The notes beneath the pieces are model-generated. The model was not told where the DNA came from, ran no database searches, and saw only the letters and a list, made by a program, of their open reading frames with translations. The translations under genes were made by a program, and so were the position numbers. From NCBI GenBank assembly GCA_030830895.1, contig JAURMC010000008.1:124001-188000 (forward strand): 64,000 nt of DNA, given 5' to 3'. Source of the DNA: Crocinitomicaceae bacterium (GTDB taxonomy: Bacteria; Bacteroidota; Bacteroidia; Flavobacteriales_D; Crocinitomicaceae). The stretch's first letter is position 1; the number at the start of each line of letters is the position of its first letter. This document shows positions 1 to 64,000 of this stretch, piece after piece.

Positions 1-519
1 GTATTCCTAGTCAATGATATATTATTAAATATTACACCATTAAAAGATATGTTCGTAGGAATAAACAAACATGGTAAAAATAGAGCCGATACGCGAAAAA
101 TGATTGAGTCCATGTTTAACTCTGATAATGCGGTTTGTATATTTCCTGCTGGTCTTGTTAGTAGAAAACAACATGGTGTGATTAAGGATCTTGAATGGAA
201 ACGCACCTTTGTATCTTATGCCAGAACAACGGGACACCCAATAATACCAATACATATTGGGGGTAAATTATCTCGGTTTTTTTACGGATTACATCAATTT
301 AGAACCTGGGTTGGCATTAAAAGTAGCCTTGAAATGTTATTCCTAGCCGACGAATTATTTAAACAACGAGATAAAAAAATCGTTTTTACTGTTGGTGATT
401 CCATTTTTCTATCGAACGATCAAATAAACAATGATGAACACCGTATCTCTCAAGAAATAAAAGAACAACTTTATAACATACCCACCCAATATGGAGCCAA
501 TCATAGAAGCAATTCCTAA
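1..519 (+). CDS. lysophospholipid-type O-acyltransferase (GlsA-like), 5' end cut by the window
   Basis: The frame is open from base 1, so the N-terminus lies outside the window; 172 residues are visible. The motif FPAGLVSRK (about residues 45-53) corresponds to the glycerophosphate-acyltransferase block with FPxG. The usual HxxxxD catalytic block would be upstream and cannot be checked. The gene overlaps the next one by 29 nt, and that partner is an N-acyltransferase of the GlsB/OlsB type. In Bacteroidota such pairs make N-acyl amino-acid (glycine or ornithine) lipids: one enzyme N-acylates the amino acid, and this one adds the second, ester-linked acyl chain. The exact substrate is inferred from context. 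A general PlsC-type enzyme is the alternative. Confidence 0.75.
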   Translation, partial: VFLVNDILLNITPLKDMFVGINKHGKNRADTRKMIESMFNSDNAVCIFPAGLVSRKQHGVIKDLEWKRTFVSYARTTGHPIIPIHIGGKLSRFFYGLHQFRTWVGIKSSLEMLFLADELFKQRDKKIVFTVGDSIFLSNDQINNDEHRISQEIKEQLYNIPTQYGANHRSNS

Positions 520-1405
520 AGCCATCCTTAAAGAAGAACTCACTCGAAATGGATTAATTCGAACAACCCGAAAGGGTGATAATGAAATTTATATTATAAA
601 TAATACGAATGCTCCTCACGTGGTTCAAGAAATTGGACGTCTAAGGGAAATTACCTTCAGAGCCTCTGGCGGAGGAACCGGCCGCGCATTAGATCTTGAT
701 GAATATGATCTCGGTGAATATGCATACGAGCAGCTAATAGTATGGTCTCCCGAAGATGAAGAAATAATCGGGGGATATCGATTCGCATTTTGCAACCGTT
801 CAATCGATAATTCAGGCAGTATTCATTTGTCGACAACACATTATTTTGAATTCTCGACAGTTTTTATTAGTCAATACCTCCCCTTTACTATTGAACTTGG
901 TAGAAGTTGGGTGCAACCGAATTTTCAACCTACCGTAAATCCAAGAAAAGGCTTGTTCGCACTAGATAACATTTGGGATGGCCTTGGAGTATTAGTACGT
1001 GAACACCCTGAAATCAAATACTTTTTCGGAAAAGTTACTATGTATCCAAATTACGATACGGCCAGCAGGGATTTTTTATTACACTTCATGCACACTTATT
1101 TTCCGGACCGTGAAGGACTTATGAAACCATTTCACCCCTTAGTGCAAAACTATGACAGCAGTTATGCCGACAATCAATTAAAGGGTTTAAATTTCAAAGA
1201 CGGATTCAAGGTATTAAACTCTCATATTCGTGAAAAAGGAGAATTTATTCCGCCATTAGTTAATATATACATGAATCTTTCCCCCACTATGAAAACATTT
1301 GGAACAGCCGTAAATCCAGAGTTTGGTGGTGTGGAGGAAACAGGTATTTTGGTAACAATCGACGACATTTTCCCTGAAAAAAAGGAACGACACATGGTTT
1401 ATTGA
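491..1405 (+). CDS. GNAT-type N-acyltransferase (GlsB/OlsB-like), amino-acid lipid synthesis
   Basis: 304 residues resembling the hemolysin/OlsB-type acyltransferases that transfer a 3-hydroxyacyl chain from acyl-ACP to an amino acid. Visible features are an early conserved stretch (VQEIGRLREITFRASGGGTG, about residues 45-65), then GGYRF and ELGRSWVQPNFQ, all typical of the family. The start overlaps the upstream O-acyltransferase by 29 nt, so the two are probably co-translated. Known GlsB proteins make commendamide-like N-acyl glycine; glycine versus ornithine cannot be decided from sequence. The gene ends 7 nt from the convergent sigma factor gene. Confidence 0.8.
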   Translation: MEPIIEAIPKAILKEELTRNGLIRTTRKGDNEIYIINNTNAPHVVQEIGRLREITFRASGGGTGRALDLDEYDLGEYAYEQLIVWSPEDEEIIGGYRFAFCNRSIDNSGSIHLSTTHYFEFSTVFISQYLPFTIELGRSWVQPNFQPTVNPRKGLFALDNIWDGLGVLVREHPEIKYFFGKVTMYPNYDTASRDFLLHFMHTYFPDREGLMKPFHPLVQNYDSSYADNQLKGLNFKDGFKVLNSHIREKGEFIPPLVNIYMNLSPTMKTFGTAVNPEFGGVEETGILVTIDDIFPEKKERHMVY

Positions 1406-1412
1406 GTTTAGG

Positions 1413-1988
1413 TCATGTCAACCAAGGATATGCGCGTAAAAGGGAATCTAAGTCCTTAACACCAGATTTACGAATGATTCGCTGTTTTAAACGACCTATC
1501 GTTACATCCACATGAGCAACATTCAAGATTCGTGAAATTCGTGCGGAAGGAACGCCATAGTAGTACTTCAGTTTCAGCATTAAGGCATCGCGTTTGCTCA
1601 AATGAAGTAAGATATCGGACATGGCATGAAAATAATCAGGCTCCCCTTTAGGTTGATCCGTATTATTTGATTCGTCTGAGTAATTTGCACGAGCAATGCT
1701 TGTTTTTTCCTCAGAAATTAAAGTTACTTTACGCTTTTTGTGCTTTTTGCGAAGCATCGAAATGCTAAAATTAGATACTACCGCTTTTAACCATGAACGC
1801 GTATTAAATAAATCTATGTCTGTTGAATATTTGGTCGATAAAATCTGATAGAAGTGAATGCAAAATTCTTGATACACATCAAATACTTCTTCTCCTTCGA
1901 ATTTCAATCGAATTTGTTGTAAGAAAAACCCTTGATATCGATTCAAGATTTCGGTGAAAATTACGTCGATATGCTTTTTATCTACCAT
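1413..1988 (-). CDS. RNA polymerase sigma-70 family (ECF-like) factor
   Basis: 191 residues with a region-2-like N-terminal half (YQEFCIHFYQIL, then RSWLKAVVSNFSISMLRKKHKKR) and a region-4-like C-terminal helix-turn-helix (LSKRDALMLKLKYYYGVPSARISRILNV). This is the usual size for an ECF sigma factor. The start codon lies inside the end of the upstream gene (11-nt overlap), so the two are probably translationally coupled. No recognisable anti-sigma factor is adjacent; the coupled unknown protein is the only candidate regulator. The regulon is unknown. Confidence 0.75.
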   Translation of the reverse strand: MVDKKHIDVIFTEILNRYQGFFLQQIRLKFEGEEVFDVYQEFCIHFYQILSTKYSTDIDLFNTRSWLKAVVSNFSISMLRKKHKKRKVTLISEEKTSIARANYSDESNNTDQPKGEPDYFHAMSDILLHLSKRDALMLKLKYYYGVPSARISRILNVAHVDVTIGRLKQRIIRKSGVKDLDSLLRAYPWLT

Positions 1989-2547
1989 CTATTGTCGCTT
2001 CGGAAGCCTGAGTTAATCCGCATAAATACTCTATGGATGAACCTTTAGCAACCCCTTCCTTAAGTTGGGTTACAAACCAAGAATGATTCGGTTCAATGCC
2101 TCTAAAAAATAGTTCAGGTTTTCGTAACAAATAAGTAGGAACGTTACTCGACTTAAGTTGTAATATCAGCTGTGCCAACTCCTTTCGACTATCCAGTGCA
2201 GCCATCCCTACAGGATAAATAAAAAATACCGCAACCAAGGTATTCGTGTATTTGTACTGGGATATTGCAGCGGCCACAATCCATTCGCTCGGGTCGCCAA
2301 TTAGTATAAATTTTTGATTGTGATTGATAGAACCTTGGATTGCTTTTTCTAAATGTTCAGGAGTATAACTTTCACAGGGAATACAGGATGTTTTTTTTGA
2401 ATCATATAAAAATCCACCTATTCCTTCAGTTAAAACACCGGGTTCATAAACTAACGAATTAAGTTCCAAATAATCATTGGTTGAAACCAAGGACCGCGCA
2501 TGATTGCCGACTAAAATCACCTGATCAGCACTTGATAAAAAATCCAT
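1978..2547 (-). CDS. conserved-looking protein of unknown function, coupled to the sigma factor
   Basis: 189 residues, no signal peptide and no clear membrane segment. Predicted alternation of hydrophobic strands and helices (QVILVGNHARSL near the N-terminus, KFILIGDPSEWIVAAAI and LVAVFFIYPVGMAAL in the middle) suggests a Rossmann-like alpha/beta fold. I do not recognise the family. It contains a CIPCES stretch with two closely spaced cysteines. Its end overlaps the sigma-factor start by 11 nt, which suggests a functional link such as sensing or control of the sigma factor; that is inference. It is divergent from porQ and shares a short promoter region containing a perfect inverted repeat. 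Confidence 0.55.
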   Translation of the reverse strand: MDFLSSADQVILVGNHARSLVSTNDYLELNSLVYEPGVLTEGIGGFLYDSKKTSCIPCESYTPEHLEKAIQGSINHNQKFILIGDPSEWIVAAAISQYKYTNTLVAVFFIYPVGMAALDSRKELAQLILQLKSSNVPTYLLRKPELFFRGIEPNHSWFVTQLKEGVAKGSSIEYLCGLTQASEATIDGR

Positions 2548-2557
2548 GTTCTTTTTT

Positions 2558-2579
2558 CATTAAAATTACAATTTTAATG
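2558..2579. promoter_or_regulatory. perfect inverted repeat in the divergent porQ/unknown-gene promoter region
   Basis: Two 10-bp arms (CATTAAAATT and its exact complement) are separated by two bases. The repeat starts 11 bp upstream of the minus-strand start at 2547 and ends 24 bp before the porQ start. Its position between divergent genes is that expected of an operator. It is AT-rich, so chance is not excluded. Confidence 0.35.
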
Positions 2580-2603
2580 TTAATTTGCCGTTCACAACTA
2601 CCG

Positions 2604-3653
2604 ATGAAATTATACTTCTTCCTTTTATGGTTAATGGTTAATGTAGTAACCATTCCAGTGCATGCACAACTCGGAGGGAACTATGTGTATGGTTTTTTGA
2701 ATTTGCCCACGGGAGCACGAGCGGCTGGTCTTGGAGGATATGCTTCACCAACCGCAGATAAAACATTAGATTTTGCTATTTTCAACCCCTCATTAGCCAA
2801 TGAATCCATGCTCGGGAACTACTCATTTCAGCAGGCTATACTGCCCTCAGGCATCACTTTCGGTACGATCTCTACGGCCTTGTTAGTAAAAAAAGGAGTA
2901 TTAGTCCCCTACATTCGTCATGTGAGTTATGGATCATTTCAAGGCTATGACGCTACCGGAAATGCTACAAATACGTTCAGCGCTTTTGATTTTCAAACTG
3001 GCGCAAGCTATTCATATCCGATAAATCCTGTGTTTACGCTGGGAGTGAATGCCGGCATCATTGGGTCATATTTAGAAACTTATTCGTCTTATGGCCTATC
3101 AGGTGGTTTTGCCGTACAATATCACCATACAAGTGAGTTAATTCATGCTACACTGCTTGCAAGAAATGTTGGGGTTCAGCTAAAAGGATATACGGGAATT
3201 GACGATGCATTAAATTCGCTTCCGTTAGAAATCCAGAGCAGTATAAGCATTAAATTAAAACACGCCCCACTACGATTTACTTTCATCGGACATCACTTGA
3301 ATCAATGGAAAATCGGTTACTACGACCCAACTATTTTACCAAAAATCGATGGCCTTACCGGAGATACTATACAACCACCAAGTGTAGGTTTTGTTGAGCA
3401 ACTAGGTAGGCATTTGGTTATGCAAGCGGAATTAGTAACCAATGGTGTATTTCAACTGCGCATTGGGTTTGACTACCATCGAAGACAAGAGTTGAAATTG
3501 GAACAAGCACCGGGTATTTCGGGATTATCATTTGGTGTAGGACTCAATTTCCGAAAATTCAGATTGGACTACGGATTTATGGTTTATTCAAAGGCTGGAA
3601 TGAATAATTCAATCGGGTTAAGTACCAAATTAAGTGATTGGAAAAAGCATTAA
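2604..3653 (+). CDS. porQ: type IX secretion system outer-membrane protein PorQ
   Basis: 349 residues, with a signal peptide ending near VHAQ and then the family's N-terminal signature YGFLNLPTGARAAGLGG. A FadL-like 14-strand barrel is expected for this PorV/PorQ group. In Porphyromonas, PorQ belongs to the PorU-PorV-PorQ-PorZ attachment complex that processes and anchors T9SS cargo. Here the cargo would include the two type B proteins near the end of the window. A longer open frame exists upstream, but ATG 2604 places the signal peptide at the N-terminus. The stop overlaps the convergent gene by 4 nt. Confidence 0.8.
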   Translation: MKLYFFLLWLMVNVVTIPVHAQLGGNYVYGFLNLPTGARAAGLGGYASPTADKTLDFAIFNPSLANESMLGNYSFQQAILPSGITFGTISTALLVKKGVLVPYIRHVSYGSFQGYDATGNATNTFSAFDFQTGASYSYPINPVFTLGVNAGIIGSYLETYSSYGLSGGFAVQYHHTSELIHATLLARNVGVQLKGYTGIDDALNSLPLEIQSSISIKLKHAPLRFTFIGHHLNQWKIGYYDPTILPKIDGLTGDTIQPPSVGFVEQLGRHLVMQAELVTNGVFQLRIGFDYHRRQELKLEQAPGISGLSFGVGLNFRKFRLDYGFMVYSKAGMNNSIGLSTKLSDWKKH

Positions 3654-4201
3654 ATGGCAATGGATCTTAATATTTGATCTTCTGAAAATTCAGCTAGAAC
3701 CTTTCGAGCTCCTTCAATAGAAATTGACACTTGATTGGACATTACATCGAGGTTCTCGTTCGTACTCAATTCAAACGTTAAATCTTCTTTTGCTTCCAAC
3801 CCTTTTAATAAAAATAATGAGGATCCAATCATTGCAAGAGATTTCGGAGGCGTATCTAATAACCCTACAGAATCCACTTGTTTTACCTTTACCTTGGACA
3901 TGATCAATCCAATGCGGTGATGAAACGCTAATTGTTCCTTCGTGGGCAATGAAGACAACGCCGGAATTAATTGGTTTAATTCGAACACATCATTTGTATT
4001 TAAAGCGACCCGGACAGCATTCCCAGATTTGCCCAAGCGAAACAACCAAAATCGAAGAACAACCACCAAACTAATAGTAACTGCTATCCCAACGAATTTT
4101 GCAATCTCAACAAAATCAAACCAAATTAAAAACGGAATTGAAATTAAGGAGATAAAAAAGAAAATAAGCCAAGGAATAAATCTAAATGACTTTTGATTCA
4201 T
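3650..4201 (-). CDS. two-TM membrane protein of unknown function
   Basis: 183 residues. Two adjacent hydrophobic segments (about residues 10-30 and 33-52) form a hairpin, followed by a soluble tail of about 130 residues. The tail contains a helical part (NTNDVFELNQLIPALSSLPTKEQLAF) and a part with predicted strands. I do not recognise the family. It starts immediately after the stop of the 68-residue gene upstream, so the two are probably co-transcribed. Confidence 0.55.
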   Translation of the reverse strand: MNQKSFRFIPWLIFFFISLISIPFLIWFDFVEIAKFVGIAVTISLVVVLRFWLFRLGKSGNAVRVALNTNDVFELNQLIPALSSLPTKEQLAFHHRIGLIMSKVKVKQVDSVGLLDTPPKSLAMIGSSLFLLKGLEAKEDLTFELSTNENLDVMSNQVSISIEGARKVLAEFSEDQILRSIAI

Positions 4202-4408
4202 TTAACTTTTAGAATCTTCTGCGATCCATTTATCGTTAAACATTTCTCCCCTAATGATTACCGTTTTAGTGCGCGCGTACTCTTCTGCGGCCATCATCAT
4301 TTGTTCTCTGGTGTCTCTACGTATTAGTATTGAACTTGAACCTGGCACTTTCAGTTCGATGTAAAAGCCATTCTTTAAACGTGCCGGTCGTGTTGGTGGT
4401 CTACCCAT
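4202..4408 (-). CDS. small conserved Bacteroidota protein of unknown function (MGRPPTRPARL type)
   Basis: 68 residues when started at ATG 4408; an in-frame upstream ATG would add 11 residues of low-quality sequence. The N-terminus MGRPPTRPARLKNGFYIE is one I recall from small proteins of many Flavobacteriia. GRPP resembles an AT-hook core, but there is only one copy. The rest is a compact alpha/beta stretch (SILIRRDTREQMMMAAEEYA). The protein is basic and probably cytoplasmic. Function is unknown. Confidence 0.65.
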   Translation of the reverse strand: MGRPPTRPARLKNGFYIELKVPGSSSILIRRDTREQMMMAAEEYARTKTVIIRGEMFNDKWIAEDSKS

Positions 4409-4525
4409 GTCGAAAATTGAATTTTTATACAAATTAAACATTTTTTATCGAATTTGGTTTGCTTTTATGAAATTTTAGGAAAGGCCTTGCCGAATAAAAT
4501 CCTATGTACTGTCCAAACATTGCTG

Positions 4526-4533
4526 TACTTTTG
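4526..4533 (+). promoter_or_regulatory. Bacteroidota -7 box (TACTTTTG) for the ABC-F gene
   Basis: Matches TAnnTTTG exactly and ends 3 nt before ATG 4537. With the usual spacing, transcription would begin at or next to the start codon, giving a leaderless message. Confidence 0.6.
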
Positions 4534-4536
4534 CAC

Positions 4537-6411
4537 ATGATTTCATTCGAAAAGCTCGGTTATTTTCTTCCTCAAGGGTTTCTTTTTTCAGACGTGAGTT
4601 TACAAATCAATCGTGGCGACAAAATTGGATTGGTGGGTAAGAATGGTGCTGGAAAATCCACTATGCTGCGTCTAATAACAGGACAAATTCAACCCTCTGA
4701 AGGAAAAGTTCACTTACCCAAAGATCTAAAATTAGGCTTTTTATCACAGGATATTAAAATTAGTACTTCACAAACCGTGTTTAATTACTTGGTTACCTCG
4801 AACACTTTGCTTACCGAATTAGGTAAAAAAATTGAATACATTAACGAATCACTAACCAGTCGTACAGACTACGAATCTGAATCATACCTGACCTTACTAG
4901 ATGAACTTTCTGATTGCAACCAAGCCTTTCAAATCCATGATGGCTATAATTGGGAAGAAAAAATAATGGCCGTACTTGAAGGATTAGGTTTTAATAAAGA
5001 AGAGGTTCATCGCCCGTTAGATACATTTTCTGGGGGGTGGAAAATGCGGGCGGAATTAGCCCGTATTTTAGTGAATGAGCCAGATGCCTTGTTATTAGAT
5101 GAGCCAACTAACCACCTCGATATATTAAGTATTGCTTGGTTAGAGCAATACCTGCAACGTTTTAATGGTGCGGTGATCTTAATTTCACACGACCGTTTAT
5201 TTCTGGATAACGTAACCAAGCGAACGCTGGATATAAGCATGGGTAAAGTAGTTGATTATGCCTTTGGATTTTCAAAATATAAAGAACGTAGAGAAGAAGA
5301 AACAGAACGTTTAGAGCAAGCCAAAAAGCAGCAAGATAAAGACATCAAGCAAACTGAAATGCTGATTGAAAAATTCCGAGCTAAACAATCTAAAGCAGCC
5401 TTTGCACAATCCTTAATCAAAAAACTAGACCGAACCGAGCGTATTGAAATTGAACGCGATAATTACGGCGGCATGCGCGTGCGTTTCCCGCTGAGTGTGC
5501 AGCCTGGTAAATGGGTACTTAATATGGAAGGCGTGGCAAAATCCTACGAAACAACGCTTTTCCATTCTGTTTCAATTTCCGTTGGACGTGGAGAAAAAAT
5601 TGCGTTATTAGGACCTAATGGTGTGGGTAAATCAACGCTGCTCAAAATCATGATGAATCAAATCAGTTATGACGGCTCGGTTGAGTATGGTCATAACGTC
5701 GGTATTGGATATTTCGCTCAGGACCAAGCAGAACAATTGGACCCTAACCTAACAATTTTCGAAACCGTAGATCAGGTAGCTAAAGGAGAAATTCGTCAAC
5801 AAATCCGAAGCTTACTAGGAACCTTCCTGTTCAGTGGCGAGGACACGCAGAAGAAAGTCGGTGTGCTCTCCGGTGGGGAACGCACGAGGCTGGCCTTGTG
5901 TCAGATGTTGTTAAGTCCTTCAAACTTTTTAATCTTGGATGAGCCAACCAATCACTTGGATATCCCATCAAAAGAAATTTTAAAGAATGCTTTATTGAAT
6001 TACGAGGGTACCTTTCTAATAGTATCTCACGACCGTGAGTTTTTAGCTGGACTAACCAACCGTATTTGGGATATTGAAGAGCAGCAACTAAAGATACATC
6101 ACTTTGAACTGGACGAATATTTAAAATACAAAGCCCCAAAAGACTTAAAAACCGTTGAAAAAAAGGATTTGGAAGTTGAAAAGAAAGTAGTTCAAGAAAA
6201 ACCAGAACGCATTGACCGCGAACAGCAAAAGAAACTACAAAAAGTAGAACGGAACATTGAAGAAACGGAAGGCAAGATTGCAACATTAGAAAGTCAACTA
6301 GCCGACATAAATTACAACGACCCGGCCTACCACACTTTGTTAAATGAATACAACACGCTCAAAGCAAATCTTGATGGATTAATGGAAGCGTGGGAAAAAT
6401 TGGCGGGATAG
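4537..6411 (+). CDS. ABC-F family ATPase (ribosome-associated type)
   Basis: 624 residues with two ABC domains and no membrane segment. Domain 1 has Walker A GKNGAGKST, signature FSGGWKMR and Walker B LLLDEPTNHLD. Domain 2 has GPNGVGKST, LSGGERTR and LILDEPTNHLD. Between them lies a charged linker (about residues 240-300), the P-site tRNA interaction motif position. The last ~90 residues form a predicted coiled coil rich in K/E, as in Uup-type proteins. ABC-F proteins act on translating ribosomes; some confer antibiotic resistance but most are housekeeping. ATG 4537 was chosen because it begins the ABC domain (MISFEKL) and sits 3 nt after a -7 box. Confidence 0.9.
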   Translation: MISFEKLGYFLPQGFLFSDVSLQINRGDKIGLVGKNGAGKSTMLRLITGQIQPSEGKVHLPKDLKLGFLSQDIKISTSQTVFNYLVTSNTLLTELGKKIEYINESLTSRTDYESESYLTLLDELSDCNQAFQIHDGYNWEEKIMAVLEGLGFNKEEVHRPLDTFSGGWKMRAELARILVNEPDALLLDEPTNHLDILSIAWLEQYLQRFNGAVILISHDRLFLDNVTKRTLDISMGKVVDYAFGFSKYKERREEETERLEQAKKQQDKDIKQTEMLIEKFRAKQSKAAFAQSLIKKLDRTERIEIERDNYGGMRVRFPLSVQPGKWVLNMEGVAKSYETTLFHSVSISVGRGEKIALLGPNGVGKSTLLKIMMNQISYDGSVEYGHNVGIGYFAQDQAEQLDPNLTIFETVDQVAKGEIRQQIRSLLGTFLFSGEDTQKKVGVLSGGERTRLALCQMLLSPSNFLILDEPTNHLDIPSKEILKNALLNYEGTFLIVSHDREFLAGLTNRIWDIEEQQLKIHHFELDEYLKYKAPKDLKTVEKKDLEVEKKVVQEKPERIDREQQKKLQKVERNIEETEGKIATLESQLADINYNDPAYHTLLNEYNTLKANLDGLMEAWEKLAG

Positions 6412-6494
6412 ATTAAAGCTCATCACGAGCTCAGAGACCGCTTATTGGATAGGCTTTGAATTCCCAATAATCGAAAAAATGAAGTCTTGGTGAG

Positions 6495-6529
6495 CACCCT
6501 TCGATACGTCCTTCGGACTACTCAGGGTG
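6495..6529. repeat. REP-like nested hairpin element
   Basis: Outer arms CACCCT/AGGGTG (6495-6500 and 6524-6529) enclose an inner stem GTCC-TTC-GGAC (6508-6518). It lies in the 173-bp gap between the convergent ABC-F and small lipoprotein genes. From memory, near-identical hairpins of the form CCTTCG...CTCAGGGTG are dispersed in many bacterial genomes. It could also terminate transcription from both sides, but there is no T-run directly after it. Confidence 0.5.
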
Positions 6530-6584
6530 TAGTAAAAAACAGAGGGAATTGTTACTCTTAATTCAGGAGGAATTCACCGCTGTA

Positions 6585-6857
6585 TTACCCATATCGCCTG
6601 GCTTTTCGTCGCTTATCGCGACGCATACGACGAATGTCCTTCTTCATAGCTTTACGCATAGGTTTTGACTGATTTTTCAGGTGCGTTTTATAGGATTTTT
6701 CTACCATTCGTTTTCTTCGCTTTTCTTCTTTATTGTGCTTTTTCCATTGAGCCGCCCGTTGCTTTTCAAACGATCCGTCTGCCCCGGCTTTGCATGCTAC
6801 CAGAATAATCAAAAAGACCATGACTAAATGTCGCCACGTGACGTGAATTATTCGCAT
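6585..6857 (-). CDS. small, very basic lipoprotein of unknown function
   Basis: 90 residues from ATG 6857: a charged start (MRIIHVTWRH), a hydrophobic core and the lipobox LVAC, then a mature part made mostly of K, R and E with motifs such as KKDIRRMRRDKRRKARRYG at the C-terminus. Such a basic surface or periplasmic tail could bind peptidoglycan, LPS phosphate or nucleic acid; none of this is shown. An alternative ATG at 6821 would leave almost no n-region. The start lies only 18 bp from the divergent start at 6876, so the promoters must overlap the opposing coding regions. Confidence 0.55.
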   Translation of the reverse strand: MRIIHVTWRHLVMVFLIILVACKAGADGSFEKQRAAQWKKHNKEEKRRKRMVEKSYKTHLKNQSKPMRKAMKKDIRRMRRDKRRKARRYG

Positions 6858-6863
6858 TATTAT

Positions 6864-6871
6864 TACCTTTG
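6864..6871 (+). promoter_or_regulatory. -7 box (TACCTTTG) for the Rieske-like lipoprotein gene
   Basis: Exact TAnnTTTG match ending 4 nt before ATG 6876, squeezed between two divergent start codons. It predicts a leaderless transcript. Confidence 0.6.
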
Positions 6872-6875
6872 GCTC

Positions 6876-7301
6876 ATGGTTCAACGATTGATTTTTATTT
6901 TAGTTACCTCACTTTCAGTGTTTTCATGTGGGAAAAACAATCAAAATCCAGTTCCCAATATTCCCGTTGATGTTACCATTGACCTTAGTTTTCCAAGTTA
7001 CAGCGCACTGCAAGGGGTAAGCGGGTACAGCTACGTGAATGGCGGATCTAGGGGGATTATAGTTTACCGAAAATCATTAAATGAATTTGTGGCATTCGAT
7101 CGGCATTCCCCCGCTGATATTGAAGGTACCTGCATAGAACCACTTTATCCTGACGCTATCAACTTTTTAGAACTAATTGATTCTTGCAATAACGCCCGTT
7201 TTTCATTATACGATGGTTCACCCATTAGCAACTCTCAGTTTGGATTAAGGCAATATGCCACACAATTTAACGGATCTAACATACTTCGCATTTATAACTA
7301 A
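6876..7301 (+). CDS. Rieske-fold-like lipoprotein lacking cluster ligands
   Basis: 141 residues: signal peptide with lipobox FSC, then a small beta domain. The layout (GGSRGIIVYRKSLNEFVAFDR, a Cys region, SLYDGSPISNSQFGLRQY, final LRIYN) matches the Rieske-like lipoproteins common in Flavobacteriia. The expected CxH and CxxH ligand pairs are absent: the mature part has only Cys in GTCIEP and DSCNN. It is therefore probably a fold-retaining protein without a [2Fe-2S] cluster. It is followed after 1 nt by a [2Fe-2S] ferredoxin gene in the same direction. Outer- or inner-membrane lipoprotein of unknown role. Confidence 0.65.
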   Translation: MVQRLIFILVTSLSVFSCGKNNQNPVPNIPVDVTIDLSFPSYSALQGVSGYSYVNGGSRGIIVYRKSLNEFVAFDRHSPADIEGTCIEPLYPDAINFLELIDSCNNARFSLYDGSPISNSQFGLRQYATQFNGSNILRIYN

Positions 7302-7302
7302 T

Positions 7303-7629
7303 ATGAACGAAATTAAGGTAACCATAATTGACCGAGAAGGTCAAGCCCATGAATTGGTAGGACCAACCGACATGAATATGAACATCATGGAATTGTGCAA
7401 AGCCTATGAATTGCCCGTATTGGGTGAATGTGGTGGAATGGCCATGTGTGCTACCTGTCAAGTATATTTGGAATCTGAAACCGACTTACCTGAACAAAGT
7501 GATGCGGAATTAGATATGCTGGATCAAGCATTTTATGTTAAGTCAAGTAGCCGCTTGGGTTGTCAAATTCACTTAGATGATTCGATCAATGGAATTGTGT
7601 TGCGCTTAGCGCCAGAATCAGCGAATTAG
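7303..7629 (+). CDS. [2Fe-2S] ferredoxin (adrenodoxin/plant type)
   Basis: 108 residues. Cluster-binding cysteines fit C-x5-C-x2-C (GECGGMAMCATC, about residues 44-53) plus a later Cys in LGCQIHL. This is the adrenodoxin-like spacing. It is a cytoplasmic electron carrier; its redox partner is not evident. The start ATG 7303 follows the stop of the lipoprotein gene by 1 nt. The ORF can be extended upstream in frame, but that would overlap the lipoprotein. The stop overlaps the convergent nadE end by 4 nt. Confidence 0.9.
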   Translation: MNEIKVTIIDREGQAHELVGPTDMNMNIMELCKAYELPVLGECGGMAMCATCQVYLESETDLPEQSDAELDMLDQAFYVKSSSRLGCQIHLDDSINGIVLRLAPESAN

Positions 7630-8393
7630 GACCTTATTTCATCAGGTATAATACATACCGGAATCGGTTGCATTTTGTGTTGATTTACCCTGTTAAACCG
7701 CCGATAGATTGCTAAAACCTCACGTTGGCGCTCACTTAAATTCGCTACGTTCCCATTAAATTCCATGGCCCATTCGAGCTCAGGATAGGATGCTCCTAAT
7801 TGATCTTCATCGGTTCTATCTGTACCCCATAAGCCATCCGTTGGTTTGGCATTGGTTATTTCTTTCGACACCCCAAGATGCTTAGCCAAGGCCCATACTT
7901 CTGATTTAGTTAAATCAGCAATCGGACTTACATCTACTCCTCCATCACCATACTTCGTATAAAACCCTACACCGAAATCTTCTACTTTATTTCCAGTTCC
8001 CGCAACCAAACACGTATTGGCTTGGCCAATGGCGTACAAGGTAGTCATGCGTAATCTTGAACGTGTATTAGCCATACTCAATTCGTGATTTGAAACCTCA
8101 GTGGGTAGGGATGAACGGAATGTTTCAAAACTCTTCGTCAAATCAACTTCTAAGGAAGAAACATTAGTGAAATTCGCAGTTAGCCAAGCGATGTGTTGAT
8201 TGGCGCGCTTTAATTGATCGGGCTGCTGATGAATCGGCATGCTTACCAATATCGTTTTTAAACCCGTTTTCGCACACAACGTTGAGGTCAAGGCGGAATC
8301 AACACCCCCAGAAATACCGATTACATAGCCTTCTTGCCTCGCTCCATTACAATACGCAGCTAACCAATCACTAATGTAGGTGCTAAGCTCCAC
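7626..8393 (-). CDS. nadE: NAD+ synthetase, ammonia-dependent
   Basis: 255 residues. The N-type ATP pyrophosphatase P-loop SGGVDSA is near residue 29, and GTGNKVEDFGVGFYTKYGDG is the deamido-NAD site signature. There is no glutaminase domain, so it should use NH3. It catalyses the last step of NAD biosynthesis. The start is a GTG at 8393, 2 nt after the stop of the upstream barrel gene, so the two share a transcript. nadE next to gldB/gldC is an arrangement I recall from Flavobacterium. Confidence 0.92.
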   Translation of the reverse strand: MELSTYISDWLAAYCNGARQEGYVIGISGGVDSALTSTLCAKTGLKTILVSMPIHQQPDQLKRANQHIAWLTANFTNVSSLEVDLTKSFETFRSSLPTEVSNHELSMANTRSRLRMTTLYAIGQANTCLVAGTGNKVEDFGVGFYTKYGDGGVDVSPIADLTKSEVWALAKHLGVSKEITNAKPTDGLWGTDRTDEDQLGASYPELEWAMEFNGNVANLSERQREVLAIYRRFNRVNQHKMQPIPVCIIPDEIRS

Positions 8394-8395
8394 CC

Positions 8396-9193
8396 TTAGA
8401 ATAACAAAGAAACCTTTAAAATTAATTGATTCTGTCGTGCTTTTTGGTAAAAATACCTTCCCGAAGCATCACTAAAGGTGTAATTATCTTCGATGGCACG
8501 GAAATGTAGCGGGGTCAAGCCATAAAAGAATCCGAACTCGGGAACCAAGGAAGTAGATCCAATAAAATTCCATTCGGCACCCGCTGAAAAACCAACTGAA
8601 CCTTTATAGAAAAACTGATCCCCAAACGATTTTAAATTGGCATTTTCCTTCGCCGTAAAAGTAAGTCCATTTGCATCGGCACCCACATCAAACCCACGGT
8701 CGTTGATACGTTGCGAAACCATTAAAGAATTTCTGATTCCAAACTTTGCAAAAATCTTCCAATCACCTATTGGATCCATTCGGAATAACATCATCAAGGG
8801 AATCGCTAATCCAACCGTGCTGTATTGTCGATCCGTCAACAAATAAGAAGTCCCTCCCAATTCATCCTGATGTAAAATATTCGCTCCTGCATAGCGATAA
8901 AATACAGAATCAGCAGCTGTATAATTTAACTTAGTAAATTCAAATTCAAATCCTGTGGAAATTCCGAGGTTTGGCGAATTTTTGAAGCTCGTATTTAAAA
9001 TCATCCCTACCGATAAATCATGGTTAAACGGAGCCGAATTAAAATATGAATCCGTTGGTTTTACCATATTAATTCCAAAATTTCCTGTCATACCTGCTTG
9101 CAATCTGCGCGGGGCAGCATCTTGGGCAAATGTTGAATAGGCTCCTAAGCTCAACATCAAGCTCAAGAAACAAAAAGAAGCGACTTTTTTCAT
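8396..9193 (-). CDS. outer-membrane beta-barrel protein (PorT-like family)
   Basis: 265 residues with a signal peptide (cleavage near TFAQD) and a mature region of alternating amphipathic strands ending in LILKVSLLF, a typical C-terminal barrel strand. It looks like the porin/PorT superfamily common in Bacteroidota, but nothing marks it as the T9SS protein PorT itself. It is divergent from gldB across a 50-bp gap and upstream of nadE in one operon. Confidence 0.65.
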   Translation of the reverse strand: MKKVASFCFLSLMLSLGAYSTFAQDAAPRRLQAGMTGNFGINMVKPTDSYFNSAPFNHDLSVGMILNTSFKNSPNLGISTGFEFEFTKLNYTAADSVFYRYAGANILHQDELGGTSYLLTDRQYSTVGLAIPLMMLFRMDPIGDWKIFAKFGIRNSLMVSQRINDRGFDVGADANGLTFTAKENANLKSFGDQFFYKGSVGFSAGAEWNFIGSTSLVPEFGFFYGLTPLHFRAIEDNYTFSDASGRYFYQKARQNQLILKVSLLF

Positions 9194-9210
9194 AAGGTTT
9201 TAGAATATAG

Positions 9211-9218
9211 TATTTTTG
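9211..9218 (+). promoter_or_regulatory. -7 box (TATTTTTG) for the gldB operon
   Basis: Exact TAnnTTTG match 25 nt upstream of the gldB start, so this message has a normal leader. Confidence 0.45.
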
Positions 9219-9243
9219 ACAAAATTAAAAATAATACAATTCC

Positions 9244-10266
9244 ATGGGTTTCATCAGAAATTCCTTCCTTTTATTTTCTTTGGTCCTTCTTGTTTCCGCA
9301 TGCAACAGCAATCCATATGACATAGATGTTAGTGATATTCCCCTACCCCTAACATTTCATAACAGCGATTCGGTACTTGCTGCCCCTAATCCAAACACAC
9401 AACTTTCTCATAGAAACGACTTGAAAAAAATCGACAAAGATGTTGCAGGGTACTTATTTGGATATTGCTACGGAATTCGATTGGCTCCAGACACCAGCTA
9501 TTTGAATGGATTAAATCGATATAACCAAAATCCATTCGTGATTCGATTGGAACAACGCATTGATGAGCAATTCGGAAAAAAATTACTAACTCACCAAGCA
9601 TCCTTAAGCGACGCGTTCAAACGAATGAAATTTCATTTCAAAAACTCTCCTGTTCCACAGCACATTTTCTGGATAAATTCAGGATTTACCAGCTCGATCT
9701 TCTGCTCAGAAAAATCAATCGCCATCGGAATGGAACGCTACTTAGGCGATAAAACGGATGTCATTAAGGAATTGCCAAACGACCGGTTCTTTTCGTGGAT
9801 TAAGGACGGCATGGCCCCTCAATTCATGGAACGTGATGCGGTTATTGGTTGGTTAAGCACCCATTTCATAGAAGAAACGAAAGAAAACTACGCCACAGAA
9901 ATGATTCGTTGGGGTAAGTTGTTGTTTATTACCTCGGCTTGCTTACCCCAAGAAAAGGAGGCAATAATCTTACGATATAGCAGCAAAGATTACGATTGGG
10001 CACTCGCCAGTGAAGGTGCACTTTGGAAGTACATTGTTGACGAACAATTGCTTTATAATACCGGAGAAGACGCCAAGCAAAGCTTATTGCATGAAGGACC
10101 ATTTACCCGTGGATTACCGCAAGAAAGCCCGGATCGAATGGGTCAGTTTTTAGGATACCGCATGGTAAAACAATACATGGAACAAAACAAACTAAGCTTA
10201 GTGCAATTAAAAAATACACCCTACCTGAAAATTCTTCAGGGGTATGAGGCACCTGAAAAAGAATAA
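9244..10266 (+). CDS. gldB: gliding motility lipoprotein GldB
   Basis: 340 residues: signal peptide with lipobox VSAC (Cys at about 21) and a mature domain with the family pattern DFSGY-like opening (DVAGYLFGYCYGIRL), LNGLNRYNQNPFV and GMERYLGD. GldB is a lipoprotein required for gliding in Flavobacterium johnsoniae. It is followed by gldC after 1 nt, the known gene order. The product is presumably anchored in the cell envelope and supports the gliding/T9SS machinery. The rest of the gld cluster is not in this window. Confidence 0.88.
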   Translation: MGFIRNSFLLFSLVLLVSACNSNPYDIDVSDIPLPLTFHNSDSVLAAPNPNTQLSHRNDLKKIDKDVAGYLFGYCYGIRLAPDTSYLNGLNRYNQNPFVIRLEQRIDEQFGKKLLTHQASLSDAFKRMKFHFKNSPVPQHIFWINSGFTSSIFCSEKSIAIGMERYLGDKTDVIKELPNDRFFSWIKDGMAPQFMERDAVIGWLSTHFIEETKENYATEMIRWGKLLFITSACLPQEKEAIILRYSSKDYDWALASEGALWKYIVDEQLLYNTGEDAKQSLLHEGPFTRGLPQESPDRMGQFLGYRMVKQYMEQNKLSLVQLKNTPYLKILQGYEAPEKE

Positions 10267-10267
10267 C

Positions 10268-10603
10268 ATGAAAAAAACTTCTACCATCGAACTTTCCGTG
10301 GCATTGAACGAAAACAATGTTCCTGAAACCATCCAATGGTCTGCTGCCGATAGCGGACATAAAGACGCACCCACTAAGGCGTTTTTCTTATCCCTGTGGG
10401 ATGCTAAAGATAATAACACCTTGCGCATAGACTTATGGACCGAAGACATGAGCGTGGATGAAATGAAACAATTTTTTCATCAGACCTTATTGACCATGGC
10501 AGACAGTTTTGAAAAGGCTACGGGTGAGGGAAATATATGTGAAGACCTTCGCGATTATTGCTATCATTTTGCAGATAAAATGAATATACTGCCAAGGGAA
10601 TGA
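10268..10603 (+). CDS. gldC: gliding motility protein GldC
   Basis: 111 residues with no signal peptide. The family pattern is clear: STIELSVALNENNVPETIQW near the start, then LSLWDAKDNNTLRIDLWT and a C-terminal helical half with MADSFEKATGE. In F. johnsoniae gldC improves gliding but is less stringently required than gldB. The gene starts 1 nt after gldB and overlaps the DUF2797 gene by 4 nt, so all three are probably one operon. Confidence 0.88.
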   Translation: MKKTSTIELSVALNENNVPETIQWSAADSGHKDAPTKAFFLSLWDAKDNNTLRIDLWTEDMSVDEMKQFFHQTLLTMADSFEKATGEGNICEDLRDYCYHFADKMNILPRE

Positions 10604-11373
10604 TTTTAGAAAAACTTCATACCAAACATGAGGATACGGTTCAGTATTTTTTGGCTGACGGCACCTCGCTGAATGAACGAATTGGTACAGAAATCCTGAT
10701 CCAATATACAGGAAACATCGTCTGCCGGAAATGTTCGAAATCCACCAATAAATCCTTTGGTGAAGGATTCTGTTATACCTGTTTTTTATCTGCACCTGAG
10801 GCCAGTCCATGCATCTTGCATCCGGAATTGTGCGAAGCACATTTGGGAAAGGGACGGGATTTAGCCTACGAAGAAAAAAACCACAACCAACCGCATTATG
10901 TGTATCTAGCGGCTACCGACCAAGTAAAAGTGGGCGTAACGCGCGTAACTCAGATGCCTACCCGTTGGATTGACCAAGGCGCTCGCGAAGCCATCATCCT
11001 AGCGGAAACTCCGAACCGTTACCTTGCCGGGGTAATTGAAGTGGCATTGAAAGAGATGTACAGCGACAAAACCAATTGGCAAAACATGTTGCGGGACATT
11101 CAAGGTCAATCGATTGATTTGGTGGAAGAGAAATGGGGCCTATTGGACCAATTGCCGGAGGACATAGGGCAATATTTCACCGAGGATGAGACCTTGTATT
11201 CGTTCAATTATCCCGTGTTGGCATACCCAGAAAAAGTGGCCTCCTTAACCCTCGATAAAGAACCGCGAGTAAACGGCCGACTCACTGGAATTCGTGGCCA
11301 ATATTTATATATAGACCATTATTTAGTATTAAATATTCGTAGGCACACCGGCTATGAAGTAGAATGGAAATGA
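10600..11373 (+). CDS. DUF2797 family protein
   Basis: 257 residues. Two CxxC pairs (CRKCSKS and CYTCFL) with a further pair of cysteines (CILHPELC) look like a zinc site. The central part (HYVYLAATDQVKVGVTRVTQMPTRWIDQGA) resembles a GIY-YIG-like core, as in other members of this family. Function is unknown. It overlaps gldC by 4 nt (ATGA) and is followed after 1 nt by a GtrA gene. A link to gliding is possible from position but unproven. Confidence 0.8.
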   Translation: MILEKLHTKHEDTVQYFLADGTSLNERIGTEILIQYTGNIVCRKCSKSTNKSFGEGFCYTCFLSAPEASPCILHPELCEAHLGKGRDLAYEEKNHNQPHYVYLAATDQVKVGVTRVTQMPTRWIDQGAREAIILAETPNRYLAGVIEVALKEMYSDKTNWQNMLRDIQGQSIDLVEEKWGLLDQLPEDIGQYFTEDETLYSFNYPVLAYPEKVASLTLDKEPRVNGRLTGIRGQYLYIDHYLVLNIRRHTGYEVEWK

Positions 11374-11374
11374 T

Positions 11375-11845
11375 ATGATTCGTATTATCCGTGCCTTCCT
11401 TGATTTGTTTTATCCCTTGGTTTCACGAATCTTCGACAAAACCACCTATTACTATGCGGTAGCGGGATCCACCAATTTAGTCTTGGGATGGCTTTTATTT
11501 TGGGTGCTCGACCATTGGGTCATCAACCGTCATACGGTGGAACTGCCTTTGTTGGACCACCCGGTGCACAGTTATACGGTAATTGCCGCGGCATGTGGCG
11601 TTTTTAGTTATTTATTTGGGTTCATGATGATGCGTTACGTCGTATTTACCGAAAGTCAACTGAAAGGCCGGGTACAGTTTTTCCGCTACGGATTGAGCGC
11701 CTTGATTTCTGCCACCGTAAACTGGATCCTGATTAAACTCATGGTGGACACCTTTGCATGGAATGCTTCGCTGTGCAATGTGTTTGCTTCGGTCGTTGTA
11801 GTAACGATAAGTTACTTTCTGCAGCGAAAGTTTTCGTTTCGGTAG
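11375..11845 (+). CDS. GtrA family membrane protein
   Basis: 156 residues with four hydrophobic segments (about 25-45, 68-90, 105-125 and 130-150), the GtrA topology. GtrA-like proteins are thought to move or help move lipid-linked sugars across the inner membrane. It is the last gene of the gldB-gldC-DUF2797 string. A glycosyltransferase lies just beyond on the opposite strand, which fits a role in surface glycans. Confidence 0.8.
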   Translation: MIRIIRAFLDLFYPLVSRIFDKTTYYYAVAGSTNLVLGWLLFWVLDHWVINRHTVELPLLDHPVHSYTVIAAACGVFSYLFGFMMMRYVVFTESQLKGRVQFFRYGLSALISATVNWILIKLMVDTFAWNASLCNVFASVVVVTISYFLQRKFSFR

Positions 11846-11865
11846 ATGAAAAGTTTTTAAATACT

Positions 11866-11887
11866 GGGTGCGGAATATTCCTCACCC
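11866..11887. terminator. near-perfect 22-bp palindrome between convergent genes
   Basis: GGGTG and CACCC arms flank the self-complementary core GGAATATTCC with one mismatched pair. It sits between the convergent gtrA and glycosyltransferase genes, flanked by A/T-rich sequence. A bidirectional terminator is the simplest reading. A protein-binding palindrome is the alternative. Confidence 0.4.
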
Positions 11888-11912
11888 GATATTTAATTGT
11901 AACCGCTTTATT

Positions 11913-13043
11913 TTATCCTACCCGCTGATACACCTCATCCAATTGCTTGGAAACGGCTGCATAACTAAAATGGGCGAGTGCATAGGCACGAAGTAACTTA
12001 GGGTCGAAAGATTTACCATTTAAGATCGCTAACATGGCTTGGGTTAGTTGGTCTTCGTTGCTCGGTTCGATTAAGATGCTATTTTCCGCATGCGCAAATT
12101 CCGGAATCCCATTTACCGCAGTAGCAATTACCGGAACCCCACTCATCCAGGCTTCAGGGATCACACAGGGGAAATTCTCGAAATTACTGAACAATACCAA
12201 GGCCTTGCAATGGTGTAAAAACGCCGCAATTTCCTCGGTTTCCATAGTTCCATGAAAAAACACGAAACGGTCCAGTAAACCCAATTCATTCGCCAAGGCT
12301 TTTGCCTGGGTGGCATCCCCATCTGTGATAATGTGAAATTCAAAGTCTTGCCGCGTTGTTGATAATTGCTTCACAGCGCGCAACATTCCGTGGACATTCT
12401 TTGCGGCCTCATATAAGGTGGAAATATGCACCAATCGATTGCTGGCAATTGATTCGTTCGGTAGTTTAAATATCTCCTCGTTCACCACATTCGGCAACAC
12501 CTGAAACGAGGTTCCTGCCAAGGTTTTAATGCGTTCTCCTAAATTCGCACTCACGGGTAGAATCGCTTGCGCCTGCTGGTATATTGGAATCATGCGCTTA
12601 AGCATCCACTTGGGATAGGCGTTTGGTCCGTCATGCAAGCCGCTTGCATGCTCCGTGATCACAAGCGGAGTTCTTGGAAAGTGCCGTTTAACCAGTAATC
12701 CCAAAGGAAAAACAACATTCAAGTGCAACACGTCGGGTTCACCAACCAATTGACGATACGTGCTTACTCCCAACGCTAGCGCCTTTCTAAATCGAGCATA
12801 CTGAACTAAACGCTTAAAGAGACCGCTTGCTTTTGGATAAAATACGCGTAACTCTGACAAGTTTTCACGGGTTGTTTTTTCCACCGTAAACTCCCCTCCT
12901 TCCCTTGAATGAATTGAAAGTGTGCTCACTTCATGGTAAATAGACGCTGCCTCTGCATGCTTTTGAATGAAATTACCTAAGGTGGGATTGCTTGGATTCG
13001 GATACCAAGATGCTAAAAACAATACGTTTTTAGACGTACTCAT
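11913..13043 (-). CDS. family 4 (GT-B) glycosyltransferase
   Basis: 376 residues. The N-terminal domain starts FLASWYPNPSNPTLGNFIQKH, typical of bacterial GT4 enzymes. The C-terminal domain carries the nucleotide-sugar site with ENFPCVIPEAWMSGVPVIAT and ILIEPSNEDQLTQAML. It likely adds a sugar to a surface polysaccharide or lipid; donor and acceptor are unknown. The ATG overlaps the stop of the cysteine desulfurase gene by 1 base, so the two are transcribed together despite unrelated roles. Confidence 0.85.
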   Translation of the reverse strand: MSTSKNVLFLASWYPNPSNPTLGNFIQKHAEAASIYHEVSTLSIHSREGGEFTVEKTTRENLSELRVFYPKASGLFKRLVQYARFRKALALGVSTYRQLVGEPDVLHLNVVFPLGLLVKRHFPRTPLVITEHASGLHDGPNAYPKWMLKRMIPIYQQAQAILPVSANLGERIKTLAGTSFQVLPNVVNEEIFKLPNESIASNRLVHISTLYEAAKNVHGMLRAVKQLSTTRQDFEFHIITDGDATQAKALANELGLLDRFVFFHGTMETEEIAAFLHHCKALVLFSNFENFPCVIPEAWMSGVPVIATAVNGIPEFAHAENSILIEPSNEDQLTQAMLAILNGKSFDPKLLRAYALAHFSYAAVSKQLDEVYQRVG

Positions 13044-14182
13044 TAGGCTAAGGCAATAGCAAAAGCAGAATACACTTGCTCCAACGCAAAATCAAGTTCT
13101 TCCTTGGTGGTATACCTTGAGAATGAAAAACGAACATTTGGTCGGCTCATATCAGCACCAATACCTTCCAATACATGGGATCCTTTGGTGGCGCCTGAGG
13201 TACACGCACTACCACCGCTTACCGCTACGCCTTTTAGATCTAAAGTAAATAGCAGCATGCTGGCTTTATCCGTTGCTGGAAAACAAACATTCAATACCGT
13301 GTACAGCGAACCCTCTGGGGTGGTGTCTCCATGAAATAAAAGATCGGGAAAGTGCGCTTTCAACCGCTCCATCATATAAGTTTTTAAGCCTTGTACGTGT
13401 TCATGATGCGCGTGTACATCCTCATATGCTAAATCAAAAGCTTTAGAAAGGCCAACGATTCCTGAGATATTCTCTGTTCCTCCACGAAATCCTCGTTCTT
13501 GCGATCCGCCTAAAATCATAGGCGTCATTTTTATACGCTTGTTCACATACAAGAACCCAATGCCTTTTGGCCCATGGAATTTGTGCGCTGCACAGGTGAT
13601 GAAATCAATATCCAATGCGTTCAAATCAAAGGCATAATGCCCCATAGTTTGTACCGTATCCGAATGAAAATATGCCCCGTGTGTTCTGCATAAGGTAGCC
13701 ACCTGTTCCAAGGGTATCAAAGTAGCGATCTCGTTGTTGGCATGCATTAAAGAAACTAAGGTTGGAATGGGTTCCTTCAGTAAACGCTCTAATTCCATCA
13801 AATCGATGTGACCTTGATTATCAAGGCTTAAGTTATGCAACTCAACCTTAAATCGATCGCGGTACATTTCCACCGTATGTCCAACGGCATGGTGTTCAAT
13901 CGAGGTGGAGATAATGCGTTTAACTCCTAATTCTTGCACCGCAATATGGCAAGCCAAGTTATCCGCTTCCGTACCACCAGAGGTAAAGAACAATTCGGAG
14001 GGCTGGCAATTCAGGTGTTTAGCGATATTTCGGCGGGAAGTTTCTATTAGGGCTTTTGAGGCACGTCCATAAGAGTGGGTAGAAGATGGATTTCCAAACT
14101 GATTTCGCAACACGTCACACATTGCATCCACTACTTCAGGAGCCATTGGCGTTGTAGCTGCATTATCTAAATAAACCCGCAT
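13043..14182 (-). CDS. cysteine desulfurase (class V aminotransferase, IscS/NifS type)
   Basis: 379 residues. The PLP lysine is in AAHKFHGPKGIG, and the catalytic Cys loop is SGGSACTSG. The N-terminus YLDNAATTPMAPEV is the classic IscS/NifS opening. The enzyme removes sulfur from cysteine for Fe-S clusters and tRNA thiolation. The short active-site loop is of the IscS/NifS group rather than SufS. No iscU or iscA is adjacent. A TATCTTCG box (14197-14204) lies 14 nt upstream of the start. Confidence 0.9.
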   Translation of the reverse strand: MRVYLDNAATTPMAPEVVDAMCDVLRNQFGNPSSTHSYGRASKALIETSRRNIAKHLNCQPSELFFTSGGTEADNLACHIAVQELGVKRIISTSIEHHAVGHTVEMYRDRFKVELHNLSLDNQGHIDLMELERLLKEPIPTLVSLMHANNEIATLIPLEQVATLCRTHGAYFHSDTVQTMGHYAFDLNALDIDFITCAAHKFHGPKGIGFLYVNKRIKMTPMILGGSQERGFRGGTENISGIVGLSKAFDLAYEDVHAHHEHVQGLKTYMMERLKAHFPDLLFHGDTTPEGSLYTVLNVCFPATDKASMLLFTLDLKGVAVSGGSACTSGATKGSHVLEGIGADMSRPNVRFSFSRYTTKEELDFALEQVYSAFAIALA

Positions 14183-14222
14183 AGCATTTGTTTTTGCGAA
14201 GATACAAAATCAAATTCTTTCT

Positions 14223-14230
14223 TACCTTCG
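14223..14230 (+). promoter_or_regulatory. -7 box variant (TACCTTCG) for the barrel gene at 14236
   Basis: TAnnTTCG variant ending 5 nt before ATG 14236; predicts a leaderless or almost leaderless transcript. Confidence 0.45.
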
Positions 14231-14235
14231 TATCC

Positions 14236-14907
14236 ATGCAACGTATTTTTCTAGTCTTAGTTTTAATTGGGGTATTACAAGCCAATGCCCAAGATAACAG
14301 AAGGTACAATCCCGCAGGGATGCTCTCATTGGGTGGTCGCTCTACGGTTAGTTTATTCAACGACCATGAAAACGAAATGACCGGGACCGGTGTAGGGGGT
14401 CAATTTCGCTTACGATTTTCAGATGCCGTAAACACCGAATGGTTTTTTGATTATATCACCAGCGACATCTTAAATTATGCCCATCGCACCGATTATCACA
14501 TCGGATGGAGTGTCTTATTTTATCCGATAAACAACCTTTACTATTTCCTCCAAGAAGAGGAATTTAAACCTAAATTTCGTCCATATATACTGGCTGGTCA
14601 TTGCTTTGATTATTCAAAGATTGAAGCGAAGGTAAGTCCATTAGATGGACCTATGTCGGCCGAACGTTGGAGTTCTGCGGTACAAGCTGGACTTGGAACA
14701 CACCTTGAATTATCTCCAAGGTTTGACATTTCTCTTACCGGGCAGTACATGATACACCTAGGCAATCACATTGAAACCGACTATAATTTTTCTACGGGTA
14801 CGATAAGTTTCAAAGAACTCAAGGGAGCATCCTTGGCGGGGCATGTGTTGGTCACCTTAAGTTTAAACTATAAAATTGCCAAGCTATGGGGATTCACCAG
14901 AAGATAA
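14236..14907 (+). CDS. outer-membrane beta-barrel protein of unknown function
   Basis: 223 residues: signal peptide ending near QANAQD, then alternating strands of an OmpA- or OmpW-like barrel (SLGGRSTVSLF, GVGGQFRLRFSD, HVLVTLSLNYKIAKL). The start was set at ATG 14236, which begins the signal peptide; upstream in-frame codons would spoil it. It overlaps the next barrel gene by 22 nt, so both are made from one message. Confidence 0.6.
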   Translation: MQRIFLVLVLIGVLQANAQDNRRYNPAGMLSLGGRSTVSLFNDHENEMTGTGVGGQFRLRFSDAVNTEWFFDYITSDILNYAHRTDYHIGWSVLFYPINNLYYFLQEEEFKPKFRPYILAGHCFDYSKIEAKVSPLDGPMSAERWSSAVQAGLGTHLELSPRFDISLTGQYMIHLGNHIETDYNFSTGTISFKELKGASLAGHVLVTLSLNYKIAKLWGFTRR

Positions 14908-15506
14908 TTGGCCTATTCTTACTCACCAGCTCTCTGGTATATAGCCAAGAAACGCCATGGTCACATTGGGCAAACCAATCAAGCTATTTTAAGCCTTCCT
15001 TACTTCGCGCCAGCGCTACCATTGCCCCTACGCGTTTCTATACCCAACAAACTACTATAGCCTTGATCAATGGGTTTGTAGAATATGTGTTAGAAAACCG
15101 AATTAGTGTTCGAGGAGAAGCAAACATTATGGCTCCAAATGGAAAACTGTTGTACACCAATTCACCCGAAAAATTTCCACGAAACTTTACCTCAATCTAT
15201 GCTGGATTTGGTTATCACTTAGGCAAGAGGAATTGGAAATTTGATCTTCATGCGGAACCGGGAATTGCGATATCAGAAATGGCTCAACCTTTTTTAATCT
15301 TTCCTATAGCATACCAATGGAGTATTAGCCCCTCGTATATGCTAAAAGGTGGCACAAGTTTTTATTTTTCAAAATACTGTCACTTTTTCGCGGAAATAAA
15401 TTACAGCAATGGATGGATTCGAAAAACACCATTAACGTCGGTTTCGCTTGCCCAATATGGCATTAGTGCCGGACTTGGATTTCATGTGATTACGAAAAAG
15501 AATTAA
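14886..15506 (+). CDS. second outer-membrane beta-barrel protein, overlapping the first
   Basis: 206 residues with signal peptide (MGIHQKIIGLFLLTSSLVYS) and barrel-like strands (FVEYVLENRISVRGEANIM, ISAGLGFHVITKKN at the end). I do not recognise a family. The start lies within the end of the upstream barrel gene in another frame. The pair may form two related pores or an assembly of two barrels. Confidence 0.6.
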   Translation: MGIHQKIIGLFLLTSSLVYSQETPWSHWANQSSYFKPSLLRASATIAPTRFYTQQTTIALINGFVEYVLENRISVRGEANIMAPNGKLLYTNSPEKFPRNFTSIYAGFGYHLGKRNWKFDLHAEPGIAISEMAQPFLIFPIAYQWSISPSYMLKGGTSFYFSKYCHFFAEINYSNGWIRKTPLTSVSLAQYGISAGLGFHVITKKN

Positions 15507-15519
15507 GAGTAAATACCCC

Positions 15520-16914
15520 TTATTTCAAGGTACTCGGACACACATAAGTGGTCTTCGGTAGTGAAGTTTTTGATAAAGCTCCAAAACCACCAATAACATC
15601 TTCTACATCGTTATACCCTCGTGCTTTCAAAATAGATGCAGCGATCATACTTCGGTAACCTCCCGCACAATGCAGCACTAATGCTTTATCCTTTGGAAAT
15701 TCTGCCATACGCTCGTTGATATAATCTAAGGGAATGCTTGGAACATCCGCTAAATGTTCTGCGTCGTACTCGCTTGGTTTACGCACATCGATGAGCACTT
15801 CATCAGAACCCAATCCTTGTTCAACCTGTGAGGCCTCTAAGCGATTAATTGTATCTAATTCCCCATCCCACACTTGGATTCCTCCATTTAAATATCCTAA
15901 CACGTTGTCGTAACCTACTCTCGACAAGCGCTGAACAGTTTCTTCCTCCTTACCTTGGGAGGTTATTATTACAATGGGTTGCCTAACACTTGGAATCAAT
16001 GCACCTACCCAAGGAGCAAATTGTCCTTCCAATCCAATAAAAATGCTTCCTGGAACAAATCCTTGTGCAAACTCCGCCGCAGGACGCGTATCCAAGAATA
16101 ATATATCGTCGTCCATTGCCCGAAGCATCTCCGAACTCAAGGGGGTTAAGCCTTTAGACAGGACTTCCTCATAGGGTTGATATCCCAATTTATTCATTGC
16201 AACGTTTTGTCCGAAATACGCCGGTGGAGGTAATAATCCATCGGTAACTTCTTTGATGAACTCCTCTTTGGTCATGTCTGCCCGCAGGGCATAATTCGTG
16301 AGTTTTTGGTTTCCCAAAGAATCAAATGTTTCTTTTGACATATTTTTACCACAGGCACTTCCTGCACCATGGGCTGGGTAAACGGTTATGTCATTCGCTA
16401 AGGGCATAATCTGATTACGTAAGGAATCAAATAAGGTGCCCGCTAATTCTTCTTGCGTCATAGAAGCTGCCTTTTGCGCCAAATCCGGACGACCCACATC
16501 TCCTATGAACAAGGTATCTCCGGAAAACAAGGCGGTTTCTTTTCCCTCCTCGTCAGTCAATAAATAACAGGTAGATTCCATGGTATGCCCAGGGGTATGA
16601 ATCACTTTAATGCGACATCCACCGAAGGTTAATACTTCCCCATCTTTAGCCGAATGGAATTTAAAACTCGGTGCGGCATTTGGCCCATAAACGATTGGAG
16701 CCCCGGTGGCCTTAGAAAGGTCCACATGACCAGATACGAAATCTGCATGAAAATGGGTCTCCAAGATATACTTCAAAGACACGTTATCTGCAGATAATCT
16801 ATTCAGATAGGGAACCGTTTCACGCAACGGGTCAATGATAACTGCCTCACCTTTGGAAACAATGTAGTAAGCACCTTGAGCTAGGCAACCGGTATAAATC
16901 TGTTCAATTTTCAT
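15520..16914 (-). CDS. persulfide dioxygenase-rhodanese fusion (CstB-like)
   Basis: 464 residues in three domains. Residues 1-230 are a metallo-beta-lactamase fold with H54-x-H56-x-D58 (THFHADFVSGH), as in ETHE1-type persulfide dioxygenases. Residues about 270-355 are a rhodanese fold whose active-site Cys is replaced (ITSQGKEEE). Residues about 370-460 are a second rhodanese with an intact loop HCAGGYRS. This layout with a dead middle rhodanese is that of Staphylococcus CstB, which oxidises persulfides to sulfite and thiosulfate. A TauE exporter gene lies 20 bp upstream on the same strand. Start ATG 16914 begins the MBL domain and is 4 nt from a -7 box; 66 extra in-frame codons upstream are not coding-like. 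Confidence 0.88.
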   Translation of the reverse strand: MKIEQIYTGCLAQGAYYIVSKGEAVIIDPLRETVPYLNRLSADNVSLKYILETHFHADFVSGHVDLSKATGAPIVYGPNAAPSFKFHSAKDGEVLTFGGCRIKVIHTPGHTMESTCYLLTDEEGKETALFSGDTLFIGDVGRPDLAQKAASMTQEELAGTLFDSLRNQIMPLANDITVYPAHGAGSACGKNMSKETFDSLGNQKLTNYALRADMTKEEFIKEVTDGLLPPPAYFGQNVAMNKLGYQPYEEVLSKGLTPLSSEMLRAMDDDILFLDTRPAAEFAQGFVPGSIFIGLEGQFAPWVGALIPSVRQPIVIITSQGKEEETVQRLSRVGYDNVLGYLNGGIQVWDGELDTINRLEASQVEQGLGSDEVLIDVRKPSEYDAEHLADVPSIPLDYINERMAEFPKDKALVLHCAGGYRSMIAASILKARGYNDVEDVIGGFGALSKTSLPKTTYVCPSTLK

Positions 16915-16918
16915 AATA

Positions 16919-16926
16919 CAAAGATA
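16919..16926 (-). promoter_or_regulatory. -7 box (TATCTTTG) for the CstB-like gene
   Basis: Exact TAnnTTTG on the minus strand ending 4 nt before ATG 16914. It lies between the tauE-like stop and the CstB start, so the gene has its own promoter as well as possible read-through. Confidence 0.6.
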
Positions 16927-16934
16927 CGTTAAAA

Positions 16935-17744
16935 CTAATGTGTTGAAGGGGCGGCGAAAACGAGCTCCTTGACAATAATATAAATCCCCATGACTAATAC
17001 AAACCATCCAAAGCCGACCTTTAATCGTTCTGAAGCAATACGTTTCGCGAACAAAGAACCGATAAAAATACCCACAATCGCTAATCCTGAAATCAGTAAT
17101 AACAAGGACCAATCCATGGTCGTTTTACCTAAATCTCCAGTGAAGCCAATCAAGGACTTAGCAGCGATAATTAACAGAGAGGTTCCCACAGCTTGTTTCA
17201 TAGGAAGTTTACTCAAAATTACGAGTGCCGGTATAATAAGAAAGCCTCCTCCTGCACCCACTAGTCCGGTGAGTATTCCTATAATTGTTCCTTCAAGTAA
17301 AATCAAGGGATAATTAAACACTTGAGGACCTTGATTCGCTGTTTCTTTTTTTGGTTTTCGAATCATAGAAACAGACGCAAAAACCATGAGTACCGCAAAA
17401 AGTAACATCATCAAAAGGGGTTTTGTGAGTTGAAATTCACCTACAGAAAATACTACCTTTGGAATCAAGGGAACGAGAAAAGTTCGCGTTAGAAATACCC
17501 CAGCAATAGAGGGTGCTCCAAAAATAAACGCCGTTTTTAAATTAACTTCACCTAAACGATACTTAGGAAACACGCCTACAAGGCTTGTAGCACCAACAAT
17601 AAACAAGGAATACGCGGTGGCACTAACAGGATTTACATGAAAAAGGTAAACTAACACCGGAACGGTTAAAATAGACCCACCTCCACCGATAAGCCCGAGA
17701 GAAATCCCAATGACTAATGAAGCTAAATAACCAGCAATCTCCAT
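16935..17744 (-). CDS. sulfite exporter TauE/SafE family permease
   Basis: 269 residues, about eight hydrophobic segments, with two repeated halves each opening with glycine-rich motifs (GLIGGGGSILTVPVLVYL and GLVGAGGGFLIIPALVIL), the hallmark of the family. It probably exports sulfite or a related sulfur anion. The gene lies directly upstream of the CstB-like persulfide dioxygenase, the same pairing as in the staphylococcal cst operon, so the two should act together in sulfide/persulfide detoxification. A TACCTTTG box ends 4 nt before its ATG. Confidence 0.9.
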   Translation of the reverse strand: MEIAGYLASLVIGISLGLIGGGGSILTVPVLVYLFHVNPVSATAYSLFIVGATSLVGVFPKYRLGEVNLKTAFIFGAPSIAGVFLTRTFLVPLIPKVVFSVGEFQLTKPLLMMLLFAVLMVFASVSMIRKPKKETANQGPQVFNYPLILLEGTIIGILTGLVGAGGGFLIIPALVILSKLPMKQAVGTSLLIIAAKSLIGFTGDLGKTTMDWSLLLLISGLAIVGIFIGSLFAKRIASERLKVGFGWFVLVMGIYIIVKELVFAAPSTH

Positions 17745-17748
17745 GAAA

Positions 17749-17756
17749 CAAAGGTA
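17749..17756 (-). promoter_or_regulatory. -7 box (TACCTTTG) for the TauE-like gene
   Basis: Exact TAnnTTTG on the minus strand, 4 nt before ATG 17744; predicts a leaderless transcript. Confidence 0.6.
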
Positions 17757-17833
17757 GACATTGGAATTGAATTAGATTGTCGTAAAAGTTACACAAGCGG
17801 CAAACAAAAGGCCCATTGATTAGTTATTTAAGC

Positions 17834-18469
17834 ATGCAGTTCATGAATCGCGCAACCTACGATGGGCTCGAATCCCGCTTTAAAGTACAATACTTTAACA
17901 GTATTGTGGGACATAAAAATGTATGTTTAATCGGTACCAAAAACCTAGAAAACCAAACGAATCTAGCCATATTTAATTCCTTAGTTCACATAGGCTCAAA
18001 CCCACCGTTACTCGGTGTGATCTTCAGGCCTGATAGCGTAGAACGCCATACCTACGAGAACATACTTCAAACAAAAGAATTTACCATCAATTTAATCGCT
18101 GAAAAAGACATTGCCTCGGCCCATCAAACCTCAGCGAGATATGCACGAGAACACTCTGAATTTGATGCTTCGGGTTTAAATCCAACCTATATCAATGGTT
18201 TTAATGCACCTCTAGTGAGCTCCTCACCGATTTCCTTTGGTTTAACATTCAAAGAAAATATCCCAATTCAAGCAAATGGTACAAACTTGGTAATCGGAGA
18301 AGTTCAATGGATAAAATATCCAGAAGAAATTATTGCCAGCGATGGCTTTGCCGACTTAACTCAAATTGGTGTTGTTGGTTGTATCGGCTTAGATGCCTAC
18401 ACGGAAGGTACGATATTGCAGCGATTTGAATATGCAAAACCAGACAAAGCACCTCGTATCAAACCATGA
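17834..18469 (+). CDS. flavin reductase-like (FMN-binding split barrel) protein
   Basis: 211 residues from ATG 17834; ATG 17843 is equally possible. The sequence has the split-barrel pattern seen in this flavin reductase group: LIGTKNLENQTNLAIFNSLVHIGSNPPLLGVIFRPDS, then HTYENILQTKEFTINL, and AHQTSARY. It should bind FMN and act as an oxidoreductase with an unknown substrate. It overlaps the TIGR03643 gene by 4 nt (ATGA). It is divergent from the sulfur genes, but a functional link to them is only a guess. Confidence 0.8.
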   Translation: MQFMNRATYDGLESRFKVQYFNSIVGHKNVCLIGTKNLENQTNLAIFNSLVHIGSNPPLLGVIFRPDSVERHTYENILQTKEFTINLIAEKDIASAHQTSARYAREHSEFDASGLNPTYINGFNAPLVSSSPISFGLTFKENIPIQANGTNLVIGEVQWIKYPEEIIASDGFADLTQIGVVGCIGLDAYTEGTILQRFEYAKPDKAPRIKP

Positions 18470-18732
18470 GCCCAGAAGAAATCGACCGAATCATAGAAAT
18501 GGCGTGGGAAGACAGAACCCCTTTCGATGCTATCAAGGCACAATTCAGTTTGACAGAGAGTGAAGTTCGAACCCTTATGCGCAGAACATTGAAACGAAGC
18601 AGTTATATTCTCTGGCGTAAGCGGGTGGAAGAATCCTCCTTGAAGCACCTAAAAAAAAGAATCGATGGAGTTACAACCTTCAAAGCAAATGCACAACGGC
18701 ACATCACCTTAAACAAATTAAGTAAGCGCTAA
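18466..18732 (+). CDS. TIGR03643 family small protein
   Basis: 88 residues, basic and helical, with a helix-turn-helix-like stretch (MAWEDRTPFDAIKAQFSLTESEVRTLMRRTLK) and the family pattern SSYILWRKRV. Function is unknown; nucleic-acid binding is plausible from charge. ATGA overlap with the flavin reductase gene indicates an operon. Its last 15 nt overlap the end of the convergent gene. Confidence 0.82.
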   Translation: MSPEEIDRIIEMAWEDRTPFDAIKAQFSLTESEVRTLMRRTLKRSSYILWRKRVEESSLKHLKKRIDGVTTFKANAQRHITLNKLSKR

Positions 18733-19422
18733 AGAATCTCCGGCATTCAACAATTTAAATGAATCGTCACATTCATAAACAGGTCGGGCAAACAAGCCCA
18801 CTAAGCCCCTACTTTCTTTTTGTTGATCATGGGTGGCAAGTACCAATTTAGCACCTGTTTTAGCTAATACCCTCTTAGCCTGCTTGAGACCAAGATTAAC
18901 TGTTCCGCCAAGAAAAAACGGTAATTTATAGGTTGTAGTTGTGGTAATTAATACATCCACTTGTGGAATGTCTATCAAGGAGCTTAAGCCATGCGGTGCA
19001 TAAAGAATTGTTTTGTCCTCTAGGTGAAACACAAAGCCTTGATGCGTTTGATTAAACAAGCTAACTTTCGTACATTGCTTTACCGAAAATGGAGATTCAG
19101 AAAGGGATTTTAGTGCCTTAAAATGATTCCAAGTGTTAATTTTTTTGTAGGCTCGATCTTCCGCTATGATCATCGTTTCTTTAGGGAAGGAGCATAAGGT
19201 TTCTTTATGACAATGATCTGAAAACGGATGAGAAACAAAAATTATAAGCGGCTTATCCGGTGTGAAATTAAATGGCCCATAAGTCTGAGTACGTTTTTGT
19301 AATGAAAACCAAGCAAACCCATCCACTTGCTGATTAGTAAACCATGGATCTATCACTAAAGAATAATCGGCAGATTCTAATAACCAGGAACTATCGTCCG
19401 TAAGTTTTGTAAACTTCATCAA
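18718..19422 (-). CDS. metallo-beta-lactamase-fold protein with an incomplete metal motif
   Basis: 234 residues. The N-terminal part (DSSWLLESADYSLVIDPWF) and the SHPFSDHC motif resemble UlaG-like hydrolases. Position 67 is Phe where the second His of HxHxDH is expected (H65, D69 and H70 are kept). Later elements are ILYAPHGL and a VLATHDQQKESRG region with a late His. The protein may be a non-canonical hydrolase or a non-enzymatic relative. It starts within the accD stop (4-nt overlap), so it is the third gene of the fba-accD operon. Confidence 0.65.
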   Translation of the reverse strand: MMKFTKLTDDSSWLLESADYSLVIDPWFTNQQVDGFAWFSLQKRTQTYGPFNFTPDKPLIIFVSHPFSDHCHKETLCSFPKETMIIAEDRAYKKINTWNHFKALKSLSESPFSVKQCTKVSLFNQTHQGFVFHLEDKTILYAPHGLSSLIDIPQVDVLITTTTTYKLPFFLGGTVNLGLKQAKRVLAKTGAKLVLATHDQQKESRGLVGLFARPVYECDDSFKLLNAGDSLALT

Positions 19423-20264
19423 TTTATAAACAGCCGAATGGCTTGACCAAGTTTTGCCCTAATTTCAGTTCTATCAATAATGAAATCTAAGAATCCATGT
19501 TCTAATAGAAACTCAGAGGTTTGGAATCCGTCGGGTAAATCTCGACCGATTGTTTCTCTGACCACACGCGGACCTGCAAATGCAATTAATGCTCCTGGCT
19601 CTGCAATATTAATATCCCCTAACATTGCAAAGGAAGCTGTTACACCACCTGTGGTAGGATCAGTTAAATAGGAAATATAAGGTAATTTTGCTTCTGAAAG
19701 TAATCCAAGATTCCCAGATACTTTAGCCATTTGCATCAGTGAATATCCTGCTTCCATCATTCGTGCACCACCCGATTTTGAAATAATCATGAATGGAGCT
19801 TTTAATTCAATGGCTTTCATGATTGCTCTGGAAATTTTTTCTCCCATTACACTGCCCATTGAACCGCCAATAAAACCAAAATCCATAGCGGCAATTACAA
19901 GTGGCTGTCCATCCAACGTGCCATAAGCAGCGCGAAGTGCATCTTTAAGCCCAGTTGCCTTTTGTGTACTTTTTACTCGGTCCGTATATTTTTTAGTGTC
20001 TTCAAATTCCAAGGGATCACCGGAGACAACGTCTCGATCTAACTCAGTGTATTTCCTCTCATCAAAAATCAATTGAAAATAAGATTCTGCATCAATGCGT
20101 TCATGATGAGAACATCGTTCACATACAAAATTGTTCTTTTCTAGGTCACCGGTAATGTATAAAGTTTTACAGTTGGAACATTTTGTCCAATATCCATCCG
20201 GTGTTTCTTTTTTCTCTTCCGTTTTGGTAGTAATCCCTTCTTTTTTTCTTTTAAACCAACTCAT
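19419..20264 (-). CDS. accD: acetyl-CoA carboxylase carboxyltransferase subunit beta
   Basis: 281 residues. An N-terminal zinc ribbon has CSNC (about 32-35) and CERC (about 53-56). The carboxyltransferase domain has the SKSGGARMMEAGYSLMQMAK and TDPTTGGVTASFAMLGD blocks. The product pairs with AccA to make malonyl-CoA, the first step of fatty-acid synthesis. accA is not in this window. The ATG overlaps the aldolase stop (ATGA), so it is translated with fba. Confidence 0.95.
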   Translation of the reverse strand: MSWFKRKKEGITTKTEEKKETPDGYWTKCSNCKTLYITGDLEKNNFVCERCSHHERIDAESYFQLIFDERKYTELDRDVVSGDPLEFEDTKKYTDRVKSTQKATGLKDALRAAYGTLDGQPLVIAAMDFGFIGGSMGSVMGEKISRAIMKAIELKAPFMIISKSGGARMMEAGYSLMQMAKVSGNLGLLSEAKLPYISYLTDPTTGGVTASFAMLGDINIAEPGALIAFAGPRVVRETIGRDLPDGFQTSEFLLEHGFLDFIIDRTEIRAKLGQAIRLFIN

Positions 20265-21331
20265 ATTAAGGTATTCAAATTATTAAGATCTGAAAATGAT
20301 TGCTCGAGACGTTTGATGAATGTTAATTCTCCATCACGCATCCATTTTCTTGGGTCATAGTATTTTTTATTTGGCTTATCATCCCCATCTGGGTTCCCAA
20401 TTTGGGTTTTCAAATATTCCACATTTTTAACCACATAATCTCTAACTCCTTCCGTAAAGGCGAATTGCAAATCTGTATCGATATTCATCTTAACCACACC
20501 GTAACCAATGGCTTCTCGAATTTCTTCTAAGGTAGATCCTGATCCGCCGTGAAACACAAAATCTACTGGATTTAACCCGGTGTGAAATTTAGATTGAATA
20601 TAATCTTGTGAATTTTTTAAAATGATGGGTCTTAACACCACATTACCTGGCTTATATACTCCGTGTACATTTCCAAAAGCAGCGGCAATGGTAAAACGTG
20701 GAGACACTTTCATTAACTCTTCGTAGGCATAAGCAACTTCTTCTGGCTGGGTATATAATTTCGAGCTATCCACCCCCGTGTTATCGACTCCATCCTCTTC
20801 CCCACCTGTAATCCCCAACTCGATTTCTAAAGTCATACCCATTTTTGACATCCGAGAAAGATATTTTTTACATAGTTCAATATTTTCATGAATCGGTTCT
20901 TCCGAAAGATCAATCATATGGGAACTGTACAATGGTTTACCTGTTTGGGCAAAATACGTTTCTCCTGCGTCTAATAAGCCTTCAATCCAAGGCAACAGAT
21001 TTTTAGCACAATGATCTGTATGTAAGATAACCGTTGCCCCATATGCTTCGGCCAATTCGTGCACGTGTTTTGCACCAGACACTCCACCTAAAATCGCTGC
21101 CCTCTCATGTGCATTTGACAAGCCTTTTCCTGCAAAATATTGTGATCCGCCATTTGAAAATTGCAATACTACTGGCGCATTCAATTTGGAAGCAGTTTCC
21201 ATCACAGCGTTAACTGTAGATGAACTCGTAACATTCACAGCAGGCAGAGCAAATCCTTTTTTTTTCGCTAATGCAAAAATATCTTGAACTTGATCGCCGG
21301 TTACTACCCCGGGTTTTATTCGTGCATTCAT
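20261..21331 (-). CDS. fbaA: fructose-bisphosphate aldolase, class II
   Basis: 356 residues, close to the class IIA length. Zinc ligands and catalytic Asp are in VILHTDHCAKN; the phosphate-binding loop is FHGGSGST, and NIDTDLQFAF is the usual C-terminal block. The enzyme interconverts fructose-1,6-bisphosphate and the two triose phosphates. It is the first gene of the operon with accD and the MBL-fold gene. A TACCTTTG box lies 26 nt upstream of the ATG. Confidence 0.95.
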   Translation of the reverse strand: MNARIKPGVVTGDQVQDIFALAKKKGFALPAVNVTSSSTVNAVMETASKLNAPVVLQFSNGGSQYFAGKGLSNAHERAAILGGVSGAKHVHELAEAYGATVILHTDHCAKNLLPWIEGLLDAGETYFAQTGKPLYSSHMIDLSEEPIHENIELCKKYLSRMSKMGMTLEIELGITGGEEDGVDNTGVDSSKLYTQPEEVAYAYEELMKVSPRFTIAAAFGNVHGVYKPGNVVLRPIILKNSQDYIQSKFHTGLNPVDFVFHGGSGSTLEEIREAIGYGVVKMNIDTDLQFAFTEGVRDYVVKNVEYLKTQIGNPDGDDKPNKKYYDPRKWMRDGELTFIKRLEQSFSDLNNLNTLI

Positions 21332-21357
21332 TGTTGTGTTTGGTTGTTGATGGATTA

Positions 21358-21365
21358 CAAAGGTA
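21358..21365 (-). promoter_or_regulatory. -7 box (TACCTTTG) for the fba-accD operon
   Basis: Exact match on the minus strand 26 nt before the fba ATG. A TTG lies about 22 nt further upstream, near the position of the -33 element, so this is one of the more complete promoters seen here. Confidence 0.55.
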
Positions 21366-21432
21366 AAAATAATGTGAAAATAATTCGCAAGACAATAATA
21401 TCTGAGATCCCTCGTTTTGGAAAAAAAAGCCT

Positions 21433-21585
21433 ATGACTAAAAAGTACAAAAAAGTAAAGCGTGTAATCAATTCTCATCGCTTAGTACAAGCACCTGAAAG
21501 TGTCATCACTTTCCTGCTTAACTACAGTAAATCCTTGGAACAAAACAAAACTAAACTAAAGTTTCCACTGATACACAAAAACTAA
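21433..21585 (+). CDS. 50-residue basic protein of unknown function
   Basis: ATG 21433 opens a 50-codon frame, strongly basic (begins MTKKYKKVKRVINSHR), with a conserved-looking core VITFLLNYSKSL. I recall similar VxFLLNYSKSL small proteins in Flavobacteriia. It lies between the divergent fba promoter and a strong rho-independent terminator placed 3 nt after its stop. That terminator makes it likely that a real short transcript exists here. Cytoplasmic; function unknown. Confidence 0.65.
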   Translation: MTKKYKKVKRVINSHRLVQAPESVITFLLNYSKSLEQNKTKLKFPLIHKN

Positions 21586-21588
21586 TTG

Positions 21589-21616
21589 AAGGCCGGAAAA
21601 CCGGCCTTTTTCTTTT
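21589..21616 (+). terminator. rho-independent terminator after the 50-residue gene
   Basis: An 8-bp GC-rich stem AAGGCCGG / CCGGCCTT with loop AAAA is followed by TTTTTCTTTT. It separates the small gene from the hexosaminidase gene. Confidence 0.85.
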
Positions 21617-21627
21617 AGAATTTAGCG

Positions 21628-21635
21628 TATTTTTA
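21628..21635 (+). promoter_or_regulatory. -7 box variant (TATTTTTA) for the hexosaminidase gene
   Basis: TAnnTTTA variant ending 4 nt before ATG 21640, the same spacing as the TAnnTTTG boxes in this window. Confidence 0.4.
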
Positions 21636-21639
21636 CCCC

Positions 21640-23874
21640 ATGAGAATTCTAATCTTTATTGGGGTACTGTTATTTACCTTTAACCTTACCGCTCAAGCGC
21701 TTTGTCCAATTCTGCCTAAACCAGTAACTTACATTGATGGAGGACAAAATAAGTCGTTTCTTATTTGTGATTCCTTGCATTTTAATAATCAAAATCTTCC
21801 GAAAAATATTTCCGATATTCTTCCTGAAATTGCTAAATTATATCTGCCTAACCCTTCCTTGATAAATGTAATTCCAAATGAAGGGTTTATCACATTTCAA
21901 CAACTCATCGGAGGCTATCCAGAGTCTTATTCCATTAATGTAAATACCGACAAGATCAGCATTACATATACCAGTGAATCCTCTTGTTTCAATGCACTAC
22001 AATCCCTCTTTCAATTGATTTCATTTATTGATGATGGCAACCGTTTAAGTATACCCGTCTCTTTCGTTAAGGATTATCCTTCTTTTAGTTGGCGAGGATT
22101 GCATTTAGACGTTGCACGTCATTTTTTCAGTGTTGAAGAAGTAAAACAATTCCTGAATCTCATGTCAATGTATAAATTCAATGTATTCCATTGGCACTTA
22201 ACCGATGATCAAGGATGGCGAATCGAAATCAAACGTTACCCAAAGTTAACGAGTATTGGGGCATGGCGTGACAGCACCATTGAAAATCATTACTCTACAT
22301 TTCCACGCACATGGAACACCACTCGCTATGGAGGATTCTACAGCCAAGAACAAATCAAAGAAGTAGTAAAGTACGCCGCAGCGCGTCAAATTACGGTAAT
22401 TCCTGAAATCGAGATGCCGGGACATGCTAGAGCTGCAATTGCTGCGTATCCGGAATACTCATGCAATGGAAATAAACAATCTGTCCCGGGTGTTTGGGGA
22501 GTATTTGACGATGTTTTCTGTACGAAAGATAGCACCATAGCATTTCTACAAAACATATTGGATGAAGTAATGGATTTATTCCCCAGTCCATACATACATG
22601 TTGGAGGAGATGAAGTACCCAAGACTCGGTGGAAACAGTGCCCAAAATGCCAGGCCATTATCAAAAACTTCACTTTGGCGGACGAACATGAATTACAAAG
22701 CTATTTTATTGGGCAAATGGATCAATACCTGCAATCACACAATCGAAAACTTATTGGTTGGGATGAAATTCTTGAAGGGGGTCTAACTTCAGGTGCAGCG
22801 GTAATGTCATGGCGTGGATTTGAAGGAGGCATTGCTGCGGCAAAAGAAGGACATTTTGTCGTCATGAGCCCAGGATCGCATTGTTATTTTGATCATTATC
22901 AAGGACAATCTTTTTCAGAGCCTTTAGCCATAGGAGGTTTTACGCCACTTGAAAAAGTATATGAATTCAATCCAATTCCGAATGGAATCAAAGACAAAGA
23001 AGCAAGCTTTATACTAGGTGGTCAAGCAAATCTCTGGACTGAGTATATTCCAACCTTTGACCAGCTCACATACATGACTTATCCTAGAGCAATTGCCTTG
23101 AGTCAGGTCTTATGGGGCGGAACGAAAGAGCCATATCAAACATTTGAAAATGTGCTTAAAACCTATCATATTCCGAGGTTAATGAGTCCAACCTTGAACA
23201 CCCATGTTTCATTGAGTTTTATAAAACCGAGATTAAAATTCGATCGAATTAATTCTGGCATATCCCTTAGTTTTGAATTCAAAGACACTAATGAATCCAT
23301 AGTAATTAGCTCTAACGACATGCATGATGGAGTTTGGTTAGATGGAAATAAAAAAATTGATTTTAATCGAACAATTAAAAATCCAATTAAACATAACTTG
23401 ACCTTTTTCTCTCCTTGTTGTGCAGATTCAATAACGTTAGTTGCTCACCAAGGATTAGGTGCAAAAGTCACGTATGTCACCCCACCAAATAAACGTTATG
23501 ATTCAGGAGACTTAACACTTGTGGATGGACAATTTGGTGCGCGTCCTTGGCGTGGATATCAGTGGGTAGGGTTCGATACCAATTCGGTAACCATGCGCAT
23601 TGATTTAGGGAAAAAAACCAAGATAAGTGGGCTGGAATTAGGGTTTTTACAAGAGCCATCCTCTTGGATTCACTTACCTGAGGAAGTGGCTATTTTAACC
23701 GACCGTAACCAACAGAAAACTTTCAAGATTACAGCTGAACGCACCTCGATAAAGTATCGTGAAAAAACACAATACATTCTGCTCACCTTCAAAGGCCTTG
23801 AAGCCATACCCGCCGGGATGCCAGGGGAAGGAAACACTCCGTGGATTTTTGCCGATGAGTTCGTCGTAAAGTAA
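21640..23874 (+). CDS. secreted beta-N-acetylhexosaminidase, GH20
   Basis: 744 residues. A signal peptide (about 1-20) is followed by a GH20b-like N-terminal domain (to about 150) and the TIM barrel. Motifs are FSWRGLHLDVARHFF, FHWHLTDDQGWRIEI and the catalytic Asp-Glu pair in VGGDEVPKTRW (D324/E325). The C-terminal ~200 residues hold a beta domain with WVGFDTNSVTMRIDLG resembling a discoidin-type module. It releases terminal GlcNAc/GalNAc from chitin fragments, peptidoglycan or glycoproteins. No T9SS sorting domain is seen, so the product is probably periplasmic. Confidence 0.93.
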   Translation: MRILIFIGVLLFTFNLTAQALCPILPKPVTYIDGGQNKSFLICDSLHFNNQNLPKNISDILPEIAKLYLPNPSLINVIPNEGFITFQQLIGGYPESYSINVNTDKISITYTSESSCFNALQSLFQLISFIDDGNRLSIPVSFVKDYPSFSWRGLHLDVARHFFSVEEVKQFLNLMSMYKFNVFHWHLTDDQGWRIEIKRYPKLTSIGAWRDSTIENHYSTFPRTWNTTRYGGFYSQEQIKEVVKYAAARQITVIPEIEMPGHARAAIAAYPEYSCNGNKQSVPGVWGVFDDVFCTKDSTIAFLQNILDEVMDLFPSPYIHVGGDEVPKTRWKQCPKCQAIIKNFTLADEHELQSYFIGQMDQYLQSHNRKLIGWDEILEGGLTSGAAVMSWRGFEGGIAAAKEGHFVVMSPGSHCYFDHYQGQSFSEPLAIGGFTPLEKVYEFNPIPNGIKDKEASFILGGQANLWTEYIPTFDQLTYMTYPRAIALSQVLWGGTKEPYQTFENVLKTYHIPRLMSPTLNTHVSLSFIKPRLKFDRINSGISLSFEFKDTNESIVISSNDMHDGVWLDGNKKIDFNRTIKNPIKHNLTFFSPCCADSITLVAHQGLGAKVTYVTPPNKRYDSGDLTLVDGQFGARPWRGYQWVGFDTNSVTMRIDLGKKTKISGLELGFLQEPSSWIHLPEEVAILTDRNQQKTFKITAERTSIKYREKTQYILLTFKGLEAIPAGMPGEGNTPWIFADEFVVK

Positions 23875-23904
23875 ATATTTGTACCTTCATTGGAAAGATT
23901 TTAA

Positions 23905-25194
23905 ATGTCGACTAGAAGAAAATTCATTCAGCAATCCGCCGCATTAGCAAGCGGAGTGTTGGCTGCCACTGCTCTCGATCCCTGGGCGCACGCTGCAAAA
24001 CATATTCCATCCCTAGATTATTCTGCAATTCCTGATATGGAGGAAGACGATTTTTGGGCATGGGTTAGGTCCTGTTACACCACCTCTTCCAACATCATCA
24101 ACCTAAACAACGGTGGGGTAAGCCCTCAACCGAAGCAAGTGCAAGATGTGCATATCAAATACTATCAGTGGTGCAACGAAGCGCCTACCTATTACATGTG
24201 GCGAAGCCTTGATGAAGGAAGGGAACCATTGCGAAGAAAACTGGCTAAATTTTGCGGAACCGATCCTGAAGAAATCAGCATTAATCGAAATGCAACCGAG
24301 GCATTAAACACAGTTATTTTTGGTTTAGATTTAAAAGAAGGCGACGAGGTTGTGGTAGGGAAATACGATTATCCGAACATGCGCAACGCTTGGAAGCAGC
24401 GGGAGAAACGGGATAAAATCGCCTTAAAATGGGTAGAACTGAACATGCCTACCACCGATGACGACTACATTTATCAAACCTATGCAGCGGCTATCACTCC
24501 CAAAACCAAAATCGTATACCTAACGCACCTTATTAATTGGACTGGGCAAATTATCCCTGTTACAGTCATCAAACGCATTGCGGATTTAGCCCACAAAAAT
24601 GGAGCTGAAGTCATTGTAGATGGCGCTCACACGCTCGCACACACCGTGTACAAAATCCCAGAACTCGGATGCGATTATTACGGAACCAGCCTTCATAAGT
24701 GGATGTGTGCACCGTTCGGAAGCGGGTTGATGTACATAAAAAAAGACAAGATCAAAAAGGTTTGGGCCTTGCTGTCCAACGACCAACCCGACGGCGAGAA
24801 CATTCGAAAATTTGAGTCTTTGGGAACGCGATCATTCGCCGCTGAAATGGCCATTGGAAGTGCCATAGATTTTCACAATGCCATAGGTTCTGAACGCAAA
24901 GAAAAAAGGCTATTCGCACTAAAAAAGTACTGGACCGATCAAGTGAAGAACCTACCGGGCGTTGTATTTTATTCCCCGCTGGAAAAAAACTACTCTTGCG
25001 GAATTGCGAACCTCGGAATTCAAGGCATGAAAGGTTCGGAAATCGAGGCCGCCTTGTTTAAAAACCGAAAAGTGCATACCGTTGCCATCGAATATGAAAA
25101 GGTCAATGGTATTCGCGTTACACCTAATGTTTACACCTCGTTTGAGGACCTAGACGAATTGGTCGCAGGAATCAAAGAGCTTGTAAAGGATTAG
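23905..25194 (+). CDS. Tat-exported class V aminotransferase-fold PLP enzyme
   Basis: 429 residues. The N-terminus has a twin-arginine signal (TRRKFIQ, then a hydrophobic Ala-rich core ending near AHA). The body is a fold-type I PLP enzyme of the isopenicillin-N-epimerase/cysteine-desulfurase group: NRNATEALNTVIFGL, then VIVDGAHTLAHTVYKI, and the PLP lysine in GTSLHKWMCAPFGSG. A folded PLP enzyme exported to the periplasm explains the use of Tat. The substrate is unknown. A weak TACCTTCA box lies 15 nt upstream. Confidence 0.82.
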   Translation: MSTRRKFIQQSAALASGVLAATALDPWAHAAKHIPSLDYSAIPDMEEDDFWAWVRSCYTTSSNIINLNNGGVSPQPKQVQDVHIKYYQWCNEAPTYYMWRSLDEGREPLRRKLAKFCGTDPEEISINRNATEALNTVIFGLDLKEGDEVVVGKYDYPNMRNAWKQREKRDKIALKWVELNMPTTDDDYIYQTYAAAITPKTKIVYLTHLINWTGQIIPVTVIKRIADLAHKNGAEVIVDGAHTLAHTVYKIPELGCDYYGTSLHKWMCAPFGSGLMYIKKDKIKKVWALLSNDQPDGENIRKFESLGTRSFAAEMAIGSAIDFHNAIGSERKEKRLFALKKYWTDQVKNLPGVVFYSPLEKNYSCGIANLGIQGMKGSEIEAALFKNRKVHTVAIEYEKVNGIRVTPNVYTSFEDLDELVAGIKELVKD

Positions 25195-25336
25195 ACTTAT
25201 CAAAGAAACTTGAAGTTTGGATGCAGTGTAAAAAGAATGTCGGTTCATACGCTTGCTTTATGCCGTGTAATATACTTCAACCAAACACCTTTGCTTCCAT
25301 ATCCAACAAATTCTTCACGCAGTTAAAAGTTATATT

Positions 25337-25528
25337 TCAGATTAAGCTCATACCGAATTCATCCAATTTCCTGAATCTATTAACACCATTATACCATTCG
25401 CCTTTGAACCTTGAGAGAATCGAAAATTTAGAATTCAAAGTACGACCTAACACTACTCTGAAAAATTTCAACTTAAACCTTATACCACCTAAATTGCAAA
25501 AATTGAATCTATATAATCGATAGCTTAG
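25337..25528 (-). pseudogene. possible remnant of a beta-barrel-like coding sequence
   Basis: A 63-codon open stretch without a start codon reads RLYRFNFCNLGG, then LKFFRVVLGRTLNSKFSILS and RFKGEWYNGVNRFRK. The alternating aromatic/polar pattern looks like barrel strands rather than random sequence. Stops interrupt on both sides, and other frames nearby carry short coding-like pieces. It may be the end of a decayed outer-membrane gene, but chance remains quite possible. Confidence 0.25.
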
Positions 25529-25685
25529 TTACAAACATTTACCTACAATCCCAACTATTCTTACAACCTAGATTTGTTAAGTGAAATTAATTACTTCAGT
25601 TTCTCCGTAGAGACTGGAATAAAAAATCAACGTCCACTAGCGAAAATAACTAGTTTCATAAACTCTCCCCTTCATTGATTGTTAT

Positions 25686-25693
25686 TACCTTTG
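25686..25693 (+). promoter_or_regulatory. -7 box (TACCTTTG) for the menB operon
   Basis: Exact TAnnTTTG, 14 nt before ATG 25708. Confidence 0.55.
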
Positions 25694-25707
25694 TAAAAAA
25701 ATAAAGC

Positions 25708-26523
25708 ATGCGGAATTGGGTTACTATAAAATCTTATCAAGATATAAAATTCCAGTTTTTTGAAGGGATTGCTAAAATCACTATCAACAGACCTCGTGTT
25801 TACAATGCATTTCGGCCAGAAACGAACATGGAAATGCTCGATGCCATGGAAATTTGCCGTGAGCGCAACGATATAAGTGTGGTAGTATTGACTGGAGAAG
25901 GAGACAAGGCCTTTTGTTCTGGAGGAGATCAAAATGTAAAAGGAATCGGCGGTTATATTTCAGAAAATGGGGTTCCGAGATTAAATGTACTAGATCTTCA
26001 CAAGGCAATTCGATCCTTGCCAAAGCCTGTTATTGCTATGGTAAATGGTTATGCCATTGGAGGAGGCCATGTGTTGCATGTGGTTTGTGATTTAACGATT
26101 GCCTCAGACAATGCAAAATTTGGGCAAACAGGACCAAAAGTTGGAAGCTTTGACGGTGGATTTGGATCGTCTTATTTAGCTAGGCATGTGGGACAGAAAA
26201 AAGCTCGAGAAATTTGGTTTTTATGCAATCAATACACCGCAGCCGAAGCTGAAAAGATGGGAATGGTTAACAAGGTTGTGCCACTCGCCGAATTAGAGAA
26301 CACAACGGTAGAATGGTGTAAAACTATTATGAAACGAAGTCCGTTGGCAATTCGCATGATTAAACGCGCGATGAATGCAGAATTAGATGGTCAACATGGG
26401 TTAATGGAGCTAGCTGGCGATGCTACCTTACTCTACTATTTAACGAATGAAGCGCAAGAAGGAAAGCATGCATTTCTGGAAAAACGTGACCCTGACTTTC
26501 AACAATTTCCTAAATTTCCATAA
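25708..26523 (+). CDS. menB: 1,4-dihydroxy-2-naphthoyl-CoA synthase
   Basis: 271 residues, crotonase fold. The oxyanion-hole region [10 protein letters not shown] and [20 protein letters not shown] match MenB, as do [21 protein letters not shown] and the C-terminal [14 protein letters not shown]. It closes the naphthoate ring in menaquinone synthesis, the respiratory quinone of Bacteroidota. Other men genes are not in the window. It leads an operon with pepD, ribBA, lolD and a TIGR02757 gene, spaced by 2 nt or overlapping. Confidence 0.95.
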
Positions 26524-26525
26524 CC

Positions 26526-27977
26526 ATGGCTATTCTTAACTTAGAACCTAGCGCACTTTGGTGTTCATTTGCTGACTTAAATGAAGTTCCTCGACCTTCA
26601 AAAAAGGAGGAGCGTGTTCGAAAATTTATGATTGATTTTGGAAAAGGTCATGGCCTAGAAACACTGGAAGACGCAATTGGAAATGTAATCATCAAAAAGC
26701 CCGCAACCGAAGGCATGGAAAATAGGACTACTGTAATCCTTCAGTCTCATTTAGATATGGTACATCAAAAGAATGAATCCACAGTGTTTGACTTCGAAAA
26801 TGAAGGAATTAACATGCGAATTGATGGGGATTGGGTATTGGCCGAAGGAACAACGCTTGGTGCTGATAATGGCATTGGCGTTGCAGCAATCATGGCAATA
26901 CTTCAATCAAAAGATATTGCCCACCCTTCACTAGAGGCACTATTCACCATAGATGAAGAAACGGGAATGACCGGTGCCAAAGAACTGAATGGGTCTTTAT
27001 TGAATGGTAAAATCTTATTGAATTTAGATACTGAAGATGACGATGAACTTTCTATTGGTTGTGCCGGGGGTATAGACACCAACACCACGTATACGTACCA
27101 AGAAACAAGCATTCATAAGGGGTGGGAAATTCTTAAAATCAAGCTCCGTGGATTACTTGGAGGGCATTCTGGAATGGATATTGATAAAGGGCGTGGAAAT
27201 GCGAATAAATGGATGGCAAGATTACTTTGGGAATTAAAACAAACCCATTCTTTTCAATTAATTTCATTTGATGGTGGAAGTTTACGAAATGCAATTCCAA
27301 GAGAAGCCACTTGCAGGATCGCTGTTGAAAACAGTGAGCTAGCCAGGAAAAAACTACTACAATCCATAGCAAATATTAAACAAGAATATTATAAAATTGA
27401 ACCAGAACATATTTTTGAAATTGAATCCGTTGTTAGTAGTGGTGATGCCATGTCAGATGAAGATTGCACGAAAATACTAAACACGCTTTGTTCTGTTCAC
27501 AATGGCGTATTTCGAATGAGTCCACAAATAAAAGAACTTGTTGAAGCCTCTTCAAGTTTAGCACGAGTAATCATACATGAAGGGACCTTCACAACGCAAT
27601 CCTTGCAACGAAGTTCGGTAGAGAGCACTAAAAACGAAGTGAGCATGGCCATTAAATCGGCCTTCGAAAACATGGGGGCTAATGTAGAACAAGGCGGTGA
27701 TTATCCCGGTTGGGAACCGAATCGAAATTCGAGCATTCTTAAAATTATGGAAGACCTTTATAAAAACCTGTTCAACGAAATCCCACAGGTAAAAGCTTGT
27801 CATGCCGGATTAGAATGTGGGATTCTAGGCAAACATCTTCCTGGAGTTGAAATGATATCTTTCGGACCAAACATTCGAGCGGCACACTCTCCTGATGAAA
27901 AAGTGCAAATATCTTCTGTACAAAAATTCTGGTCCTTTTTAATTGAAACCCTAAAACATATACCCCATAACGCATAA
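26526..27977 (+). CDS. pepD: aminoacyl-histidine dipeptidase (M20 family)
   Basis: 483 residues. Metal-site motifs are [12 protein letters not shown] (His and Asp), [18 protein letters not shown], and [13 protein letters not shown] with the catalytic Glu pair. An inserted dimerisation domain contains [17 protein letters not shown]. The late histidine is in [12 protein letters not shown]. The enzyme cleaves dipeptides such as Xaa-His in the cytosol. It begins 2 nt after menB and its stop overlaps the ribBA start by 1 nt. Confidence 0.92.
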
Positions 27978-29197
27978 TGCCATATACACTAAATACCATT
28001 GAGGAGGCCATAGAAGAAATTCGTAATGGTAAAGTAATCATTGTTGTTGACGACGAAGATCGAGAAAATGAAGGTGACTTTTTAACAGCTGCTAGAAATG
28101 CATCTACAGAAGTCGTGAATTTCATGGCAACATATGGAAGAGGACTAATTTGTGCACCACTGAGTGAAGATCGCTGCGATGAATTAGGTTTAGAAATGAT
28201 GGTGCGTAATAATTCTGCGGCTTACGAAACCCCTTTCACTGTGAGTATTGACCTTATTGGAAATGGATGTACAACAGGAATATCAGCTAGTGATCGATCG
28301 AAAACTATTTTAGCATTAATAGATAAAAATACTCGCCCAGAGGAATTAGGAAAACCAGGTCACATCTTTCCGCTTCGGGCAAAAAAGGGCGGTGTACTCA
28401 GACGTGCTGGGCATACTGAAGCGGCAGTTGATCTTTCGAGAATGGCAGGGTTTGAGGAAGCAGGAGTAATCGTAGAGATTTTAAATGAGGATGGAACTAT
28501 GGCTAGACTACCTCAATTATTTGAAATTGCAAAGCGATTTAATTTGAAAATCGTTAGTATCGAGCAACTCATCAAATATCGCATTGCCAATGAAACACAC
28601 GTTGAGCGCATTGTAGATGTTAATCTTCCAACAAATTTTGGAAATTTTCAATTGCATGCCTTTAAAGATAAAAACACCGACCAAGACCATTTAGTTCTAG
28701 TAAAAGGAACTTGGAAAAAGAATGAACCAATATTAGTACGAGTTCATTCTTCATGTTTAACAGGTGATATTTTCGGTTCTTGTCGCTGCGACTGTGGTCC
28801 TCAATTACACAAAGCGATGGAAATGATTGAAGATGCCGGAAAAGGTGTGATTGTATACATGAACCAAGAAGGGCGAGGAATTGGTCTTGCCAATAAGTTA
28901 AAGGCATACAAACTACAAGAACAAGGATTGGATACTATTGAAGCGAATATTAAATTAGGATTTAAAGCTGATGAACGAGATTATGGGGTGGGAGCCCAAA
29001 TGCTAAGAGAGTTGGGAATTTCAAAAATGAGGTTGATGTCAAATAACCCAAAAAAACGAACCGGTTTAATTGGATATGGATTAGAAATTGTTGAAAATGT
29101 TCCACTAGAAATTCCTGGCAATATACATAATCAAGCATATTTAAAAACTAAACGTGATCAAATGGGGCATAACTTATATCTCGATAAAAATGCTTAA
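27977..29197 (+). CDS. ribBA: bifunctional DHBP synthase / GTP cyclohydrolase II
   Basis: 406 residues. The RibB half (to about 205) has [11 protein letters not shown] and [17 protein letters not shown]. The RibA half has the zinc-binding [20 protein letters not shown] and [12 protein letters not shown]. Together the two activities supply both precursors of riboflavin. No FMN riboswitch is evident; the gene sits inside an operon. It overlaps lolD by 8 nt. Confidence 0.95.
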
Positions 29198-29840
29198 GGC
29201 GGTTAATCTCACGAAAAATTACGGCAATTTAGAAATATTAAAAGGCATTTCGCTCGAAGTCAATGCCGGTGAAATTGTTTCAATTGTTGGTTCCTCTGGT
29301 GCAGGAAAAACAACCTTATTGCAAATATTAGGAACCCTTGATCGTCCTGATAATGGATACTTTTCCATCGATGGAGTTAATCCATTTAAATTATCCCAAC
29401 GAGAACTTGCTAATTTTAGAAATCAAAAAATTGGATTTGTATTTCAATTTCATCAACTGTTGCCAGAATTTGATTCTGTAGAAAACGTTATGATACCAGC
29501 AATGATTCGAGGATTATCCAAAAAGGATGCGCGTGAAAACGCTTTATTACTTTTAGAAAAAGTAGGCTTACAAGATCGCGCAAATCATAGGCCAAATGAA
29601 ATATCAGGTGGCGAACAACAACGAATTGCCGTTTGCAGAGCATTAGTAAATCAACCTAACATAGTATTTGCTGATGAACCTTCGGGAAATCTAGACTCTA
29701 AAAATGCCAATGAATTGCATGAGCTATTTTTCAAACTTCGTGAGGAATTAAATCAAAGTTTTGTTATTGTTACTCACAACCAGGAGTTTGCTCTACAAGC
29801 TGATCGAATGCTTAGAATACAGGATGGATTAATGATATGA
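29190..29840 (+). CDS. lolD: LolD-type ABC transporter ATPase
   Basis: 216 residues with Walker [11 protein letters not shown]-loop [10 protein letters not shown], signature [11 protein letters not shown] and Walker [13 protein letters not shown], all of the LolD/MacB type. It would drive release of lipoproteins from the inner membrane, or another MacB-like process. No LolC/LolE permease is adjacent, so its partner must be encoded elsewhere. ATG 29190 ([12 protein letters not shown]) is the proper domain start. Confidence 0.85.
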
Positions 29841-30586
29841 AGCCTGATGAACTGAATGAATTCCTGCTAATTAAATCAGAGCAATTTGAAAAGATAGATT
29901 TTATAGCTGATGATCCAATATCTATTCCTCATCAATTTAGTCGGAAAGAGGACATCGAAATCATCGGACTTTTAGTTGCGACAATTGCATGGGGAAATCG
30001 AAAATCCATAATAAAAAGTGCTAATAAACTCGTTACAATTTTCGGTGAATCTCCCTATGATTATGTGATGAATTTTGAGCATCATCGTGGTATAAAATTT
30101 ATACATAGAACCTTTACGGAAGAAGATTTAGTGTTCTTCATTCTTGCGCTAAAAAACATTTATAAAAACGTTGGATTAGAAGCATCCTTCAATAAAACCT
30201 CAGCTCAAGGAATTGATGTGGCTATAAGTAACTTTCGGAACACTATGCTTCAAACCCCACACAGCCGAAGAAGTACAAAGCATCTTTCAAATCCAATGCT
30301 AAATAGTGCCTGTAAACGCCTCAACATGTTCTTGCGATGGATGGTCCGTTCAAATGCTAAAGGCGTTGATTTTGGGATTTGGAAAACACTTTCAGCAAAA
30401 GATTTACACGTTCCTTTAGATGTACATACAGGTAATATTGCTAGAAAGTTAGGTATATTAAACCGTACTCAAAACGACTGGAAAAGCAGTCAATTATTGC
30501 ATGAATATGCCAAACAACTTATTCCTGAGGATCCTGGGAAATTGGACTTTGCATTATTTGGCTTAGGGGCCATCGAACATTTCTAA
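29837..30586 (+). CDS. TIGR02757 (DUF2400) family protein
   Basis: 249 residues, mostly helical, with the family blocks FIADDPISIPHQFSRKEDIE, then LVATIAWGNRKSI, CKRLNMFLRWMVR and PLDVHTGNIARKLG. The LDVHTGNIARKLG region resembles the helix-hairpin-helix DNA-glycosylase fold, so a DNA-related role is possible, but function is unknown. It overlaps lolD by 4 nt and the convergent gene by 4 nt. Confidence 0.88.
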   Translation: MKPDELNEFLLIKSEQFEKIDFIADDPISIPHQFSRKEDIEIIGLLVATIAWGNRKSIIKSANKLVTIFGESPYDYVMNFEHHRGIKFIHRTFTEEDLVFFILALKNIYKNVGLEASFNKTSAQGIDVAISNFRNTMLQTPHSRRSTKHLSNPMLNSACKRLNMFLRWMVRSNAKGVDFGIWKTLSAKDLHVPLDVHTGNIARKLGILNRTQNDWKSSQLLHEYAKQLIPEDPGKLDFALFGLGAIEHF

Positions 30587-31296
30587 AATATCAAATTTTC
30601 ATCAACAAGAATTTTCTCAACCTCTCGAGATACAGAATCCATTTTTGATGCTAAAACACGCCCCCCAACGAATTTCATTTTGTCTTCATCCCAATACACT
30701 AATTTTTCACATGCCACAAATTGATATTTATTCTTTTTCCATGAATATCGCACATGATATTTCTCATTAAATTGATCTAATCTAAAACGTATGATAATAT
30801 CGCTATAAGGTGAATTCAACACCTCTCTAGTCTCAATTAAATTGCCTTTAAATTTATTGACCGCAACAAGTTTTCCTCCTTCTCGCTCAAAAATTAACAA
30901 CCTACGAATTGGAAACTTGGCATCAGGATCTTGGAACGCAATTCCATTGATTAATAGCATGAACCCATCACGTAAAGGTTTTTTCTTACTTAATTTAAAA
31001 AATTTAAAAAACTTAGGAGAACAAGCTCCAAATTCATCACCAATACGCGAAGTATCACAAATTCTTAATTCCGTTAATAGCTTTGCTTCAATATCACTAT
31101 TAAAAGAATTTAACGAAAAGTCAGTGAATATCTCTTGGTTGTTCAGTTTTTTAACCTTTGGTGTCTGGGGCTTGCATGATTTATAACACCAAATCCCCAA
31201 TAACGAAGCCAAGAAAATCGAGATAATAATCCCAAAAATCAAGGTTTTTTTTGACTTAATTCCACTCTTTTTAACGGCTTGCTTTTTTTGATCCAT
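30583..31296 (-). CDS. single-TM membrane protein of unknown function
   Basis: 237 residues. A lysine-rich N-terminus is followed by one TM helix (about residues 19-37), then a periplasmic part with a short proline/lysine linker and a predicted beta-rich domain (RRLLIFEREGGKLVAVNKF, DIIIRFRLDQF, YHVRYSWKKNKYQFVACEKLVYW). I do not recognise it. It starts 1 nt below the HMG-CoA lyase-like stop and is the last gene of that operon. Confidence 0.55.
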   Translation of the reverse strand: MDQKKQAVKKSGIKSKKTLIFGIIISIFLASLLGIWCYKSCKPQTPKVKKLNNQEIFTDFSLNSFNSDIEAKLLTELRICDTSRIGDEFGACSPKFFKFFKLSKKKPLRDGFMLLINGIAFQDPDAKFPIRRLLIFEREGGKLVAVNKFKGNLIETREVLNSPYSDIIIRFRLDQFNEKYHVRYSWKKNKYQFVACEKLVYWDEDKMKFVGGRVLASKMDSVSREVEKILVDENLIF

Positions 31297-32163
31297 TTAA
31301 TGATAATAATTAAAAATTGATGCGGCCTTATTCTTAGCGATTGATAGGGCCTCTATATTTATTCCTGTATTCAAGTTATGTTCAACGCAATAATCAATCA
31401 AAGTTTCAGTAGCTAAATTACCAGTTAATACATCTGCAGCCATAGGACAACCACCAATTCCCATCATCGCACTATCAAAATTCCGGCATCCAGAACCCAT
31501 GGCCGAATGAATTAGTTTGGTAGCATTCTTGGGTAAAGAATGTAAATGAACCCCAATATCAAGGCTTGGTAAATGTAAAGAAACTGCCTCAAATACTTCT
31601 TTTAATATCTCGGGAGTGGCAGCTCCAATGGTGTCGGAAAGGGCAACATTAGATATCCCAAGTTCTTCGTAGAGTTCTCTTGCATAATCTATAACTAATG
31701 CAACCGACCACGGATCTCCATAAGGATTGCCAAAACCCATTGAAAGATATAACATAAGTTCACGCCCCGCTGAATGAACCTCTGATACGATCCGCTTAAG
31801 TTTAATTTTAGATTCTTGAATGCTCGAATTTGTATTTCGTAATTGAAACTGTTCAGAGATAGAAAATGGAAATCCTAACCATGCAATCCGATCAAATCTA
31901 AGGCACTGTTCCATTCCTTTTTCGTTAGCAATAATTGCTAACAATTGAGTCTTCGAGTCTACCAATTGCCCTACTACTTCTGAAGTATCTATAAGTTGAG
32001 GAATCGCTTTTGGAGAAACAAAACTGCCGAAATCTAATCGATCAAACCCACAGCTAAGTAACGCATTTAAATAGTCAACCTTCAATTCAGTTGGAATAAA
32101 TTCTTGTATTCCCTGCATGGCATCGCGAGGGCATTCCGTAAGATAAATTCGATTATTGTTCAC
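31297..32163 (-). CDS. HMG-CoA lyase-like enzyme
   Basis: 288 residues, HMGL/DRE-TIM barrel. The start is TECPRDAMQGI where HMG-CoA lyases have PRDGLQ. SFVSPKAIPQLIDTSEV and the late GIGGCPMAADVLTGNLATE (catalytic Cys loop plus substrate cap) match HMG-CoA lyase well. It should split HMG-CoA into acetoacetate and acetyl-CoA in leucine breakdown. The Gly-Leu to Ala-Met change in the first motif is unusual. It overlaps pyrD by 11 nt. Confidence 0.85.
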   Translation of the reverse strand: MNNNRIYLTECPRDAMQGIQEFIPTELKVDYLNALLSCGFDRLDFGSFVSPKAIPQLIDTSEVVGQLVDSKTQLLAIIANEKGMEQCLRFDRIAWLGFPFSISEQFQLRNTNSSIQESKIKLKRIVSEVHSAGRELMLYLSMGFGNPYGDPWSVALVIDYARELYEELGISNVALSDTIGAATPEILKEVFEAVSLHLPSLDIGVHLHSLPKNATKLIHSAMGSGCRNFDSAMMGIGGCPMAADVLTGNLATETLIDYCVEHNLNTGINIEALSIAKNKAASIFNYYH

Positions 32164-33187
32164 GTTTTACCAATGCTTGTTTAATGGCTGCAATTAATGA
32201 TGGACCTTCATAAATGAACCCGGTATATAGTTGAATCAACGAGGCTCCTGCATCTAATTTCTCCAATGCATCCTCTATTGTATGAATTCCTCCTACTCCA
32301 ATAATGGGAAGCGCATCTCCAAGACGATCATGCAAGTATCGAATTACTGCCGTAGACCTTGAATTTAGAGGCTTCCCAGAAAGACCTCCCGCTCCTAAAC
32401 GCTGAATAACTTCCGGTGAAGCACTGAGATTATTTCTGCTAATTGTAGTATTAGTCGCAATTATACCGTCTAGGGGTAAGGTCAAGGAAATTTCTATAAT
32501 ATCATCTAATTGTTCATTTGATAAATCAGGAGCGATTTTAAGTAAGATGGGTTTAGGAGAGCCGAGTTCCACGTTGCGCTTTTTTAGTGCGCTTAAAAGG
32601 TTAAGCAATGGGCCTTTATCCTGAAGGTCTCTCAAATTCTCAGTATTTGGCGAAGAAACATTTACGGCGAAATAATCTACATGATCATATAGTTCATTGA
32701 AAACTTTCAAATAGTCTTCATTCGCTTTTTCATTTGGCGTCCATTTGTTCTTGCCAATATTTCCCCCAATTATTAAATTCGATGATTTGTTCCTTATCGA
32801 TAATCTAGATGCCACGTTCATTACACCATCGTTATTAAACCCCATTCGATTGACAATGGCTTGATCATATTTTAAACGGAACAATCTAGGTTTGGGATTA
32901 CCGACTTGTGGTTGTGGCGTCACTGTTCCAATTTCAACAAATCCAAAACCTAATTTCCCCATGTTTTCAAAGCACTGTGCGTCTTTATCAAAACCAGCAG
33001 CTAAACCGATAGGATTTGAAAAATCTAAGCCCAAAATCCTCTTTCTTAATATCGGATGATCAGGTTTAGCATTGATAAGAATATTTAAGAACGGAATCTT
33101 CTGAACAACTTTAATTAGTGTTACCGAAAAATAATGTGCTCGTTCTGGGTTAAGTAGAAATAAAATAGACCGGACAAAACGGTACAT
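32153..33187 (-). CDS. pyrD: dihydroorotate dehydrogenase (quinone), class 2
   Basis: 344 residues. The N-terminal amphipathic stretch (MYRFVRSILFLLNPERAHYF) is the membrane-associated quinone tunnel of class 2 enzymes. NVSSPNTENLRDLQ carries the class 2 catalytic Ser, and GVGGIHTIEDALEKLDAGAS is the FMN phosphate site. It oxidises dihydroorotate to orotate using menaquinone. It starts 5 nt after the barrel gene and overlaps the lyase gene. Confidence 0.95.
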   Translation of the reverse strand: MYRFVRSILFLLNPERAHYFSVTLIKVVQKIPFLNILINAKPDHPILRKRILGLDFSNPIGLAAGFDKDAQCFENMGKLGFGFVEIGTVTPQPQVGNPKPRLFRLKYDQAIVNRMGFNNDGVMNVASRLSIRNKSSNLIIGGNIGKNKWTPNEKANEDYLKVFNELYDHVDYFAVNVSSPNTENLRDLQDKGPLLNLLSALKKRNVELGSPKPILLKIAPDLSNEQLDDIIEISLTLPLDGIIATNTTISRNNLSASPEVIQRLGAGGLSGKPLNSRSTAVIRYLHDRLGDALPIIGVGGIHTIEDALEKLDAGASLIQLYTGFIYEGPSLIAAIKQALVKREQ

Positions 33188-33192
33188 TAGTT

Positions 33193-34170
33193 TTATTGAA
33201 TTTTCTTACCCGTTGGCTTAACGCCCGTAGTTTTAATACGTTGACGCCCGTAATCTTTAAAGGTTAAATTCTTGGCTAAAACAATGTTTAATCGATAATA
33301 AGAATCTCTTTGTTTGTTATCCCCACGTTGGTATCCGGCTCCAAACCAATTAAACCCGCCAATACTTCCGTTAGGCACTCCTACCGTTATTGAAGGGTCA
33401 GACGGATTAGATAAGTAAGCCCCAGCAGGATCAGAGAAACTATTTGGATCAGCGTATACTGTGGAAACATCATCCACGTAATCCGAAAAAACCACGTTGT
33501 ATGTCGCTTCCAAACCTATTCTCCACTGAGCGCCCATACCTAATCTAAAACCAAAACCCGCAGGTACCGTGAAAGCGATTGGAGAATATGGTTTTGACTG
33601 ACCTTCCGTTTTCAATGGTCGCAAAGCAACCCAACTGTCTTGATACTTTGCTTGCGGAATGAAAAAGGAGGTCCCAACACCACCGAAAACGTAATATTGT
33701 TGATTTCTTCGTTTTCCACCGCGTGCACCTGGAAGATTGTAGGCAGGAGAGAATTTTTCAACTGAAAATAAAATAAATTCAAAACGTTGTTGAAATTCAA
33801 CCATGTGTGTACGGAAATGCAAATTTCTGTGAAACCGAACCGACTCTTCCGAGTATTTATCATCCCCACGGAGCATTAGATAACTTAAGGTACTTGTTGT
33901 TGCAAACTTTGGATGAAAGCGAAAGCGATATCCAATACCTGCGTTTCCACCTAGTGCTTGCCAATCCCAATCCTTTAATGAGTAATCGTAGTTTGATGTG
34001 TTAGCACCACCTAAATCACCCAAAAATTGCGTAGGCCCAAAACTAATTAAAAGCTCTTTTTTGTTGAGAGACCAGTTTTTTTGAGTATTAAAATTTATAC
34101 GTTGTGCTGAAACAACAAAACAAGAACACATTAAAATAATGACAATGAATTTCATAAGACATCTATTCAT
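33193..34170 (-). CDS. outer-membrane beta-barrel protein of unknown function
   Basis: 325 residues. A signal peptide ends near VSAQR. The mature part opens with NKKELLISFGPTQFLGDLGG, a pattern I recall from a group of Flavobacteriia barrels (DUF6089-like), followed by strands such as GIGYRFRFHPKFATTSTLSY and RIGLEATYNVVFSDY. A Gly/Arg-rich loop (GARGGKRRNQQ) is surface-like. ATG 34170 is favoured because a TATTTTAG box ends 4 nt upstream (34175-34182); ATG 34155 is the alternative. It heads the operon with pyrD. Confidence 0.65.
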   Translation of the reverse strand: MNRCLMKFIVIILMCSCFVVSAQRINFNTQKNWSLNKKELLISFGPTQFLGDLGGANTSNYDYSLKDWDWQALGGNAGIGYRFRFHPKFATTSTLSYLMLRGDDKYSEESVRFHRNLHFRTHMVEFQQRFEFILFSVEKFSPAYNLPGARGGKRRNQQYYVFGGVGTSFFIPQAKYQDSWVALRPLKTEGQSKPYSPIAFTVPAGFGFRLGMGAQWRIGLEATYNVVFSDYVDDVSTVYADPNSFSDPAGAYLSNPSDPSITVGVPNGSIGGFNWFGAGYQRGDNKQRDSYYRLNIVLAKNLTFKDYGRQRIKTTGVKPTGKKIQ

Positions 34171-34199
34171 GTCGCTAAAATACGAAAAGTAAGTGTTTT

Positions 34200-34379
34200 C
34201 TATACAAAAAAGTTTAAAAGAATTACAAATAATACCGAAAAAACGCCAATAGCCCCATAAAACCAGGGGCTATTAATTGTTTTTTTCTTCGGTAGGCCAA
34301 CAAGAATTTGGTTGAAATTTCTGCGAGAAGCAATGGTTTCACTCGATGGCAACTGTCTGTCAATTAGAAGTTTAATCAT
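34200..34379 (-). CDS. 59-residue single-TM protein coupled to the ECF sigma factor
   Basis: ATG 34379 is 4 nt after the sigma-factor stop on the same strand. The product has a polar N-terminal half (MIKLLIDRQLPSSETIASRR..., including KKK) and one C-terminal hydrophobic helix (about residues 40-59), so it is tail-anchored with the N-terminus probably in the cytosol. Its position after an ECF sigma gene suggests it could restrain the sigma factor at the membrane, but it is much smaller than known anti-sigma factors. No family recognised. Confidence 0.6.
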   Translation of the reverse strand: MIKLLIDRQLPSSETIASRRNFNQILVGLPKKKTINSPWFYGAIGVFSVLFVILLNFFV

Positions 34380-34383
34380 ACCG

Positions 34384-34968
34384 TTATTTTTTTATGTTAT
34401 TATTTTTTGAATAAAGTTCTTTGAGTTTGATCAAGGCTCTAAAGGTTTTAACTTTTGCATTATTTTCAGTTAAATCCAAAATATCCCCTATTTCTCGAAA
34501 AGATCGTTTTTCGAAAAACCGCATTTCAATAAGTTGCAAATGACTTTCTTTCAATAACGGCAAAACTTTAAGAAGAACTTCCCGTTTATGTTCAGATTCA
34601 TCAATTTGAAATTCTTCCATCACCTTACCGATTTGCATTGAATCAATGCTTACTGTTCGTCGTGCTTTTTTATCTCGAAACGATTGATATAATTCGCTCT
34701 TTGCAATGCGAAATAACCATGAAGAAAATGGAATTCCTCTATACTCATATTTAGGTAAATTAGTAATGGCCTTTATGAATACACATGAAGTAATATCATA
34801 AGCCGATTCTTCTTCGTCAACTCGCTTAAATACGTATCTAAAAATTGCCTCATGATATTTTCTATACAAGGGGGCAAAATGCTCTGGGTTGCGCTTTGCT
34901 CGTTCAATAATTACTAGTTCATCTTCTGGTTTTCCAAAGCGATCGAAATAAAGGAGAGGGGCTGACAT
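34384..34968 (-). CDS. ECF-type RNA polymerase sigma factor
   Basis: 194 residues. Region 2 spans about residues 25-100 (FAPLYRKYHEAIFRYVFKR, then PFSSWLFRIAKSELYQSFRDKK); region 4 is C-terminal (LLKESHLQLIEMRFFEKRSF, REIGDILDLTENNAKVKTFR). The target regulon is unknown. It is followed after 4 nt by the 59-residue membrane protein. The three-gene envelope operon that ends 86 bp upstream on the same strand is a candidate partner set. Confidence 0.88.
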   Translation of the reverse strand: MSAPLLYFDRFGKPEDELVIIERAKRNPEHFAPLYRKYHEAIFRYVFKRVDEEESAYDITSCVFIKAITNLPKYEYRGIPFSSWLFRIAKSELYQSFRDKKARRTVSIDSMQIGKVMEEFQIDESEHKREVLLKVLPLLKESHLQLIEMRFFEKRSFREIGDILDLTENNAKVKTFRALIKLKELYSKNNNIKK

Positions 34969-35054
34969 AATTACTTAGATTTAGAGTTAAACAATGCAGG
35001 CTTGCAGTCCTGATATTTTGAATAACGCATATCTTCTAAAAACGTAACAAAAAA

Positions 35055-37145
35055 TTATAAAGAAATCCGTAATTGAATCACTAGGTCGGATTTTCGGCTT
35101 CCATTAATCTGTTCGGCTCCTGAACCAATAATAAATCTATTGTTATACAAAAACATACCGTAACGAATCCACAAATCACAATGTTTTAAAAAAGAATATC
35201 TTACCAACACATAAGCCCTATTGCCCTGATTATAATACGCTGGAACTGCAAATACATACAATGCATTGTTCTCAAATGAATATATACGTGTATCGTAGCC
35301 ATCTGTATCAAATAATGCATATCGAATTGCAAGATCTATAGGTGAACTTTTTGGTTTCCAAATGAAATCCTGTGTTAATAACATTCCCTTTTGAAATCCT
35401 TTACTCTGGCTATTAATAGTAAGAAATTCTACACGGCTTTTGAAGGTAAATGCCTCACTAATTACATAAGAAAGGTTCAATCTATAGTTACGTTGAACAA
35501 ACGCTTCAATAGGCGTTATTGCTCCTGCATATTCCGAACTATTTTTCTCTCGTAGTTGCTGCCTAAATCTGAAATAAACCTCAAATATTTTGTTCGGTTT
35601 ATACACGGGCTGAATTAAAAATTCGTGACCCATACTTGGTGCATCTACCCCAAATTTCATCCAAGGAAACTTAAATACGTCCATATATGCATTGAGACTC
35701 CATACCGGATTAAATTTCATTTTTAATCCTGCATATAATCCTTTTTCATTTTGGGTGTTACTCCCTTCTGAAAACCCAGCATTGTAAAAGGAATAAAAAT
35801 CACGCTGATAATCTCGATATATCAAACCCATACTCACTTTAGAATCAAGCGAAATTAAGGCTCCATGCATCATAGCCCAACCTGAAGTGTATGACTTAAG
35901 TTGTTCGTTAAACGCTTTAGACACCTCCCCAAACAAGGCAATATTCTTGTAATTATAGGAGTAATCAAGCCCTGTATTCAAATGATGTTGTCCACGAAAA
36001 TCAAATTGATTATAAACTTTGACGTCTTTTACATACGGCTTATCATATCCCTGATATACGCCAGATAATCCGACTTTAAAGAGCCCTCTTTTGAGGTTAA
36101 GGTTTGCACCAAATATGTTTTCGCGAAGCCCATTCATTTTGGAAATTTCTCGATTCGTACGATGCAATCCTGATAAATCGAGTGTTGAAATAAATTCCAA
36201 GTCATCCAAGGTAGAATCAGCAATTGAACTTGCGTCTACTTTTTTGCTAGAAGAAAACAAGAGTAAACCTAGATTTTTATATCCCAGCTCTATTGCTGCT
36301 CCACGCATGAATCTACTTTCATCTACCGAGGTATATGCCCTTAGTGGAATAGCCGTCCTTTTTGCCGTTGCAATATCCGCCGTTTTTCCAAATGCATAAC
36401 TTGACCAAAAACCAATTCCTTGACCGATTTGAACTTGATAATCACCTAAAGCTATACCTCGAATATATTTTCCTCCTTTAAAAAAGGCGTGAGCAGAATA
36501 AAAATCAAACCCATTTTTTTGAGCCCCTCGAAAAAACTGTTCTCCAGCGTCTTTTTCTGCGGTAATACCAACGCTAATATTCGTTTTATAAGTATACCTC
36601 CAACGGGTATATAGTCGGTCACTACTACCGTAATAATAATTATTACTAGATTGAAGTATCGAATCTGAAACTTCCTCATACCCTTTTTTTCGCTCAACCG
36701 TAGGCTGATATCGTAAAAAAACCTCATATTTTCCCTGTTCAAGAGCTTCTTTCAATGTAATATGTAAATTGTCTAATTTATCGTCTACTCGAATAAACGG
36801 TCTTACTAACTGAATAGTCTCTAAATCCCAATAGCTTAAGCTTTGAAGTTCATAAATGGAAATGAACTTCCCGAATAACTTACGATGAAGTATTAAGTCA
36901 CTGATTTGAACAGTGGTAAGCAATCCAAGTTCCTCCAATTCAAGGCCATCAGTGAAATTCAAATTAATTGGATGCTCAAAATAAAAATCTAATTGCTCGA
37001 TGACATTAGTTAAATCTAAATTCTCAGATTGAAAACGTTCAGAAATAAATTCAATGCGCTGTTGTATAATTTCAGATTTGTTTTGGGCAAGGGAGCCACT
37101 TAAACTAATTAAAATGCATCCAATAACAACTAGAAAATGCTTCAT
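35055..37145 (-). CDS. helix-hairpin-helix outer-membrane barrel protein
   Basis: 696 residues. A signal peptide (1-21, ending GSLAQ) is followed by a helical region. Within about 55-115 lies a helix-hairpin-helix repeat of the ComEA type (LNFTDGLELEELGLLTTVQI, then LHRKLFGKFISIYELQSL and DLETIQLVRPFI). The remaining ~570 residues are beta-rich, with barrel strands to the C-terminus (DLVIQLRISL). ComEA-type HhH domains bind DNA in the periplasm during uptake. Fusion to a large barrel would place such a domain at an outer-membrane pore. Start ATG 37145 gives the signal peptide and overlaps the upstream stop (ATGA). Confidence 0.75.
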   Translation of the reverse strand: MKHFLVVIGCILISLSGSLAQNKSEIIQQRIEFISERFQSENLDLTNVIEQLDFYFEHPINLNFTDGLELEELGLLTTVQISDLILHRKLFGKFISIYELQSLSYWDLETIQLVRPFIRVDDKLDNLHITLKEALEQGKYEVFLRYQPTVERKKGYEEVSDSILQSSNNYYYGSSDRLYTRWRYTYKTNISVGITAEKDAGEQFFRGAQKNGFDFYSAHAFFKGGKYIRGIALGDYQVQIGQGIGFWSSYAFGKTADIATAKRTAIPLRAYTSVDESRFMRGAAIELGYKNLGLLLFSSSKKVDASSIADSTLDDLEFISTLDLSGLHRTNREISKMNGLRENIFGANLNLKRGLFKVGLSGVYQGYDKPYVKDVKVYNQFDFRGQHHLNTGLDYSYNYKNIALFGEVSKAFNEQLKSYTSGWAMMHGALISLDSKVSMGLIYRDYQRDFYSFYNAGFSEGSNTQNEKGLYAGLKMKFNPVWSLNAYMDVFKFPWMKFGVDAPSMGHEFLIQPVYKPNKIFEVYFRFRQQLREKNSSEYAGAITPIEAFVQRNYRLNLSYVISEAFTFKSRVEFLTINSQSKGFQKGMLLTQDFIWKPKSSPIDLAIRYALFDTDGYDTRIYSFENNALYVFAVPAYYNQGNRAYVLVRYSFLKHCDLWIRYGMFLYNNRFIIGSGAEQINGSRKSDLVIQLRISL

Positions 37146-37951
37146 TTTAAACGATACGTGAATGAAACATTGGGCGACCAACCGAGCTGTTGAGTAAAGG
37201 CTGACCCGAAATCCAGGAAGTATATCCCTTTAAAAACATATCCACAGCCTGCATTAATTTCAATGGGCTGAGTGGAAAATCCAGAGCGAAAACTAAGATT
37301 TTCCATTGGAGTATATTCCAATCCTGCTTTCCCTCGAAGAGGAAAATCAACATGTTTCTCACCTTCCACACACACCAATAGTTTATTTGAAAAACTATAT
37401 GAAGACCCTATGCGCATCACTGTAGATAGCCGATCTTCTTGATACGAACTTAATTGTACCCGAGAAAAATTTACTAGGGAAAACCCAAGAAGCCATTTAT
37501 TATTTACCCGAGTTAATAGCCCCACCTCACCAGTTGCTTTAATCGCATTTCCATATCCTTGACCAATTCGGAATTGATGTAAATTCATTTGAACTCCTAA
37601 TCCAAATATCTCGGATAACCTAAGGCTGTATCCCAAGCCGGCTTTAATAGTTCTAAACTGTGTGTATCCAAAACTCTGGGCACCACCTGAAATCACCCCT
37701 TTCTTTAGTGGTAGTGCCAGGGCAACTGATTGAGTTTGAAGTTCTTTAAGCAAAAATCTGTTCTCATAGGAAAGACCAACACCAAATTTGGTAATACCTA
37801 TCAATGCTGCAGGATTATGGTGATATGCCCAAATATCCTGAAGCGTTACGGAGGCATCACCCATGCCACGTGAACGGCCACCTGCTGGAGCCCATCCTTG
37901 CGCAATCCCATATCCTGAACATAGCAGTATAATTAAAACGATTCGTTGCAT
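37142..37951 (-). CDS. PorV/PorQ-like outer-membrane barrel protein
   Basis: 269 residues. The signal peptide ends near GIAQG, then comes the family opening PAGGRSRGMGDASVTLQDIWAY and HNPAAL, shared by PorV, PorQ and related FadL-fold proteins. It is shorter than PorV or PorQ of the T9SS. It sits between a lipoprotein gene (upstream, no gap) and the HhH-barrel gene (4-nt overlap), so the three products probably form one envelope complex. It is more likely a paralogue with its own role than a T9SS core subunit. Confidence 0.7.
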   Translation of the reverse strand: MQRIVLIILLCSGYGIAQGWAPAGGRSRGMGDASVTLQDIWAYHHNPAALIGITKFGVGLSYENRFLLKELQTQSVALALPLKKGVISGGAQSFGYTQFRTIKAGLGYSLRLSEIFGLGVQMNLHQFRIGQGYGNAIKATGEVGLLTRVNNKWLLGFSLVNFSRVQLSSYQEDRLSTVMRIGSSYSFSNKLLVCVEGEKHVDFPLRGKAGLEYTPMENLSFRSGFSTQPIEINAGCGYVFKGIYFLDFGSAFTQQLGWSPNVSFTYRLK

Positions 37952-38383
37952 TTAATTGGAATTAAAACGATTACAATTTAAATATTTAAGATATCTTGAT
38001 TCTAAAAAAAACCAAGATTCCCCATGATTCGAAGATAGGGCATAAATTATTTTCTTGGTTGAATTAATTCTAGAATTTGAAGATTGGAGATCGAAGGATA
38101 ACTTAACTTTGATTTGGTGATCCTTTTGCTCAATGCTCAATATCGAATAATTGTTGATTGATTCCTCCTGATGAAGAAACAATTTCCTTAAACCAGCAGT
38201 ATCCGATAAGTATGCATCAATAAGACAAGGATGTGTTTGCGATACTTCAAGAATTGTTAATTCCTTATTATAGGCATTTTGATATTGAATGATGGCTCGA
38301 TTTAAGGATTTTTCTTGTTTAGAGGATAAAGAACATGCGAAAACGCACCAAATCGCAGAAACAATTAAAATATAAAATCTCAT
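37952..38383 (-). CDS. small lipoprotein of unknown function
   Basis: 143 residues from ATG 38383. Signal peptide with lipobox VFAC (Cys at about 17), then a helical stretch and a beta-rich part (QKDHQIKVKLSFDLQSS, TKKIIYALSSNHGESWFFLE). I do not recognise a family. It is the first gene of the lipoprotein / PorV-like barrel / HhH-barrel operon. A longer frame begins with TTG upstream, but ATG 38383 fits the -7 box placed 9 nt before it. Confidence 0.55.
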   Translation of the reverse strand: MRFYILIVSAIWCVFACSLSSKQEKSLNRAIIQYQNAYNKELTILEVSQTHPCLIDAYLSDTAGLRKLFLHQEESINNYSILSIEQKDHQIKVKLSFDLQSSNSRINSTKKIIYALSSNHGESWFFLESRYLKYLNCNRFNSN

Positions 38384-38392
38384 TAGGGATAT

Positions 38393-38400
38393 CAAAGATA
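38393..38400 (-). promoter_or_regulatory. -7 box (TATCTTTG) for the lipoprotein/HhH-barrel operon
   Basis: Exact TAnnTTTG on the minus strand, 9 nt before ATG 38383. The methylmalonyl-CoA mutase promoter lies 46 bp away on the other strand. Confidence 0.5.
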
Positions 38401-38446
38401 GGGATTTCTTTACAACTTTAATTTCCGAATCAAAGACTAAGAATGG

Positions 38447-38454
38447 TATCTTTG
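38447..38454 (+). promoter_or_regulatory. -7 box (TATCTTTG) for the methylmalonyl-CoA mutase operon
   Basis: Exact match, 16 nt before ATG 38471. Confidence 0.5.
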
Positions 38455-38470
38455 AGTCAAGATTTGATAT

Positions 38471-39631
38471 ATGTCACTGAAAGAAGAATGGGTTAATCAA
38501 CTTAAAAAAGAACTTAAATCAAGCGAAATTAAGAGTTTTCAATCAGAAATTGAGGATCTTAGATGGGAGTTCGAGGATAATAATATCCCCAAAACTACCT
38601 TTGATTTTTCATCTAAATATTATTCAGATTTGACATTTTTTAGCTATCACAAAGTTTTTAATTCTAAGGAAAGCAACCGAGAAATATTGCAAGATTTAAA
38701 TCAAGGTACTCAAGGATTAATAATATGCTGGGACAAGCTTCCAGATTTTCAGGAACTTTTCAAAAGTGTCATGTTTGAATATATTCAAACCCACATTATA
38801 GTTTCAAATCCAAATGAGCTTTCAATGATTAATAAATGGGTTAACCAGCACAAGCCAAAAAATTTCATCATTGAGGTTACAGACTACACACACGATACCG
38901 CTCTCCGGATTGATGGCTTTTCAATGTATGCTATCGGTTCAAATGCGTGGCAAGAACTTTCATTTGTCTGCCGCCATCTTGTTAATCAAATTGGCCCCCT
39001 ACCAAAAAATGAAACAATTGTAATTGAATTAGGGGTTGGTGAGAATTTTATAATCGAAGCGGCAAAAATAACAGCCTTTCATTGGTTGTGTGAAGCTTTG
39101 TTAACAAAATACAAACGAAATGATTTAAATATAACGCTTCGAGCAAGGCTCGGTTGGAGGAACAAATCGAAAGGAGAAATACACACTAACCAAATCAGGC
39201 AATCTTCAGAAGCCCTTTGCGCATTGGTTGCTGGCGTAAATCAGCTATGTATTCCTCCTTATGATGCAATGTTTACTGAATACTCCACATCATTAGTACG
39301 TAGAATTGCCATAAACACTGGCCACATTTTAAAGGAAGAATCTCATTTAGATTGGTTTCAAGGGTTGATTAAAGGAAGCTATATTAACACACATTTGGTG
39401 CATGAACTTTGCAATAAAGTTTGGGAGTCTCTTTCATGGTCTGATGAATTTGAAGAACAATTAAAAAAATCAGTAAAGACCACTGTTGAAGGCAGAATCA
39501 ATAGGATAAATAATCAAAGTGATCGATTTATTGGAATAAATTATTTAAATACCCAAAATGATTTACTCACCAATAAATGCAAGGAAATTGGTGCATTCGG
39601 AATACCGTATTTATTTTTTGAAACGAATTAA
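38471..39631 (+). CDS. mutA: methylmalonyl-CoA mutase small (beta) subunit, short form
   Basis: 386 residues, clearly shorter than the usual 450-640-residue small subunit. It keeps the TIM-barrel part ([20 protein letters not shown]-like region, [33 protein letters not shown]) but lacks a C-terminal B12-binding domain. It pairs with the catalytic large subunit encoded 1 nt downstream to interconvert methylmalonyl-CoA and succinyl-CoA. The loss of the B12 domain fits the non-catalytic role of this subunit. Sequence is diverged from typical members. Confidence 0.82.
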
Positions 39632-39632
39632 G

Positions 39633-41723
39633 ATGTCGAATTGGATCCACTATTTATCGCATTCAGAAGCAAGCGTTAAAACAATAAATGTTACAGATGG
39701 AATTGAGATTCCCAATATTCCCCCTCCCCTAAAAGTTCAGCAACAATATACCGGCCTGAAGCCCTTTAGACGGGGCCCATATGCCTCTATGTATACGATT
39801 CGACCTTGGACGATACGTCAATATGCTGGTTTTTCAACTGCTGATGAATCAAATGCATTTTATCGAAAAAATCTTGCAGCGGGACAGAAGGGATTATCTG
39901 TAGCCTTTGATCTACCCACGCATAGAGGCTACGATTCTGACCACCCAAGGGTCATGGGTGATGTGGGTAAGGCAGGGGTTGCAATTGATACAATCGAAGA
40001 TATGAATCGTCTTTTTGATGGAATTCCGCTAGATGAAATGTCAGTTTCAATGACTATGAATGGGGCTGTAATACCCATACTTGCATTCTATATAGGAGCA
40101 GCAATCGAACAGGGGGTTGCCATTTCTGATCTTTCTGGGACCATTCAAAATGACATTCTCAAGGAATTCATGGTGAGAAATACGTATATATACCCCCCAG
40201 AGCCATCTATGCGAATAATTGCCGATATATTCAAATATACCTCCATGTACATGCCTAAGTTCAATAGCATTTCTATCTCTGGATATCACATGCATGAGGC
40301 GGGCGCAACAGCAGCACAAGAATTAGCTTTTACCTTAGCTGACGGATTAGAATATTTAAAAACCGGAATTAAGGCGGGGTTAAGTATTGATGAATTTGCC
40401 CCTAGACTAAGTTTTTTCTGGGCAATTGGGATGAACTTTCCAATTGAAATTGCCAAGCTGCGCGCAGGAAGAGAACTTTGGTCAGAAATTGTGGATTCTT
40501 TCAAACCCAAGAACGAAAAATCTAGAATACTTAGAGCACACTGTCAAACATCCGGTTGGTCCTTAACCGAACAAGACCCCTTTAACAATGTTACACGTAC
40601 TACAATTGAGGCATTTGCTGCAGTATTCGGAGGGACACAATCCTTGCATACTAATTCATTAGATGAAGCCATTGCCCTTCCAACCGATTTTTCAGCACGT
40701 ATTGCAAGGAATACCCAGTTGTTTATTGCCTTAGAATCCGGTGTAACGCAGTTCATCGACCCATTCGGAGGGAGTCAATACATTGAATACTTGACTGATC
40801 AACTTATCACGGAGGCTAGGAAGCTAATGAGGGAAATAGAGGAAATTGGCGGAATGTCTGAGGCCATTTCCAAAGGCTTTCCAAAACTAAAAATAGAAGA
40901 AACTGCTGCGCTAAAACAAGCCAGAATTGATGCCGAACAAGAAATTATCGTTGGGGTAAATCGATTTCATTCATCGGAAAATAGCGATATTGAATTATTA
41001 GAAGTTGATAATAGCAAAGTTCGCTTGCAACAAATCGAACAACTAGAACAAATAAAAATTAACCGTGATAACGCCAAAGTAACTGCACTGTTAAATAAAC
41101 TAGAAAAAGCGGCTATGAAGTCGGACAATCTGTTGGAAATCGCTGTTGATTGCGCCATTGCTCGATGTACTCTAGGAGAAATCTCAATGGCTCTTGAACG
41201 TGTTTTTGGAAGATATGAGGCCCATATTAAAACTATTTCCGGAGTATATAAATCTGTAGCTATGAAAGATCCTGCATTTAAAGACGCGCAATCGAGATGT
41301 GAGTTATTTTCAAACATTGAAGGACGGAGACCTCGAATACTAGTTGCTAAGATGGGGCAGGACGGCCATGACCGAGGTGCAAAAATCATAGCATCTGCCT
41401 TCGCAGACATTGGATTTGATGTGGATATGGGCCCTCTTTTTCAAACACCTCAAGAAGTTGCCAAACAAGCCATTGAAAATGATGTTCATATCGTTGGTGT
41501 TTCCTCTTTAGCGGCCGGACACAAAACCTTAGTTCCAGCATTAATTAATTGCCTGGGGGAATTAGGCAGAAAAGATATTATTGTTGTGGTTGGCGGAGTT
41601 ATACCTAAAAAAGACTATGATTTCTTATTTGAAAATGGAGTATTTGGAATCTATGGCCCAGGCACCAAACTTTCAGATGCAGCAATTGAAATCTTAAGTC
41701 TCCTCTTGAAAAGTCACAATTAA
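39633..41723 (+). CDS. mutB: methylmalonyl-CoA mutase large (alpha) subunit
   Basis: 696 residues. The TIM-barrel catalytic half includes [20 protein letters not shown], then [21 protein letters not shown] and [20 protein letters not shown]. The C-terminal B12 domain has the DxHxxG motif in [11 protein letters not shown] (about residue 570). It catalyses the B12-dependent rearrangement in propionate metabolism. ATG 39633 lies 1 nt after the mutA stop. Confidence 0.95.
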
Positions 41724-41771
41724 ATTGTAATTTCGGCATAGAATTTGGGCAATTTAAGAAAACTGTATCGT

Positions 41772-42920
41772 ATGAAATATCCGCATTTAATATCCTTTAT
41801 TGTTGCTTGCAACCTAGTATTAGCACAAGACATAACTTTTTCAGCAAGCAAAAGATTAGTAGAACCTGCCATGAATGGTGAGATCAAACCTGAGAATACT
41901 GTTGAAATTAAAAGTTCGCTTGTAACACCCATGAACGGTAAAAAAACATACACATGGACAATAAATGGTTCGTCTCAACCGGGCAAAGGGTGGGAATTAG
42001 TTAAAGGGACCACATTGAATGGAGAGAAAATAAAAATCTCTTTTAATAAGTTAGGAAACTACAGTATCGGATTAACCATAGTGGCTGTTTCTGGTGAGGA
42101 TGAAAACGAAGTTAGTGGGGAAATTGAGGATTTTATTTCCGTACGTAGCGTTTTTCCGGAGCTAGCTGCACTTTACGCTCAAAAACCAAAACCAGACTAT
42201 GTTAAACTTGTTGAAAAATCCTCCGAATATGTCGTTAAACCTAAGTTCGCCGATGATCCAACTCCAAACTTATTTCTTGCTAAAGGATTTTTAGGAGTGG
42301 TTAAAACAGGCAATCCCGAAGCACGATTTGAAACAGCAATGGAAGATTGTATTTCTGCATTTGCTGCCGCAAAAGAACTTGATAAAAACGGGGTAATTGT
42401 GGATGACGAACATCAACGATTTTTAGACGAACTCCAACAATATCTTTTTAACGAAAACATTGCTGTTTTTTATGATTCTGACCCAAAAAATAACCCGGAG
42501 GGATATGATATTTTGGTTGAATATATTGACTACTACACTCAAACGAGTTCAGCCCCAGTTTGTGCAAGCTTGTTTCAAGGATATTTTAAATATTTAAAGA
42601 AAGACACAAAAGGATCGAACCAGCTTTGGACTACAGAACTGCAAAAATTGAACGCTTTTATTGACCTGGATGAGAAAACGGCATATGGCTCAAAATATAA
42701 AGATGAATTAGGGAATGAAATCATTCTTTCCAATGTTGACCTTAACGTTTTAAAATTAGGCGCAATGAAGATTTCGGAACTCATGAAAACTAGAGACAAT
42801 GAAAATCCCAAAGAAGCTTGTAAGCTGCTATCTATAGTTGAACCTTTTTTAATAGATGACACTGAATTTGCTACTTTCTATAGTAAGTCATTTGATAGTT
42901 GTCAAGAAAAGAAAGATTGA
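41772..42920 (+). CDS. exported protein with a PKD-like N-terminal domain, unknown function
   Basis: 382 residues from ATG 41772. The signal peptide ends near VLAQD. Residues about 20-120 look like an Ig/PKD-type beta domain (KTYTWTINGSSQPGKGWELV, KLGNYSIGLTIVAVSG). The rest is helical and repeat-like, possibly TPR-related (FETAMEDCISAFAAAKEL, FLDELQQYLFNENIAVFY). No sorting domain at the C-terminus, so it is probably periplasmic. I do not recognise it. Confidence 0.55.
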   Translation: MKYPHLISFIVACNLVLAQDITFSASKRLVEPAMNGEIKPENTVEIKSSLVTPMNGKKTYTWTINGSSQPGKGWELVKGTTLNGEKIKISFNKLGNYSIGLTIVAVSGEDENEVSGEIEDFISVRSVFPELAALYAQKPKPDYVKLVEKSSEYVVKPKFADDPTPNLFLAKGFLGVVKTGNPEARFETAMEDCISAFAAAKELDKNGVIVDDEHQRFLDELQQYLFNENIAVFYDSDPKNNPEGYDILVEYIDYYTQTSSAPVCASLFQGYFKYLKKDTKGSNQLWTTELQKLNAFIDLDEKTAYGSKYKDELGNEIILSNVDLNVLKLGAMKISELMKTRDNENPKEACKLLSIVEPFLIDDTEFATFYSKSFDSCQEKKD

Positions 42921-42983
42921 CCTGTTAACAATGATTCATTAATAAAAAAGTCTTAGCTGAGGATTTCATTTTTATTGAATGTA

Positions 42984-42991
42984 TATTTTTA
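42984..42991 (+). promoter_or_regulatory. -7 box variant (TATTTTTA) for the divIC-like gene
   Basis: Ends exactly 4 nt before the GTG start at 42996, the same spacing as other boxes here. Confidence 0.4.
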
Positions 42992-42995
42992 ACGA

Positions 42996-43289
42996 GTGAA
43001 AATACCCAAATACTTAAGAAACAAATACATCATCACCGCAATACTTTTTGTGAGTTACCTTTTGTTTTTGGATGATATGGATGTTTTTTCGATGATTAGC
43101 AACCTTAGAAAAAGAAGCACATTAACAGAACAAAATAAAGTAATGCATCAAAAAGTTTTAGATAGTAAGGCGATTTTAAACCGCCTAAATAAAACCCAAT
43201 ATCTCGAGCATTACGCACGTTCAGCTAAATATTTTAAGCAAAAAGACGAGGAAATTTTTGTTATTATTCCAAAAGATAATTCGAATTAA
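42996..43289 (+). CDS. FtsB/DivIC-like septum formation protein
   Basis: 97 residues from a GTG start: short cytoplasmic end (MKIPKYLRNK), one TM helix (about 11-26), then a coiled-coil segment (about 30-70) and a short C-terminal part containing YLEHYARSAKYFKQKDEEIF. That last block is the FtsB/DivIC signature region. It would act in the divisome with FtsQ/FtsL. It overlaps the end of the convergent SpoIID-like gene by 26 nt. Confidence 0.8.
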   Translation: MKIPKYLRNKYIITAILFVSYLLFLDDMDVFSMISNLRKRSTLTEQNKVMHQKVLDSKAILNRLNKTQYLEHYARSAKYFKQKDEEIFVIIPKDNSN

Positions 43290-44424
43290 TAAAAGATAAT
43301 CGATACAAGGGAAAATAAAACCCCAGTATTTGGTCGTACGAATAAGACAATCTTGCCATTTTCATGGCGCCTTCTTGGCACAATCCAACTCCATGTCCAA
43401 AGCCCCTTCCAGATAAGGTCACCATATTCCCGTCAGAACTGACTGAAAAATATGCTGACTTTAAGTTAAAATGCTCCCTTAGGTCCCTCATTGGTATGCC
43501 ATATCCCGGATGAAACAGGAATGCTGGCCGAGTATTGCTTGACCAATTTAAAATAAGTGCCGCACTGGTTGAATCATCTATTGGATAATGGTACTTCTCT
43601 ACTAAATAGCTTTTCCATTGCGACAGCGCAATTTGTTTGGTCCAAGTTGCCTGTTTGGTATAAATACAAAAGGTATCACGAAACGAAGTTAATCCGTTAA
43701 TAGAAGCATTCCAAACCTGACTAGGCTCGCATGTTTGCCCGCCACAATTCGCACTAAAAAACGTTGGTGCCAATGTAGAGTCTTCATGTAACATAATCTG
43801 ACCTCGAGTTGCTTTAATGGCAGAATCAATGATTGGGGATCCATTTCGTTTATGTAAATATGCTTGACAATGTACCTGATTGCATAAATCAAAGCCGTCC
43901 TTTGCATGTTTTTGTTTTGATTTCATTGCAAAGGTTCTCGAGATAATTGATTGGACTTTATAGTATTCAAGTTTTTGACCTGTTCCAGCCTCAGATTCAA
44001 CAACTCCCTCTAAATATGTTTCCAAATCTATTTGGTTTACAATCAACAAAGAGCCATTATTCGAACGAACAAGGAAATCGCCTTCAAAACTTCGAGCTTT
44101 CATACTCGGTGCAATTCCAGAAATCTCCACAGATTTTTCACGTTCAGAAGCGATTATTTTCAACTCTTTTACCCCGGAAGTTTTTAATCCGTGAAATACT
44201 ATATCCAAAGTACCATTAACACTTTTCGAAATCTCACAGAATGAAAAATGATCCATCACGCCAATAAAAGTAGTATCTGCTATAATGAAATAGGAACCAA
44301 TTGCATTAGCGAATTTAATTTTCGTAAATTTTTGAGTTGGGAAAAGTCCAATACGCATGGGCTGTGCTTGAACAAACAACACCGCGAACCCTACCAAGAT
44401 TGCCAGTAGTACTTTCCGTAACAT
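43264..44424 (-). CDS. SpoIID/LytB-domain protein
   Basis: 386 residues. Signal peptide (to about 20, FVQAQ), then a SpoIID domain with VNQIDLETYLEGVVESEAG and the late GRGFGHGVGLCQEGAMKMA. SpoIID-type enzymes are lytic transglycosylases acting on denuded glycan strands; the catalytic Glu is expected in the VESEAG region. In non-sporulating bacteria they remodel septal or cell-wall glycans. It lies 8 nt after lpxB in the same direction. Confidence 0.85.
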   Translation of the reverse strand: MLRKVLLAILVGFAVLFVQAQPMRIGLFPTQKFTKIKFANAIGSYFIIADTTFIGVMDHFSFCEISKSVNGTLDIVFHGLKTSGVKELKIIASEREKSVEISGIAPSMKARSFEGDFLVRSNNGSLLIVNQIDLETYLEGVVESEAGTGQKLEYYKVQSIISRTFAMKSKQKHAKDGFDLCNQVHCQAYLHKRNGSPIIDSAIKATRGQIMLHEDSTLAPTFFSANCGGQTCEPSQVWNASINGLTSFRDTFCIYTKQATWTKQIALSQWKSYLVEKYHYPIDDSTSAALILNWSSNTRPAFLFHPGYGIPMRDLREHFNLKSAYFSVSSDGNMVTLSGRGFGHGVGLCQEGAMKMARLSYSYDQILGFYFPLYRLSFINSNYLLE

Positions 44425-44432
44425 TGATTGTC

Positions 44433-45548
44433 TTACTTGTTATCTGTCAAAAATGTTTCAACAATAGATTCTGCTATTCGTTCACTAGCACCCACACCAC
44501 CTAATAAATTCAAAAGATCCCTATACCCTGAAATGATTTGATTTCGAGATTCTTCGACATCCACAATTTTTTTCATGGATGTCACTAATTTTTCAGAAGT
44601 ACAATCTCCTTGAATTAACTCTTCAACCAGTTTGCGACCTAATATTAAATTAACCAGCGAGATATACTTGATTTTAACGACTCGTTTTGCAATCCAAAAT
44701 GAAAGTCCGCTACTTTTGTAGCATACCACTTGTGGCACATTAAAAAGGGCCGTTTCTAATGTTGCTGTTCCTGAGGTTACAAATGCGATTGATGCAGAAT
44801 TCAATATATCATAGGTTTTACCATATAAATAGCGAACATTGGGTTCGTTGTACGTACCATAAAAATCATTTGGAATCTGTGAGGAACATGCAACAATAAC
44901 CTCGTACTCTGGGAATGATTTGGCTGCCTCCAACATAATAGGTAATTTCCGTTTAACCTCCTGCATGCGACTGCCAGGCAACAATGCTAAAATGGGCTTG
45001 ACATAATTTAGTGGATCATTAGATAACCTTTTAAAAGCTAAAATCTCATCTAACAATGGATGACCAAAATACTTGACCGAAACCTTAAACTTTTCGTAAT
45101 ATGCTTTTTCAAATGGAAGAATACAGTAAAGTTCGTCAACGTAGGCTTGGATTTTCTTTATTCGGCCTTGTTTCCATGCCCATAGTTGTGGGGATATATA
45201 ATAAATCACCTTTATCCCATTCTTTTTGGCCCATGCCGCCATACGTAGATTAAATCCTGGGAAGTCAACCAAAATAAGAACATCAGGTTTAAAAATTGAA
45301 ATTTGCGATTTGCAAGTTCGAAAATTTTTTAAAATGGTCGCCATATTTAAAAGCACTTCTAAAAATCCCATAAATGAAAGCTCGCGAATGTGCTTTAAAA
45401 CCTGAATATTTTCGGCAATCAAACGATCCCCCCCCCATCCTTGCACCTGAAGATTTGGAGATTTCAACTTTAACGCACTAACTAAATTTGCGGCGTGCAA
45501 ATCTCCAGAAGCCTCACCACAAATGATAAAAATCTTTTGATGTGACAT
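44433..45548 (-). CDS. lpxB: lipid-A-disaccharide synthase
   Basis: 371 residues. Family motifs are FIICGEASGDLHAANLV at the start, then LILVDFPGFNLRMA, YYISPQLWAWKQGRI and LLPGSRMQEVKRKLP. It condenses UDP-diacylglucosamine with lipid X in lipid A synthesis, showing that the organism makes LPS. The start overlaps the stop of the small membrane protein gene by 1 nt; gene order surE - membrane protein - lpxB is one I recall from Flavobacteriia. Confidence 0.95.
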   Translation of the reverse strand: MSHQKIFIICGEASGDLHAANLVSALKLKSPNLQVQGWGGDRLIAENIQVLKHIRELSFMGFLEVLLNMATILKNFRTCKSQISIFKPDVLILVDFPGFNLRMAAWAKKNGIKVIYYISPQLWAWKQGRIKKIQAYVDELYCILPFEKAYYEKFKVSVKYFGHPLLDEILAFKRLSNDPLNYVKPILALLPGSRMQEVKRKLPIMLEAAKSFPEYEVIVACSSQIPNDFYGTYNEPNVRYLYGKTYDILNSASIAFVTSGTATLETALFNVPQVVCYKSSGLSFWIAKRVVKIKYISLVNLILGRKLVEELIQGDCTSEKLVTSMKKIVDVEESRNQIISGYRDLLNLLGGVGASERIAESIVETFLTDNK

Positions 45549-45844
45549 TAAAAAAAGTTAACGTATATAGAATAGGGTACCAAAGCTAAGGTGGCCATAA
45601 TAATTCCTCTTGCCGTTGAGTAGGCATCTCGATTTAAAAACAAATAGAACCAGAGTAAATTAGGAATACAACCTAACGATAAATATTTACTGGCGTATAA
45701 AGCATTTGTTGAAAATTGATGCCAAAAAAATGAAAAGTCATATGAAAAAGACAAAGAAAGTATGTATAACACCATTGGTAAAAAGACAAAAGGTGTCGCT
45801 AATCCAATGCCAAAACCTAACCAAGCTTCTTTCGAAATATTCAT
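45548..45844 (-). CDS. small three-TM membrane protein between surE and lpxB
   Basis: 98 residues with about three hydrophobic segments (about 9-30, 48-65 and 76-95). The start ATG 45844 overlaps the surE stop (ATGA); a TTG three codons upstream is less likely. Function is unknown. I recall a protein like this at this place in other Flavobacteriia, so a role in envelope lipid metabolism is plausible. Confidence 0.65.
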   Translation of the reverse strand: MNISKEAWLGFGIGLATPFVFLPMVLYILSLSFSYDFSFFWHQFSTNALYASKYLSLGCIPNLLWFYLFLNRDAYSTARGIIMATLALVPYSIYVNFF

Positions 45845-46611
45845 AAATCCCAAGAAATAAAATCATTTAGCACGCTATAATTTGTAAGATCAAATTGAGT
45901 TGGTACAATGGAAATAAAACCGCTGTTTAAGGCATGCAAATCAGAATCTTCCCTTGGATTAACCTCTCCAAACTTACCCGTAAGCCAATAATATGGGCGA
46001 CCAAACTGATCCTCGCGCTTATCAAAACGATCTTCCCAAAACGCATGAGCTTGTGTACAAACCTTTATCCCTTTAATATGTGAGGCTTCAACATTAGGTA
46101 TATTTACATTTAAACAAGTGTGTTTTGGAAAACTATTTGACAATGCTGCAGCGATCAACCGTTCAATGTAGGATTCATACTGCATAAAATCTGCGTCTGA
46201 ATCGTAATTAGATAAAGACAACCCAATTGAAGGAAGACCTTCCATTGCCCCTTCTATGGCCGCAGACATTGTCCCTGAGTAAAGCACATTTGTAGAAGAA
46301 TTTTCTCCATGATTAATCCCACTTAACACTAAGTCTGGCTTACGCTCTAACACTTCATAAATAGCAAGTTTAACACAATCCACTGGCGTACCTGAACTAG
46401 CATAAGCCTCAACATCACCGAACATTCCAACACGATTTAAACGAATCGGATCGGCTAAGGTTATCGCATGCCCCATCCCCGATTGAGGTTTATCGGGGGC
46501 AACCACTACTACACGGCCGAGCTTGGAGGCCATTTTCACCAATGAATGAATGCCTTTAGCATTTACACTATCATCGTTTGTTATTAAAATTAACTTCTCC
46601 ATGTTGCTCAT
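45841..46611 (-). CDS. surE: 5'-nucleotidase SurE
   Basis: 256 residues. The metal site is LITNDDSVNAKGI at the N-terminus, and SGINHGENSSTNVLYSGTMSAA is the second signature. SurE dephosphorylates nucleoside monophosphates and helps stationary-phase survival. ATG 46611 was chosen since a TATTTTTG box ends 6 nt upstream; ATG 46602 (MEKLILITNDD) is also possible. Confidence 0.93.
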   Translation of the reverse strand: MSNMEKLILITNDDSVNAKGIHSLVKMASKLGRVVVVAPDKPQSGMGHAITLADPIRLNRVGMFGDVEAYASSGTPVDCVKLAIYEVLERKPDLVLSGINHGENSSTNVLYSGTMSAAIEGAMEGLPSIGLSLSNYDSDADFMQYESYIERLIAAALSNSFPKHTCLNVNIPNVEASHIKGIKVCTQAHAFWEDRFDKREDQFGRPYYWLTGKFGEVNPREDSDLHALNSGFISIVPTQFDLTNYSVLNDFISWDL

Positions 46612-46617
46612 AACAGA

Positions 46618-46625
46618 CAAAAATA
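46618..46625 (-). promoter_or_regulatory. -7 box (TATTTTTG) for the surE operon
   Basis: Exact TAnnTTTG on the minus strand, 6 nt before ATG 46611. A second box on the plus strand (46647-46654, TAACTTTG) lies only 21 bp away for the divergent peptidase. Confidence 0.5.
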
Positions 46626-46646
46626 AGGATAATTCATACCCTTGTT

Positions 46647-46654
46647 TAACTTTG
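46647..46654 (+). promoter_or_regulatory. -7 box (TAACTTTG) for the NlpC/P60 gene
   Basis: Exact match, 18 nt before ATG 46673. Confidence 0.5.
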
Positions 46655-46672
46655 TACTTATAAATCGCGAAA

Positions 46673-47431
46673 ATGCAAATACTCCTACCCCATCAGATGC
46701 TTGGATTTTGTCATGCTCCTGTATGTGCTGTTCGGGCAGACACAACAGATTGTGCGGAAATGGTTACCCAACTCACCTTTGGAGAAACCGTTGAGGTGCG
46801 ATCTCAAGTGAATCATTGGATTGAAATTCAGTCGCTTTCAGATGGCTACAGGGGATTTGTTGACCGTAGGCATTTAATAGGACTTACAGAGAAAGAACTT
46901 CGACATTGGCACGATGAACGAAATTTACTTCATGCATTTGTTTCCAGATTAGAAACACCTTGGGGCTTGCTTAATATCCCTGCGGGGAGTTATATTGGAA
47001 ACACATCATTCAGCATCGGAAAATACGCGTTCAAACAAGAGTCATGTGAACCTGAATTCAAACCTGCTTCCTTCCTAAATACCATTTTGAATGTGCCTTA
47101 TTTGTGGGGAGGTAAAACCTCATTTGGTATCGACTGCTCGGGCTTCACTCAGTTATTCTATCGATTAAACTCAATTAATTTACCCCGAAACGCTTCAGAA
47201 CAACAAGCGCTCGGTCAAGAGGTTTCTCTAGATGAATTGGAATTGTACGACTTGATTTTCTATCAAAACCAACAAGGTAAAGTAACCCATGTTGGAATTT
47301 ATTTGAACAATAACCAGCTTATACATGCATCCGGTAGAGTTCGAATTGATTCGTTACAGGAAGGTGCAATATGGAATGAGGAATTAAATGAAATTACTCA
47401 CCAATTGCATTCAATAAAAAGATACCTTTAA
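46673..47431 (+). CDS. NlpC/P60 (C40) peptidase with SH3-like domains
   Basis: 252 residues. The N-terminal half is SH3-like (FGETVEVRSQVNHWIEIQSL, GYRGFVDRRHL). The C40 domain has catalytic Cys in GIDCSGFTQLFY and His in THVGIYL, plus a later polar residue. It cleaves gamma-D-Glu-diamino-acid bonds in peptidoglycan or recycled muropeptides. No signal peptide is visible, so it probably works on muropeptides in the cytosol. Confidence 0.88.
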   Translation: MQILLPHQMLGFCHAPVCAVRADTTDCAEMVTQLTFGETVEVRSQVNHWIEIQSLSDGYRGFVDRRHLIGLTEKELRHWHDERNLLHAFVSRLETPWGLLNIPAGSYIGNTSFSIGKYAFKQESCEPEFKPASFLNTILNVPYLWGGKTSFGIDCSGFTQLFYRLNSINLPRNASEQQALGQEVSLDELELYDLIFYQNQQGKVTHVGIYLNNNQLIHASGRVRIDSLQEGAIWNEELNEITHQLHSIKRYL

Positions 47432-47473
47432 AAATCAAGATAAAATTTCGATATTTGTTAAAAAAGTGCTGAA

Positions 47474-48424
47474 ATGAATGTGTTAGTTACGGGAGGGGCA
47501 GGATTTATTGGCAGCCACTTAGTAGAACGGCTTGTTCGTGAAAATCACAAGGTTACAGTCCTTGATAATTTACTTCGTGGAAATAAAATTCCGAATCACA
47601 TTTTTTCGCAAATTACATTTATTGAGGGGGATGTAAGGAATTATCACGATGTTAGCAGAAGTATGTTAGGTATAGACATAGTTTACCATTTTGCCGCTGT
47701 GCTAGGTGTTGATGTGGTTGCTGACTTTCCAGTAGAGACAATGGACGTGGAAGTTATAGGCACCCGAAATATCATTAATGCAGCTCATGAATTTGGTATT
47801 ACTCAGTTGTTTTATGCCTCTACGAGTGGAATATATAGCCATTCTGCCATTGTTAAAACTGCACTGAACGAAGAAGTCTTGGTAGACCCACGGACATCCT
47901 ATGCCATGGCGAAACGTTACAACGAAATTTACTTAGCTAGTCATTTTGAAGAAAAAGGAATTAATACCATCGCACTGCGTTTTTTTAACGTATATGGAGA
48001 ACGCCAAGACAATCGCATGGTAATCCCAAGATTCATTGAGCAGGCTGAAACAAATGCAGCCATAACCGTTTTTGGTAACGGCCTACAAACCCGTGATTTC
48101 ACCTACATCGATGATGTAATTGAAGCTTGTTTCAGACTTCAAAACACAACTGGGTTTCATATAGTTAACATTGCTAATGAGCAAGAGTGGACTATTAAGG
48201 ACTTGGCGGAGTGTATCATCGAGCTCACCGAATCTAAGTCTAATATATGCTATGTGGATGCTCCAAAAAAACGCTACGATTACGAAGTTGAGCGAAGAAT
48301 TGGAAGTGCCGAAAAACTATATGCATTAACAGGATTTAAGCCAACAACCCCCCTGAAAAAAGGACTAGAATTAACTTTAACTCCCCAAGAATATACAGCA
48401 GCAAATGGACACAATAGTATTTAA
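47474..48424 (+). CDS. NAD-dependent sugar-nucleotide epimerase/dehydratase
   Basis: 316 residues, extended SDR. NAD-binding motif [14 protein letters not shown] at the N-terminus, active-site YxxxK in [10 protein letters not shown], and [10 protein letters not shown] in the C-terminal part. It likely makes or modifies a nucleotide sugar for surface glycans (GalE/UXS-like); the substrate is unclear. Its last 20 nt overlap the glyA start. Confidence 0.88.
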
Positions 48425-49673
48425 TTTAATTGAAGCGGAGCGAAAACGTCAAACCATAGGTATTGAATTGATTGCGAGTGAAAACTACGTAAGCAACCAA
48501 GTAATGGAGGCGATGGGTAGTATTCTTACGAATAAATACGCAGAAGGCCTGCCCGGTAAACGCTACTACGGTGGCTGTGAAATTGTAGATCAGGTTGAGC
48601 AATTAGCCATTGACCGTTTATGTGAGCTGTTTGGTGCTACATGGGCAAATGTGCAACCGCATTCAGGAGCGCAGGCTAATGCAGCGGTATTCCTGGCTTG
48701 TTTAAATCCTGGTGATAAAATTTTGGGATTCGATTTGTCACATGGTGGACACCTTACACATGGCTCTACGGTTAACTTTTCTGGAAAATTATATCAACCT
48801 TTCTTCTACGGCGTAGAAAAAGAAACAGGCCTAATCGACTATTATGCTTTGGAAGTAACCGCCATGAAGGAACGTCCAAAAATGATTATTTGTGGGGCAT
48901 CAGCCTATTCAAGAGATTGGGATTACAAACGTATTCGTGAAATTGCTGATGCTATCGGAGCTTTGGTCTTAGCAGACATTTCTCATCCTGCAGGGCTAAT
49001 AGCTGCCAAGTTGTTAAATGATCCCTTGGAGTATTGTCATATTGTTACCTCAACCACGCACAAAACCTTGCGAGGGCCGCGTGGAGGAATCATCATGCTA
49101 AGGCAGAATTTCGACAACCCATTTGGGTTGCGATGGAATAACGGCAACTTAAAATCGATGGCCGCTTTATTAGATGCTGCCGTATTTCCTGGTATTCAAG
49201 GAGGTCCCCTCGAACACGTAATTGCAGGAAAAGCAGTTGCCTTTGGAGAAGCGTTGAATCCAGCATATACAACCTATATGAAACAAGTTCAATCAAACGC
49301 AGCAATAATGGCCAAAGAGATGATGAAACTTGGTTATCATATTGTATCTGGGGGAACAAGTAATCACAGCATGCTTATTGACTTAAGAAATAAAGGTATA
49401 ACGGGCAAAGATGCAGAAATCGCTTTAGGCAAAGCGCATATCACAGTTAACAAAAATATGGTTCCTTTTGATACGGAATCTCCGTTTGTAACATCCGGTA
49501 TTCGCTTAGGCACTCCTGCAATTTCCTCGCGCGGTGTCAATGGCGATGAAATTATAGCCATTGTTTCACTAATCGATGCTACATTACAATCGCATACTGA
49601 TGCATCAGCCATGAAAGAAATCAGAACCAAAGTGGAACAATTAATGGGTGCCAAACCCTTATTTGCGTGGTAA
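48405..49673 (+). CDS. glyA: serine hydroxymethyltransferase
   Basis: 422 residues. The N-terminus has [11 protein letters not shown] and [17 protein letters not shown]; the PLP lysine is in [13 protein letters not shown]; the tail has [14 protein letters not shown]. The enzyme makes glycine and methylene-THF from serine. It is co-transcribed with the epimerase (20-nt overlap) and overlaps the downstream membrane-protein gene by 7 nt. Confidence 0.96.
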
Positions 49674-50095
49674 AAAGATTTGACTCCAAAAAGGATCTAA
49701 CTTTTCCCATTATTTTAGGGTTTATATTTTTAATTTACGCGAGTATCGGTTTTTCAATTCTTATTAACGATGGTGATTATTCTGCCATTTATCTATTAGC
49801 AGGGGTTTGGATTGGCTTAGTGGTAATGTTTTTTGTGGTCATTAAATCCACATTTTATTCCATAGATGATGAGTACCTAATTTGTCATACATTAGGATTT
49901 AAAAAAAAAATTACATTATCGGATATAAAAAAAATAGTACCACAAAAAGGTCTTTACGCCGGATTTAAAATCAACACAGCATGGAAAGGGATCGTGGTTC
50001 ATTATGGAAAATGGGATGAAATTTTAATTTCTCCTGCGGATGAAAAGGGATTGATTGAGGCTGTTCGGCTCAAGAACCCGAATTTAACGGCTTGA
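49667..50095 (+). CDS. PH-like-domain membrane protein
   Basis: 142 residues from GTG 49667. Two TM helices (about 13-33 and 41-62) precede a small beta domain typical of bacterial PH domains ([54 protein letters not shown]). Function is unknown. Its end overlaps the convergent membrane-protein gene by 26 nt. Confidence 0.72.
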
Positions 50096-51335
50096 AGCCA
50101 TTTTTAACTATGGAATACCCTTCCTTTCCAATACCTACTATCGAAACAATATTCAACGGGAATTCTAGTAAAACATGAGTAAAACTCAAAAAGAATAGAA
50201 CACTTAAGCCCAGGCTGTAATCGTACAAATAAAAGCCACAAGAAGCTAACCAAATTACTACAACTCCAATAAATCTGACTTTAGGAACCTTGTGCCAACG
50301 AATTACTTCTGTTTTACTGAACCAATTTAGATAATGATAAAGGTAAGCGAAGGCAATAAAGCGCATAAGCATGATGCCAATCGTTGAAAAGAACACAGAA
50401 TTCCAAAAATAATCTTTTGAATTCGTTGGCAATGCATACCTCAATGGAATCGGTTTTTGGTAAAACTCATTGTCTTGATTTTCAACAAGGTATGCTGCCG
50501 AAAGTTTTGAGGCTAGTGAATCCTTTATTCTCTTTTTTTCTAGCATCGGAAATCCACTACTTTCTTTTAGAACAAAAGAATCCAAATACTGTCTATTAGT
50601 CATATATTTCTCATCAATCCATTTAAAATGGTTCATAATTGAGACATTGGTCATAAAAAATCCATTTCCTTTAGCATAGTACGCATTTTCACCATAACCA
50701 GTAAGATTGTTTCCTTGAGGATTAACCGGTATGGTAAAAACTAAAATGATTGGGATAATAATAAAGCCTATAATTTGCCATATTCCAGATTTACTCCGTG
50801 ATTTAAGTGCCCCGTATAGCATAAATAAACCAGTAAAAACATAGACATGTATTAGAGTAGGCACCAAGGATGTTAATGCAAATACTAGCGTATTTGAATC
50901 GTTTTGTGTAGCCTTCTCGGGACTTAACCAACCCGCTACAAAAACGTATAAAAAAGCAATGGTGATAACTTTAATAATAAGGTTTTTAACTAAAGCAAAA
51001 AGTACCGAGGCAAACAAAGCAAAAACCAATAACTTATCAAACAAATTGAGTTCAACAAATTGCTTATATATTTCCCAATCGTACCCAAAATCACTTGCAA
51101 AAGCGGCTATTGATAATAGAATCCCAATTATGAGTAGTACCAAAAAGTCATATTTTCCCTTAGAAAAGTATTGTCTGTCATGCAGCCAGCTAATTTCCGT
51201 TAAATAATGCAAAGGGCCTAAGAATGCATAAGCAAATAAAAAGGTTTCAAAAGGCATGATAAAAGCCAATGCTGCCGTAATCAGCATTAGTCCAATATTT
51301 ATATAATTTATTTTATCTTCCTTTAATAGAATCAT
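50070..51335 (-). CDS. polytopic membrane protein with HxxxE motifs, unknown function
   Basis: 421 residues from ATG 51335; a TTG start 5 codons upstream is less likely. About nine TM helices are present, with a periplasmic or cytosolic loop of ~110 residues in the middle. Near the N-terminus is FLGPLHYLTEISWLHDRQYF, and near the C-terminus FTHVLLEFPLN. The His/Glu residues inside membrane segments recall metal-dependent membrane oxygenases such as Brp/Blh, but I cannot assign it to that family. It is co-directional with the VWA protein gene, with a -7 box of its own. Confidence 0.6.
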   Translation of the reverse strand: MILLKEDKINYINIGLMLITAALAFIMPFETFLFAYAFLGPLHYLTEISWLHDRQYFSKGKYDFLVLLIIGILLSIAAFASDFGYDWEIYKQFVELNLFDKLLVFALFASVLFALVKNLIIKVITIAFLYVFVAGWLSPEKATQNDSNTLVFALTSLVPTLIHVYVFTGLFMLYGALKSRSKSGIWQIIGFIIIPIILVFTIPVNPQGNNLTGYGENAYYAKGNGFFMTNVSIMNHFKWIDEKYMTNRQYLDSFVLKESSGFPMLEKKRIKDSLASKLSAAYLVENQDNEFYQKPIPLRYALPTNSKDYFWNSVFFSTIGIMLMRFIAFAYLYHYLNWFSKTEVIRWHKVPKVRFIGVVVIWLASCGFYLYDYSLGLSVLFFLSFTHVLLEFPLNIVSIVGIGKEGYSIVKNGFKPLNSGS

Positions 51336-51347
51336 CGGTTTTTTTTT

Positions 51348-51355
51348 CAAATATA
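51348..51355 (-). promoter_or_regulatory. -7 box (TATATTTG) for the polytopic membrane protein gene
   Basis: Exact TAnnTTTG on the minus strand, 12 nt before ATG 51335, lying between the VWA gene stop and this start. Confidence 0.45.
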
Positions 51356-51362
51356 CCGAATA

Positions 51363-52481
51363 TCATTCATTTTTTAATTCATCATCAAAACCTAGATTAA
51401 CTGCATTTTTACGGATACTTTTAGAAACCGCCGTTCCAAAATCATCTGTTTCATTGCTAATATTTTTGGATTGTTCTTCAATATAGGTGAGTCTTTTTTG
51501 ATTCAAGGCAGAAATTTCTTTTTGAGTGTCTTCCCTCTCCTTTCTTTTTTCAGAGACCAGTACTTTGATTTCTTCATCCGTTTTACCTTTTAATTCATCT
51601 ATCTTATCCTCTGCTTTCAATTTACTTAATACTGTAGAATCTGCCGCAACCGCATCAACTAGATCCCAATCTCCATTCCAATAATAGGTACTTCCCTTGG
51701 CCACTGCACGTTCAACCATTACTGCTTCATTTAAGGTCTTTGCATTATCATCTTGTTTAGATTGCTTTTGCTTTTTATCGACTCCTGAAAAACCATAAGA
51801 TACATAGGTACTGTTTAGTTTCATATTATTTATTTGAATGAGCGAATCGTATGGCGTTGCAATGTACGTTATTGGTTGATCGCTATTGATATTAAAAAAA
51901 TCCCCGCCAGAACATGTTGCACCATCTTGCCAAAACGTTCGAACTCCTTCATCATATGGCCCGCAAAAAATAGTACTGACCAAAACGCCTTTCGATTTAG
52001 CCAAAGCGCAAGCCTCTTTATAGGATATTGGGCCTTGATTGAAAGGTTCATTACCTGCAATATAGATCAATTTTAAATCCCCATTATTCGATGACCAACT
52101 TAAATCAAGAACAGATTTTTGAATTACAGCACCACAAAACTCATCGCCTCCATTTGTTGTTAGTCCAAAAAGTTTTTCAGAAACTAAATCAAGATCTTTA
52201 GTGAAATTCAATTGTTGCCGAATATAGTTATCTTTAATATTTAGACTCTGATTCCCATAGTCGTACATTGCAATCTCTAAATCTGGAGAAGCTCCTTGAT
52301 AAGTTAATTTAGCAACTTCATTTACGATGGCCCAAATTTTCGCCTTTGCTTGGTTCAAAAGTCCGTCCATACTATTCGAGGTGTCAAATAATATTACAAG
52401 TTGCACTTTACGCTTTCCTGTTTGAGCAACAGAAGAAAAAACAAGATTTAAACTGAGAATTGATAAGAATAGATATTTCAT
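51363..52481 (-). CDS. exported VWA-domain protein with a coiled-coil tail
   Basis: 372 residues. The signal peptide ends near SSVAQ. The VWA domain has an intact MIDAS motif (VILFDTSNSMDG, residues about 29-40) and later acidic positions (TTNGGDEFCGAVI). The C-terminal ~90 residues form a K/E-rich coiled coil (IDELKGKTDEEIKVLVSEKR). VWA domains bind protein partners through a metal ion; the partner here is unknown. It probably acts in the periplasm or on the surface. Confidence 0.75.
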   Translation of the reverse strand: MKYLFLSILSLNLVFSSVAQTGKRKVQLVILFDTSNSMDGLLNQAKAKIWAIVNEVAKLTYQGASPDLEIAMYDYGNQSLNIKDNYIRQQLNFTKDLDLVSEKLFGLTTNGGDEFCGAVIQKSVLDLSWSSNNGDLKLIYIAGNEPFNQGPISYKEACALAKSKGVLVSTIFCGPYDEGVRTFWQDGATCSGGDFFNINSDQPITYIATPYDSLIQINNMKLNSTYVSYGFSGVDKKQKQSKQDDNAKTLNEAVMVERAVAKGSTYYWNGDWDLVDAVAADSTVLSKLKAEDKIDELKGKTDEEIKVLVSEKRKEREDTQKEISALNQKRLTYIEEQSKNISNETDDFGTAVSKSIRKNAVNLGFDDELKNE

Positions 52482-52525
52482 GGCAATTTAATTTGCCAGC
52501 ATGTACAACCCAAAAATGAAATGGT

Positions 52526-52936
52526 TCAATTCGAAGCAAAATAGCCAAGCGCCATTCGATAACTTTCTAGTCCAAAACCCATTACTAAGCCCTTGCAGAC
52601 TGGAGTTAATAAGGATTCATGTCGAAATACCTCTCTAGATGCTACGTTTGTAATATGAACCTCAATAACAGGAGTGGAAATAGCCGCAATACAATCTCTA
52701 ATAGCCACGCTAGTATGTGTATATCCTCCGGCATTTAGCAGTATTCCATCCCCTTTAAATAGTTGCAAGAAATCAATTAATTCCCCTTCAATATTAGACT
52801 GAAAATAACAAAGTTCTCCATGAAATGACCTGTTGATTTCGTTAAAAAAATCTTCAAATGATTCATTACCATAAACACCAGGCTCCCTGTGTCCAAGAAG
52901 ATTCAAATTTGGACCATTTATAATTGCAATTTTCAT
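52526..52936 (-). CDS. aroQ: 3-dehydroquinate dehydratase, type II
   Basis: 136 residues, slightly short for the family. NGPNLNLLGHREPGVYG holds the catalytic Tyr; NAGGYTHTSVAIRD and EVHITNVASREVFRHES are the substrate and His motifs. It acts in the shikimate pathway. A TATTTTTA box ends 4 nt before its ATG. The gene is divergent from the xer recombinase gene, an arrangement I recall from other Bacteroidota. Confidence 0.95.
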   Translation of the reverse strand: MKIAIINGPNLNLLGHREPGVYGNESFEDFFNEINRSFHGELCYFQSNIEGELIDFLQLFKGDGILLNAGGYTHTSVAIRDCIAAISTPVIEVHITNVASREVFRHESLLTPVCKGLVMGFGLESYRMALGYFASN

Positions 52937-52940
52937 GAAG

Positions 52941-52948
52941 TAAAAATA
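52941..52948 (-). promoter_or_regulatory. -7 box variant (TATTTTTA) for aroQ
   Basis: Ends 4 nt before ATG 52936 on the minus strand. Confidence 0.4.
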
Positions 52949-52980
52949 AAAGAATTTAATGATTTATAGAGTTATTCTAG

Positions 52981-52988
52981 TAACTTTG
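52981..52988 (+). promoter_or_regulatory. -7 box (TAACTTTG) for the xer recombinase gene
   Basis: Exact TAnnTTTG, 38 nt before the GTG start at 53027. Confidence 0.4.
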
Positions 52989-53026
52989 AAATGCACCAAA
53001 TCACTAATATTTAATAATCCTAACCA

Positions 53027-53926
53027 GTGAACTGGGACCAATTAACAAAGCAATTTATTTCGTATTTAAGAATAGAAAAAGGACTTTCCGAGAATTCTTG
53101 TCTTGCCTACCAGCAAGATTTAATAAAATTGCGTGACTTTTGTATTTCGAATCAAGTATCCCCTACTGAAATCTCAAATCAGGACTTAAAACAATTTGTC
53201 ACGTTGTTATTCGATTTGGGGTTAAGCGCAAGAACACAAGCCAGGATAATCTCTGGCATAAAGCAATTTTTTGGTTTTTTAATCCTTGAACAACTCATTG
53301 AAAAGGATCCAAGTGAAATGTTGGAGCAACCAAAAATGGGCCGTAAACTTCCTGAGGTGCTGGATATCACAGAAATCGACGCATTAATTGCGGTTATTGA
53401 TGTTTCAAAACCGGAAGGGCACAGAAACCGAGCAATATTAGAAACATTATATAGTTGTGGTATACGCGTCAGTGAACTAGTTAATCTCAAACAATCTGAT
53501 TTGTTTTTTGAAGAAGGATATATTCGAGTAATAGGAAAAGGAAATAAAGAACGATTGGTCCCCATGAGTAAATCGGTAGAACAGGAAATAACGTGGTATG
53601 TGAATAATCAACGAAAAAAACTCGAAATTTACAAAGGCGATGAGCAAATTGTATTTTTAAACAGAAGAGGTAAACGCCTTACACGAGTAATGATTTTCAC
53701 AATCATCAAACAATTGGCAGAATCCATTGGATTGCAAAAAAAGATATCCCCTCATACTTTTCGTCATTCATTTGCTACTCACCTATTAGAAGGTGGAGCG
53801 AATTTGAGAGCGATTCAAGAAATGCTAGGACACGAATCCATTACCACCACCGAGATATACACCCATATGGATCAACGATTTTTAAGAGATGCCATTTTAA
53901 CCTTCCATCCTCGAAATCATCAATAA
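53027..53926 (+). CDS. xerD: tyrosine recombinase XerD/XerC type
   Basis: 299 residues, the usual Xer length. N-terminal SAM-like core-binding domain (YLRIEKGLSENSCLAYQQDL). Catalytic residues are Arg in GIRVSELVNL, Lys in GKGNKERLVPM, the HTFRHSFATHLL box, a second His in LGHESITTTEIY and the Tyr in EIYTHM. It resolves chromosome dimers at dif. The start is GTG 53027: an in-frame stop lies two codons upstream and no ATG is available. There is no mobile element around it. Confidence 0.9.
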   Translation: MNWDQLTKQFISYLRIEKGLSENSCLAYQQDLIKLRDFCISNQVSPTEISNQDLKQFVTLLFDLGLSARTQARIISGIKQFFGFLILEQLIEKDPSEMLEQPKMGRKLPEVLDITEIDALIAVIDVSKPEGHRNRAILETLYSCGIRVSELVNLKQSDLFFEEGYIRVIGKGNKERLVPMSKSVEQEITWYVNNQRKKLEIYKGDEQIVFLNRRGKRLTRVMIFTIIKQLAESIGLQKKISPHTFRHSFATHLLEGGANLRAIQEMLGHESITTTEIYTHMDQRFLRDAILTFHPRNHQ

Positions 53927-55920
53927 GCCAAGAGATCTTTTAAAGCTATTTCGAAACGTTTAATTGGTAAGAATTGTTCCTCTAATACCACAGCAAAAGG
54001 AACAGGGGTGTCAAGTGATCCAACACGTTTAACTGGAGCATCTAAGCACTCAAAACAACATTCATTAATAAGGGCCGAAATTTCTCCACCCAGGCCACCG
54101 AAGATTGAATCTTCATGAAGAACAAGCACCTTTCCAGTTTTCTTGACCGAGTCGAAAATTGTTTCTGTATCCAGCGGTAATAAGGTGCGTAAATCAACAA
54201 TTTCGATATCAACGGTTAACTTCTCCTTTAATTCGAGCGCCCAATGTACTCCTGAACCATAAGTAATAATGCTTGCTTGGGTTCCTTCTGATACGATTGC
54301 TGCCTTTCCAAGTTCCAACTGATAATATGCCGAAGGGACCATTCCTTTGATGCTTCTATACAATGCTTTGTGCTCGAAAAACAAAATAGGATTTGGGTCT
54401 TCAATAGACGCTGTTAAGAGTCCTTTGGCATCAAATGGATTGGAAGGATATACAACTTTTAACCCCGGAGTATGGGTAAACCAAGCTTCATTGCTTTGCG
54501 AATGAAAAGGTCCTGCTGCGGTACCTGCACCAGTAGGCATTCGAACCACTACATCAGCATTTTGTCCCCAACGCCAATGAATTTTCGCTAAATTATTAAC
54601 TATTTGATTGAATCCACAGGTTACAAAATCTGCGAATTGCATTTCGACCATAGCTTTCATTCCAGCTATAGACAATCCGAGTGCAGCGCCTACGATGGCT
54701 GATTCACATAGCGGGGTATTGCGAACGCGCTCCTTCCCAAATTTTTCAACGAAGCCTTCGGTTACCTTGAATGCACCACCATACTCGGCAATATCTTGAC
54801 CCATTAAAACTAAGTTAGCGTGACGTTCCATGCTTTGACTTAAACCCTGTTGTATGGCATCAATAAAGCGTACTTCCTTATGTTCACCGGTTGGAATAAC
54901 TTGAACTGGCAATGATTGGGCATATAAATCTTCAAGCTCTGTAGCTAAACTTGGAACAATTTGTGCCTCAGCATTGGCCTCATCAAAAGACGCTTGAATG
55001 TGGGCCTTATAATCCTCCTTAAGCCGGTAAATTTCGGATTCAGTAATGACTTTCTCTTGTAAAAGAAATAATTCAAAATTGGTAACAGGGTCTTTCAGTG
55101 CCCATTGCTTTTGAATGCCTGCTGGATAATACTTAGTTCCTGATGCCTCTTCATGCCCTCTCATTCGGAACGACAATAATTCCACTAAACATGGTTTTGG
55201 TTTTTCTCGAATTTCTTTCGCAATTTGACGAATAGTACGAATCACTTCTAAAATATTATTTCCATCAACTTGAATAGCATTCATACCATAACCTATGCCT
55301 TTGTCTATGAATTGCTTACATCGAAACTGTTCAACCGAAGGGGTTGATAATCCCCAAGCGTTATTTTCAATACAAAAAATAACAGGTAAATCCCAAACGG
55401 AAGCCACATTAAGTGCTTCATGAAAATCACCCTCTGAGGCCCCACCGTCTCCAGAGAAAACCAAGGTGGCTCTTTTAGTTTTATTTAATTTTTCAGCCAA
55501 CGCGATCCCATCAGCTATTCCTAATTGTGGGCCCAAATGTGAAATCATTCCTACCAAGTGGTGTTGAATAGATCCAAAATGAAAAGAACGGTCTCTGCCT
55601 TTGGTAAAACCTGACATTTTTCCTTGAAATTGGGCGAACAAGCGATTTAATGGAATATCTCGGGTAGTGAACACTCCGAGGTTTCTGTGCATTGGCAGTA
55701 TGAATTCATCAAGATTTAATGCATACGCACATCCTACTGAAATTCCTTCTTGACCCCAACCAGAAAACCATTTTGTAATCTTTCCTTGACGAAGAAGAAC
55801 CAACATTTTTTCTTCAATTAGCCGAGGCAATATAATGGCTTTGTAGATTGAAATGAGCTCTTCGTTTTCAAAACCGGTACGGTCGAATTTGATATGTAAT
55901 TGTTTAAGTTGATTTTCCAC
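53920..55920 (-). CDS. alpha-keto acid dehydrogenase E1, fused alpha and beta subunits
   Basis: 666 residues. Residues 1-310 are the alpha part, with the TPP motif GDGGASEGDFHEALN...NNAWG. Residues 340-666 are the transketolase-like beta part (MGQDIAEYGGAFKVTEGF, RVRNTPLCESAIVGAALGLS). Fusion of the two is common in Bacteroidota, and the enzyme would oxidise branched-chain 2-oxo acids (or pyruvate). E2/E3 genes are not nearby. The start is GTG 55920, 4 nt after a TACCTTTG box; the frame continues 10 codons upstream, but those overlap the promoter. It overlaps the xer stop by 7 nt. Confidence 0.88.
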   Translation of the reverse strand: MENQLKQLHIKFDRTGFENEELISIYKAIILPRLIEEKMLVLLRQGKITKWFSGWGQEGISVGCAYALNLDEFILPMHRNLGVFTTRDIPLNRLFAQFQGKMSGFTKGRDRSFHFGSIQHHLVGMISHLGPQLGIADGIALAEKLNKTKRATLVFSGDGGASEGDFHEALNVASVWDLPVIFCIENNAWGLSTPSVEQFRCKQFIDKGIGYGMNAIQVDGNNILEVIRTIRQIAKEIREKPKPCLVELLSFRMRGHEEASGTKYYPAGIQKQWALKDPVTNFELFLLQEKVITESEIYRLKEDYKAHIQASFDEANAEAQIVPSLATELEDLYAQSLPVQVIPTGEHKEVRFIDAIQQGLSQSMERHANLVLMGQDIAEYGGAFKVTEGFVEKFGKERVRNTPLCESAIVGAALGLSIAGMKAMVEMQFADFVTCGFNQIVNNLAKIHWRWGQNADVVVRMPTGAGTAAGPFHSQSNEAWFTHTPGLKVVYPSNPFDAKGLLTASIEDPNPILFFEHKALYRSIKGMVPSAYYQLELGKAAIVSEGTQASIITYGSGVHWALELKEKLTVDIEIVDLRTLLPLDTETIFDSVKKTGKVLVLHEDSIFGGLGGEISALINECCFECLDAPVKRVGSLDTPVPFAVVLEEQFLPIKRFEIALKDLLAY

Positions 55921-55924
55921 GAAC

Positions 55925-55932
55925 CAAAGGTA
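55925..55932 (-). promoter_or_regulatory. -7 box (TACCTTTG) for the E1 gene
   Basis: Exact TAnnTTTG on the minus strand, 4 nt before the GTG start; predicts a leaderless GTG-initiated message. Confidence 0.6.
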
Positions 55933-55942
55933 ACAAATAAAA

Positions 55943-55962
55943 AAACCCACCGAAGTGGGTTT
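55943..55962 (-). terminator. rho-independent terminator of gdhA
   Basis: An 8-bp stem (AAACCCAC and its complement) with loop TTCG on the minus strand is followed by a T-rich run. It lies 11 bp upstream of the E1 -7 box, so the terminator and the next promoter are back to back. Confidence 0.75.
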
Positions 55963-55983
55963 GTAATGATATCTTAATTCGGA

Positions 55984-57339
55984 TTATACTAACCCTTGAT
56001 CAATCATTGAATCAGCAACTTTTACAAAACCGGCAATATTTGCGCCCTTTACATAGTCAACATTACCATCTGCTTTTGTTCCATATTTAACACATGCCTC
56101 ATGAATTGAAACCATAATGCCATGTAAACGCTGATCGACTTCTTCTGCGGTCCAGGATAAACGCAACGAATTTTGTGACATTTCTAACCCTGAAGTAGCC
56201 ACACCACCTGCATTGGACGCTTTACCTGGAGCGAAAAGTACATTGCCTGCTTGAAACGCCGAGATGGCTTCAGGAGTAGATGGCATATTTGCACCTTCGG
56301 CAACACACTTAACACCGTTCCTGATTAACGCAGCCGCTTCTTCGCCATTCAACTCATTTTGTGTGGCACATGGCAAAGCGATATCGGCTTTAACCTCCCA
56401 TGGTCTTTTCCCAGCAACGAACCTTGCATTTGGATACTTTTGCGTGTATTCAACGATGCGGCCTCTTTTAACGTTTTTCAACTCCATCACAAATGCCAAT
56501 TTTTCGGCATCTATCCCATCCACATCATGTATATATCCTGATGAATCAGATAAAGTAACCACTTTAGCTCCAAGCTGCGTTGCTTTCTCACAAGCAAACT
56601 GGGCAACGTTCCCTGAACCAGAAACTACCACCGTTTTGCCGTTGAATGAATCCCCTTTGGTGGCCAACATTTCTTTCGCAAAGTAAACAGTACCATAACC
56701 TGTGGCTTCAGGACGAATCAAGGACCCACCCCAATTTCGTGCTTTTCCAGTTAAAACACCAGTGAATTCATTTCTAATACGCTTATATTGTCCAAACATA
56801 TATCCAATTTCACGACCCCCCACCCCAATGTCTCCTGCTGGGACATCCGTATCTGCACCAATATGTCGAGAAAGTTCAGTCATAAAAGATTGGCAAAACT
56901 TCATCACTTCATTATCTGATTTTCCTTTAGGATCAAAATCCGACCCTCCTTTACCGCCCCCCATAGGGAGTGTTGTCAATGAATTCTTAAAAATTTGTTC
57001 GAAACCTAAAAACTTAAGGATGGAAAGATTCACCGATGGATGAAAACGCAAACCGCCCTTGTAAGGACCAATAGCAGAATTAAATTCAACTCGATAACCA
57101 CGATTTACATTAACTTTTCCCTGGTCATCTAACCATGGAACACGGAAAATAATAGTCCTCTCAGGTTCAATAATTCGTTCAAGGATTTTCGCCTCTTTGT
57201 ATTTAGGATGTTGTTCCATAAATGGAATAATTGCTTCTGCTACTTCATGCACAGCTTGAAGGAATTCTGGTTCATGACCATTCTTCGCCTTTACATTTTC
57301 CATAAAGGCATTTATTTCCTTCTGATAATTATTTGACAT
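55984..57339 (-). CDS. gdhA: glutamate dehydrogenase (NADP-type, hexameric)
   Basis: 451 residues, standard for the small GDH. The substrate/catalytic region is [12 protein letters not shown], then [17 protein letters not shown]; the NAD(P) fold has [16 protein letters not shown]. The enzyme aminates 2-oxoglutarate. A TACATTTG box lies 24 nt before the ATG. The gene is followed by a clear terminator and is probably monocistronic. Confidence 0.95.
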
Positions 57340-57363
57340 ACAAGTGAGTTTAAAATTTGCTCA

Positions 57364-57371
57364 CAAATGTA
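57364..57371 (-). promoter_or_regulatory. -7 box (TACATTTG) for gdhA
   Basis: Exact TAnnTTTG on the minus strand, 24 nt before ATG 57339. Confidence 0.5.
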
Positions 57372-57545
57372 GCAAGTTTTTAATTTGACTAATTAATAGT
57401 TTTCAACAAAGACTAAGTGTTAAAAAGACACTAAACTAAAGGGATATTTATATTTTTTTTAGAACATTTTTCCAAAATATCTTAGCAACTAGAATCGCTA
57501 AAGTTCGTATTGGAACGTATATTTTATTTTGTTGCAAAAAAATTT

Positions 57546-57553
57546 TATTTTTG
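57546..57553 (+). promoter_or_regulatory. -7 box (TATTTTTG) for the first T9SS type B protein
   Basis: Exact TAnnTTTG, 13 nt before ATG 57567. Confidence 0.5.
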
Positions 57554-57566
57554 AACCACAATTATT

Positions 57567-60410
57567 ATGAATACTAAATACCTACTATCCGCCCTATTGT
57601 TCTCTATTGGATTGCTTCCTTTGGTAGGTATATCTCAAAATAATGCAGGTTGCCCCAATGCTAATTTGAGTATGGGTAATTTTACCAATTGGCAAGGATT
57701 CACAGGAAATTATGCTAATCCGGCAGCAACTCCTGGCATTGTTAATGGAAGGCATACAATAATGACTGGAGCAGGTGTAGACCCATATTCGTGCGGAGGT
57801 TTACCAATTGTTCCTCCGGGAAGTACAACTTCTGCACGTCTCGGCAATTCTAGTGTAGGCTCCCAAGGAGAACAACTCAGATACACGATAACTGTGAATC
57901 CACAAAATGCGCTATTTATTTACAAGTATGCCTGTGTCCTTCAAGATCCAGGACATCCAGCGAATGCACAACCTGTATTTCAGATGCGATTATTAGGCCC
58001 AAATGGAAATCAAATTGGCGGTAACTGTGGTATTTACACGGTATATGCAGGTCAACCAGGTCAAAACTTTCAAACTTGTGGGAGTGTTAAATGGTTGCCC
58101 TGGACTATTGTTGGGATTAACCTCACTTCCTACATGGGCCAACAAGTTACGATTGAATTTACCACCAAGGATTGTAATTACTCAGGTCATTTTGGCTATG
58201 CATACGTAGTGGCAGATTGTATGCCTTTAATTTTGGATTTAGATTATTGCTTTGGTGCCAACATTATCAATATTTCAGGCCCAGCAGGTTTTCAAAGTTA
58301 CTCTTGGAGTTCTGGTCAAAATACTCAATCCATAACTGTACCTGTTGCCAATGCATCTCCTACTTACACGGTAACTATGCAATCATTTTCAAATCAAGGT
58401 AATTGCTCCGTTTCATTAACTGCTCAGGCGATTCCAACAACTGTTAATAATAATTTTACTGTAACTCAAGCTTGTCCATGGTCACCTACTCAATTCAACA
58501 GTACTCCCATAATTCTTCCAACTTCCATCAACGGTGTAACATTGGCAAACGGGGGGGCGGCTTCATGGTTCTGGGATTTTGGAGATAATTCCACCTTGTC
58601 AGGAAACAACCCCGCTGTCCATCAAAATCCAACGCATACATATGCAAATCCTGGTACTTATACCGTTACGCACATTGTGTTTACACAAGCTGGGTGTAGT
58701 GATACCATATCACAAACAATCAATGTATTACCTCCTCCAACAATTAATTTTACATACAATAATTCATGCGTTTTTGATACGGTAAATACGATCAATACTA
58801 CTCAAGATCCAAATTTAGCCCAAGTTACTTATCAATGGCTGTGGGGCGATGGAAGTGCCAATGATATTACTACGAATGCTTCTCATATATACCAACAGGC
58901 CGGCTCTTATCAATTGGGGTTGGCAGCAACAAATGTTGGAGGCTGTACGGATACCTTATACCAAACAGTTGTAGTGCATCCATTACCTATTGTTAATGCC
59001 GGTAATGATACTACAATTTGTCCAGGATTTAGTATTCCATTAAATGCATTCGGCGCAATAAACTATACTTGGGAAACAGGAACACCAAACGGCTCTACAT
59101 ATGTTCCACAATCTAGTCAAATAATCACGGTTTACGGAACCGATGCAAATGGCTGTGTTAACTCAGATTCAATAAATGTTACCCTCTTTCCTGCGGCAAT
59201 AGTAGATGCTGGCCCGGATATTAGTGAATGTTTTGGGACAAGCGTAACTATTACTGGTTCGGGAGTAGATACTTACTCATGGGATAATGGCTTGGTTGAT
59301 GGTCAACCATTTGTTCCACCTGTTGGTGTAGTAACATATACAGTGACAGGAACGGATGTGAATGGTTGTATTGATATTGATCAGATGATTTTAACCACTT
59401 GGGCGAATCCCGTCGTAAATGCCGGAAATGATCAAACAATTTGTGAAGGTGATTCCACCTACCTCTCTGGTTCAGGTGCAAGCACCTATGTTTGGGATAA
59501 TGGAATTATTAATAATGACTATTTCATACCTGCAGTTAATACAACATATACGGTAATCGGAACAGACAATAACGGATGTATTGGTAACGACGACATGAAT
59601 ATTACCATTGAAGCCGCAGCATTTCCATCGTTTAACGCGCCAGTTTTAGCCGATTGTACACCATTTTCATTTACTCTCAATAATACTTCTACCGGAACGC
59701 AATTTACCGAAGCTATTTGGACACTTGGAAATGGAGCTACGGTGACTGGAGCGGGGCCTATTTCTTATACCTACAATAGTCCTGGTTGTTTTGATGTGGG
59801 TTTAACATTAACTACGTCTTTAGGGTGTGAATGGGATACACTTATTCCTGACTACTTGTGTAGTTATGTATTGCCAATTGCAGATTTTGAGCCAAGTCCA
59901 ATGAATATAACGGATTTGGAAAATACAAGTTTCATGATTAACCAAAGCGCTGGAGGCAGCTATTTCTCTTGGGACTTCGGAGATGGAACCACATCGTCTG
60001 AATTTGAACCAGTTCATTTCTTCCCTAATACAACAACAGCAAATTATCTTGTAACATTAATTGTTTATACAGATAATGGTTGTACTGATACAGCAATTCG
60101 TGTAGTAAATTTGACTGAAACACAGCTTTTATATGTGCCAAACACTTTCACTCCTGATGGAAATGAGTATAACCAGACTTGGTTTCCTGTAATTACTGCA
60201 GATTTTGACCCCTATGAGTACACTTGTTTAATTTATGACCGTTGGGGCGAATTAATTTGGGAAAATCATAACCATTTAGTTGGATGGGATGGAAAAAGAA
60301 TGAATGGAGTGAATGTCCAAGAAGGCGTTTACACATGGAAAATTCTTATTAAATCTCCATACAAAGATGAGCGCAAGGCTTTCACAGGTCATGTTACCTT
60401 ATTGAGGTAA
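57567..60410 (+). CDS. large secreted PKD/Ig-repeat protein with T9SS type B sorting domain
   Basis: 947 residues. Signal peptide (to about 24), then an N-terminal beta domain with paired cysteines (to about 215) and PKD-like domains (about 320-475). Three ~70-residue Ig-like repeats start near 475, 545 and 616; each opens V(N/D)AGxD and closes GTDxNGC. Another PKD domain follows (FSWDFGDGTTSSEFEPVHFF). The CTD (about 853-947) opens LLYVPNTFTPDGNEYNQTW and ends GHVTLLR, the gliding-associated (CHU_C) type. The protein should be exported by T9SS and displayed or released as an adhesin. Confidence 0.88.
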   Translation: MNTKYLLSALLFSIGLLPLVGISQNNAGCPNANLSMGNFTNWQGFTGNYANPAATPGIVNGRHTIMTGAGVDPYSCGGLPIVPPGSTTSARLGNSSVGSQGEQLRYTITVNPQNALFIYKYACVLQDPGHPANAQPVFQMRLLGPNGNQIGGNCGIYTVYAGQPGQNFQTCGSVKWLPWTIVGINLTSYMGQQVTIEFTTKDCNYSGHFGYAYVVADCMPLILDLDYCFGANIINISGPAGFQSYSWSSGQNTQSITVPVANASPTYTVTMQSFSNQGNCSVSLTAQAIPTTVNNNFTVTQACPWSPTQFNSTPIILPTSINGVTLANGGAASWFWDFGDNSTLSGNNPAVHQNPTHTYANPGTYTVTHIVFTQAGCSDTISQTINVLPPPTINFTYNNSCVFDTVNTINTTQDPNLAQVTYQWLWGDGSANDITTNASHIYQQAGSYQLGLAATNVGGCTDTLYQTVVVHPLPIVNAGNDTTICPGFSIPLNAFGAINYTWETGTPNGSTYVPQSSQIITVYGTDANGCVNSDSINVTLFPAAIVDAGPDISECFGTSVTITGSGVDTYSWDNGLVDGQPFVPPVGVVTYTVTGTDVNGCIDIDQMILTTWANPVVNAGNDQTICEGDSTYLSGSGASTYVWDNGIINNDYFIPAVNTTYTVIGTDNNGCIGNDDMNITIEAAAFPSFNAPVLADCTPFSFTLNNTSTGTQFTEAIWTLGNGATVTGAGPISYTYNSPGCFDVGLTLTTSLGCEWDTLIPDYLCSYVLPIADFEPSPMNITDLENTSFMINQSAGGSYFSWDFGDGTTSSEFEPVHFFPNTTTANYLVTLIVYTDNGCTDTAIRVVNLTETQLLYVPNTFTPDGNEYNQTWFPVITADFDPYEYTCLIYDRWGELIWENHNHLVGWDGKRMNGVNVQEGVYTWKILIKSPYKDERKAFTGHVTLLR

Positions 60411-60686
60411 TTTCTGATTATTCTCGCATTTGTGTAAAATCAATACCAAGAATTCATTTTTTTTGATGTATTATCTGCCCAATTACTTGATCTTACTTAA
60501 TGCTTATTTAAAAGAAACTATACATAAGTGTACTTCTTAGTTTAAGCATGGAATCAAATTTCTGAAAATTGTACTTTCAAAAGAAGTATGAATTAACTAT
60601 TTAATTTATAAATTTGATGGTAAGAATGGCAACGTAATGTTAATGTTCTCGTAAAGAATTCGACCCTAACATAAATAGTAAAATTC

Positions 60687-63383
60687 ATGATTCGATTAAT
60701 ACTCGCCATTACGATATTTTTTTCGGTGTTTGCATCGCATGCTCAATACACCGTTTGTCTTGGTCAAGATTTAGCAGTTTGTCCAGGTCAGACCGTTACC
60801 ATAAATAACTGCAACCAAGGTGGTGGAGCCAACAATGTTGCTGGTGTCTATTTGAATTCCCCAAGTCAAGTATTCCTTTCCGATGATTCGTGGTCAGGAG
60901 TTGTTAATATTGGGTTCCCATTTAATTTTTATGGTTCCAATTATAACCAGTGTGTAATTGGATCGAATGGACTTATATCCTTCAATCTCGCCAATGCCAA
61001 TGGGTATTGCCCATGGTCTTTAGGAGCTATCCCCCCGCTTCCTAACATGCAATTAACCTCAGCACGTAATTCCATCATGCTCACCTATCAGGACATTAAC
61101 CCATCATTAGGTGGTCAGATTCAATATCAAACCATAGGTTCTGCTCCGAACCGGAGATTTGTTGTGTTATATAAAAATATTATGATGTTTAGTTGTACCC
61201 AACAATGCAACTACATGGCAATTATCCTTTACGAAACCACTAATATTTTTGAGTTGCATATTGGGAACAAACCAATTTGTACTGGTTGGAATAGTGGATT
61301 GGGGATTCAAGGGTCTGAAAATAATCCTATGACTGTTGCTCACATTACCCCAGGAAGAAATAATCAAGTATGGGGTGCAAATCAAGACGGAAGGAGATTC
61401 ACTCCAACTGCCCCAAACAATACGAATTCCTACACAATCGCACAAATCCCATATGTATTGGTTTCTAGCCCCGGCACAAATTTTTTATGGCAAAATACAC
61501 TTGGGCAAACCTTTCCTTACAATAACGGAACCTTGATTGTGAATAATGTTCCTACTCCAGGCCCTACGGGTTATTTTCTTTCTGGGTCAGCTTGTAATAC
61601 GAGTATTGGTTCTATTACAAACGATACTACATGGATATCGATTGGTGGCGCCGCGGTAAATGTATCAGTCACAAACGATGTCTGTTCTCAATCAATAGGG
61701 TCAGTTACTGCAAATCCTTCTGCAGGGACCCCTCCTTTCACATATACGTGGACTCCGAATATTGGAAATACTCAAACCATAAACAATTTGCCTGCAGGAA
61801 CCTACACGGTAACCGTTCAAGACGGCAGTGGGTGTCCAGCTACTGGTACCGGAATTATTGGAGATACTCCGGCCCAATATTCCGCAACCATGACTCAAGT
61901 GAGTTGTCCTGGTGGTAATGACGGAACGGCAACTGCTCAAGTAGTACCGGCTGCACCTGGAGCAACATATACATGGAGCAACGGTCAAACTACCCAAACA
62001 ATTACAGGATTAGCTGCCGGAACTTATACTTGTAATATTACTACTCCAGGTGGTTGTTCAGGAAGTACCTCCATTACGGTAACAGAAATCCCAGCAATGA
62101 TTCTAAACCTCACCAATATTATAAACGCGAGTTGTAACAGCATAAACAATGGAAGTGCAACCATTAATGTTACCCAAGGAACTCCAGGATATTTATATAC
62201 TTGGACGGGTTCTGTTTCAACATCTAACGTGGCTAATGATCTTGGTGCAGGTAATCACACAGTTACTGTGACCGATGCGATGGGTTGTATTCAAGATACC
62301 ACCTTCAGTATAACCGAACCTCCCGCCTTAGTTATATCCTACCTCACCCAAGACACGATGATTTGCCCTGAAGCAAGCATTACCTTAACTGCTCAGGGTA
62401 TTGGGGGCTCAAGCCCTTATATATTTAATTGGGTAGATAATAATGGGAATTCTTTTGGGCCTGCAAGCTCAATCACCGTTGACCCAAGTGGTACTCCAAC
62501 GGAATATTGCGTTACGCTTTCGGAGCAATGCGGATCTCCAAGTACACAAGATTGCATTACTATTACTTTTCCTACACCGATAGTTCCGAGTATTGCACCC
62601 AATTTTCCGATACTCTGTATGCCAGGTACCTTCAATTTTTCAAACACCTCTTCGAATGCTTCAGAAATAGCATACACCGTTTACACCTTTTCCAATGGGG
62701 ACAATTACACGGTTCCCGGAATGCAAAACTTTTCCAATACATTCCCTTATCCAGGATTTTATAGTGTGAATATGACCTCAACCTCTATATATGGTTGCGT
62801 GTATTCTAACAGTACGCAAGATATTGTTGAGGTAACGCCATTACCAACAGCAGATTTTGTGTTATCACGTAACCCGGTAACATGGTTTGAAACCACTGTT
62901 CAAGCGAATGATAATTCACAGGGAAATATCGTGGATTGGCAATGGACTTGTGATCAAGCTGAGAGTATTACAAGCAATGGAATTAACGCAATGTTTACAT
63001 TCCCTCAAGGAGTTGTAGGAACTTATTATCTCAACTTAACAGTAACTACAGCTCAAGGATGTTCAGATTCGATATCCTTGCCTCTTGAAATCATCCCTGA
63101 TATTGTGTTTTATGTACCCAATACATTCACACCGGACGATGACGAACACAACCAAACATGGCGATTTTATGTAGAAGGAATTGATGAAATGGGCTTTCAT
63201 TTAACCGTATACAACCGTTGGGGAGAAATCGTATGGGAGACCTTTGATTCTTACGGAGAATGGGACGGTATGTATGGGGGAAATTTAGTACAGCCTGGCG
63301 TTTATACATGGACCGCTTGGTACAAGGAGCGGGATAGTGATGGTAAGAAAATTAAACAAGGGTTTGTAAATGTATTAAGGTAA
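60687..63383 (+). CDS. large secreted SprB-repeat protein with T9SS type B sorting domain
   Basis: 898 residues. Signal peptide (to about 20), then a domain with FPFNFYGSNYNQCVIGSNGL, seen in other Bacteroidota surface proteins. SprB-like repeats begin near 325, 397 and 473; each has a Cys near its start and a pattern such as NNLPAGTYTVTVQDGSGC. PKD-like domains follow, then a type B CTD (about 805-898, FYVPNTFTPDDDEHNQTW to FVNVLR). It is a second T9SS surface protein, probably a paralogue in overall design of the one upstream. The 276-bp gap before it has no clear promoter box. Confidence 0.88.
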   Translation: MIRLILAITIFFSVFASHAQYTVCLGQDLAVCPGQTVTINNCNQGGGANNVAGVYLNSPSQVFLSDDSWSGVVNIGFPFNFYGSNYNQCVIGSNGLISFNLANANGYCPWSLGAIPPLPNMQLTSARNSIMLTYQDINPSLGGQIQYQTIGSAPNRRFVVLYKNIMMFSCTQQCNYMAIILYETTNIFELHIGNKPICTGWNSGLGIQGSENNPMTVAHITPGRNNQVWGANQDGRRFTPTAPNNTNSYTIAQIPYVLVSSPGTNFLWQNTLGQTFPYNNGTLIVNNVPTPGPTGYFLSGSACNTSIGSITNDTTWISIGGAAVNVSVTNDVCSQSIGSVTANPSAGTPPFTYTWTPNIGNTQTINNLPAGTYTVTVQDGSGCPATGTGIIGDTPAQYSATMTQVSCPGGNDGTATAQVVPAAPGATYTWSNGQTTQTITGLAAGTYTCNITTPGGCSGSTSITVTEIPAMILNLTNIINASCNSINNGSATINVTQGTPGYLYTWTGSVSTSNVANDLGAGNHTVTVTDAMGCIQDTTFSITEPPALVISYLTQDTMICPEASITLTAQGIGGSSPYIFNWVDNNGNSFGPASSITVDPSGTPTEYCVTLSEQCGSPSTQDCITITFPTPIVPSIAPNFPILCMPGTFNFSNTSSNASEIAYTVYTFSNGDNYTVPGMQNFSNTFPYPGFYSVNMTSTSIYGCVYSNSTQDIVEVTPLPTADFVLSRNPVTWFETTVQANDNSQGNIVDWQWTCDQAESITSNGINAMFTFPQGVVGTYYLNLTVTTAQGCSDSISLPLEIIPDIVFYVPNTFTPDDDEHNQTWRFYVEGIDEMGFHLTVYNRWGEIVWETFDSYGEWDGMYGGNLVQPGVYTWTAWYKERDSDGKKIKQGFVNVLR

Positions 63384-63385
63384 AC

Positions 63386-64000
63386 ATGGTTAAAGTTATT
63401 TCAATTCTTTTTTTTAGTTTAATATTATTAGGTTGTAGTGTTGTAGATCTTTCCTCGATACCCACAATAACAACAACCTCTTCTGCTAAGCCTCAACTCA
63501 CAAATGACGAAGTAATTAAAGGATTAAAGGAAGCCCTTAATATTGGAATTAAAAAAGCAATAGACTCCAGTGCCGTGCTTGATGGTTTTTTAAAAAATCC
63601 TGAAATAAGATTACCTTTTCCTCCTGATGCCATAAAGGTAAAAGAAAAGGCTTTGAATTTAGGAATGCAAGGGCAAGTGGAAAAGTTTGAAACTACGCTT
63701 AACCGAGCAGCTGAAGAGGCCGTCAAAGAAGCTTTACCGATTTTTAAAAATGCCATTCTCAATATGTCCATTCAAGATGGATTTGCAATACTGAACGGAG
63801 GGAATGGTGCGGCAACTAAATTCTTAAAAGAAAATACAACAGATAGCCTGACAGTTGCATTTATGCCAAAGGTAAAGAATGCAACAAGTAAGGTACAATT
63901 AACATCTTACTGGAACCCAATTATCACAAAATATAATGCGGCGATTGCGTTAACGGGTGGTGAAAAAATTAATCCCGATTTAGATGCATATGTTACTCAA
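63386..64000 (+). CDS. DUF4197 lipoprotein, 3' end cut by the window
   Basis: 205 residues are visible and the frame is still open at base 64000. Signal peptide with lipobox LLGC (Cys at about 17), then the DUF4197 pattern: EVIKGLKEALNIGIKKAIDS, IRLPFPPDAIKVKEKALNLG and FKNAILNMSIQDGFAILNGG. Function is unknown. It starts 2 nt after the second T9SS protein, so it is probably in the same transcript. Confidence 0.82.
   Translation, partial: MVKVISILFFSLILLGCSVVDLSSIPTITTTSSAKPQLTNDEVIKGLKEALNIGIKKAIDSSAVLDGFLKNPEIRLPFPPDAIKVKEKALNLGMQGQVEKFETTLNRAAEEAVKEALPIFKNAILNMSIQDGFAILNGGNGAATKFLKENTTDSLTVAFMPKVKNATSKVQLTSYWNPIITKYNAAIALTGGEKINPDLDAYVTQ

Follow-up and report, generated by a model that had tools for sequence, protein, structure and literature searches.

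In several bacteria comEA is encoded just ahead of comEC, and Thermus is said to have a comEA/comEC operon; the GxG hairpins of the helix-hairpin-helix (HhH) fold contact the DNA backbone. To our knowledge, the passage of DNA over the outer membrane in the phylum Bacteroidota is unsolved. A comparable set from this phylum, combining an HhH protein and a barrel with ComEC, is that of Riemerella anatipestifer: according to the consulted portions of the published screen, RS02645 (HhH), RS04915 (barrel) and ComEC are each required for transformation, RS04920 (DUF5689) is a further transformation protein, RS04915 has a carboxypeptidase-regulatory domain and is reported from Flavobacteriaceae only, and the results suggested a machinery of the phylum's own, for which a speculative model was given (PMC8459023).

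Organization of the locus

The locus lies on the minus strand of a 64,000-nucleotide stretch of a Crocinitomicaceae genome (hereafter the window). The ORF calls confirm the first-pass annotation in that three genes for exported proteins follow one another without intergenic gaps. The operon's first gene (37952..38383) encodes the exported lipoprotein P0003 (143 aa, lipobox Cys17); the ORF of P0002 (37142..37951), a PorV-like/FadL-fold outer-membrane barrel of 269 aa with an NPA motif in the N-terminal hatch, begins on the base following the P0003 stop codon and overlaps by 4 bases the ORF of P0001 (35055..37145), a protein of 696 aa comprising a signal peptide, a ComEA-type HhH region (aa ~56–121) and a barrel (aa ~139–695). 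Ending 9 bases ahead of the lipoprotein start codon, on the same strand, TATCTTTG (38393..38400) matches TANNTTTG, the consensus for the -7 promoter element in Bacteroidota; this motif is not enriched across the whole window (64 found vs 82 expected), so only its position speaks for it as a promoter candidate. A scan for sigma-70 promoters revealed no excess.

The association of the three genes exceeds chance: among the first 110 loci, all retrieved as barrel relatives, P0002-like ORFs are present in 102 and P0003-like ORFs in 43. In a survey of 87 loci the PorV-like gene lies immediately upstream of the HhH-barrel gene in 55, and a P0003-like lipoprotein was recognized in 7, all in the window's own family, so that the previously proposed "dedicated lipoprotein" is not supported as a core component. 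The core of the system is the barrel pair (PorV-like and HhH-barrel), and the lipoprotein would be a late accessory, specific to the lineage. Its Cys17 is kept in all 26 aligned P0003 sequences, that of the window included, and a Pfam search of P0003 gave a TPM match under the cut-off, one weaker row at chance level and nothing else.

The PorV-like barrel

The NPA motif is a hatch feature of the FadL/PorV superfamily, whose FadL relatives carry hydrophobic substrates. P0002 exhibits this motif within HHNPAAL, with N46 and P47 invariant across 58 sequences, and its AlphaFold2 model (pLDDT 86.8) assumes the FadL fold, i.e. a predicted 14-strand barrel with an N-terminal hatch. The FadL-fold partner suggested by the first-pass annotation is predicted both by this model and by its structural matches: Foldseek identified PorV (6h3i_F/8gl6_F, TMq 0.80), and VIA scored FadL-fold chains at Z 26–33, namely FadL (3pgr, Z 33.2, rmsd 2.0 over 254 residues), PorV (Z 30.9–31.2, rmsd 2.3–2.4 over 257–259 residues) and a chain of the F. 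johnsoniae BAM complex (9n2d_B, Z 26.7). P0002 hence resembles in fold the PorV/FadL family, including the PorV protein of the type 9 secretion system (T9SS) and BamG, a FadL-family protein (PMC12611786, consulted in part). Unlike PorV and BamG, however, it is shorter (269 aa), scores under the cut-offs of the PorV models (58.6 bits against 90 for NCBIfam PorV_fam, 21.3 against 250 for the T9SS PorV equivalog), and has as its partner the HhH-barrel rather than SprA or BamA.

The large barrel of P0001

The AlphaFold2 model of P0001 is of moderate quality (mean pLDDT 76.6) and shows helices up to about residue 118, followed by 24 strands of at least 9 residues. In VIA, ushers rank first (Z 16.0–16.1 for the top three, rmsd 4.2–4.6, 373–385 residues aligned), with many unrelated barrels in the same list at Z 13–15; the best Foldseek rows are a chain of the Mtr complex (6r2q_B) and TonB-dependent receptors. 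In its ~24 strands and similar size the barrel is like the chaperone-usher pores FimD and PapC, but the likeness is structural, by the predicted model, and the Pfam search of P0001 found no usher match. A relationship to ushers or to BAM is not claimed, VIA Z values of 13–16 being common to many barrels.

The HhH region and DNA binding

P0001 alone has no match in Pfam, nor to PF12836 or the ComEA models in particular, and single-sequence searches of Pfam, NCBIfam and the PDB returned nothing useful; only the family alignment was informative. Among the 20 proteins of this alignment, 14 match PF12836 HHH_3 (E up to 1, best 4e-9), P0001 being one of those without a match, and L147, a deep relative, scores 4.4e-13 against TIGR01259, a ComEA model. 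At the level of sequence profiles, the HhH assignment of P0001 holds via its family and not via P0001 alone, and the ComEA-type region of the first-pass annotation is borne out by these relatives.

The same annotation also considered a DNA-binding role for the HhH module, and this part is not supported. The HhH segment (aa 56–121; 36783..36980, minus strand), read directly from the sequence, has degenerate hairpins, with LLT replacing GxG in hairpin 1 (aa 74–78, GLLTT) and YWD in hairpin 2 (aa 104–108, SYWDL), and a net charge of -5; a separate HhH-repeat protein encoded in the same genome (G000:C2:1150-1518) matches HHH_3 twice, keeps one hairpin intact (GIG) and has a net charge of +16. HhH-repeat comparison proteins are not all basic, with a positive net charge in 15 of 20. 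The genome's RS02645-like protein is encoded by a gene separate from that of P0001, its likeness being judged by approximate size and HhH repeats, from the published description.

The strict version of the earlier proposal, in which the HhH itself would be a DNA-binding surface at the outer membrane, with the lipoprotein and the PorV-like barrel as partners, could appeal to the HHH_3 matches, to the ComEA score of L147 and to the GxG retained in the second hairpin at loci of four families (f33, f31, f60 and f45). We nevertheless hold it to be very unlikely, since, of 138 segments, only 7 and 5 retain G at the two hairpin-1 positions and 34 and 13 at those of hairpin 2, the segment is acidic in the window, the HhH-barrel proteins of family f13, which are linked to comEC (see below), are likewise degenerate, and the lipoprotein is not conserved. 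Compared with ComEA, the HhH of the P0001 family is homologous by profile (PF12836 HHH_3), but it is fused to a large barrel, and in the window's lineage it has lost the GxG hairpins and become acidic.

Distribution and the relation to T9SS

Of the 295 near-complete genomes sampled from the phylum, 238 have relatives of the HhH-barrel; removal of 22 weak matches (E above 1e-20, counted by eye from the listing) leaves a strong barrel in 216/295. ComEC is present in 287/295, which in itself is no proof of competence. In family f27, taken for Chlorobiaceae on account of the FMO protein in 8/8 tested members, the barrel occurs in all 65 sampled genomes, ComEC in 64 and SprA in none. Chlorobaculum tepidum is naturally transformable according to the consulted part of PMC3842273. 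The reverse is seen in f16 (29 genomes) and f15 (6), where SprA is present and the strong barrel absent: f16 yielded a strong barrel in 0/29 genomes and a single weak match (G121, 1.4e-5). Compared with F. johnsoniae SprA, a SprA piece from one f16 member scores 890 bits across 517 aa (the f15 piece scores 275 bits), and from the score of this one member f16 is provisionally taken for Flavobacteriaceae. In this the system differs from that of Riemerella, where RS04915 is, in the consulted portions of the report, confined to Flavobacteriaceae, the family provisionally equated with f16, in which the HhH-barrel was not found.

These patterns bear on the possibility that the two barrels serve protein export or surface assembly as a module with T9SS-like logic (SprA with PorV), which moves or anchors proteins and works with PorD. 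The fold of P0002 near PorV (TMq 0.80) and the ushers at the top of the VIA rows of the barrel (Z 16.0–16.1) would agree with it, as would the T9SS gene porD, which lies within the locus in 27/87 loci of 17 families, in most cases immediately upstream in divergent orientation (identity checked on one member: NCBIfam T9SS_PorD, 229 bits). Yet the barrel occurs in all 65 f27 genomes and SprA in none of them, PorD is absent from the 7 f27 genomes tested, f16 and f15 have SprA without the strong barrel, and three further genomes (G041, G267 and G275) have the barrel with neither SprA nor PorD; we consider such a module improbable. T9SS membership as a requirement, considered for the PorV likeness and the porD neighbours, was rejected on the co-occurrence in f27, f16 and f15.

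ComEC was found without the strong barrel in f16, f15 and 18/121 f13 genomes, and ComEC-less genomes are also without the strong barrel in 7/7 cases in f47 and 4/4 in f13. Conversely, in four draft genomes with the barrel (G297, G497, G498 and G568) ComEC was not detected, and no ComEC was found in the window's own assembly (63.6% complete). The phylum-level Fisher test of barrel against ComEC gives p 5e-4, a value inflated by the fact that one family supplies seven of the eight genomes lacking ComEC; the test also omits the class sample, in which the barrel is retained by 3 of the 4 genomes without ComEC. Co-occurrence with comEC, which the first-pass annotation had set as a check, mostly holds, but it is broken by the four drafts and has little power because ComEC is almost universal.

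Linkage to comEC in family f13

In f13 the gene order is PorV-like/HhH-barrel/comEC. Of the 99 f13 genomes that have the barrel, 92 carry comEC directly downstream of the barrel gene and on its strand; this arrangement occurs in 20/20 genera, and genus g154 alone departs from it. The median distance between the barrel match and the Competence domain is 724.5 nt; among the best-scoring 30 loci, the gap between the barrel and comEC ORFs ranges from -4 to +62 nt in 28 and the PorV-like gene is upstream in 28. Three downstream ORFs tested are ComEC, with PF03772 (4.7e-54 or better) and DUF4131. PF03772 was found in 4 of 121 scanned immediate neighbours, all in f13 (among the matches listed: 25 of 113 families). 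Operon-like linkage to a known competence gene is a feature of f13, where the HhH gene sits just before comEC as comEA does in several bacteria, and comEC adjacency was seen in no other family examined; outside f13 a rarer competence gene may lie beside the pair.

The neighbourhood in f13 could be an accident of gene order, the pair being an outer-membrane transporter of another substrate (a lipid, hydrophobic compound, polysaccharide or nutrient). The phylum-wide barrel with its variable neighbours, the hydrophobic substrates of FadL relatives together with the FadL score of P0002 (VIA Z 33.2), the Foldseek rows 6r2q_B and TonB-dependent receptors, and the four drafts without detected ComEC are in line with this. 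Such an accident would have to last through 92/99 genomes and 20 genera, with g154 alone departing, and it leaves the ComEA ancestry of the HhH unexplained; we regard this alternative as unlikely.

Proposed function

The conserved gene pair, the HhH homology by family, the predicted barrel and FadL folds and the comEC gene downstream in one family are directly supported. The barrel pair stands beside comEC in f13 and is therefore a candidate for the component of DNA uptake that is still missing at the outer membrane of these bacteria. Our preferred explanation, to which we give about an even chance, is that the two barrels of the pair work together in the outer membrane as a module for ComEC-dependent DNA uptake, with the HhH as a plug or dock rather than a DNA clamp. 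The ~24-strand barrel would be a gated pore admitting DNA to the periplasm, and the PorV-like barrel may dock alongside it, as PorV does alongside SprA. The HhH region would serve as the plug or as a periplasmic docking part, probably descended from a DNA-binding ComEA domain whose DNA clamping was lost in the window's lineage, while the basic HhH-repeat protein G000:C2:1150-1518 might take DNA in the periplasm and pass it to ComEC.

In favour of the uptake module we count the f13 linkage, the barrel and ComEC without SprA in f27 alongside the natural transformability of C. tepidum, the joint absences in f47 and f13, the absence from f16 and the ComEA-like HhH of L147. Counted against it are the restriction of comEC adjacency to f13, porD in 17 families, the four ComEC-less drafts, ComEC without the strong barrel in many genomes, the degenerate acidic HhH and the window assembly without detected ComEC, as well as one study that found competence in R. 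columbina but not in F. johnsoniae (PMC7965970, consulted in part). The DNA-uptake apparatus of the first-pass annotation gains an independent gene-order link to comEC and the barrel of 65/65 SprA-less f27 genomes; the DNA binding of the HhH and the dedicated lipoprotein are not supported.

More tentatively, and with somewhat more doubt than belief, the HhH-barrel could be a novel type of channel that, together with a PorV-type partner, imports DNA through the outer membrane, substituting for the pilus/secretin route in most Bacteroidota and green sulfur bacteria and replaced by an RS04915-type barrel in Flavobacteriaceae. A search of open-licence PMC literature found no title or abstract describing the HhH-barrel family. 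The two barrels joined to comEC are testable candidates for the outer-membrane step in a section of the phylum that is larger than, and distinct from, that of the Riemerella system; if the proposal is true, it would provide a function for a barrel family matched in 238 of the 295 sampled genomes.

Gene organization and predicted folds

As the first-pass annotation proposed, the three genes follow each other without gaps on one strand, here the minus strand, and encode exported proteins: a lipoprotein (P0003, 143 aa; 37952–38383), a small PorV-like barrel (P0002, 269 aa; 37142–37951), whose start codon immediately follows the lipoprotein stop, and the HhH-barrel protein (P0001, 696 aa; 35055–37145), whose start shares four bases with the P0002 gene. 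Their source is a 1.6-Mb draft genome (63.6% complete), and the named loci nearest to P0001 are mostly labeled as Flavobacteriales or Crocinitomicaceae MAGs. Downstream of the trio on the same strand lies a sigma-70-family gene (34384–34968, minus; regions 2 and 4), which may share regulation with the operon and keeps this position in three same-genus genomes (L242–L244) and two named MAG loci (L031, L043). The divergent region between the lipoprotein gene and a methylmalonyl-CoA mutase gene carries the motif TATCTTTG on each strand (38447–38454, plus; 38393–38400, minus), with start codons 16 and 9 bases beyond the plus and minus copies, respectively.

The AlphaFold2 model of P0002 (mean pLDDT 86.8) agrees with the proposed FadL-fold partner of the HhH-barrel, its nearest solved fold being FadL (3pgr; Z 33.2, rmsd 2.0, 254 residues aligned). 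The predicted fold also resembles PorV structures of the T9SS (Z 30.9–31.2, rmsd 2.3–2.4, 257–259 aligned), yet P0002 did not reach the curated PorV cut-offs in the model search. The P0001 model (mean pLDDT 76.6) comprises helices up to residue ~118 followed by 24 strands of at least 9 residues. In the VIA list its barrel is best matched by ushers (top three: Z 16.0–16.1, rmsd 4.2–4.6, 373–385 aligned), a likeness of predicted shape, shared with other large barrels, rather than demonstrated sequence kinship; the Foldseek ranking opens with an Mtr-complex chain, followed by TonB-dependent receptors. P0001 alone matched no Pfam family, but its assignment as a ComEA-type HhH region joined to a barrel holds through its relatives: 14 of 20 proteins in its alignment match HHH_3, and L147, a deep relative, scores 4.4e-13 against the ComEA model.

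Conservation of the barrel pair

Of 295 near-complete genomes of the phylum, 238 gave a hit with the barrel family profile at an E-value of 1e-3 or lower; among all hits listed, 22 are weaker than 1e-20, and 216 strong ones were counted from the listing. At 1e-20 the barrel was found in 205 of 254 genomes of the class, and P0001 matched 38 of 40 genomes of the window's relatives, including all 27 near-complete ones. A survey of 87 loci placed the PorV-like gene immediately upstream in 55, representing 28 of 43 family labels; at the other 32 it was not recognized in that position. The lipoprotein, whose lipobox cysteine does not vary among the 26 sequences aligned, was recognized at 43 of an initial 110 loci; the 87-locus survey recognized it at 7, every one in the window's own family. 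These counts may miss some copies of so fast-diverging a protein. Thus, the core consists of the two barrels, the lipoprotein being a local feature, and a dedicated lipoprotein as part of that core is not supported.

Association with comEC

Barrel and comEC lie side by side in one family, f13 (121 genomes; barrel counted at 1e-20), where the barrel occurs in 99 genomes and ComEC in 117. In 92 of these barrel genomes, spread over 20 of 20 genera, a Competence domain begins downstream of the barrel match, in the same orientation and 680–1281 nt away (median 724.5); the remaining 7 of the 99, all of genus g154, have ComEC within 3 kb (2) or elsewhere (5). Among the 30 best-scoring f13 loci, ComEC is the next ORF after the barrel in 29. 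The gap lies between −4 and +62 nt in all but one of these; the exception, at 504 nt, may reflect a start codon called too late. The PorV-like gene precedes the barrel in 28 of the 30. Three downstream ORFs tested were all ComEC (PF03772 and DUF4131). The barrel is missing from all four ComEC-less f13 genomes; a single deletion could take both. In genus g15 of this family (G385, G400, G375), barrel genes beside comEC are interrupted by a stop codon within the matched region, and therefore some members of the genus may be losing the barrel. Outside f13 no such adjacency was seen: PF03772 was found in 4 of 121 scanned neighbors, all from f13, and since 25 of 113 neighbor families were listed, a rarer competence gene may accompany the pair elsewhere.

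Co-occurrence with comEC was complete in f13, where all 99 barrel genomes have ComEC, and nearly so in f27 (barrel 65/65 sampled genomes, ComEC 64/65); the draft G297 and the class-level drafts G497, G498 and G568 keep the barrel with ComEC undetected. These four genomes would fit an unrelated transporter, a reading we regard as rather doubtful. ComEC was not found in the window's own assembly either, which its incompleteness can explain. Seven of seven ComEC-less f47 genomes lack a strong barrel (two have weak matches), and a 0.5-Mb class-level genome has neither gene.

We take f27 for Chlorobiaceae because the FMO protein was found in 8 of 8 f27 genomes tested and was missing from one f26 and one f33 genome. 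Natural transformation is mentioned in PMC3842273 as a means of modifying Chlorobaculum tepidum; our barrel count refers to the sampled f27 genomes rather than to the gene of C. tepidum itself. Family f16, taken for Flavobacteriaceae on the SprA of one genome, has ComEC but no strong barrel (0 of 29 genomes). The account in PMC8459023 describes the RS04915 barrel as required for Riemerella transformation and as reported from Flavobacteriaceae only; hence the two barrels may replace each other, a suggestion for which the HhH-barrel was counted in groups other than Riemerella's own.

The neighborhood also contains porD of the T9SS, in 27 of 87 loci from 17 families, usually immediately upstream and divergent (identity based on one member tested), as would fit a protein-export module with PorD. 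Such a module is nonetheless improbable, given that f27 retains the barrel throughout and has SprA in 0 of 65 genomes; the 69 SprA-less genomes are these plus G041, G267, G275 and G306. In the single-contig genome G041 (f13) the barrel adjoins comEC, and neither SprA nor PorD was found. A block of a HEAT-repeat/cyclophilin protein, porD and the barrel pair recurs outside the window's class (L145, L211, L224 and others).

Candidate DNA-binding protein

Direct DNA binding by the HhH region of the barrel protein, as first proposed, is highly unlikely. Although the region is ComEA-like by family, its GxG hairpins are lost: glycine occupies the four GxG places in 7, 5, 34 and 13 of 138 HhH segments, the window protein has GLLTT and SYWDL with a net charge of −5, and f13 proteins adjoining ComEC are equally degenerate. 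All 20 genomes examined, among them that of the window, encode a separate protein with 2 or 3 HHH_3 matches (open frame 287–395 aa); it keeps a GhG hairpin in 19 and has positive net charge in 15. The window genome's copy (L176, G000:C2:1150–1518; 287 aa, basic, net charge +16) has counterparts in 19 of 19 relatives examined and resembles Riemerella RS02645 in size and HhH repeats. Judged by these features, the periplasmic DNA binder appears to be this protein rather than P0001.

We give an even chance to the barrel pair being an outer-membrane module for ComEC-dependent DNA uptake. The large barrel would most likely be a gated DNA pore, with the PorV-like barrel as its putative lateral partner and the ComEA-derived HhH region as a plug or docking element, while the HhH-repeat protein would take DNA in the periplasm and hand it to ComEC. 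Of this picture, the analysis established the gene pair, the folds as predictions, the family-level HhH homology and the comEC linkage in f13, whereas the pore, its substrate and the contacts between partners are inferred. Among open-licence PMC papers, no title or abstract describing the HhH-barrel family was found. Natural transformation is an already known kind of process; an outer-membrane module built on barrels and linked to ComEC would, if true, be a new form of its machinery, and the HhH-barrel, if proven, a new kind of channel.
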